This document shows positions 1 to 29,772 of a stretch of 29,772 nucleotides of DNA, in pieces; within the stretch, counting starts at the first letter, position 1; every line of letters begins with the position of its first letter. The DNA is taken from the IMG/VR virus record IMGVR_UViG_3300042542_002054, positions 1-29,772 of that record; one strand, 5' to 3'. Below the pieces are notes generated by a model, which searched no databases, was not told the origin of the DNA, and worked only from the letters and a program-made list of their open reading frames with translations. This DNA is from a virus. The translations under genes were made by a program, and so were the position numbers.

Positions 1-2
1 GT

Positions 3-371
3 CAATATTGGGCATTACCTACAACTGCATGGCACTTACATCCTTCTTTAATTTCTCAATTAAGAAAATTAAAAGGATCAACAGGTGGCGCTCCAATGTT
101 TGTTGAAACGGGAACGGAAGATGGTGGGTCATTAGTTTATCTATTTGGATTCCCAGTCATTGTTAATCCTTATTTAGCCGCTCCAGCCGCAGGTAAGATT
201 TCAGGCGTGTTAGCAAATTGGGATCAATTCTTAACTATTGCTGATGCAGAGGAAATGAATATTAAACGCTTTGATCAAACTGCACCTGGTTTTATAACTT
301 TATTTGCAGAAAAACGATTAGCATCAACTGTTAGAAATCCTTTTGCAGGCGTATTTTTAGTAGGGGCTTAA
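3..371 (+). CDS. Major capsid protein, HK97 fold, C-terminal part (5' truncated by window)
   Basis: Open reading frame running in from the window edge in the frame starting at base 3; the ATG at 96 is internal, because the frame upstream reads QYWALPTTAWHLHP without a stop. The C-terminal 122 residues show the usual end of an HK97-type major capsid protein: a Gly-rich stretch before a P-domain/A-domain transition, then LFGFPVIVNP, VLANWDQF, and a final IRF-like segment ending RNPFAGVFLVGA. This subunit forms the icosahedral shell. It is followed 2 bases later by the head-tail connector gene, which fits the capsid-connector order of siphoviruses. The N-terminal arm or any delta domain lies outside the window. 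The family call comes from motif recognition and gene order, not from a search. Confidence 0.85.
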   Translation, partial: QYWALPTTAWHLHPSLISQLRKLKGSTGGAPMFVETGTEDGGSLVYLFGFPVIVNPYLAAPAAGKISGVLANWDQFLTIADAEEMNIKRFDQTAPGFITLFAEKRLASTVRNPFAGVFLVGA

Positions 372-373
372 TA

Positions 374-1039
374 ATGAGCGACACGCTTGGGCAAGTGCCG
401 TATGGAACTACTCGCAATCCGTTCAACTATGATAAGTTTGAACAGATTAGTCGCGACTTAACTACAAACTGGCTAACGACTGAAGAAATAGCGCAACAGT
501 TAAATTTAGGAACTGATGAATCGCAAGATACTTACTTGGAAAGTTTGGAATTAGCGGTTCGCATGCATATTGAAGATTATCTTGGTATGTCAATTTTCCC
601 GACATCATATAGGGTTTATTATGGCTTATCAGCTAATTTTTCAACGCCTGTTTATTTAGATTTGCCAGTTACAAGTTATGTTGATAAGTTTAATAGTGGT
701 AATTTAAGCATTACAAAAGTTGCTTATTATAATGGAAGCACACCAAGCGTTTTAACAACGATTGCTTCAAGTAATTATTATTATGATTCGACAGGAAATA
801 AAGTTGTATTAAATAGCGGTATTCCATCGGATGTAAGCACTTTTAGAACAAGTCCTGTCATTGTTGAATATACACAAAATGCAAACTTTACACAGGCTTA
901 TCCTGTAATTAAGCAAGCTGGATTATTATTATTTACGCATCTTTATAATAATAGATCAGAATCAGTAACGGATGGTTTGCAAAAGATTCCTTATGGAGTG
1001 GATTGTTTATTAAGACCTTATAAACCATTGGTAATGTAA
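374..1039 (+). CDS. Head-tail connector protein (gp6-like adaptor)
   Basis: 221 aa, starting two bases after the capsid stop codon. After a divergent N-terminus comes LTTEEIAQQLNL and the helical segment YLESLELAVRMHIEDYLGMSI (about residues 55-75). This helix-turn-helix pattern is typical of HK97 gp6 / SPP1 gp15-like connectors, which form a ring under the portal. The remainder is beta-rich (YRVYYGLSANF, VVLNSGIPSD, PVIVEYTQNANF) and a last helix carries VIKQAGLLLFTHLYNNR, common to this family. It is longer than minimal gp6 (about 100 aa) but matches the extended form found in many environmental phages. The next gene follows with no gap. Confidence 0.8.
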   Translation: MSDTLGQVPYGTTRNPFNYDKFEQISRDLTTNWLTTEEIAQQLNLGTDESQDTYLESLELAVRMHIEDYLGMSIFPTSYRVYYGLSANFSTPVYLDLPVTSYVDKFNSGNLSITKVAYYNGSTPSVLTTIASSNYYYDSTGNKVVLNSGIPSDVSTFRTSPVIVEYTQNANFTQAYPVIKQAGLLLFTHLYNNRSESVTDGLQKIPYGVDCLLRPYKPLVM

Positions 1040-1384
1040 ATGGCAATAACAAAATTTGAAACAGTAGCAGTTAATGATTTGTCTTTTACTACAAGCAGTT
1101 ATGGTGAAACACAAACAACTAAAACTCTAAAATTTACAAGCAGACCATTAATATCTGAAGTCAGAGCTAATGTAGCTTCTTCAGAAAAATTTAGAATATA
1201 TAGTGATTTGGTGCAAATGAAATTTAACTACACACCATATACTAGAGATATAGTAGATAACGATAATTTATATTCAATAACTTATCAAAATGTTGATTGG
1301 CGAATAGCTGATTCTAGTATATCTAATGATAGAATGAGTGTAACTTTGATATGTTACTTTAACAAACCAAGTGTAGATGTATAG
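1040..1384 (+). CDS. Head closure / head-tail joining protein (stopper)
   Basis: 114 aa, its ATG directly abutting the TAA of the connector gene. Predicted nearly all beta, with a central conserved-looking stretch NLYSITYQNVDWRIADSSI followed by a strand that ends the protein. A small all-beta protein after the connector and before the tail terminator is the position and shape of SPP1 gp16/HK97 head-closure proteins, which seal the connector pore and bind the tail. The primary-sequence signature is weak, so the call rests mainly on position, size and the N-x-Y-x-I-x(4)-V-x-W pattern near residue 80-90. Confidence 0.6.
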   Translation: MAITKFETVAVNDLSFTTSSYGETQTTKTLKFTSRPLISEVRANVASSEKFRIYSDLVQMKFNYTPYTRDIVDNDNLYSITYQNVDWRIADSSISNDRMSVTLICYFNKPSVDV

Positions 1385-1804
1385 ATGGCAACTCAACAAG
1401 ATGTTAGGTTATACGCACAGGCAATACAAGCACAATTATCTAGTATAGTTACGCCTGTTCCTGTATATGCTAATTTCAATAGAAATTTTGCAACGCAACC
1501 TAAATTTATTACTTGGCAATTAAGAGATGTGCATCAACCAGTTTATACTGGTAATGTTCAAAGTATTAAAGGCATAGATACACCTGTTTTCCAAATAAGT
1601 GTATTTACTACAGAAATGGCAGATGGTTTTAATATTGCAAATACTATTTTGCAAGCATTACATGGTTATAGTGGAACTTTTGGTAATGTTACTTATAATT
1701 TTAAAGTTTCAAAAGCAGATGTAGTGTGGTTATATCATGGATACGACAATGAGATTGGGCTTCATAATATATTTATGGACTGCACTTTATATATACCAAC
1801 ATAA
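1385..1804 (+). CDS. Tail terminator / tail completion protein (DUF3168-like)
   Basis: 139 aa, abutting the previous gene (TAG then ATG). It has an N-terminal helix (DVRLYAQAIQAQLSSIV), then beta strands PKFITWQLRDVHQPVY and TPVFQISVFTTEMADGFNIANTI, and a C-terminal strand ending in CTLYIPT. This alpha-beta arrangement, with a 'xxFQISVFT' strand followed by a helix, is that of DUF3168/gp17-like tail terminators that cap the tail tube and join it to the head. It lies immediately before the major tail protein gene, as in many siphoviruses. Function is by family resemblance and order. Confidence 0.65.
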   Translation: MATQQDVRLYAQAIQAQLSSIVTPVPVYANFNRNFATQPKFITWQLRDVHQPVYTGNVQSIKGIDTPVFQISVFTTEMADGFNIANTILQALHGYSGTFGNVTYNFKVSKADVVWLYHGYDNEIGLHNIFMDCTLYIPT

Positions 1805-1838
1805 GATTTTTTAATTTTTTAATGTGAGGAAATAAATT

Positions 1839-2333
1839 ATGGCACTTCCAAATAAAGTTTTACCAGGTTTTAGCGCAAGTCTTTATTGCCAAGCTTCAGC
1901 AACACCAACACCTTTAACAGTAGCAAACCTTTCTGTATATGCAAGCGTTTCAGCTTTAGCAGTTTCAGCAAATTTATTGCCTGTAGAAGCTATTCCAGCT
2001 TTTGGTCAAGATGATGCAATGGCTAACTTTAATGTAGCAGGCTCTCGTCAATCTGACAAGATTCCTACACAAGCCGCTCCAACATCAATGACAATTACTG
2101 CCGCTTGGAATCCAAGTGACACAAACCTTTTATTAATGCGTGGCGATGCATACAACGGCACAATTGACAGAACATTTATTATTTCTGCAACTGATGGCAC
2201 AAACATTGTAAATTATGCTTTTAATGGCCGAGTAGGTCAATTCACAGTCGATCCTAACCCAACGGCTGAAGCTAAATGCACATTTACAATTCACCCGCGC
2301 GGCAATCAATATGGTTGGTCAAACAACGCTTAA
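1839..2333 (+). CDS. Major tail tube protein
   Basis: 164 aa. It is preceded by a clear ribosome binding site (GTGAGGAAA, about 8 bases before the ATG) and by the only non-coding gap (34 bases) in the first 3 kb, in keeping with a highly expressed structural gene. Beta-rich sequence with the tube-protein features PGFSASLYCQ near the N-terminus, a central SMTITAAWNPSDTNLLLMRGDAYNG loop and a C-terminal FNGRVGQFTVDPNPTAEAKCTFTIHPRG strand pair (about residues 127-156). The 'V..F..D......A..TFTI.P.G' ending is the classic end of siphovirus tail tube proteins. GC at wobble positions is slightly higher than in its neighbours, another sign of strong expression. Confidence 0.8.
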   Translation: MALPNKVLPGFSASLYCQASATPTPLTVANLSVYASVSALAVSANLLPVEAIPAFGQDDAMANFNVAGSRQSDKIPTQAAPTSMTITAAWNPSDTNLLLMRGDAYNGTIDRTFIISATDGTNIVNYAFNGRVGQFTVDPNPTAEAKCTFTIHPRGNQYGWSNNA

Positions 2334-2345
2334 TAAGGATTAAAT

Positions 2346-2570
2346 ATGAAATTATCTGAAGCTATTGAATTATTGACAAGCACCTATCAAAGCCTTGATG
2401 CAGTAGCTTTAGGCTTGCCTGTCGATGCAAAAGAAGTTGCTGATGCTTTAGCAAAAGCTGATCCTGATAGTGCTGAATATGTTGCACTACAAGCATTAGC
2501 TAAAGTTAATCCTTATGAAAATACAAAAAAAGAAAAGGTAAAACAAAATGACGACTACAATCAAGAATAG
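2346..2570 (+). CDS. Small acidic protein of the tail module, unknown
   Basis: 74 aa with a good ribosome binding site (AAGGATTAAAT before ATG). Helical, acidic in the middle (ADALAKADPDSAEYVALQALAKV) with a Lys-rich tail. Not recognised. Its position directly after the major tail protein and overlap of 23 bases with the next small gene suggest a tail-assembly accessory role. The tandem of two small ORFs could play the part of an additional chaperone, but nothing in the sequence proves it. Confidence 0.6.
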   Translation: MKLSEAIELLTSTYQSLDAVALGLPVDAKEVADALAKADPDSAEYVALQALAKVNPYENTKKEKVKQNDDYNQE

Positions 2571-2775
2571 TGACGACTTATTAAGTTATTTGGTATCCCA
2601 AGCTGGTTCAGGTCAAAAGAACTGGTTTGGGTTTGCCCAACAACGCTTAACAGGTATTAATCTAGCGCATGAGATAGCTAAAAATCATGCAGATAAATTA
2701 ACACCTGAAGAATGTGTTGATTATGCTATTAAGCTTAATAATGCGGTTTACCATAAAATAATTAAGGCAGACTAA
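2548..2775 (+). CDS. Small helical protein of the tail module, unknown
   Basis: 75 aa. Starts inside the end of the previous gene (GGTAAAACAAA precedes its ATG) and ends in a TAATG overlap with the gp10-like gene, so it is translationally coupled on both sides. Contains WFGFAQQRLTGINLAHEIAKNHADKLTPEECVDYAIKLNNAVYHKII, an amphipathic helical pattern. No family recognised. Sandwiched between the tail tube gene and the gp10-like gene. Confidence 0.6.
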   Translation: MTTTIKNSDDLLSYLVSQAGSGQKNWFGFAQQRLTGINLAHEIAKNHADKLTPEECVDYAIKLNNAVYHKIIKAD

Positions 2776-3329
2776 TGAGCGTTAAATTTGCCGTCAATGG
2801 TTTAAAAGAAACTCTTGATGCATTTAAAGAATTTCAAGAGCAGTTTGGCGATAAAGACGCAAAGAGCAAGGTATTAATACCAGCAGTTAGAGAAGCCATG
2901 AAGCCTGTATTGGCTATGGCAAAAGCATTGTCACCTAAAGACACAGGCGCATTGGATCGTTCTTTATATATCACCGCAAGGCGACCTACTAGAAAAGATA
3001 TGAAGTCAAGATATGTAACACCAAAAGATTCTGTTATATCTCTCGTTTCATCTCGACCAATTCCTAAAAAAGTAAAGCAACAATTTCAAGCTCAATATGG
3101 TGATTTAAAAGGCAAGGAATATAAAAAGGCTAGAAGGAAGTTTTATACTGAAGCTGGCGTTATGTTTGACGCTAGAGCAATAGCTAATGAATTCGGAACG
3201 GCTAATATGTCAGCCAAACCATTTATGCGAGTATCATTAGAATCACAAGCTCAAGCCGTTGCGGCAAAATTAGGAATGATTATTAAACAAAAAATGGATG
3301 CTTATAAAGCTAAAAAATTAACAACATAA
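2775..3329 (+). CDS. HK97 gp10-like neck/tail protein
   Basis: 184 aa. Begins V-N-G-L-x-E-T-L (residues 7-14) and then KVLIPAVREAMKPVLAMAKALSPKDTGALDRSL. The A.....SP.DTG.L..S pattern (about residues 52-66) is the hallmark of the HK97-gp10-like family. The second hallmark, YA..vEFGT....A.PFMRPA, is visible as ARAIANEFGTANMSAKPFMRVSLESQ (about residues 134-159). These proteins sit at the head-tail interface (neck). The gene lies after the tail tube gene, whereas in HK97-type clusters it normally comes before the terminator, so the local order is shuffled. Lys/Arg-rich insertion at residues 70-120. Confidence 0.75.
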   Translation: MSVKFAVNGLKETLDAFKEFQEQFGDKDAKSKVLIPAVREAMKPVLAMAKALSPKDTGALDRSLYITARRPTRKDMKSRYVTPKDSVISLVSSRPIPKKVKQQFQAQYGDLKGKEYKKARRKFYTEAGVMFDARAIANEFGTANMSAKPFMRVSLESQAQAVAAKLGMIIKQKMDAYKAKKLTT

Positions 3330-3338
3330 GGAAAAGAT

Positions 3339-3809
3339 ATGAGTAAATTAGGATCAGCGCTCGGTAAAAAATACGAGGAAAATAGATTATCAGTATTAAC
3401 TAGGTCGTTTGAATTAGGCGATCATACATTTAAAGTAAGAGTTCCAAGCGTTCAAGAAATTGAAGCCATTTATAATTACTTTAAAAATCCTAATGAAGAA
3501 AAAGTAGAACAAGAATATCAGTTAATGATAGCAGCTTTTGAGAATATAAAAGATCAAGAAGGTGTGGAAGTTAAAGATAATGACTTTATTATTGATGGCA
3601 GATCAGTAAGAGAAACTGCTAAAAATAAACATATATTGCAACACAGAATAGTTGAATATATTAAATTTCTAATACCTGAAACAGGATCATTAGAAGATAT
3701 AACTTATCAAGATGTAGAAACTGAATTTCCATTATCTGTCCAAATGACTTTAGTGGAAAAAATTAACGAGGTTATTAGTCCTGACTATAAAGACATAAAG
3801 TCAAAGTAG
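3339..3809 (+). CDS. Tail assembly chaperone, short form (gpG-like)
   Basis: 156 aa with a ribosome binding site AAGGAAAAGAT before ATG. Contains a beta strand pair (FELGDHTFKVRVPSVQEIEAIYNYF) followed by helices. This is the 'targets tail-assembly chaperone' pattern of lambda gpG/HK97 gp13-type proteins that coat the tape measure protein during tail assembly. It is the second last ORF before the tape measure gene. The stop codon TAG at 3807-3809 directly follows a TCA-AAG, and a -1 slip there reads into the next ORF without a stop, giving a longer gpGT-like product (see separate entry). Confidence 0.7.
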   Translation: MSKLGSALGKKYEENRLSVLTRSFELGDHTFKVRVPSVQEIEAIYNYFKNPNEEKVEQEYQLMIAAFENIKDQEGVEVKDNDFIIDGRSVRETAKNKHILQHRIVEYIKFLIPETGSLEDITYQDVETEFPLSVQMTLVEKINEVISPDYKDIKSK

Positions 3810-4150
3810 TAGGCTCGTTAAGAACCCAAGTTCGGGCGGCTATGGTCTTTAACGGGCATACAATACAAGATATAGATGCGCTTGATGAGCATACCATGAA
3901 TGAAATAACAGTCATGTATGCGGATGGGTTAGTTGGAAATAGAAGCTTATTAACTATGCAAGGAACTCTAGTTGCTGGAGTTTTTAATTATTTAAGAGCA
4001 AGTAATAGCTCACCCTATACTCTAAAAAGCGTTTTAGGTAGTGCTTATGAATATATTTATGGCATAGAAAAAGCTGATCCCAGCGAATCTTTACTTACAT
4101 TTATGTCACAAGCACCTGACTTTAAAATGGACAGATTTCAAGGTAAATAA
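3339..4150 (+). CDS. Tail assembly chaperone, -1 frameshift product (gpGT-like), 270 aa predicted
   Basis: The ORF usually started at ATG 3842 has no ribosome binding site (CGGGCGGCT precedes it) and its -1 frame is open upstream to base 3791, overlapping the end of the chaperone ORF. Reading on from the slip gives V-V-G-S-L-R-T-Q-V-R-A-A and then MVFNGHTIQDIDALDEHTMN, a natural continuation. Slippage at A-AAG (3803-3806, just before TAG, or the equal motif at 3797-3800) fuses 156 or 154 residues to 114 or 116 others, 270 in all. This matches the G/GT arrangement widespread in siphoviruses: the T domain binds the tail tube protein and the G domain the tape measure. The frameshift itself is inferred. 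Confidence 0.65.
3797..3809 (+). promoter_or_regulatory. Candidate -1 ribosomal frameshift site
   Basis: Two A-AAG slippery tetramers (3797-3800 and 3803-3806) occur in the only window (3791-3809) where both frames are open. The second is followed at once by the zero-frame stop TAG, which favours pausing. tRNA-Lys on AAG can re-pair with AAA in the -1 frame. It is not the lambda heptamer, and I could not fold the downstream RNA for a stimulatory structure. Confidence 0.5.
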
Positions 4151-4152
4151 CA

Positions 4153-5973
4153 ATGGCAATTATTTCAAGGTTAGCGGTTTTACTTGGGCTTGATGCAGGC
4201 GAGTTTAATGCCAATCTAGGTAAGGCTAAAGAAAAAGTAGAAGGCTTTAGTATTGGTGCAAAAGCATCTTTACTTGCAATTGCGTATGCTTTTGCGGCTT
4301 CCGCTAAAGAAGCAGTTATGTTTGCGGATAGAATTGAAGAAGTAGCAAAAGCTAATGATATGTCAATTCAATCTGTATTGCGTTTGTCAAGCGCATTACA
4401 GTTAAGCGGTGGCAATACTGATGATGCTGGTAAACTTATGGCATCATTCGCTAATAAAGTTGATGAAGCCGCACAAGGATCAGAAAAAGCACAAAAAGCT
4501 TTTACATCTATTGGCATATCTCTAAAAGATTTAAGAACCCTCACTCCCCAAGAATTATTTGAAAAAACTGCAATTGCTTTAGCTTCTATTGAAGATACCA
4601 CAAAAAGAAATGCTACGGCTATGGATATGTTTGGCCGAGCAGTTCGCGGCACAGATATTAAAAGTTTAGGTGATCAATTACAAGCCAATAAAAACAAATT
4701 TGAAGGCGCAGAGGAATCATTTACTAGAATTGCTAATTCTGTTGATCGTTTAGATAAATTAACTTTTCAATTAAAAGTTCAAATATCTAATGGCCTCGCG
4801 CCTGCTTTTGATATAGCAACACAAGCAATGGAAAGGTTTTTTGAAAAACAAAGCAAACTAATTGACAGATTTGCAGAAATTAGAAAAGAAGCTGGATGGT
4901 GGGCGGCTTGGAAAGATAAAGAAGGTATTGAAAAATATGTTGCTCCAAGTGAAAGAGAATTTGGATCAGTTCAAGGCGCTAATGTTCCTGGCATTATGTC
5001 AGGCATTGGTGGCGTAGCCGCAGATAAAAAAAATATTAGAGAAGTTACGGAAGCTAAAAATAAAGAAGCTGAAGCTGAAGCAAAAAAACAAAAAGAAGCT
5101 TTAAAAAGGCAACAAGAATTTTACGAAAAAGAATTATTAATTACTCAAGCTAAAGGTGAAAGATTACAAAAAGAAAATGAATTAGCTTTTGTTTCAGAAA
5201 ATGAAAGAAAATTACAACTTGAATTATTTGATATAGAACAAAAGCGTAAACAATTAACTTTAGGTGATCAATTTGGTCGTAGGATGACTGAAGATCAAGC
5301 TAACAAATGGGCTGAAGCAGAAAAGGCTCGCGCGCAAGAAGCATATCAAATTGGTGAATCACAAAGAAGTTTTGAATTTGGTTGGAAAAAAGCTTTTGCT
5401 AGTTATACCGATAGCGCTACTAATGCTGCTAAAATGGGTGAGCAAGCATTCGTATCAGTTACTTCAAATATGGAACAAGCCCTAGATAATTTTGTATCGA
5501 CAGGAAAACTTAAATTTGGTGATCTAGCTAGAAGTATTATTGCTGATCTTATTAAAATTCAAATGCGCGCACAAATAACTTCTATGTTTGGATCATTAGG
5601 AAAGATATTTGGATTTATGGGCGGCGGCGGTGGCGGTAGCGGTATGTTTACTGGCTCAACTGGCGAAATAGGCGGCTCTATTCATATTGGAGCTAGAGCA
5701 GGCGGTGGCGATGTTATGGGCGGATCACCTTACCTTGTAGGCGAACAAGGACCTGAATTAATAATACCAAGAAATAACGGAACTGTTATTCCAAATAATC
5801 AGTTAGGTTCTGCGATGGGCGGTGGCCCGCAAGTAGTGTATAATGGGCCTTATATTGCAAGCATGAGTGCTATTGATACGCAATCTGCTACACAATTTTT
5901 AGCTAAAAATAAAAATGCAGTATTCGCAGCCAATCAATCTGCTACAAGATCATTACCACAATCAAGGACATAA
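4153..5973 (+). CDS. Tail length tape measure protein
   Basis: 606 aa, the longest helical protein of the module and located right after the chaperones. N-terminal half (to about residue 250) is helical with hydrophobic stretch LLAIAYAFAASAKEAV (about 40-55) and segments such as IQSVLRLSSALQLSGGNTDDA that are typical of tape measure proteins. About residues 295-400 form a charged coiled coil. The C-terminal part resembles the lambda tape-measure C-domain: FGWKKAFASYTDSATNAAKMGEQAF and ALDNFVSTGKLKFGDLARSI (about 410-465), then a Gly-rich hinge and the motif YLVGEQGPELIIPRNNGTVIPN. It spans the tail lumen and sets tail length. At roughly 0.15 nm per residue (general rule) it would fit a short tail near 90 nm. 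Confidence 0.9.
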   Translation: MAIISRLAVLLGLDAGEFNANLGKAKEKVEGFSIGAKASLLAIAYAFAASAKEAVMFADRIEEVAKANDMSIQSVLRLSSALQLSGGNTDDAGKLMASFANKVDEAAQGSEKAQKAFTSIGISLKDLRTLTPQELFEKTAIALASIEDTTKRNATAMDMFGRAVRGTDIKSLGDQLQANKNKFEGAEESFTRIANSVDRLDKLTFQLKVQISNGLAPAFDIATQAMERFFEKQSKLIDRFAEIRKEAGWWAAWKDKEGIEKYVAPSEREFGSVQGANVPGIMSGIGGVAADKKNIREVTEAKNKEAEAEAKKQKEALKRQQEFYEKELLITQAKGERLQKENELAFVSENERKLQLELFDIEQKRKQLTLGDQFGRRMTEDQANKWAEAEKARAQEAYQIGESQRSFEFGWKKAFASYTDSATNAAKMGEQAFVSVTSNMEQALDNFVSTGKLKFGDLARSIIADLIKIQMRAQITSMFGSLGKIFGFMGGGGGGSGMFTGSTGEIGGSIHIGARAGGGDVMGGSPYLVGEQGPELIIPRNNGTVIPNNQLGSAMGGGPQVVYNGPYIASMSAIDTQSATQFLAKNKNAVFAANQSATRSLPQSRT

Positions 5974-5976
5974 GTT

Positions 5977-6657
5977 ATGTCACTAAATACAATATTATCT
6001 GTTTGTGAATCTATTGCCATTAACGATCAAAAGCTTGTAGGTCAAGTTTTAAGTCGTAATCAACGCATCTCTACTTCCGAATTACTTACTGTTCAACCTT
6101 TTGAATTTACTATGAAGCCAATGAATTATTTGCTTTATAGTCAAAACAGAACTGTATTATCAACCCTACGAACCAATGACAAAGCTACAGAACAGTTTTT
6201 AAATTTTGGCGTTACAGGTTGGCTTAATTATATTGCCTATCAAGGCGATATGACTTCCGTTCAAGTTGGTGCTTGTGCTTGGCAAACTTCCTCTGCAAAT
6301 AAAACTTTAGTATTAGGTTCTTTACCTTCTATTTCTGCTACTGCTTACATTGTAAAAACAGGTGATTTTTGTCAAGTAGGTCGATATGCTTATATAGCAA
6401 CTGCGGATGTTCAAAGAGGATCAGGCTCAACAGTTAATATTCCTGTTCACAGAAATCTTATAACTACATTAGCTTCTACTGTTCAATGCGTTATAGGGCA
6501 ATACGGAACAACCATAGCGCTTGGTGGCGGAACTTATACAGGCACTACATTTCCTGTAATTTTAAAAGAATATCCAACTTATACATTAGTGCCTATGACC
6601 AATGATTCATTTATATCTTGGAATGGTGCTTTTGTAGCTTTTGAAGATGTCCTATGA
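5977..6657 (+). CDS. Distal tail / minor tail protein
   Basis: 226 aa, three bases after the tape measure stop. Beta-rich with a central CQVGRYAYIATADVQRGSGSTVNIPVHRNLI segment (about residues 129-159). It is the first gene after the tape measure, the position of Dit or lambda gpM/gpL-type proteins that build the tail-tip hub. The family is not securely identified from sequence; the call is from position and fold-like composition. It ends in an ATGA overlap with the next gene, so the two are coupled. Confidence 0.6.
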   Translation: MSLNTILSVCESIAINDQKLVGQVLSRNQRISTSELLTVQPFEFTMKPMNYLLYSQNRTVLSTLRTNDKATEQFLNFGVTGWLNYIAYQGDMTSVQVGACAWQTSSANKTLVLGSLPSISATAYIVKTGDFCQVGRYAYIATADVQRGSGSTVNIPVHRNLITTLASTVQCVIGQYGTTIALGGGTYTGTTFPVILKEYPTYTLVPMTNDSFISWNGAFVAFEDVL

Positions 6658-7409
6658 ATGTAATAGCGCCAGTAGATAATACCAATAATATAAGAATGGC
6701 GGATTTTGTCCGCGTAACTACTTATTCTGATACTGTAGTTAATGCTGGTTCTTTTGTTATAGGAACAACATATAAAATTAGAACGGCAGGCAATACTAAC
6801 TTTACTTTAGTGGGCGCTTCTTCAAGTGCCGTAGGAACTGTATTTACCGCAACTGGTGTTGGCACAGGAACAGGAACAGTTAATGCTACCGCCATATATC
6901 GTTTTGCTACAACACCAAGCGCTTTAACCATTACCGCAGTCGATACTCAACCTTTTGACGCTCTTGGCGGATTAGTAAAAATTAATGATGTTCAAAGAGA
7001 TATTAAATCAACGGCTAACGAAACATCAATTACATTAGTGGGTATTGATACTGCTTTATTAGGTTGGGTATTAAGCAATCAAATTAAAGGCTCTCTTATT
7101 GAAATGTGGCATGGTTTTTTTGATACCAATGGCGCATTAATAACTACTGGCGGAACTGGCGGTCTTTATAAATTTTTTACTGGCTACATAAACGCTTTTT
7201 CTATTTCAGAACAATGGATGGAAGAAATAAGAATGTATGTAGGCGTAATAAATGCTTCAGCTTCTAGCATTCAAATTATTTTGCAAAACAGAACTGCTGG
7301 TCGATACACTAATAATAACGCATGGACTTACTTTACACCTGGCGATACCTCAATGGCTCGTGTAGGTTTTATAGAAACAATCAATTACGCTTTCGGAAAA
7401 GATGTGTGA
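6654..7409 (+). CDS. Minor tail protein with inserted beta-module (gpL-like)
   Basis: 251 aa, coupled to the preceding gene by ATGA. The flanks (MADFVRVTTYS at residues 15-25 and YRFATTPSALTITAVDTQPFDALGGLVKINDVQRDIK from about residue 80) are continuous with a gpL/DUF2163-like tail-tip protein of about 190-200 aa. Between them, about residues 28-78, sits a Gly/Thr-rich module (AGSFVIGTTYKIRTAG ... GTVFTATGVGTGTGTVNA). I recognise this type of module as recurrent in environmental phage structural proteins, where it is inserted at different places. The C-terminal part has FFTGYINAFSISEQWMEEIRM. Its probable role is in the tail-tip hub next to the tail-tip protein. The coding overlaps the start of the following gene by four bases. 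Confidence 0.65.
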   Translation: MNVIAPVDNTNNIRMADFVRVTTYSDTVVNAGSFVIGTTYKIRTAGNTNFTLVGASSSAVGTVFTATGVGTGTGTVNATAIYRFATTPSALTITAVDTQPFDALGGLVKINDVQRDIKSTANETSITLVGIDTALLGWVLSNQIKGSLIEMWHGFFDTNGALITTGGTGGLYKFFTGYINAFSISEQWMEEIRMYVGVINASASSIQIILQNRTAGRYTNNNAWTYFTPGDTSMARVGFIETINYAFGKDV

Positions 7410-7831
7410 TAAGATTTGCCAATAAATACGATAACGATAAGATAATAGAGCTGCTAAAAGATTTTGCGATTAAATCAAATAATCCAGTAACAAATAATCC
7501 TTTAGCTTGGTCAAAAACTTATATTGAACAGATATTAGCTGCTTTATATGCTGGTCATGGCTTTGTGTTAATTGATGATAAGCAAACAGACATATTAATA
7601 GCCGCAAAAACACAATGCTTTTGGTTGAAAGAAATATATCAATTACAAGAAGTTATGCTTACTGCAAATAATAAATTTGTTGTAGTTAAGCTAATAAAAG
7701 AATATGTAAGAATAGCAAAAGAAATGCTAGCCAAAAAAGAAATAAATCAAGCAGTTATGTCATCTTATGATGATCTTAAATTTGAAAGATATGGAATGAA
7801 TAAATTAGAAATACATTGGGAAATTAAATGA
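7406..7831 (+). CDS. GNAT-like acyltransferase-fold protein of the tail module
   Basis: 141 aa. I start it at GTG 7406, which overlaps the TGA of the previous gene (GTGTGA) and has GGAAAAG upstream; the longer frame from 7322 would run 84 bases inside the upstream gene. The start MIRFANKYDNDKIIELLKDFA is a usual GNAT beginning, followed by a helix, YAGHGFVLIDD (beta 2) and LQEVML (beta 4 like). The acetyl-CoA loop R/QxxGxG/A is not recognisable after residue 95, so catalytic activity is doubtful. GNAT-like ORFs between the L-like and J-like tail genes are common in lambda-like tail modules of environmental phages. It ends by an ATGA overlap with the tail-tip gene. Confidence 0.6.
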   Translation: MIRFANKYDNDKIIELLKDFAIKSNNPVTNNPLAWSKTYIEQILAALYAGHGFVLIDDKQTDILIAAKTQCFWLKEIYQLQEVMLTANNKFVVVKLIKEYVRIAKEMLAKKEINQAVMSSYDDLKFERYGMNKLEIHWEIK

Positions 7832-10800
7832 TTCATTTCATTATTACTTTTCTTTTATTCTTTTTAACTTGCGATTCTGCTTACGCAGGTGGATTTATTG
7901 CTGCCGCAGTTGGATTGTCAGGCTGGGCTGCAACTGTCGTTGGTTTTGCAATCAATATGGTTGCTTCCTCAATTGTATCTTCCATCTTTGCACCTAAACC
8001 CCCAAGCGCTGGTAATTTTGATCAAGGCACACAAAAGAATCCTGGCAGTCGCCAACAACTTCCACCTGCTGGCGATAACAAATTACCAGTTGTTTATGGT
8101 CAAGCCTATCTTGGCGGTCTTATTACTGATATGTCAATTAGTAATGACAATCAAAATATCTATTGGGTTATGTCTTTATGCGAAGTAACAAACACAGAAG
8201 CAGGCGGAATACCTGATGTTATTACTTTTGGCGATGTTTATTGGGGTGGCAAAAAATGTATATTTAGCACTACTGCTGGCGAAACTTATAAAGTAACTGG
8301 CTTGCTTGATGAATCAACAAACGAAACACAAGATATTAGTGGCAACATGGATATTTATTTATACAACAATGGATCAGCAAGCCCAACCAATAGCTCTATA
8401 GATGCTAGAACTGTTATGCAAACTTCAGGTTTAGTTTATACATGGGATAGCCAAAAGCTAATGACTAATACTGCGTTTGCTATTGTGCATCTTAAATACA
8501 ATGCAGATAGAGCTTTAACTGCTTTACAATCCACTCGTTTCCAAGTAACTAATGCTAGAAAAGCTCCAGGCGATTGTTTCCTAGATTATTTTACAAGCAC
8601 AAGATATGGTGCTGCTATACCTGTAGCCAATATAAATACAACATCTTTAACTGCTCTTAATACTTATTCTAACGCTTCATTTACATACATTAATTATTCA
8701 GGCGGAACATCAACACAAGCTCGCTTTCAATTTAATGGTGAGTTAGATACTAATCAAAAAATTATGCAAAACATACAAACAATGGCTGATGCTTGCGATT
8801 GTTTAGTAAAATACAATGAAATTACTGGCCAATGGGGCGTTATTGTTCAATCGCCATCTTACACAGTAGCTATGGCTTTAAGCGATACTAATATTATTTC
8901 GCCTATACAAGTAACACCTATTGATTTATCTAATTCATTTAATGTCATTGAAGTTAAGTTTCCTGATAGCACAGAAAAAGATACATTTAATTCTGCAACA
9001 TTTAATTTGGCTACAATTGCGCCTGAATTATTATTCCCTAACGAACCAGTCAATAAACAATCCGTAAATCTATACTTAACAAACAATTCTGTAACGGCTC
9101 AATATTTAGCTAATAGAATGTTAGAAGCGGCAAGAGAAGATTTGAATGTCATATTAGAAATTGGCTATGCGGGGCTTCAATTAGAAGCAGGCGACATTGT
9201 AACTATTACCAATACAAATTATGGATGGGTAGCTAAATTATTTAGAATTACAAAAGTCGTAGAAAAAATAGCAGACACAGGCGAAATAACTGCTGAATTA
9301 ACTTTAATGGAATTTAACCCTACTGTTTATGATGATGTAAATATAACGCAATTTACACCTGCACCTAATACTGGCATTGGTTCACCAACTATATTTGGCA
9401 CTATTCCAGCGCCTGTTATTGTTAATCCTTATCCTTCTATTACTAACCCAGCTTTTAGTGTTCGAGTAACTTCATCTAGCGCTGGTATTACACAATATGC
9501 AGAGGTATGGTATTCAGCTTATGCTATTCCTACCGCATCTCAATATATATTTGCAGGCGTAACAGAGGTGCAATCTAACGGAAACCCTTACGGAATAAAT
9601 ACTGTATTGCCTGATGTTCAATTATTTAACATACCTGCTGGCGATTGGTATTTCTTTAGTCGTATGGTTAATAGTTTAGCTACAAGCGATTTTAGCCCCG
9701 CTTCTAGTGTATTTGTATGGCGACCAACCACATTTCAATATACAGATAGATATGTAGCCGTAGCTTATGCAGACGATATAAATGGTTCTACTAATTTTAG
9801 TTTTGACCCTGCTAACAGACTTTACTATGGTTTATGTAATCAAAGTGGCGTAACTGCACCTAGCACCGCATCTTCGTATAAATGGTATTTAGCAGACCCA
9901 GCTTTTGGCACTAATAAATATCTAGCTTATACAAACAGAACAGGTCGTAAGTTTAGTTTTGATACAGACTTTGCAGGTTACGCTGCGGGAACTGCTGCAT
10001 TCGTTCCTACAACTACGGCTCAATTTGATTTTAGAATATGGTCAGCTTTACCTAATGGCGAAAATATTATTGATCTTGATCAATCAACAGGTCAAACAAT
10101 TAAAACAGGAACGACTACCACAAGCACAGGGCAAGTAAAAATTGTTAATACTAACGATGGTCAGGTTGTAGCTTCTTTAGATCAATTCCTAGATTTTGGC
10201 GGACCTACTACATTTACCACTACGCCATCTTCAATTACTGTTGATATTTATGGTCGAGTAGTAGGCTTTTCAACACCTGATAGTTTTTTTATGACTATTG
10301 ACAATTTTGTAGCTACTTCAGGGCAGACTGTGTTTAGCGTAACTAGAAATGCTAATTATATAATTGGTCAATGCTTGGTATTTCAAAATGGTTTATTGTT
10401 AGATGAAGCTGATTATACAGACGCGGCATCAAGTGTTACATTAACAACTGGAGCTGGATTAAACGACAATATAAACATTATTTCTATGAGAGCTATATCA
10501 ACTAATATTTTTTATAACAATACTCATCTTAATGTTTTAAGTGTAGCTGGCGCAGTCGTTACTTGGAATGGCGCAAATATGCCATATCAATTAATAGATG
10601 TGGGTAGCGTTATAACTTTCGCTAATACAGGAAGCCCAACTCAATATACTGTATCTAGTGTTAATTATGCAACGCAACAAATAACATTTACCACTACTGT
10701 GACTAGCGTTTCAGCAGGTGCTGGTATATATGAATATAGAGCAGCAAACTCTAGCTATAGGGCATTTAGCAGATATGAAGCTACATTAACTAGCCAATCA

Positions 10801-11199
10801 AGCTACGAACCTACAGATTGGGATTTCCAATCAGGTTACGAACTTCCGTTTATGAATGGTGCAGTTTTATCAGATCAAGATTATGATATTACTGGCAATG
10901 AAATTAATCATTTTCCTAACATAACTTCAGGAAGATTGACTATAATACAATTTAGCGCAAATAATTTAACTACCCCTACTGGAACTCCAGTAAATGTGGT
11001 AACATATTCCGTAGCAAATCAAACAGGGTATGCTTTTATATTTACTGCTGGGTCTTTAAGTGTATATGCAAACGGAGCAAGATTGGTGGATGTTATTGAT
11101 TATACAACGGCTACAAATAGCTACACTTTAACTACCGCATATACAAATAGCGGAACGATTTTACAACAACAATCATTCGCACGAGCTGGAAGTGCATAA
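7828..11199 (+). CDS. Tail tip / host specificity protein (J-like), central fibre
   Basis: 1123 aa. The N-terminus (MIHFIITFLLFFLTCDSAYAGG) reads like a signal peptide with an A-Y-A cleavage site, followed by a second hydrophobic stretch (GWAATVVGFAINMVASSIVSSIF) and a Pro-rich linker. Then comes the tail-tip core: KLPVVYGQAYLGGLITDM (about 88-105), NQKIMQNIQTMADACDCLVKYNE (about 309-331) and LEAGDIVTITNTNYGW (about 450-465), features shared with phage tail-tip proteins of the Phage-tail_3/gpJ type. After about residue 520 it becomes fibronectin-like and beta-rich, with two related beta-sandwich segments near 820-890 and 1040-1123 built around 'VF.NG.LL...DYT......TL'. This protein likely forms the tail-tip hub and central fibre and recognises the host surface. 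Confidence 0.85.
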   Translation: MIHFIITFLLFFLTCDSAYAGGFIAAAVGLSGWAATVVGFAINMVASSIVSSIFAPKPPSAGNFDQGTQKNPGSRQQLPPAGDNKLPVVYGQAYLGGLITDMSISNDNQNIYWVMSLCEVTNTEAGGIPDVITFGDVYWGGKKCIFSTTAGETYKVTGLLDESTNETQDISGNMDIYLYNNGSASPTNSSIDARTVMQTSGLVYTWDSQKLMTNTAFAIVHLKYNADRALTALQSTRFQVTNARKAPGDCFLDYFTSTRYGAAIPVANINTTSLTALNTYSNASFTYINYSGGTSTQARFQFNGELDTNQKIMQNIQTMADACDCLVKYNEITGQWGVIVQSPSYTVAMALSDTNIISPIQVTPIDLSNSFNVIEVKFPDSTEKDTFNSATFNLATIAPELLFPNEPVNKQSVNLYLTNNSVTAQYLANRMLEAAREDLNVILEIGYAGLQLEAGDIVTITNTNYGWVAKLFRITKVVEKIADTGEITAELTLMEFNPTVYDDVNITQFTPAPNTGIGSPTIFGTIPAPVIVNPYPSITNPAFSVRVTSSSAGITQYAEVWYSAYAIPTASQYIFAGVTEVQSNGNPYGINTVLPDVQLFNIPAGDWYFFSRMVNSLATSDFSPASSVFVWRPTTFQYTDRYVAVAYADDINGSTNFSFDPANRLYYGLCNQSGVTAPSTASSYKWYLADPAFGTNKYLAYTNRTGRKFSFDTDFAGYAAGTAAFVPTTTAQFDFRIWSALPNGENIIDLDQSTGQTIKTGTTTTSTGQVKIVNTNDGQVVASLDQFLDFGGPTTFTTTPSSITVDIYGRVVGFSTPDSFFMTIDNFVATSGQTVFSVTRNANYIIGQCLVFQNGLLLDEADYTDAASSVTLTTGAGLNDNINIISMRAISTNIFYNNTHLNVLSVAGAVVTWNGANMPYQLIDVGSVITFANTGSPTQYTVSSVNYATQQITFTTTVTSVSAGAGIYEYRAANSSYRAFSRYEATLTSQSSYEPTDWDFQSGYELPFMNGAVLSDQDYDITGNEINHFPNITSGRLTIIQFSANNLTTPTGTPVNVVTYSVANQTGYAFIFTAGSLSVYANGARLVDVIDYTTATNSYTLTTAYTNSGTILQQQSFARAGSA

Positions 11200-11208
11200 G
11201 GGGAAAAA

Positions 11209-11790
11209 ATGAGTAATGCTTTTAATTTAAGTCAATTAGCAAATTTTGTGGATTCATCAGGCAAGCTAAATGTGGCTACTGGTTCTACAGGAACTTTGCC
11301 AACCACACAAGGCGGAACTGGTTTAACAACAGTCGGCACTAATGGTCAGGTGTTACAATCTAACGGAACAAGTTTAACTTGGGCAACCCCATCTTCAGGT
11401 GGCGTAACATCACTAAATGGTCAAACAGGTGCGATTACTAATACTGCGGTTGATGCAATTGGTAGTTATGGAATGTTTTACAATGCGGGAAATGCTAATA
11501 CTGCTTATGGCGCAACAGTTGCAGGATCAAGTTTGAGATATAATACTAACGATACTGGTGCAGTAAGTATTCCTACTTATGTTGGAGCTGGTGGAATGGC
11601 GCCTGCTATTTTTCAACAGGCGTATGGAACTAGCAACAACGCTACTTTTCCTGCTGGCGGAAGTTCCGTATCAGGAACTTGGCGCAGAATGCCACATGGA
11701 ACTAGTGGCGCAATATATGTTCAACAAACAGGTGACAAAGGCGCAATTGAAAGAAGATGGGCCCCAGGTTTTTTTGTTAGAATTTCTTAA
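11209..11790 (+). CDS. Short tail fibre protein
   Basis: 193 aa with AGGGGAAAAA-like ribosome binding site. N-terminal helix (FNLSQLANFVDSSGKL) followed by LPTTQGGTGLTTVGTNGQVLQSNGTSLTWATP, a fibre segment shared by many phage tail fibre proteins, and the C-terminal RRMPHGTSGAIYVQQTGDKGAIERRWAPGFFVRIS, which looks like a receptor-binding tip. It lies directly after the tail-tip gene and is a likely partner that forms trimers at the side or tip of the tail. The receptor is unknown. Confidence 0.75.
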   Translation: MSNAFNLSQLANFVDSSGKLNVATGSTGTLPTTQGGTGLTTVGTNGQVLQSNGTSLTWATPSSGGVTSLNGQTGAITNTAVDAIGSYGMFYNAGNANTAYGATVAGSSLRYNTNDTGAVSIPTYVGAGGMAPAIFQQAYGTSNNATFPAGGSSVSGTWRRMPHGTSGAIYVQQTGDKGAIERRWAPGFFVRIS

Positions 11791-11799
11791 AGGAAAATT

Positions 11800-12141
11800 A
11801 TGTTTACAATAGAACACGCAAAAGACTTAAAGTGGGATAACGCAGAACATACAAGTTTTACTTGTGTTGTTAAATATGCAGAATTTAATGAAGAACATCC
11901 TTCAGGAATAAACGCAACAGACCCTTATGCTCATATACAAGAATTATGGGCTAAAGGTAATGCGGGTGTTTATGGTGAAATTGAAGAATATGTAGCTCCT
12001 ATTGTTGTGGATACAGTTATTCCTAGCACAACATTGACAGAGCCTACATTGACGCCTGTATTAAGTCGTCAAGAATTATCAGATAAAATTGCACAATTAG
12101 AAACAATTATTCAACAATTAGCAAACGATAAGGGAATATAA
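11800..12141 (+). CDS. Virion-associated/fibre-linked protein, unknown function
   Basis: 113 aa, ribosome binding site AAAGGAAAATT. N-terminal domain (MFTIEHAKDLKWDNAEHTSFTCVVKYAEFNEEHPSG) is an alpha-beta unit that I associate with proteins following tail fibre genes in environmental phages. The C-terminal 35 residues (LSRQELSDKIAQLETIIQQL) form a short coiled coil that could trimerise or bind a fibre. Sits between the fibre gene and the cupin gene. Possibly a fibre assembly factor; no direct evidence. Confidence 0.6.
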   Translation: MFTIEHAKDLKWDNAEHTSFTCVVKYAEFNEEHPSGINATDPYAHIQELWAKGNAGVYGEIEEYVAPIVVDTVIPSTTLTEPTLTPVLSRQELSDKIAQLETIIQQLANDKGI

Positions 12142-12143
12142 TA

Positions 12144-12518
12144 ATGGCTTGCCCTGATCCAAAATTTAGTATTGTTGCAAACACATGGGTTAAACAAATG
12201 CACTTTGCAAAAGCGGGTGATGTTAATGAAGGTCACAAACATACATTTGACCATCAAACTTTGTTAGCAAAAGGTAGTGTTAAAATTAAAGTAAATGGTC
12301 AAGAAACAAATTTTGTAGCTCCTCATATTATTTTTATAGGCGCAGGTCATGAACATGAAATGGTTGCTCTTGAAGATAATACTATTGTTTATTGTATTCA
12401 TGCTTTAAGAGATGGAGATCAAGTTGAAGATATAATCGACCCTAGAGATGTTCCTAACGGAGTAGCTCCTTTAGTGCAAGGTGACGAAAGAAAATTAATA
12501 CCTGCTCATTTAGTATAA
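12144..12518 (+). CDS. Cupin-fold protein
   Basis: 124 aa. The cupin motif 1 is seen at H31-K-H33-x3-H37 (EGHKHTFDHQTLLAKGSVKIKVNG), and motif 2 at FIGAGHEHEM with H69 and H71. The G-S-V-K-I-K-V-N-G loop between them is the usual hairpin of the barrel. Two His clusters suggest that it binds a metal, but the usual Glu of motif 1 is not obvious. Phage cupins next to fibre genes have no settled function. The neighbour is a 2OG-Fe(II) oxygenase, itself a double-stranded beta-helix enzyme, starting directly after its stop (TAA-ATG). An enzymatic or fibre-accessory role is possible. Confidence 0.65.
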   Translation: MACPDPKFSIVANTWVKQMHFAKAGDVNEGHKHTFDHQTLLAKGSVKIKVNGQETNFVAPHIIFIGAGHEHEMVALEDNTIVYCIHALRDGDQVEDIIDPRDVPNGVAPLVQGDERKLIPAHLV

Positions 12519-13094
12519 ATGAAAATAGTTAATGTTGTTCCTAATTATTTAGATAGCGATAAATGTGAATTATTAAATGCTTGGGTAAGGGGTAATATAG
12601 CCAAAGGTAATATTGAACATGGAATTACAGGTAATTGTCATACAAAAAAAACATATACTACGCCATTTAGATATACAACAAGGTTATCAGAAAATTATGA
12701 ATACCCACAATTAGTTAGAGATATTCATAAGCAAATAGAAACAGAATTTAATTTAACTAAATGGTCAGAACCTAAACATACTCATGGCAAAGATGGTGTT
12801 GTAGTAAGTGCCACAATGCCTGATGGCGATGTTTATAAACATATAGACCCATTAGATTTAGACGGAACAAAGCATACTTTAAGATGCAACATACTTACAT
12901 CTGAAACTAAAGGTGGTTTAATTTGGGTTAATGGTGAATCGTATCAACTTAAAAAAGGTGATATGATGCAGTATCTAGTATCCAAATACGAACATTCAGT
13001 AGAAAAAGTTATTGGTCAAGATGGTGATTTAAGAATTATGTGGATGTTTGGTTGGTATGTAGATGCTGACGAATGGGAAGCAAGTATTCAATAA
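12519..13094 (+). CDS. 2-oxoglutarate/Fe(II)-dependent oxygenase (prolyl-hydroxylase-like)
   Basis: 191 aa, abutting the cupin stop codon. Fe(II)-binding residues look complete: H108-x-D110 (VYKHIDPLDLDG) and distal H159 (SKYEHSVEKVI), with R172 (DLRIMWMFGW) placed as the 2-oxoglutarate-binding Arg. The strand GGLIWVNGESYQLKKGDMMQY between them is standard for the double-stranded beta helix. This is the architecture of the P4Hc/PhyH-type hydroxylases; substrate cannot be read from sequence. It stands 550 bases upstream of a collagen-like fibre gene full of Gly-Pro-Thr, so prolyl (or another) hydroxylation of that fibre is an attractive inference. Other options are nucleic acid or carbohydrate hydroxylation. 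Confidence 0.75.
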   Translation: MKIVNVVPNYLDSDKCELLNAWVRGNIAKGNIEHGITGNCHTKKTYTTPFRYTTRLSENYEYPQLVRDIHKQIETEFNLTKWSEPKHTHGKDGVVVSATMPDGDVYKHIDPLDLDGTKHTLRCNILTSETKGGLIWVNGESYQLKKGDMMQYLVSKYEHSVEKVIGQDGDLRIMWMFGWYVDADEWEASIQ

Positions 13095-13116
13095 TATAAG
13101 ACATAATTTCCGCCTT

Positions 13117-13137
13117 GCGTCAGAAAGATGCTGGCGT
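13117..13137 (+). other. Small hairpin in the tail fibre intergenic gap
   Basis: Sequence GCGTCAG-AAAGATG-CTGGCGT can fold into a 7-bp stem (two G-U pairs in RNA). It lies in a 66-base gap (13095-13160), one of the few gaps in the late module, before the baseplate-like gene. There is no T run after it, so it is unlikely to be a full terminator. Confidence 0.3.
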
Positions 13138-13160
13138 CATTTACCTAGTTAGGAAAAATT

Positions 13161-13643
13161 ATGGCAATCTTTAATAAGAATACACTTACACAAGTAAGTG
13201 GATTCAGTAATCAAATTATAGCTGGCGAGTTAGTATATAACCAATCAACATATTGGAATCTATCCCTAGAAAACATTTTAGGATCACCAACTACATTAAC
13301 GGGCGCAACAATAAACGCTCAAATTATTCGCAGACAATTATCCAATGTAAGAGATAGCCGTTATGGTCTTACTTTTGACATTGCCGATTATACGCCGCCC
13401 CCTTCCGCAATACCTTTAACTATTACAAACCGAGATGATGCACAAGGTTTATTTACGCTTGTGATTGACGATAATGCTTGGGGTTTAATTGCAAGTGACC
13501 CACAGTTAGACATTAACGCAGAAAATTGCGTAGGTTTTAGTGGTAGAATCAAGATTTCATATCCTGCAAGCGGATCAACGCCTGCAAACGATTTAATTAT
13601 TTTTCTTTTATTTTTAGTCAGATCAGACGGGGTGGTAAATTAA
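13161..13643 (+). CDS. Baseplate/fibre-anchor-like beta protein (BppU-N-like)
   Basis: 160 aa with AGGAAAAATT before ATG. All-beta with [37 protein letters not shown], a pattern like the N-terminal domain of baseplate upper proteins (immunoglobulin-like domain that docks fibres). The C-terminal [30 protein letters not shown] is also strand-rich, and the final FLLFLV strand is hydrophobic. It stops two bases before the collagen-like fibre starts, so the two are probably coexpressed and the protein may anchor the fibre. Identification is by resemblance only. Confidence 0.5.
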
Positions 13644-13644
13644 T

Positions 13645-16173
13645 ATGGCTTCCGAAATTACATTAATAGTTGATAAAGGTATTATTGGACCAACTGGTCC
13701 AGCAGGTGCTTCAGGCAGTAATGGTCCAACAGGGCCAACGGGAACTGCTGGCGTTTCAATTACAGGTCCAACGGGAGCAACTGGTCCTACTGGCGCAGCT
13801 TCTTCTATACCAGGTCCTACAGGTCCAAGTGGCACAGGCCCAACAGGCGCAACTGGACCGACAGGACCACAAGGCGCAATTGGACCAACAGGGTCACAAG
13901 GTGTTCAAGGATTACAAGGCGTTCAAGGAAATGCTGGCCCAACTGGGCCGACAGGAAATGTTGGAGCAACAGGATCAATAGGCGCAACAGGCCCAACAGG
14001 GGCTGCTTCTACAATAGCAGGACCAACTGGACCTAGCGGAACTGGACCTACTGGCGCTCAAGGTAATAATGGTCCAACAGGCCCTCAAGGAATTCAAGGG
14101 ATACAAGGTGATGTAGGTCCAACTGGCTCTGCTGGGTTAAACGGACCAACAGGATCACAAGGTGCAATAGGAGCTACTGGACCAACGGGCGCACAAGGTA
14201 ATGTTGGCGCAACAGGTCCACAAGGGATACAAGGCGAACAAGGTGTTCAAGGCAATGTAGGTCCTACTGGCGCTCAAGGAAATTCAATAACAGGTCCTAC
14301 AGGTCCTACAGGGGCAGCATCTACTATTGCTGGTCCTACAGGCGCGGCAGGAACAAATGGAAGCGTAGGGCCAACAGGACCTACTGGCGCTGAAGGTGCA
14401 GCATCTACTATTGCTGGTCCTACTGGTCCTCAAGGCATTCAAGGCATACAGGGCATTCAAGGCGATATTGGCCCTACAGGTCCAACAGGAAGTATTGGCA
14501 ATACAGGACCAACTGGAGCAGCATCAACTGTTCAAGGGCCAACAGGACCAACAGGAAGTAATGGTGAAACTGGACCTACAGGTGCAAACGGAAATGTTGG
14601 AGCTAATGGACCTACTGGACCAACAGGAAGTAATGGCGCAGTAGGAGCTACAGGACCTACAGGCGCTCAAGGTGCTGATGGCGTATCATCAAGCTATTAT
14701 CAATATCAAGCTGATACAAGTCAAACGAGCGGAACTCCAACAAGCGGTCATGTTTATTGGAATAATGCAACTCAAACTTCGGCAACAAATCTTACATTTA
14801 GTCATTTAACATCTAATGGTGTTGATGTTGATGTGTTTTTAGGTATCTTAAAAACAAATGATGTTCTTATTTTACAAGATGAAAGCAACTCTGCAAATTA
14901 TCAAAAATGGTTAGTTATAGGAACTCCAACAATTGTTGCTAATACTTCTATTACTGTTCCTGTATCTTTAACTACTTCCGAAGGAACAGGAACAACTGGC
15001 TATGCAAATAACCATAACTTAATTGCTATTATCCAGTCAGTAGGCGTTACAGGACCGACAGGACCACAAGGCGCAATTGGACCAACAGGGTCACAAGGTG
15101 CAGTTGGCCCTACAGGAAGTCAGGGCGAGCAAGGTGTTGTTGGACCTACAGGTCCTCAAGGCATTGTTGGACCAACGGGCGCGCAAGGTGATACAGGGCC
15201 TACAGGATCAGTAGGACCAACAGGACCGACAGGTTCTCAAGGCATACAAGGCAACATTGGACCTACAGGGCCACAAGGCATTCAAGGAATACAAGGTGAA
15301 GTTGGTGCAATAGGACCGACAGGACCTACAGGCACAATAGGAAATACTGGCGTTCAAGGACCTACAGGCCCAACAGGTAATACAGGCGCAGTAGGACCGA
15401 CAGGTAGTCAAGGCGACATTGGAGCTACAGGCCCAACGGGTTCTATTGGAGCAGTAGGGCCAACTGGACCACAAGGCATACAAGGAATTCAAGGTATTCA
15501 AGGTGAAGTAGGACCAACTGGCCCACAAGGAATACAAGGGGATGTAGGCCCAACTGGACCAACGGGAACTGCTGGTTCAAATGGAAGTGTTGGACCAACA
15601 GGACCTACGGGAGCGCAAGGTATTCAAGGTATTCAAGGTGTGCAAGGTGATATTGGCCCTACAGGACCTACAGGAAGTCAAGGAAATGTAGGAGCGGGTG
15701 GACCAACTGGCCCAACTGGATCAACTGGAGCTGCTTCTACAGTTGCTGGCCCAACAGGACCTACAGGAAGCACAGGCGATACGGGAGCTGGCGGACCGAC
15801 AGGACCACAAGGCATACAAGGAATTCAAGGTATTCAAGGTAATAATGGACCGACAGGACCGACAGGAAATGCTGGAAGCACAGGTGCAGTAGGACCTACA
15901 GGCCCAACTGGAAGTAATGGAAGTAACGGACCTACAGGACCTACAGGAACTAGCGGATCAACTTTATTTACTTACGATCAATTTACTGCAACTGCCGCAC
16001 AAACTACATTTACAACATCTCAAACTTATGTTTCAGGTAAGATAAGTGTATATTTGCAAGGTGTTTTAATGAGAAACGGATCGGATGTGACTGTAACAAG
16101 CGGAACATCTATTGTATTTGCAACAGGATTATCGGCGGGGCAATTAGTGGATGCAGCATATCCAAAAGTATAA
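13645..16173 (+). CDS. Collagen-like tail fibre with Gly-Pro-Thr repeats
   Basis: 842 aa. A short N-terminal cap ([17 protein letters not shown]) is followed by Gly-X-Y repeats, with Gly-Pro-Thr dominant, also GIQ-GIQ and GAQ, from about residue 15 to 347. Then comes a globular domain of about 120 residues (348-466), a second Gly-X-Y run (about 467-770) and a C-terminal beta domain ([20 protein letters not shown] to the end). The two triplet runs have a few breaks ([18 protein letters not shown]), which add flexible joints. This is a triple-helical, trimeric phage fibre. The repeats are also DNA repeats (see findings). The GPT triplet with Thr at Y is the sort that carries O-glycans in bacterial exosporium collagens, and a glycosyltransferase gene follows after 20 bases. 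Confidence 0.9.
13855..15100 (+). repeat. Exact 49-bp direct repeat pair in the collagen gene
   Basis: The 49 bases at 13855-13903 and 15052-15100 are identical, beginning GGACCGACAGG and ending ACAAGGTG. They lie on either side of the globular domain in the fibre gene and in the same reading frame: offset 1197 bases = 399 codons. Homologous exchange would delete about 400 residues in frame. Many shorter repeats are also present. Confidence 0.75.
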
Positions 16174-16193
16174 TTAACAATAAAGGATAAGAT

Positions 16194-17240
16194 ATGAAAA
16201 TAGCGGTATATGCTATAAGCAAAAATGAAGAACAATTTGTAAAAAGATTCTGTGAATCAGCTAAAGATGCAGATTTAATTCTTATAGCTGACACAGGATC
16301 AACAGACAATACTGTTCAATTATCTAAAGACTTTGGCGCTACTGTTTATGATATAGCAATTACACCCTGGCGATTTGATAAAGCTCGCGATGCAGCATTA
16401 GCACTTATTCCTAAAGATTATGATATTTGTATATCACTTGATCTTGATGAAGAACTGCAACCAGGTTGGCGCGAAGAAATAGAACGAGTATGGAAAGATG
16501 ATACAACTCGATTAAGATACAAGTTTGATTGGGGTCAAGGTATTGCTTTCTATTACGAAAAAATTCATGCTAGACATGGTTATCATTGGCATCATCCTTG
16601 CCATGAATATCCAGTAGCAGATAAAAGAATTACAGAGGTATGGGCGCAAACAGATATGCTGCTTGTAATCCATAAACCTGATCCAAGTAAATCAAGAGGA
16701 CAATACCTTGATTTATTATTATTGGCGGTTACTGAAGACCCTAGATGCCCTAGAAATGCTTTTTATTATGCAAGGGAATTAACCTTTTATAGTAAATGGC
16801 TTGATGCAGTAGCGGCTTTAAACAAGTATTTAGATATGCCTGAAGCTACTTGGCCTAATGAAAGATGTTATGCCATGAGATTGTTAGGTAAATGCTATGA
16901 CGCATTAGGTCAGAATGGCATTGAATGGTTTAAGAAAGCTTGTAAAGAAGCGCCTAATACTCGCGAACCTTATATTGAATTAGCTGAATCATATATGGCT
17001 AAAAATATGTGGCGCGAATGTTATGAAGCTGCATTAAAAGCATTAGACATTAAAGACAAAGCTTTAGTTTATACAATGCGACCTGATGTATGGGGTGCAT
17101 TACCGCATGATCTTATTGCTTTATCTGCATATTATTTAGATATGAAGTGTGAAGCGCAACATCATGGTGAAATTGCAGTAGAATTAGAACCTAACAATGA
17201 AAGGCTAAAAACCAATCTTGAGTTCTATAGAAACGATTGA
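16194..17240 (+). CDS. Family 2 glycosyltransferase with TPR-like C-terminus
   Basis: 348 aa, AAGGATAAGAT ribosome binding site. The GT-A fold start MKIAVYAISKNEEQFVKRFC and the nucleotide-binding ILIADTGSTDNTVQL (about 29-43) are followed by the metal-binding D-L-D at residues 83-85 in CISLDLDEEL. Later ARHGYHWHHPCHEYPV matches the acceptor loop of tail-linked GT2 proteins. The C-terminal half (from about residue 200) is a helix-repeat region (NERCYAMRLLGKCYDALGQNGIEWFKKACKEAPNTREPYIELAESY) of TPR type, which could bind a protein substrate. Placed 20 bases after the collagen-like fibre gene. Likely acceptors are Thr side chains of the GPT repeats, or lipopolysaccharide/wall glycan of the host, as for other phage glycosyltransferases. 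Confidence 0.85.
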   Translation: MKIAVYAISKNEEQFVKRFCESAKDADLILIADTGSTDNTVQLSKDFGATVYDIAITPWRFDKARDAALALIPKDYDICISLDLDEELQPGWREEIERVWKDDTTRLRYKFDWGQGIAFYYEKIHARHGYHWHHPCHEYPVADKRITEVWAQTDMLLVIHKPDPSKSRGQYLDLLLLAVTEDPRCPRNAFYYARELTFYSKWLDAVAALNKYLDMPEATWPNERCYAMRLLGKCYDALGQNGIEWFKKACKEAPNTREPYIELAESYMAKNMWRECYEAALKALDIKDKALVYTMRPDVWGALPHDLIALSAYYLDMKCEAQHHGEIAVELEPNNERLKTNLEFYRND

Positions 17241-17403
17241 TGACCACTTTGATTTTCTACAAAATAAAACAATCAAAGATATTGGCTCTGATAGTTACGA
17301 TGGTAAAAATTATTTGGTTATTTTACTATCTGATGGTTCTATCTGCTATATATCTTCTAGCGACAGTTTGTTTATGGCTCTCGAGCGCCATCTCATTAAT
17401 TAG
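17218..17403 (+). CDS. Small unknown protein overlapping the glycosyltransferase end
   Basis: 61 aa if started at TTG 17218, which overlaps the last 23 bases of the glycosyltransferase gene; GAAAGG lies 13 bases upstream. No in-frame ATG is available early. The protein has DIGSDSYDGKNYLVILLSDGSICYISS, a beta-hairpin pattern, and no recognised family. The codon use matches that of its neighbours, so I keep it as a real gene of unknown role. Confidence 0.5.
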   Translation: MSSIETIDDHFDFLQNKTIKDIGSDSYDGKNYLVILLSDGSICYISSSDSLFMALERHLIN

Positions 17404-17418
17404 TAGAAAGAAATAGTC

Positions 17419-17580
17419 ATGGATATGCAAGAACATACGAAGCATGTATTAGATACAGTTTCGGGAGTTACAGTTTTAGGAACTGTTATGAAATTTTTAC
17501 CAGCTATTGCAGCAGTTTTATCAATAGTTTGGTATTGTATTAGAATCTATGAATGGGCGCGTTCTAAAGTTAAAAAATAA
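17419..17580 (+). CDS. Small holin-like membrane protein
   Basis: 53 aa, shorter than usual ORF cut-offs. Reads MDMQEHTKHVLDTVSGVTVL, then GTVMKFLPAIAAVLSIVWYC, then IRIYEWARSKVKK. It has an N-terminal hydrophilic head, one membrane segment (about 25-42) and a short basic tail. I know this form (H-x(3)-D-x(3)-GTVLG, LPAIAA, IRIYE) from small phage proteins annotated as class II type holins. It precedes the HNH-type gene by three bases and follows the glycosyltransferase block. Another holin-like protein is encoded at 28471, so which one controls lysis is open. Confidence 0.6.
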   Translation: MDMQEHTKHVLDTVSGVTVLGTVMKFLPAIAAVLSIVWYCIRIYEWARSKVKK

Positions 17581-17583
17581 ACT

Positions 17584-17946
17584 ATGCCTTTAAAAGACAA
17601 AAGTTATAGATGTCAGTATTTAAGAGATTGGAAGTCAAACAATCGAGAAAAGAATTTATTTCAACAAGCTCGATACAGAGCAAAAACTAAAAACATTTCG
17701 TTTGATATAGAAGTATCAGACATAGTTATTCCTGAAACTTGTCCCATTTTGGGACTTCCTCTAAAAAAAACCATTGATGGAAATCGAGATTTAAGTCCTA
17801 GCCTTGATCGTATAGATAATGCTAAAGGTTACATAAAAGGCAATATTCAAGTAATATCAGCAAAAGCTAATACAATGAAACATAATGCAGATAAAGAAGA
17901 TTTAATTAACTTTTCTAATTGGGTGAAAGAAAATTATGGCAAATAA
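17584..17946 (+). CDS. HNH-type endonuclease (homing or packaging-associated)
   Basis: 120 aa. The segment SPSLDRIDNAKGYIKGNIQVISAKANTMKHNAD (about residues 71-103) is the signature of a phage HNH nuclease subfamily (S-x-D-R-I-D-N, G-Y-x-x-x-N-x-Q-V, A-N-x-M-K). The preceding ETCPILGLPL replaces the usual Zn-binding CP-x(n)-C segment with only one Cys. Such genes are often free-standing homing endonucleases, or help packaging when placed next to terminase genes. Here it sits at the end of the late region. ATG with only a weak ribosome binding site (AAAATAAACT), so it may be read from upstream coupling. Confidence 0.75.
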   Translation: MPLKDKSYRCQYLRDWKSNNREKNLFQQARYRAKTKNISFDIEVSDIVIPETCPILGLPLKKTIDGNRDLSPSLDRIDNAKGYIKGNIQVISAKANTMKHNADKEDLINFSNWVKENYGK

Positions 17947-18151
17947 ATATAGTGAAGCTGGCAAGGGATCAACCAATAAGCTTAAACAAAAAAGCTTGTA
18001 TGATGAGAACTACGAAAAGATTTGGGGCAATAAAAAGAATAAGCTTTATGAAGAACGATATTATGATTCTGATGAAACAACTTCATGGGATCAAGATAAG
18101 GCTGATATGATTGGTCTTAATAACAATACTGGCGATCATTATATTAAATGA
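17936..18151 (+). CDS. Small conserved-looking phage protein (GKGS family), unknown
   Basis: 71 aa, overlapping the HNH gene by 11 bases. Starts MANKYSEAGKGSTNKLKQKS and contains YDENYEKIWGNKKNKLYEE. Very charged and hydrophilic. I know similar small proteins ('GKGS..R....Y.ENY..IWG') from other phage genomes but no function is assigned. It is the last rightward gene before the convergent terminator, and thus the last of the late transcript. Confidence 0.65.
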   Translation: MANKYSEAGKGSTNKLKQKSLYDENYEKIWGNKKNKLYEERYYDSDETTSWDQDKADMIGLNNNTGDHYIK

Positions 18152-18178
18152 TGTCATAATTGATATTATATCGTATTA

Positions 18179-18198
18179 ATGTAAAGCATACTTTACAT
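18179..18198. repeat. 8-bp perfect inverted repeat (operator or weak terminator)
   Basis: ATGTAAAG-CATA-CTTTACAT reads as an inverted repeat with 8-bp arms and a 4-base spacer, 27 bases after the last rightward gene. It could be a protein-binding site or an AT-rich hairpin. A TTTT follows four bases later on the plus strand (CCGTTTTC), so a weak rightward terminator is possible. Confidence 0.5.
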
Positions 18199-18265
18199 CC
18201 GTTTTCATTCAAATCATTGATTTATATAAAAAAAGTGAAAACAATTTGCATGAAACTTTAATAAA

Positions 18266-18288
18266 AAAGGGGCATTTTAAGCCCCTTT
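18266..18288. terminator. Bidirectional intrinsic terminator at convergent transcripts
   Basis: An 8-bp stem AAAGGGGC (18266-18273) and GCCCCTTT (18281-18288) flanks a 7-base loop. Read leftward, the stem is followed by TTT TTA (six T), a textbook terminator for the minus-strand operon. Read rightward, the T run is shorter (TTTCTT) but still usable. It lies between the rightward late genes and the leftward pqqA operon. Confidence 0.85.
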
Positions 18289-18299
18289 CTTACAAGCAA

Positions 18300-18314
18300 G
18301 GCTACCATCTAGCC
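18300..18314. repeat. Small hairpin GGCTA-CCATC-TAGCC
   Basis: A 5-bp perfect stem with a 5-base loop lies between pqqA and the terminator. On the minus strand it follows a run of six G. It might protect the 3' end of the pqqA transcript or take part in termination. The function is not known. Confidence 0.4.
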
Positions 18315-18331
18315 CCCCTCATTTAAAGCTA

Positions 18332-18403
18332 CTATTTATTCATTACATACATAGTAACTTCAAAACCAAATCTCATTTCTGTAGCTGCTGGAGTTGTCCA
18401 CAT
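18332..18403 (-). CDS. pqqA: PqqA, coenzyme PQQ biosynthesis precursor peptide
   Basis: 23 codons read on the minus strand: ATG at 18403, TAG at 18332-18334, with the ribosome binding site AAAGGGGAAATATT. The peptide starts M-W-T-T-P-A-A-T-E-M-R-F-G and ends F-E-V-T-M-Y-V-M-N-K. It matches the PqqA consensus M-W-x-x-P-A-x-x-(D/E)-(L/M)-R-x-G-x-E-V-T-x-Y at every conserved place, and at 23 aa it equals the classic length. E15 and Y19 are the two residues that PqqE cross-links and that become the PQQ skeleton. PqqB-E are not in this window, so the host would have to process it. It is the last gene of the leftward operon, just before the terminator. Below size limits of gene finders, hence easily missed. 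Confidence 0.9.
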   Translation of the reverse strand: MWTTPAATEMRFGFEVTMYVMNK

Positions 18404-18479
18404 AATATTTCCCCTTTAATTAATAAATACTGCAAATTAATTATGGGCTACATTGTGGCTTACGCCATCAGTAAAATCA
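18404..18479 (-). other. Leader region of pqqA
   Basis: 76 non-coding bases between the SSB-like gene and pqqA in an operon otherwise packed with overlaps. It holds a small stem TGGC-GTAA-GCCA (18456-18467 on the minus strand) and the Shine-Dalgarno AAAGGGG. The gap may give pqqA its own promoter or RNA-level control, but no clear -35/-10 pair was seen. Confidence 0.35.
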
Positions 18480-18716
18480 TTAAAATGGCATTGCTGAATC
18501 AGTTGCATTTGAACTTGATCCTGCACCATCTTTAGCTTGTGGCTCTCTCATTGTTACCCAGCCGTCAAAATTGACAGGGATAGATTCTATGAGAAGTGAA
18601 GTGCCACCTTGTTTATTGCTCATTGCCACACCTACTTTTTGCCATCTAGCTTTTGTTTCGCCATTAGCGTTAGTGTATTCGCCTGTTTTAGCGATTAGAT
18701 CATGGGTTATTGCCAT
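18480..18716 (-). CDS. Small SSB-like protein with acidic Pro-Phe C-terminal tip
   Basis: 78 aa. Starts MAITHDLIAKTGEYTNANGETKARWQKVGVAM with alternating strands (KVGVAMSNKQGGTSLLIESIPV), consistent with a small OB-like or beta barrel. The C-terminal part is disordered and Gly/Ser-rich (PQAKDGAGSSSNATDSAMPF) and ends in D-S-A-M-P-F, closely like the D-D-D-I-P-F tip of bacterial SSB that recruits partner proteins. It overlaps the exonuclease gene by 17 bases (start within its end). A single-strand binding partner of the ERF/YqaJ recombination pair is the natural role, inferred rather than proven by family match. Confidence 0.6.
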   Translation of the reverse strand: MAITHDLIAKTGEYTNANGETKARWQKVGVAMSNKQGGTSLLIESIPVNFDGWVTMREPQAKDGAGSSSNATDSAMPF

Positions 18717-19374
18717 TTTTTATTTCCTTTAAGTTATTTACGATAGTTTCTATTTCAGACAAAAAGGCGATCACCGCATTTTGCATGTTATTAATATACT
18801 CATCATCTCGATAAATACGCTTTACGAATCCTTGTAAATGATCAGGCATTTCAGGATCATAAGATACAAGGTCGCAAAATTCTCTTTTTTCATTTCCATT
18901 AGAACCAGGAACGCAAGCCAATTGCCATTGCACCTGATCATAATACTGTTCTAATTGTTTACCGCCTGTTAGGATGTTATCTAAATGGTTTTCGGGATTA
19001 GGTATCTTAATTTCAATTAAAGAATTAGTAGCTTCTACTAACCCGTCAGGGCTACATTGAGCGCCGTCAATGAATGGGTGTAAAACAATTGCTACTTGAT
19101 CCACAAAGGTATTATATTTAACTTCATACCATGCCCTAGCCATAGGTTCTAAATCGATTCCTCGTTGCATTGCAGGCGTTTTATAGGTATCTAATTTCTT
19201 ACCCGTCAATCTTTCTCTAATCAATTCATTCTTATACTTTTTACGAGTTAAAGATTCAGCGCCACCTCGACCTTCAGTTAAAAGATCAGCAACTCTTGAG
19301 CCACCAATCTTGCCTATTCTTAAAGCCATCCATTCAGGACTGCCTTGCTCTATGCCTTTTATTATTCTATCCAT
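18700..19374 (-). CDS. YqaJ-type recombination exonuclease
   Basis: 224 aa. The lambda-exonuclease/YqaJ motifs are in order: QGSPEWMALRIGKIGGSRVADLL (residues 10-32), RGIDLEPMARAWYE (71-84), D110 in CSPDGLVE (107-114) and E121-I-K123 in LIEIKIPNP, which together form the PD-(D/E)XK active site, then YYDQVQWQLAC (about 143-153). It degrades one strand of double-stranded DNA ends to give 3' overhangs, for annealing by the ERF protein encoded upstream. The start codon lies within the end of the preceding gene (8-base overlap). Part of the leftward early operon. Good match to the family's usual length (about 200-230). Confidence 0.9.
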   Translation of the reverse strand: MDRIIKGIEQGSPEWMALRIGKIGGSRVADLLTEGRGGAESLTRKKYKNELIRERLTGKKLDTYKTPAMQRGIDLEPMARAWYEVKYNTFVDQVAIVLHPFIDGAQCSPDGLVEATNSLIEIKIPNPENHLDNILTGGKQLEQYYDQVQWQLACVPGSNGNEKREFCDLVSYDPEMPDHLQGFVKRIYRDDEYINNMQNAVIAFLSEIETIVNNLKEIKNGNNP

Positions 19375-19804
19375 TTAAGTTTAAGTTCCTATAAGTTACG
19401 CCATCGTGCCATTGTTGGTCGGTTGTTTTGTCATAAAGACCTATTACTTTATCGGGATGAAGAAGCAAAGGCTTTTGATCTTTAAAGCAAAATGCATATA
19501 GCAAAGGACATCTTTCAGAGCTATACCATTCCATAAACATTGGAAGCATTTTAATTTCTGAAGCTTTAATATTGGCAGTTCCCTTAACCATTATTAACCC
19601 AGCTTTACCATTATTGTTAATATAAAAATCAGGCATATTTCTAATAAAAGTATTTAAGTCGTAAAAGTTAGGGATAGGATCGTTCTTCTCATCAAAGCCT
19701 AATCGCCTATAAAAATAACCTTTAGATTGACAATAAGCTTCAAACAATACTTCCGCTATATTAACGACATTATTTCTTTCTTTATAAGAATATGCGCCAT
19801 TCAT
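19367..19804 (-). CDS. Degenerate PD-(D/E)XK-like protein
   Basis: 145 aa. N-terminal helix (VVNIAEVLFEAYCQSKGYFYRRLGF) followed by IRNMPDFYINNNGKAGLIMVKGTANIKASE. The P58-D59 ... x-V-K74-G is the arrangement of PD-(D/E)XK nucleases, but the acidic residue two before the Lys is Met (M72-V-K74), so the classic active site is incomplete. The start ATG overlaps the stop of the 57-aa gene upstream (ATGA), the stop lies within the YqaJ gene start. Probably a DNA end-processing or resolvase-related factor of the recombination operon, possibly non-catalytic. Alternative: an unrelated fold with a chance motif. Confidence 0.55.
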   Translation of the reverse strand: MNGAYSYKERNNVVNIAEVLFEAYCQSKGYFYRRLGFDEKNDPIPNFYDLNTFIRNMPDFYINNNGKAGLIMVKGTANIKASEIKMLPMFMEWYSSERCPLLYAFCFKDQKPLLLHPDKVIGLYDKTTDQQWHDGVTYRNLNLNG

Positions 19805-19974
19805 AGTTTAGGGCTTTGAATTTTGCCATAAAGAGGGGCTAATAAATATTTATCACCCATCTCTCTTTTAAGCCTTTGAATCTTTGTTCTGCGAGCTTCT
19901 ATTTCTTCTATTTCTTCAAAGGTATATTTAAATTCAACGCCATAAAAATTACTGTTTCTCATGCCTTCCATCAT
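19801..19974 (-). CDS. 57-aa early protein missed by size filters, unknown
   Basis: Minus-strand frame from ATG 19974 to TGA 19801. It overlaps the ERF stop by ATGA at its start and the next gene's ATG by ATGA at its end, so it fills the only apparent gap in this part of the operon. The protein starts MMEGMRNSNFYGVEFKYTFE, has a charged helix EEIEEIEARRTKIQRLKREM, and ends DKYLLAPLYGKIQSPKL. Function unknown. Both couplings make it very likely that it is translated. Confidence 0.75.
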   Translation of the reverse strand: MMEGMRNSNFYGVEFKYTFEEIEEIEARRTKIQRLKREMGDKYLLAPLYGKIQSPKL

Positions 19975-20513
19975 AGCTCCGCCTTTCTTTTATCTTTAGC
20001 TTCAATAACTAATTTAGATAGAGTTCGATCATTCTTAACTTCGCCCATAACAAAATTATAATTAGACTGTAGTTCTTCTAATGACTGTGATTGACTAATT
20101 CTTTGAAGATAGTCGGCTGCATTAAGAACTGCGGATTGGCCATCATCATCGTCTGCATAAAGCAAGCACAATGCAGAAATCGAGTATCTGCGAATGTAGC
20201 TTGTGGCCGAAGCCAATCCCTGTGGATCTTGCTTTTGAATAGGGCAGACGGCAGTATCTTCCAACCACTCGCCCGAGCTATGAAGTAACCTCGTTGTTAG
20301 GTGAAGTTTATTGTCGTCTGAAGGGCTTAATGATTGAAGGATAGCAATACCATTATTATTGAGTGGCGCTTTAACGGCATCAATAACTGAATTGATATTG
20401 GCATACTTGGATTTGTAATGAGGATTAGTTGAATCTTTAACGGCAAATCTAATTTCTTTTTGCGCGGATACTAAAGCTTCAGCTATCTGTTTGATGCTTT
20501 CGGATGTTTTCAT
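19971..20513 (-). CDS. erf: ERF-family single-strand annealing protein
   Basis: 180 aa, ribosome binding site AGGACAAGATAAG. N-terminal helix (SESIKQIAEALVSAQKEI) and NPHYKSKYANINSVIDAVKAPLNNNGIAILQS (about residues 30-61), then DPQGLASATSYIRRYSISALCLLYADDDDG (about 96-125), the classic ERF motif (G-x-A-x-T-Y-x-R-R-Y, D-D-D). ERF proteins anneal complementary single strands and work with an exonuclease such as the YqaJ protein encoded two genes downstream. Length is that of the core domain plus a short tail. It is followed by a gene overlapping its stop (ATGA). Confidence 0.92.
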   Translation of the reverse strand: MKTSESIKQIAEALVSAQKEIRFAVKDSTNPHYKSKYANINSVIDAVKAPLNNNGIAILQSLSPSDDNKLHLTTRLLHSSGEWLEDTAVCPIQKQDPQGLASATSYIRRYSISALCLLYADDDDGQSAVLNAADYLQRISQSQSLEELQSNYNFVMGEVKNDRTLSKLVIEAKDKRKAEL

Positions 20514-20537
20514 CTTATCTTGTCCTAAAAAGTTTCG

Positions 20538-20942
20538 TTAAATTACATGCGAGATTGTATCATTATATGCCCATCTTGCAAAACTATCTCTTTCATAGTT
20601 TTCAGCTATGAATTTTGCTAGTCTTTTAATTTCCGCATCGTATAAATCTTTAATGCGGCCAATCTTATCATCCTGACGATCATAAAGAATATTTTTTACT
20701 TGATTCTGAAGTTCAATCTCATCGTAAAAATCAGAAAATACTTCAGCGTTAAAAGTAATATGATGCTCAATAAGCTCTTGTAAAGAGATATGAGGTTCTA
20801 GGTCTAAAAAATCAGGATCAGGATTCATCATAGTTTGAATATGAATCTTGTGTTGCATCTCTCGTTGCTGGTCACTCATGGAAGCTCCCGTAACTTGTTG
20901 ATTTGTGCTTATTTTATCCTTATCTTCTTGATTAGGCAACAT
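20538..20942 (-). CDS. Early operon protein, unknown, helical and acidic
   Basis: 134 aa from ATG 20942 (GGGGA eight bases upstream). An inner start at ATG 20879 has a good ribosome binding site too (CGGGAGCTTCC), giving 113 aa, and either may be right. The sequence is acidic and helical (DFLDLEPHISLQELIEHHITFNAEVFSDFYDEIEL), ending with basic residues. No family recognised. Its start overlaps the preceding gene by 11 bases, consistent with operon coupling. Early function unknown. Confidence 0.6.
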   Translation of the reverse strand: MLPNQEDKDKISTNQQVTGASMSDQQREMQHKIHIQTMMNPDPDFLDLEPHISLQELIEHHITFNAEVFSDFYDEIELQNQVKNILYDRQDDKIGRIKDLYDAEIKRLAKFIAENYERDSFARWAYNDTISHVI

Positions 20943-21282
20943 TTTTATTTCCCCATTTATAAGTATCTTTAATTTTTATCCATTTAGCTTCGGCGGCTTG
21001 AAGAAAAGAATATTCATCTAATTTAGCTCCGTCAAAAGTTTCATCGCCAAATTCATCTAATTCACCTTCATCATGAGAAGTCCAAGCTTTTTCAAGATTT
21101 TCAGAAATAAGTTGATTGGCTTTGTCATACCAAATAACGCCACCATTTTTAAGATTAAAGTATTCGCATTTATATGGATCACTTGCTTGGTCAATTAACC
21201 AAAACAATTCTTCAAGGTCACGATAAGCAAATATACCTACTATTTGTCTATCATCATAATGACGAACTAATGCGGTAGCCAT
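20932..21282 (-). CDS. Early operon protein, unknown
   Basis: 116 aa, starting at ATG 21282, which lies one base after the TAA of the preceding 36-aa membrane gene. The longer version from TTG 21303 (123 aa) would overlap that gene and has no ribosome binding site. Features: ALVRHYDDRQIVGIFAYRDLEELFWLIDQASDPYKCEYFNLKNGG and an acidic DEGELDEFGDETFDG patch. Not recognised. Its C-terminal part is Lys/Trp-rich. Part of the leftward early operon. Confidence 0.6.
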   Translation of the reverse strand: MATALVRHYDDRQIVGIFAYRDLEELFWLIDQASDPYKCEYFNLKNGGVIWYDKANQLISENLEKAWTSHDEGELDEFGDETFDGAKLDEYSFLQAAEAKWIKIKDTYKWGNKNVA

Positions 21283-21283
21283 A

Positions 21284-21394
21284 TTATTTACCCATCCATT
21301 CAAATACCATTGGAGTTAAAATATAAAGGCAGATTGCAAACCAAGCCCAAAAGGCGGTAGCAAAGATACATCCGAGAATTAAGTCTTTTTTCAT
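21284..21394 (-). CDS. 36-aa single-membrane-segment peptide
   Basis: ATG 21394 to TAA 21284 with a strong ribosome binding site (AAGGATAAGACAAG). Reads MKKDLILGCIFATAFWAWFA followed by ICLYILTPMVFEWMGK: a Lys-rich start and one hydrophobic segment of about 25 residues. The next gene's ATG follows one base after its stop. Too short for standard calls. May act on the host membrane early in infection, but this is a guess from location and hydrophobicity. Confidence 0.65.
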   Translation of the reverse strand: MKKDLILGCIFATAFWAWFAICLYILTPMVFEWMGK

Positions 21395-21410
21395 CTTGTC
21401 TTATCCTTTC

Positions 21411-21665
21411 TTATTCAATTTCTGATTTATAGGGATCAATTTGTGTTTGCACATACTCGTAATTACCACTTTGCGAATTATGCTTGAGTTTTGAATTAGG
21501 TGCAACAAATTCATATTTGTCGGCAGTCCAATTATATTTGAGCTTGGCTTCTTTAGGGGCGTAGTTATATTTATTCTCAACCCAATTGTATCGAAGCTTG
21601 GGTGATTCACCCCCGACCGCCATGATCGGAAGTGCGATTAATAGTGCGGTTAATAATTTTTTCAT
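21411..21665 (-). CDS. Secreted protein with three tandem KL-(K/R)-(Y/H)-N repeats
   Basis: 84 aa. Signal peptide MKKLLTALLIALPIMAVGG (cleavage near residue 16-19), so the protein is exported early in infection. The mature part is three repeats of 17-19 residues: PKLRYNWVENKYNYAPKE, AKLKYNWTADKYEFVAPNS, KLKHNSQSGNYEYVQTQ. The form K-L-(K/R)-(Y/H)-N-x(5)-(K/N)-Y-(N/E)-(Y/F) is seen elsewhere in phage and bacterial small envelope proteins with Y/W-N-P-F variants. ATGA overlap with the preceding gene. The function is unknown; early periplasmic location suggests superinfection exclusion or envelope alteration. Confidence 0.65.
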   Translation of the reverse strand: MKKLLTALLIALPIMAVGGESPKLRYNWVENKYNYAPKEAKLKYNWTADKYEFVAPNSKLKHNSQSGNYEYVQTQIDPYKSEIE

Positions 21666-22003
21666 ACCGCACCCCTAATTATTTGACCTGTAATTACATC
21701 AACAACTATTTCACTTGAATCAAAGTTTGCATTTATATCGCAAAGTTCTTCCTCTGAATAACCATTTTTTTGACGCATTAAAATATATTGTTTTAGGAAT
21801 GAATCATCTTCTTCAGATTTTGTTGCAAGGCTAATTGTAAGTGTTTGTTCTGAAATTTTGCCATCAATCCAAGCTAATTCAAGAATGTCGCGCGGTGGGA
21901 CAGAGTTGTTAGAATTCCAACGGATAACGCCATTAGCGTCATGATGATAATCATATTGATCAAGTTTAGCTACAAATTTAAAGTCTTTTGTTTGAAGTTT
22001 CAT
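21662..22003 (-). CDS. First gene of leftward early operon, unknown
   Basis: 113 aa. Starts MKLQTKDFKFVAKLDQYDYHHDANGVIRWNSNN and includes PPRDILELAWIDGKISEQTLTISLATKSEEDD, an acidic alpha-beta protein. AAGGAAACTAAA gives a ribosome binding site. Not recognised. It is the first gene after the divergent promoter region at 22004-22097 and is coupled (ATGA) to the secreted repeat protein. Early host-takeover or regulatory role possible. Confidence 0.65.
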   Translation of the reverse strand: MKLQTKDFKFVAKLDQYDYHHDANGVIRWNSNNSVPPRDILELAWIDGKISEQTLTISLATKSEEDDSFLKQYILMRQKNGYSEEELCDINANFDSSEIVVDVITGQIIRGAV

Positions 22004-22097
22004 TTTAGTTTCCTTATAGTTTCTTGTTAATAAATTGTGTTGCTAGGTGTTATTATGCCTATATCAAAATTAAATACAACTATTTTTTAAAATATTT
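22004..22097. promoter_or_regulatory. Divergent promoter region between leftward and rightward operons
   Basis: 94 AT-rich bases separate two gene sets transcribed away from each other. A possible leftward promoter is TTGTAT (22079-22074) and TAATAA (22055-22050) with an 18-base spacer, both read on the minus strand. The -35 matches the sigma-70 consensus in only three of six positions. No repressor gene or clear operator was seen. The location makes it the likely control point of the whole phage program; exact start sites cannot be read from sequence. Confidence 0.45.
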
Positions 22098-22454
22098 ATG
22101 AAAAATAACGAACACCTGGCACAGACTTTGCTTATTAAATGGTTTAGGCTTCAATATCCATTAATGGCTAAATGTCTATGGGCTATCCCAAATGGGGGCG
22201 CTAGGCATATAGGAACGGCCATTAAACTTAAACAAGAGGGGGTAACCGCAGGGGTAGCTGATTTGTTCCTTATGATCCCAGCAAATGGCCTTCATGGGCT
22301 ATTTATAGAGATGAAGAAGGATCGAAGTGCAAAATTACAACAAAATCAGGAACAGTTCCTTATTTTAGCAGAATCAATGGGTTATGGTGCGGAAGTGGCT
22401 TATGGATTTGAGGAAGCTCAAAAAATAATACAAAAATACTTGCGCGAATCATAA
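22098..22454 (+). CDS. VRR-NUC domain nuclease
   Basis: 118 aa, start at 22098 at the right end of the divergent region. Motifs of the VRR-NUC PD-(D/E)XK family: IPNGGARHIGTAIKLKQEGVTAGVADLFLM (about residues 30-59; D55 acidic ligand), then E71-M-K73 in LFIEMKKD, then Q84 or Q86 and a final helix (EEAQKIIQKYL). Stand-alone phage members act on branched or flapped DNA, useful in phage replication and recombination. It opens the rightward transcript and precedes the replication gene. Confidence 0.9.
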   Translation: MKNNEHLAQTLLIKWFRLQYPLMAKCLWAIPNGGARHIGTAIKLKQEGVTAGVADLFLMIPANGLHGLFIEMKKDRSAKLQQNQEQFLILAESMGYGAEVAYGFEEAQKIIQKYLRES

Positions 22455-22501
22455 AAACTGGTTAATAATAAAAAAGGACACGATAAGAGAAAGGGAACTA
22501 A

Positions 22502-23152
22502 TTGCATTATTATCAACATAACATATCAGATTACAGGGCTGACACAGGCCACTTAACCCTGTTAGAGCATGGTTGTTATCATCAACTGCTCGATCAATAT
22601 TATCTTAATGAAGAACCGCTTCCATTAGATATAGACAAAATATTCCGATTACTTTCAGCGAGGACACAAGATGAAAAGAGTGCTATTAAAAATGTGCTTA
22701 AAGATTTCTTTATTGAAACTGAAGCTGGTTTTATTCAAAGAAGGTGTGATAATGAGATTAAATTCTATCACGAACGGATAGATTCAGCAGTTGCGGCAGG
22801 TCGTAAGAGTGCCGAGAAACGGGCGAATTCCAACGGGCGTTCAACGATCGTTCAACGGGCGTTCAACCAACTAATAACTAATAACCAAGAACTAATAACT
22901 AATAACCATATAGATATATCATCCGATTTCGATATATTTTGGCAGGCATATCCTCGTAAAGAAGGAAAGCAGGCAGCAAAAAAAATTTGGAATAATACAA
23001 GACCTAACTTACAAGATGTTCTTAAAACTCTTGCTTGGCAGAAAGAAAGCAAGCAATGGTTTGAGAAGGCTGGGCGTTTCATCCCTATGGCAAGCACCTA
23101 TTTACGCCAATCGAGGTATTTGGATGAGCCGCCTGTATCAGTAACATTTTAG
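22502..23152 (+). CDS. DUF1376-type replication protein (initiator or loader)
   Basis: 216 aa from TTG 22502, which is preceded by AAAGGGAACTAA and gives the family's standard start MHYYQHNISDYRADTGHLTLLEHGCYHQLLDQYYLNEEPLP. Residues 1-95 are the DUF1376 winged-helix-like domain; a basic linker (AAGRKSAEKRANSNGRST) and a low-complexity stretch follow. The C-terminal domain begins FDIFWQAYPRKEGKQAAKKIWNN (from about residue 143), a form found in phage replication proteins linked to helicase loading. Three 11-bp iterons and two 19-bp repeats lie in the linker DNA (22831-22908), as in lambda gene O. Its likely role is origin binding. Confidence 0.8.
   Translation: MHYYQHNISDYRADTGHLTLLEHGCYHQLLDQYYLNEEPLPLDIDKIFRLLSARTQDEKSAIKNVLKDFFIETEAGFIQRRCDNEIKFYHERIDSAVAAGRKSAEKRANSNGRSTIVQRAFNQLITNNQELITNNHIDISSDFDIFWQAYPRKEGKQAAKKIWNNTRPNLQDVLKTLAWQKESKQWFEKAGRFIPMASTYLRQSRYLDEPPVSVTF
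22831..22908 (+). repeat. Iteron-like repeats, candidate replication origin
   Basis: Three tandem 11-bp units CAACGNNCGTT at 22831-22841, 22842-22852 and 22853-22863, each nearly palindromic (AACG..CGTT). A weaker copy at about 22818 precedes them. They are followed by an AT-rich block with a 19-bp unit AACTAATAACTAATAACCA at 22869-22887 and again, identical, at 22890-22908. This sequence lies within the replication protein gene, the layout of the lambda origin inside gene O. Confidence 0.7.
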
Positions 23153-23160
23153 GAAAGAAG

Positions 23161-23514
23161 ATGATCAATGAAGTCTTATGTTTATCAGCTCTTATGTGGG
23201 GCGAAGCAAGGGGTGAAGGCAATATTGGTATGGTTGCAGCAGCTTATACTGCAATTAACCGCAAAGCCGATCCAAATTATCCGAAAACTATTTGTGAAAT
23301 AATTAGGCAGCCGAAGCAATACCAATTTTTGGATTATGGTATGCCTACTAAAACACAGATAGCTCATTTAGAACCGCTTGCAAAAGCGATTTTAGAAAAA
23401 AGGATAAGCGATCCAACAAGGGGCGCAAAATGGTTTCATACTAAAAATATAAAACCATATTGGGCTAAAGATAAAACGATTAAATTATCATACAATAATC
23501 ATATATTTTATTAG
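23161..23514 (+). CDS. SleB/CwlJ-type cell wall hydrolase
   Basis: 117 aa. The fold's hallmark residues are present: ALMWGEARGEGNIGMVAAAYTAINRKADPNYPKTICEIIRQP (about residues 10-51; E15 in W-G-E-A-R-G-E is the presumed catalytic acid), then QYQFLDYG, and near the end DPTRGAKWFHT. SleB/CwlJ (Hydrolase_2) enzymes are lytic transglycosylase-like murein hydrolases. There is no signal peptide. It lies far from the lysozyme cassette, beside the replication gene, which raises the chance that it serves another purpose (such as a virion or early wall function). AGGAAAGAAG gives a strong ribosome binding site. Confidence 0.85.
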   Translation: MINEVLCLSALMWGEARGEGNIGMVAAAYTAINRKADPNYPKTICEIIRQPKQYQFLDYGMPTKTQIAHLEPLAKAILEKRISDPTRGAKWFHTKNIKPYWAKDKTIKLSYNNHIFY

Positions 23515-23532
23515 ATAAGAAAAGGACAAGAA

Positions 23533-23802
23533 ATGACACAAGATACAACAATGGGTAATTTAGAAACTTGGGTTCGTCAGTTAAATGGCGAACTCAATGT
23601 TCAAGATATAGCAAAAACTAGACCAGCTCCAATAGAGGATGTAGTAGCTACCTATTCGGTATTTTTAAGACATTATGATAAAGTTGGACTTTGTGCGGCC
23701 ACAAATAAAAGACGCGCTAGTCGATGTAATGTAGAATTTGTATTTGATGGCAATACCCGTAAACTTAAAAGCGTTAGATTGATTAATCAAGATGAAGAAT
23801 AA
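23533..23802 (+). CDS. Small unknown protein
   Basis: 89 aa, ribosome binding site AAAAGGACAAGAA. Has GNLETWVRQLNGELNVQDIAKTRPAPIEDVVATYSVFLRHY, a helix pattern that could be an HTH-like domain, and C-terminal beta strands (CNVEFVFDGNTRKLKSVRLI). Not assigned to a family. It ends inside the start of the following gene (ATGAAGAATAA). Possibly a regulatory or replication accessory gene. Confidence 0.55.
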   Translation: MTQDTTMGNLETWVRQLNGELNVQDIAKTRPAPIEDVVATYSVFLRHYDKVGLCAATNKRRASRCNVEFVFDGNTRKLKSVRLINQDEE

Positions 23803-24010
23803 AGAACCTGATACTAAAGAATGGCTTTTAAAAGTTCACAGACAAACTCAAACTGATCTTGAGTATAGAAAGGCATTGGCTAGAGATGTCAATGAGCTTG
23901 TAGAAGCTTTAGATTGGATGGTCGAATCTTTTACTCAAGGCGATGCAAGATGGAATGATGTTCCTTGCGTTAGAAATGCGAAGGTTATATTAGAAAAACT
24001 AAAAGGATAA
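23792..24010 (+). CDS. Small helical protein, unknown
   Basis: 72 aa, overlapping the previous gene by 11 bases. All-helical, charged (RQTQTDLEYRKALARDVNELVEALDWMVESFTQG). No family recognised. It is a link in the chain of small genes between the replication gene and the helicase loader. Confidence 0.55.
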   Translation: MKNKEPDTKEWLLKVHRQTQTDLEYRKALARDVNELVEALDWMVESFTQGDARWNDVPCVRNAKVILEKLKG

Positions 24011-24016
24011 GACAAT

Positions 24017-24238
24017 ATGGAAACTGTGAAAGCTTGGATGATAGAAGAATTTGATAATAATAATAATTTAGTTTGGAAAATGATTTCATTCTTTCCGCCC
24101 GACAGTTTGGAGTGGATGCGAGATATTCGTGGTAAAAAGCATAATTTAGTTATATCCGAGTTAGGAGTTATTACTTCTAAAAAAATCAATGGAGTTGAGA
24201 AGAAATATGATTCTTCAAAATTTGTGGTTGGCCTTTAA
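24017..24238 (+). CDS. Small unknown protein
   Basis: 73 aa with AAGGATAAGACAAT before ATG. Contains MISFFPPDSLEWMRDIRGKK and VISELGVITSKKING. Not recognised. The next membrane gene starts 32 bases inside its end. Confidence 0.55.
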   Translation: METVKAWMIEEFDNNNNLVWKMISFFPPDSLEWMRDIRGKKHNLVISELGVITSKKINGVEKKYDSSKFVVGL

Positions 24239-24323
24239 GGTTGTTAGTTTTGCTTTGTGGGCGATTGTATTCTTGGTTGTTTCACTCATCTTATTTTATA
24301 TATGGGAAGAATTTAATGACTAG
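24207..24323 (+). CDS. 38-aa single-membrane-segment peptide
   Basis: ATG 24207 with GGAGTTGAGAAGAAAT upstream, TAG at 24321-24323. Reads MILQNLWLAFKVVSFALWA then IVFLVVSLILFYIWEEFND: one long membrane segment and an acidic C-terminus. Its end overlaps the next ATG by 8 bases. Too short for automatic calls. Confidence 0.6.
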   Translation: MILQNLWLAFKVVSFALWAIVFLVVSLILFYIWEEFND

Positions 24324-24420
24324 ATTTATAGATTTTGCAATAAAAATATTAATAGTAGGCGGTCTTTTTGGTATATTTTTAGGATTATCATTAGTGTTAG
24401 AATTAACATTTATCCGATGA
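24316..24420 (+). CDS. 34-aa single-membrane-segment peptide
   Basis: ATG 24316 (inside the previous gene's last codons), TGA 24418-24420 overlapping the next ATG as ATGA. Reads MTRFIDFAIKILIVGGLFG then IFLGLSLVLELTFIR: basic ends around one hydrophobic segment. The couplings on both sides support translation. Function unknown. Confidence 0.65.
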   Translation: MTRFIDFAIKILIVGGLFGIFLGLSLVLELTFIR

Positions 24421-24608
24421 GTAACTTTATGGAAGTCTTATTTCGTTATTTAGTCTTTGATGATTTAGGCGAACCTATCCGCAGATTTAGAACAAAGCAT
24501 GAAGCAGAATGTTATATTTTGCACAGAGGTAATCATACAATTAAAAAATTACCAGCTCCACCAAAAGAAAATGTATTTGATTTAATAACAGACGAACCAT
24601 TATTTTGA
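24417..24608 (+). CDS. Small conserved-looking protein, unknown
   Basis: 63 aa, coupled by ATGA. Has RYLVFDDLGEPIRRFRTKHEAECYILHRGNHTIKKLPAPPKE, a form I know from other phages (the 'D..G.PIR.F.TK.EA' pattern), with no known role. Its stop overlaps the TTG start of the next gene (TTGA). Confidence 0.65.
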   Translation: MSNFMEVLFRYLVFDDLGEPIRRFRTKHEAECYILHRGNHTIKKLPAPPKENVFDLITDEPLF

Positions 24609-24748
24609 GCCATATTTTAATTATTATTACAGGTCTTATCTATTCATATATTAGCATTGAGCAATTTTATCTTGGCAACAATGGAATGGGTATTTGCTAT
24701 TTTGGTTATGCTTTAGGAAATGTTGGCTTGTATATGATGGCTAAATAA
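24605..24748 (+). CDS. 47-aa two-segment membrane protein
   Basis: Starts at TTG 24605, overlapping the previous stop as TTGA, ends TAA 24746-24748. Reads MSHILIIITGLIYSYISIEQ, FYLGNNGMGICYFGYALGNVGLYMMAK: two hydrophobic segments joined by a short loop. Similar proteins (GLIY.Y...EQ...GN.GM...Y.GYA..NVGLY) are known to me from environmental phages. Function unknown. Confidence 0.65.
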   Translation: MSHILIIITGLIYSYISIEQFYLGNNGMGICYFGYALGNVGLYMMAK

Positions 24749-24759
24749 AAGGATTATTA

Positions 24760-25188
24760 ATGACACTAGAAGATAAGATAAGTTTTAAATCTATGATGGA
24801 TACTCTTGCATCAATCTATCAAAAACAACCATTGGATCAGAATACTTTAAGAGTTTGGTTTTATAAACTTGAAAAGTTTGAATTTAGTATTGTCACTAAA
24901 GCTTTTGATAAGCATATTGATAACAGTAAATTCTTTCCCAGTATTTTTGATATTTTGCAATTATGCAGGGAAAAGCCAATTGAATTTGCCAGGTTAGAAG
25001 CACCGAAACTATCTAAAGAAGCTAATGCGGTTTATGCGGCAAATGTAAATAAATTTGTGCAGGACATAAAGAGTGAAGATAAGAAGCTAAAAGACATGAG
25101 GGCTTGGGCGCATCGTATTATTGCTAACCCAAAAAATTATCCAGCAATTTCACTTGAATTCGCAAAGGAAGCTATAAATGCAAAATAA
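24760..25188 (+). CDS. G39P-like helicase loader / replisome factor
   Basis: 142 aa, AAAGGATTATTA ribosome binding site. The first 65 residues (MMDTLASIYQKQPLDQNTLRVWFYKLEKFEFSIVTKAFDKHIDNSKFFPSIFDIL) are a helical unit very like the N-terminal domain of SPP1 G39P, which binds the replicative helicase and loads it at the origin. The C-terminal region is a charged helix. A loader following an initiator-like gene is a logical pair. No helicase gene is visible in the window, so it probably uses the host's DnaB. Medium certainty because G39P-like matches are short. Confidence 0.65.
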   Translation: MTLEDKISFKSMMDTLASIYQKQPLDQNTLRVWFYKLEKFEFSIVTKAFDKHIDNSKFFPSIFDILQLCREKPIEFARLEAPKLSKEANAVYAANVNKFVQDIKSEDKKLKDMRAWAHRIIANPKNYPAISLEFAKEAINAK

Positions 25189-25447
25189 ATGGAGCAAAGT
25201 AAGTAAATATTGCATTGAACGCAATAATTTTTATATTTCCCGATACACTCTTGCCGATGGCGCAAATAGATTTGTATTATGGGATGGACACAAGATGATT
25301 AAAATACACGATGACGCAAAGGTGCTAAAAGATGAAGCAGAAAGATTGGATAGTAAATCAACAGAACTTGGGCAATCTCACGACTTATTTGGAAGGCTTA
25401 ATCAAAGAAGGAAAGACACCTCAAGTTACGATCAAAGAAAAAGTTAG
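25178..25447 (+). CDS. Small protein overlapping the NinB gene, unknown
   Basis: 89 aa; 11-base overlap with the preceding gene and a 116-base overlap with the NinB gene. Its first 60 residues (KVSKYCIERNNFYISRYTLADGANRFVLWDGHKMIKIHDDAKVLKDEAER) look like an ordinary compact alpha-beta domain. The C-terminal part is basic and Ser-rich and may be only the result of the overlap. A shorter product cannot be excluded. Confidence 0.5.
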   Translation: MQNKWSKVSKYCIERNNFYISRYTLADGANRFVLWDGHKMIKIHDDAKVLKDEAERLDSKSTELGQSHDLFGRLNQRRKDTSSYDQRKS

Positions 25448-25703
25448 CGGTGATAAGAGGTCGATTGAAGCAAATAAGTTCCTGTGGGGTAGGTTATATA
25501 AAAGCATTAGTCAATTTACAGGCTACTTACCTATGGAAGTGCATCTTCTATGCGGGCATCTTTTCCTATCTGAACAAAAGACTATTAATGGAGTTCAAGT
25601 TCCTTATGTTCGCTCAACAACTGATCTTACAGTCGAGGAGTTTACATCTTACATACAGAATATTGAGAGTTATTTTGCCCAACTAGGATGGTCAAGTGAC
25701 TAA
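25332..25703 (+). CDS. ninB: NinB/YbcN-like recombination protein
   Basis: 123 aa. RSIEANKFLWGRLYKSISQFTGYLPMEVHLLCGHLFL (about residues 43-80) and YVRSTTDLTVEEFTSYIQNIESYFAQLGW near the end are the NinB hallmarks (S-x(3)-N-x(3)-W, E-x-H, S-T-x-x-L-x-x-x-E-F). NinB proteins bind single-stranded DNA and promote recombination in the lambda family. It may cooperate with the ERF/YqaJ system encoded leftward. It starts far inside the previous gene (116-base overlap). Confidence 0.85.
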   Translation: MKQKDWIVNQQNLGNLTTYLEGLIKEGKTPQVTIKEKVSGDKRSIEANKFLWGRLYKSISQFTGYLPMEVHLLCGHLFLSEQKTINGVQVPYVRSTTDLTVEEFTSYIQNIESYFAQLGWSSD

Positions 25704-25986
25704 AGACGAAAAAAACCATTACGATAAACTGTCACAATTAGGGTGTATAGTTTGTAGGAAAGAAGGATGGGGTTATAGTCCACCTCATATTCACCATATT
25801 AGGCATGGTGTAGGGTTATCCCAACGCAGTCATTGGTCGCTTGCCATTCCCTTATGCCCTAATCATCATCAAAATGGCGGTTATGGGATAGCGTTACATG
25901 CAGGACAAAAAGAATTTGAAAGAAAGTTTGGATCGGAAGTTGAGCTATTGCAAGAAACAATCAAGTTAATGAGGACTAAATTATGA
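25696..25986 (+). CDS. Ref-like HNH nuclease (RecA-dependent nuclease type)
   Basis: 96 aa from GTG 25696, overlapping NinB by 8 bases. Zinc and active-site pattern: C17-x2-C20 (LGCIVCRKE), H31-x-H33-H34 (PPHIHHIRHG), C54-x2-H57-H58 (LCPNHHQNG) and H68 in IALHAG, then FERKFGSE. This is the P1 Ref/RecA-dependent nuclease form (CIVC...HHIR...IPLC..HH...G.H...FE). Phage relatives act with RecA-coated strands. The location after NinB fits a nin-region recombination role. Confidence 0.85.
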   Translation: MTKDEKNHYDKLSQLGCIVCRKEGWGYSPPHIHHIRHGVGLSQRSHWSLAIPLCPNHHQNGGYGIALHAGQKEFERKFGSEVELLQETIKLMRTKL

Positions 25987-26045
25987 TAGAATTATTATTC
26001 GGCGTTATCGTTATGATAGTCGCCATTTATTTTATGGGTAGGTAA
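25983..26045 (+). CDS. 20-aa membrane peptide
   Basis: ATG 25983 overlaps the preceding stop as ATGA and the frame ends TAA 26043-26045. It encodes MIELLFGVIVMIVAIYFMGR, a single membrane helix with a basic end. The next ATG comes four bases later. At this size it may be a leader or a real small peptide. Confidence 0.45.
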   Translation: MIELLFGVIVMIVAIYFMGR

Positions 26046-26049
26046 TTTA

Positions 26050-26487
26050 ATGCCAACTGCACCTTTTAACACCAAGTGTCGGGAATTAGGTTGCAAGAAT
26101 GAAAAGACTAGCCGATCCACTTTTTGTTCTGATCATGGTGGCGGTGTAACAGAAAAAGGCAAAGAAAATAGTAAGCTTTATGCAACTGCTTTTTGGAAAA
26201 AACAAAGAGTTATTCAATTAAGTAAGAAGCCATTATGTGAAGCATGTTTACTTGAGGGCAAAGTGGTTCAAGCAATTCATATAGACCATGTATTTCCTCA
26301 CAGACAAGATCAGAATAAGTTTAGAAGTAATCTGTTTCAAAGTTTGTGTGCGCCGCATCACACACTAAAAACACAAGAAGAAAATGAAGGCAAGTATTTA
26401 TATTATTCAGATAACGGATTAATTACTTATACAGACGCGGATTATGGCCAAACTATTAACCAAACAAAATCTGCGCAAGATATATAG
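26050..26487 (+). CDS. HNH endonuclease
   Basis: 145 aa. An N-terminal zinc knuckle (C10-x4-C15-x10-C26-x2-H29) is followed by YATAFWKKQRVIQLSKKPLCEACLLEGKVVQAIHIDHVFPHRQD (about 44-87). In it C63-x2-C66 and H77-x-D79-H80 form part of the HNH site, with N94-L95 and C100-x2-H103-H104 completing it. This is the form of HNH proteins placed near terminases in HK97-like phages, which help cleave DNA at cos sites. Terminase genes would lie just beyond the window's end. A weak ribosome binding site (TAATTTA) suggests coupling. Confidence 0.85.
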   Translation: MPTAPFNTKCRELGCKNEKTSRSTFCSDHGGGVTEKGKENSKLYATAFWKKQRVIQLSKKPLCEACLLEGKVVQAIHIDHVFPHRQDQNKFRSNLFQSLCAPHHTLKTQEENEGKYLYYSDNGLITYTDADYGQTINQTKSAQDI

Positions 26488-26791
26488 AGCGTTATCATCA
26501 TTACCGCCATTTAATGAAATGCGTGGTATGCCCCAAGCTCATCGAATAACATTTTCTGTAATAAATACAAACGAAGTAATGGGTTATTTTCATACTCACC
26601 CAATGCGAATTGAAATAGATAAGATGTGTGATACTTGGGATAAGATATTTGTAACTATGCTTCATGAGTGTTGTCATGTTTATTTATTTCATAATGGATA
26701 TGACGATTACGATCAGCATGAAGAAAGATTTAAGAAATTAGCAAAAAGAGTATGCGATGTTTATATTGGACTTGATGTAAAGGAGTTTTAA
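26444..26791 (+). CDS. SprT-like zinc metalloprotease domain protein
   Basis: 115 aa, overlapping the HNH gene by 44 bases. H74-E-C-C-H78 (TMLHECCHVYLFHNG) is a HExxH zinc site, with H92 in YDQHEERFKKLAKRV as the third ligand. This is the SprT/SprT-like domain arrangement (HE..H ... GH...F). SprT-like proteins include the DNA-protein crosslink proteases, so a role in repair or clearing of protein from phage DNA is plausible; alternative is a host-protein cleavage role. Ends TAATG with the next gene. Confidence 0.8.
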   Translation: MAKLLTKQNLRKIYRALSSLPPFNEMRGMPQAHRITFSVINTNEVMGYFHTHPMRIEIDKMCDTWDKIFVTMLHECCHVYLFHNGYDDYDQHEERFKKLAKRVCDVYIGLDVKEF

Positions 26792-27273
26792 TGAATAAAG
26801 TTATAACATTTATATTGGCGCTTATTATTGGCGGACTATTAGCAATTATTTCTGACCAAGTATTTGCGGCCGATACTAATATCACTACAAATATGAAAGG
26901 CATGCCTGTTCCTTCAGCCATTGCGCCTTCTATTTCTACTATGAATCCTAAAATATGTAAAACAGGTGTAAGCGGCGGGGCTAACACAGGTGTTGTATCT
27001 ATTAGCGGTGGATTTACAGTTGAAGATGAAAATTGTGCAAGAGTAGTTAAAGCTGAAACTTTATCTAATCTAGGATTAAAAGTAAGTGCGGTAAGTTTAA
27101 TGTGTCAAGATGAAGCTACATGGGAAGCAATGGAAATGGCAGCTAGCCCTTGTCCATTCGGTGGCTCTTTAGGCGATGTTGCTAGACGCGCTTGGTTTAA
27201 ACGATACCCTGAAAGATTCTATAAGTTATATGGTTCGGACTTTAAGCTTCCTGTTATTGCTGATAAGCAGTAA
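26791..27273 (+). CDS. Secreted Cys-containing protein, unknown
   Basis: 160 aa. Signal peptide MNKVITFILALIIGGLLAIISDQVFA|AD (cleavage about 26). The exported part has NPKICKTGVSGGANTGVVSISGGFTVEDENC and LKVSAVSLMCQDEATWEAMEMAASPCPFGGSLGDVARRAWF, with C56, C82, C105 and C121 able to pair in the periplasm. I know similar proteins in other phages near lysis genes but no function. TAATG coupling with the SprT-like gene. It may be a periplasmic or virion protein. Confidence 0.7.
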   Translation: MNKVITFILALIIGGLLAIISDQVFAADTNITTNMKGMPVPSAIAPSISTMNPKICKTGVSGGANTGVVSISGGFTVEDENCARVVKAETLSNLGLKVSAVSLMCQDEATWEAMEMAASPCPFGGSLGDVARRAWFKRYPERFYKLYGSDFKLPVIADKQ

Positions 27274-28192
27274 TGCTTATGCTTGGTATTGCACTTATGT
27301 TCCTGACAACAACGGATACATAACAAATTTACAATGCTATGACATTGATGATGCAACTGCGCTTACAGGATATTGGTGTCCTTATTATCCTAATGATCCA
27401 ATATGCGCACCTTATATTCAGCCAGCTTGCACAGACGCTACAGAAACTAGAACCTTATCATGCCCTATAAATTATTCAGGTGCATTAAATCAGGTTAGGT
27501 ATTATACTTGTAGCGCAAGTAGTTGGTCTGCTTGGCAAGATAGTTCAAATAATTGTGTTGCTGATCCGCCAACTTGTGTATCAACGACAGAAACAAGGGC
27601 TTTATCATGCGCGAGTGGTTACGAAGGATTAATAACGGAATTAAGAATTTCCCAATGCTCCGATCCGTATGGTTTGCCAACTTGGACTGCATGGTCGGAA
27701 ACATCCAATACTTGCAAGATGACATTAGACAATCAGGACAATGTAACAAGCCCTGTGAGTGTAATAAGCCCTATCAATCCGAGCGGAATACTCAACACAA
27801 GTGTTACGCCTACGATAACAGAATCTGTGATTGCACAAACAGATATTGTGCAGACATTTAGTAATGCATTGAATAGCACTACAAGCGAAGTCAAAAGCGA
27901 ATCTAAAAAAGAAGATACCAAATCAGAAGATAAGAAAGATGTAGAAATTGTTCCTGGATTAGGAATAGTTTTGAGTTTGGCTTTATTACAAAGCCCAAAC
28001 AATTTAACTCAACCGAATATGGTTGATTCTTATAATTTAACGCAGGAAAATGATTATGGACTTCAACAAGGAATTTATATGGGGCTTATCACTCAAACAA
28101 GTATTTCTGATAGGTTCAACGCTTATAGCAGTCGTAGGAACGCCGATTTATTATGGAATTACGACTTTCAACAAAATGCGTTCAGTCGTTGA
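27230..28192 (+). CDS. Secreted protein with two Cys-rich WxxW-type repeats
   Basis: 320 aa from ATG 27230, chosen because a signal peptide (MVRTLSFLLLLISSNAYA, cleaved about 18) starts there; the frame is open further upstream (ATG 27176). Two repeats follow: C67-x6-ETRTLSC78 ... C94-x5-WSAW-x(6)-C109 and C116-x5-ETRALSC127 ... C143-x(9)-TAW-x(6)-C162, each with four Cys. Next comes a Ser/Thr-rich region and a Lys/Glu stretch (about 235-258), and a hydrophobic helix VPGLGIVLSLALL. The end overlaps the next gene by 137 bases. Looks like a surface adhesion or shield protein of the host envelope; role unknown. Confidence 0.7.
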   Translation: MVRTLSFLLLLISSNAYAWYCTYVPDNNGYITNLQCYDIDDATALTGYWCPYYPNDPICAPYIQPACTDATETRTLSCPINYSGALNQVRYYTCSASSWSAWQDSSNNCVADPPTCVSTTETRALSCASGYEGLITELRISQCSDPYGLPTWTAWSETSNTCKMTLDNQDNVTSPVSVISPINPSGILNTSVTPTITESVIAQTDIVQTFSNALNSTTSEVKSESKKEDTKSEDKKDVEIVPGLGIVLSLALLQSPNNLTQPNMVDSYNLTQENDYGLQQGIYMGLITQTSISDRFNAYSSRRNADLLWNYDFQQNAFSR

Positions 28193-28469
28193 TTCATACG
28201 ATGAAAGCAAAGTGCAAGCATTAGAAATTCAAATGAAAGCTCAACAAGAGCGTTTATTAGCTATTCAAGATTCAAGCATTAGAATTAACGAGAAAGCATC
28301 AGACGCTATTGCATTGGCTCGTGAAACTTCAGCTATTGCTCGTGGATCACAAAGAGAAGTAGAAGCATCTTTATCAAGCGTTCGTTCTGAAGTTAAAGCT
28401 CAAATAGATGGCTTAAACACTCAAATGAAAGCTATACAAAAATCAATGACTAACCCAATAGGAAATTAA
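28056..28469 (+). CDS. Membrane-anchored coiled-coil protein of the lysis cassette
   Basis: 137 aa. ATG 28056 chosen because AGGA at 28044-28047 lies 8 bases upstream; ATG 28050 is too close. Starts MDFNKEFIWGLSLKQVFLIG and then IAVVGTPIYYGITTF, one membrane segment (about 14-36), followed by a long heptad-rich helix (VQALEIQMKAQQERLLAIQDSS to LNTQMKAIQKSM). It resembles proteins placed before holins and endolysins in environmental phages. A spanin or holin-regulator role is possible. It overlaps the end of the previous gene by 137 bases. Confidence 0.7.
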   Translation: MDFNKEFIWGLSLKQVFLIGSTLIAVVGTPIYYGITTFNKMRSVVDSYDESKVQALEIQMKAQQERLLAIQDSSIRINEKASDAIALARETSAIARGSQREVEASLSSVRSEVKAQIDGLNTQMKAIQKSMTNPIGN

Positions 28470-28470
28470 T

Positions 28471-28953
28471 ATGCTTACCCTTATATCATCTTTACTATCA
28501 TTCTTTAGTGGCGGATTGCCAAACATTCTTAACTTTTTTCAGGATCGCTCTGATAAGAAGCATGAGATTGAGATGTCAAAGCTTCAAACAGAAAAAGAAT
28601 TGCAAATGGCAGAGCGAGGTTATATTGCTCAAGCTAAAGTAGAAGAAATACATTTAGAACAATCCCAAGTAGAAGCACAAGCGCAAGAGCGCAATGCTTT
28701 ATATCAACATGATATTGAAATATCTAAAGGCGCATCAAGATGGGTAGTAAATATTAGAGCTTTAGTAAGGCCTGTAATTACTTATGGATTATTTAGTTTG
28801 TTAGTTTTTGTAGAAGTGTTTGGTTTCTTTTATGCCATTCGCACAGGTGTTGATTTCCAAATAGCTATGAATTTATTATGGGATGACGAAACACAAATTA
28901 TATGGGCTTCAGTTGTTTCATTTTGGTTTGGCACACAAGCGTTTAAAAAATGA
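28471..28953 (+). CDS. Holin, three-membrane-segment GTA type
   Basis: 160 aa. N-terminal hydrophobic segment, then an acidic and helical region (KKHEIEMSKLQTEKELQMAERGY), then ISKGASRWVVNIRALVRPVITYGLF, LFVFVEVFGFFYAIRTG and IIWASVVSFWFGTQAFKK. The R-x-x-R-P pattern followed by two membrane segments and the W-F-G-x-Q/R-A ending is that of the 'holin of 3TMs, for gene-transfer release' family (PF11351). It would permeabilise the inner membrane at the end of infection. Its stop overlaps the start of the lysozyme gene (ATGA), an ideal holin-endolysin pair. Confidence 0.75.
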   Translation: MLTLISSLLSFFSGGLPNILNFFQDRSDKKHEIEMSKLQTEKELQMAERGYIAQAKVEEIHLEQSQVEAQAQERNALYQHDIEISKGASRWVVNIRALVRPVITYGLFSLLVFVEVFGFFYAIRTGVDFQIAMNLLWDDETQIIWASVVSFWFGTQAFKK

Positions 28954-29432
28954 AGATATGCGATAAAGGTTTAGCAATCATAAAAAAATATGAGGGCTTT
29001 TATAATAGGCCTTACCTATGCCCTGCTTTAATTTATACGATTGGTTACGGCCATGTCTTATATCCCGAACAGGCAAGATTGCCATTAGCACAACGAAAAG
29101 CATATCCACTAAAAGCAGAACATAACAGAGTATGGAGCAAAGAAGAAATAAATGATTTACTTATTAAAGACCTTGCACGATTTGAAAGAGGAGTTACTAT
29201 GTTATTCCCTGTGTCTTATCGATTTAGTCAAGGAATGTTTAGTGCCTTATGCTCCTTCGCTTTTAATTGCGGGACAGGATTACTACAACGCTCTACTGTT
29301 CGCTCTGCTTTGTTACGCGGTGATAAGGATATGGCGGGCGCATCGCTATTGAAATATAATCGTGGTGGTGGTAAAGTGTTAAACGGATTAGTTAAGCGTA
29401 GGCAAGATGAATATAATTTACTAATGACATAG
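28950..29432 (+). CDS. Endolysin, GH24 lysozyme with Cys in the catalytic triad
   Basis: 160 aa, ATGA-coupled to the holin. The T4-lysozyme triad E-x8-D-x5-T is present as E15 (KKYEGFYNRP), C24 (YLCPALIY) and T30 (YTIGYGH), with Cys in the usual place of Asp. The rest fits GH24: WSKEEINDLLIKDLARFERGV, FSQGMFSALCSFAFNCGTGLLQRSTV and LLKYNRGGGKVLNGLVKRRQDE. Cleaves murein glycosidic bonds. There is no signal peptide or SAR segment, so release depends on the holin. The Cys variant of the triad is known in natural phage lysozymes. Confidence 0.92.
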   Translation: MKICDKGLAIIKKYEGFYNRPYLCPALIYTIGYGHVLYPEQARLPLAQRKAYPLKAEHNRVWSKEEINDLLIKDLARFERGVTMLFPVSYRFSQGMFSALCSFAFNCGTGLLQRSTVRSALLRGDKDMAGASLLKYNRGGGKVLNGLVKRRQDEYNLLMT

Positions 29433-29441
29433 GATAAGACA

Positions 29442-29723
29442 ATGGATAAGACAGAAATATTAAGAATTGCTAATGAATATATAACTAAAGACCGACAGAC
29501 TACTCATGGACAAGCAGAGAACAACTTTGCTAACATAGGAAGATTATGGTCGGCTTATCTTAATCATCCAATCACACCTCAAGATGTTGCAATACTAATG
29601 ACGCTACTTAAAATTGCTAGATATAAACACAGTCCATCTCATGTTGATAACGCTATTGATATGTGTGGCTACGCCGCATTAGCAGGCGAGTTAGGTCAAG
29701 GTGTTAATAATGAATCGAAGTAA
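29442..29723 (+). CDS. DUF6378-type phage protein, MazG-like in pattern
   Basis: 93 aa, AGGATAAGACA ribosome binding site. Contains DRQTTHGQAENNFANIGRLWSAYLNHPITPQDVAILMTLLKIARYKHSPSHVDNAIDMCGYAALAGE, the DUF6378 signature (D-R-x(3)-H/Y-G, E-N-F, L-W, D-V, K-I-A-R, D-x(4)-D-x-x-G-Y). The family resembles MazG-like nucleotide pyrophosphohydrolases in helical layout, but the enzymatic role is unproven. It precedes the terminase zone. Confidence 0.8.
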   Translation: MDKTEILRIANEYITKDRQTTHGQAENNFANIGRLWSAYLNHPITPQDVAILMTLLKIARYKHSPSHVDNAIDMCGYAALAGELGQGVNNESK

Positions 29724-29772
29724 AACCGCTAATATATTGAATAACTTAAACATTTTAGAGGTGCTAAACGAG
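29710..29772 (+). CDS. Start of next gene, 3' truncated by window (possibly terminase small subunit)
   Basis: ATG 29710 overlaps the previous stop by 14 bases and is open to the end of the window. The visible part reads MNRSKTANILNNLNILEVLNE, 21 aa, too little for a family call. Its position, after a DUF6378 gene and upstream of the missing packaging genes, suggests a terminase small subunit. Confidence 0.35.
   Translation, partial: MNRSKTANILNNLNILEVLNE

Follow-up and report, generated by a model that had tools for sequence, protein, structure and literature searches.

What is a 23-codon frame resembling pqqA, the gene for the precursor peptide of PQQ, doing in a phage genome, and under whose control would it be expressed during infection? 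PqqD binds the PqqA peptide, and PqqE then introduces a cross-link between its residues E15 and Y19, the two that become PQQ. The hosts concerned here, the Methylophilaceae, are important methanol consumers in lakes and coastal seas. The window, by which we mean the whole 29,772-base stretch of viral DNA that was analysed, is a virus record related to Methylophilaceae phage P19250A, and 72% of its region 16150-20550 aligns to that phage, with 83% identity. Tail, lysis and recombination genes were recognized in the window by PHROG and Pfam matches, which places pqqA within a phage genome.

First, the identity of the frame is almost certain: it is pqqA. An earlier note made from the letters alone had located it at 18332-18403, and these coordinates are correct; the strand, unstated there, is minus. 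Read on the plus strand, the same interval gives a translation without PqqA, and the minus strand gives MWTTPAATEMRFGFEVTMYVMNK followed by a stop codon. The proposed fit to PqqA was borne out by profile searches, with scores far over the cut-offs for both PF08042 (40.3 bits; cut-off, 21.1; E value, 3e-10) and TIGR02107 (38.8 bits; cut-off, 20; E value, 5.6e-10). The peptide contains the E-x-x-x-Y pair (E15 and Y19) together with the conserved W, P, R, and G residues, and the 18403-18332 frame is the sole PqqA match within the virus record. The ribosome binding site, the 76-base leader and the position before a terminator, all claimed in the earlier note, were likewise found in the window: AAAGGGG precedes the ATG, 76 nt separate the stop codon of an ssb-like gene from that ATG, and a hairpin with a T-run follows the gene (Table 1). 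Relatives have an AAGG/GGAG-type ribosome binding site at the matching place, and the terminator is conserved among relatives both with and without pqqA; a generic terminator scan did not list the 18263..18287 hairpin. A small open reading frame 3′ of pqqA (ATG near 18310) was dropped because the interval downstream of pqqA is not conserved in relatives. An Rfam search of the pqqA region returned matches below gathering scores only, and the RNA of the leader and coding sequence had no unusual structure (z, +1.42).

Table 1. Features of the pqqA cassette and its operon in the window
Feature	Position	Strand	Basis or remark
Erf-type single-strand annealing protein, same operon	19971..20513	minus	PF04404, 78.8 bits; phrog_2324
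YqaJ-type recombination exonuclease	18700..19374	minus	PF09588, 68.9 bits; phrog_149
ssb-like gene, 78 aa, ends ...SAMPF (relatives ...DLPF)	18480..18716	minus	position conserved
Host-type pqqA regulatory motif (candidate), TAATGATTTTACTGAT	18467..18482	minus	host-trained matrix score 16.3; perfect match to TMATGRTTTTACTKA
-10 box (predicted), CATAAT	18440..18445	minus	21 nt after motif core
Ribosome binding site, AAAGGGG	18411..18417	minus	ATG 7 nt downstream; read from sequence
pqqA coding sequence, 23 codons + TAG	18332..18403	minus	peptide MWTTPAATEMRFGFEVTMYVMNK; PqqA models and conservation in relatives
Intrinsic terminator, AAGGGGC ttaaaat GCCCCTT + T-run	18263..18287	minus	fold -14.8 kcal/mol, z -2.49

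The erf, YqaJ exonuclease and ssb-like genes lie upstream of pqqA and run in the same direction. The ssb-like gene has a weak match to PHROG 37570, a PHROG of unknown function, and a Pfam search with it gave no match; in phage record ctXG6705, the neighbor gene of the exonuclease is annotated as a putative SSB. P19250A-like siphophages (KX815270) share the gene order recombinase (ERF), exonuclease, ssb-like gene, pqqA, and the PqqA peptide of P19250A is identical to that of the window. P19250A differs in that its pqqA is not annotated and its leader sequence departs from that of the window after the motif described below. The P19250A gene at the exonuclease position, P19250A_0031, which matches the YqaJ region of the window, is publicly annotated as a diguanylate cyclase/phosphodiesterase, an annotation that looks wrong. 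Elsewhere in the window, 13645-16173 encodes an 842-aa protein with collagen-like GPTGPTG repeats, probably a tail fiber, and 17584-17946 holds an endonuclease-type gene with weaker similarity to the Srd anti-sigma and sigma70-decoy families.

To measure conservation, contigs fetched by the neighboring YqaJ exonuclease were used, because contigs fetched by pqqA itself are biased towards pqqA. This exonuclease-anchored set comprised 80 contigs, 9 of which end too early, leaving 71 informative. pqqA was in place in 69 of them, and E15 and Y19 were invariant in all 69. Mean dN was 0.048 against a mean dS of 0.71 (dN/dS, about 0.07), and mean mismatch at codon positions 1, 2, and 3 was 6.5, 3.7, and 23.7%, respectively. 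Ungapped identity among relatives was 89% within the coding sequence, compared with 43% in the 76 nt before and 37% in the 76 nt after it. pqqA is thus kept by strong purifying selection in related phages. Retention in related contigs, conservation of the E15/Y19 codons and purifying selection had been named in the earlier note as the points on which its proposal could be checked, and on each of them relatives chosen without regard to pqqA sided with the gene. In the two contigs without pqqA (L197 and L249), the terminator follows almost directly after the ssb-like stop codon, and the motif and leader are missing too; therefore, motif, leader and gene are present or absent as one unit. The window coding sequence is at least 6 nt from every fetched host coding sequence and has an AGA codon at R11, found in 0 of 72 host coding sequences, so pqqA has probably resided in phages for a long time. 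The leaders after the motif (window, 18404-18480; relatives, L188-L267) fall into several types that are unrelated to one another and reshuffled between closely related contigs, and the same was seen for the interval between pqqA and the terminator (L188-L267).

The peptide of the window is shared with the putative hosts. It was identical in 98 of 108 fetched host copies, host loci that were chosen by similarity; loci fetched by the peptide are ranked in this way, and identity among them is no measure of constraint. The number of pqqA copies per host genome ranged from 1 to 12 across 12 genomes, and most fetched copies had no adjoining pqqB-E. Three to 12 orphan pqqA copies per genome have been reported for Methylophilaceae (PMC4109929). 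One genome labelled Methylotenera mobilis 13 (G001) had 12 pqqA copies and a pqqA adjoining pqqDE (L180); Table 4 of PMC4109929 lists this pattern under strain 7, and one of the label sets may be swapped.

Next, the sequences upstream of pqqA were analyzed for regulatory signals. An EM search of 88 nonredundant host pqqA upstream regions returned TCATGATTTTACTTAG (log-likelihood, 763; shuffles, 79-84), and a separate EM search of 64 phage upstream regions returned TTaATGaTTTTcttgAT (log-likelihood, 436; shuffles, 64-74). With the host matrix, 85 of 88 host regions and 41 of 64 phage regions scored higher than any reversed control, and the other 23 phage cassettes did not. In two later phage sets, only partly independent since they share some contigs with the first set and with each other, scores exceeded 8 in 54 of 78 and 36 of 73 regions, compared with 1 reversed match each. 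Within 200 nt before pqqA, phage loci had 1.6 motifs per kb with scores above 12, against 0.005 per kb elsewhere, a more than 200-fold higher density. In MEP401/402, Venkman, and ctXG6705, the motif was weak or questionable. A description of the motif was not found in the accessible literature, in which subscription journals are sparsely represented.

The spacing of the motif is also shared. In hosts, the first half of the motif recurs at a downstream shift of exactly 23 bp (on average, 4.8 of 7 positions match; about 1.9 at other shifts), and the motif core is followed after 44-45 nt by a -10 box in 47 of 85 regions. In phages, the -10 box lies 21-22 nt after the core in 32 of 60, which equals the spacing of the host proximal site (44-45 minus 23); CATAAT occurred at a gap of 21 in 44 of 69 exonuclease-anchored relatives, and the gap in the window is also 21. 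Phage and host orphan cassettes, most of the latter without pqqB-E beside them, therefore have the same peptide, motif and -10 arrangement, and they differ in that the motif occurs twice in hosts, at a distance of 23 bp, whereas no 23-bp tandem repeat was found in phages, which usually have a single copy at the proximal position. As only the proximal site is kept, we call the phage site host-type rather than a full host promoter. Judged by these sequence patterns, a host-type pqqA promoter site very probably lies upstream of phage pqqA. The suggestion that pqqA, having its own leader, may be expressed differently from the recombination genes is sharpened accordingly, in that this leader appears to carry a host-type regulatory site and a -10 box. 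Transcription would start near 18433, and the motif would then be centered near -41, by analogy with known promoter architecture the place of a class II activator. A generic sigma-70 promoter scan found nothing, and there is no matching -35 box; the missing -35/-10 pair fits the class II activator reading. The first three bases of the motif are the stop codon of the ssb-like gene. That the motif is merely part of this gene was rejected because it is absent where pqqA is absent (L197 and L249).

In seven host genomes, 13 of 16 motif matches with at most one mismatch lay within about 250 nt of pqqA. The remaining sites, and one site with two mismatches, were near katG, a glycine-zipper protein gene (in two genomes), and a gene for a possible PQQ-type sugar dehydrogenase (L268-L271), names that are our reading of the translations. 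Matches with two mismatches have a clear background (reversed-pattern controls, 21 versus 40). A small host regulon that includes katG and other genes is possible on the basis of these sites.

How widely is pqqA distributed among phages? When 50,697 phage records were searched with the peptide by tblastn, 12 had a match. Nine are named Methylophilales/Methylophilaceae isolates (P19250A, MEP301, Venkman, MEP401, MEP402, and four Melnitz isolates), that is, all those recovered; HIM624-A, MEP431-434, and Venkman EXVC038S are in the taxonomy and were not among the phage-search matches. One further match was ctXG6705. The last two, labelled "Acinetobacter phage MD-2021a," were not accepted as a further type of phage carrying pqqA; the one inspected (L008, CAKLQF020000010) looks like bacterial DNA, with pqqB, pqqC, pqqD, ppk, and a radical SAM gene. 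None of the seven records opened among the nine isolates and ctXG6705 annotates pqqA, and in the remaining three Melnitz isolates a hypothetical protein is annotated under the match. Phage pqqA has probably been missed by annotation because it is only 23 codons long. At least 589 confirmed relatives encoding pqqA were found in an IMG/VR scan, with the same outcome from a second alignment, and a DNA pattern for GFEVTMY alone matched 77 times among newly fetched loci, each time in a PqqA-like sequence. The first 88 viral loci formed 11 groups by shared neighbors (at least two proteins; largest group, 68), a rough lineage count that rests on stretches of up to about 10 kb. The named isolates with pqqA span P19250A-like phages, Zobellviridae (MEP401/402), and a T4-like Kyanoviridae phage (Melnitz). 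Apart from one mislabelled bacterial contig, no pqqB-E was found in the viral loci tested, indicating that pqqA is not a carried-over operon.

Collectively, these findings suggest that the window probably contains a functional phage pqqA in a compact, host-regulated cassette that feeds precursor peptide to the host PqqB-E. The cassette would consist of a host-type activator site, a -10 box, a ribosome binding site, the 23-codon gene and a terminator. In an infected Methylophilaceae methylotroph, host RNA polymerase and the host's own putative pqqA regulator would transcribe it, and the phage peptide, identical to host PqqA, would enter cross-linking by host PqqD/PqqE and then PqqB/PqqC as extra substrate. 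PQQ-dependent methanol dehydrogenase could in this way stay charged after phage takeover. In the established pathway PqqA is consumed, one per PQQ, and therefore it could suffice to replenish this substrate, with the reusable enzymes left to the host. The steps that we infer are transcription, regulator binding, translation, processing, a rise in PQQ and a benefit to the phage. Supply of substrate during infection is a good explanation of the gene and probably the correct one, with Methylophilaceae as the likely hosts. It fits the multicopy state of host pqqA (1-12 copies) and a report that PqqA is rate-determining in Methylovorus MP688, as quoted in PMC11317620. In M. extorquens and P. putida, pqqA dosage had little effect on PQQ, as quoted in PMC10112286, so the phage benefit may be host-specific. 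One isolate study added PQQ to its OM43 medium (PMC9004378), and external PQQ may therefore matter.

The peptide could also be processed as proposed and its product used for something other than methanol dehydrogenase, with PQQ serving as an antioxidant or another dehydrogenase as its user, or with PqqA or PQQ engaged in lanthanide handling. katG and the possible PQQ-type sugar dehydrogenase near host motif sites are consistent with such a use, and a lanthanide role for orphan pqqA copies has been raised (PMC11317620). We nevertheless consider it unlikely, as xoxF, which encodes a methanol dehydrogenase, gives rise to the most abundant transcript in an OM43 isolate (PMC5120137), and a Lake Baikal phage carries methanol dehydrogenase alongside PqqA (PMC7678222). 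It is very improbable that the peptide acts against the host PQQ pathway, as a decoy or an inhibitor, or that its role is unrelated to PQQ; a short peptide could bind PqqD and nothing direct favors the idea, while in a decoy the reactive residues should have been lost or altered, and the phage peptide is identical to that of the host and retains E15 and Y19.

A different kind of explanation puts the action in the DNA, with phage genome copies titrating a host regulator off host pqqA or other targets and the gene as a passenger. A host-type site would indeed multiply with phage replication, and a few other host genes (katG, the glycine-zipper protein gene, and the possible sugar dehydrogenase gene) have the motif nearby. 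However, the coding sequence is under strong amino acid constraint, motif-gene order and fixed -10 spacing form a working-promoter arrangement, and some phages have pqqA without a clear motif, which makes titration distinctly improbable. The same constraint bears on the idea that a copy of the multicopy host gene entered the phage recently and neutrally and is without function there. Host copies are many and scattered, and six distinct viral coding sequences exactly equal a fetched host coding sequence; retention in 69 of 71 contigs, a dN/dS of about 0.07, and the distance of the window gene from host genes (at least 6 nt, with AGA at R11 in none of 72) render this account extremely improbable. 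Substrate supply from a host-regulated cassette thus remains our preferred reading. On a bolder form of it we are evenly divided: the cassette may be a near-universal hallmark of Methylophilaceae phages, present in unrelated lineages and listening to the host PQQ regulator, since supply of the consumed precursor would be the methanol-oxidation bottleneck that these phages must relieve.

A phage pqqA as such is already known; new here are its extent and control. PqqA was described in 2020 in the Lake Baikal T4-like viral population VP_266 (PMC7678222), and pqqA, pqqE, and pqqD are among virus-encoded genes listed from reservoirs (PMC13188868). The main texts of the MEP301, MEP401/402, and Venkman papers do not mention pqq, and the single mention in the Melnitz paper is of PQQ as a medium ingredient. 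As far as the accessible part of its description extends, VP_266 resembles the window in having a phage PqqA, a predicted Methylophilaceae host and a proposed aid to methanol oxidation; it differs in being T4-like, in also having methanol dehydrogenase, and in being one population for which no regulatory site is reported there. The phage of the window, in turn, is P19250A-like and has pqqA alone, and this gene is preceded by a host-type promoter site and widely conserved.

If Methylophilaceae phages generally provide the PQQ precursor under a host switch, pqqA would be among the smallest and most regular auxiliary metabolic genes, and it would offer a simple sequence marker for phages of Methylophilaceae methylotrophs. 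Two testable questions follow, namely, whether precursor supply limits PQQ in infection and what host regulator recognizes the motif common to hosts and phages. Cyanophages carry psbA, and some cyanophage genes are under host PhoB control. The pqqA cassette resembles these genes in that the phage would provide, under host regulation, the component that a host energy pathway uses up most. It differs from psbA in the pathway served and in its product, which is the precursor of a cofactor, is itself consumed, and is only 23 residues long.
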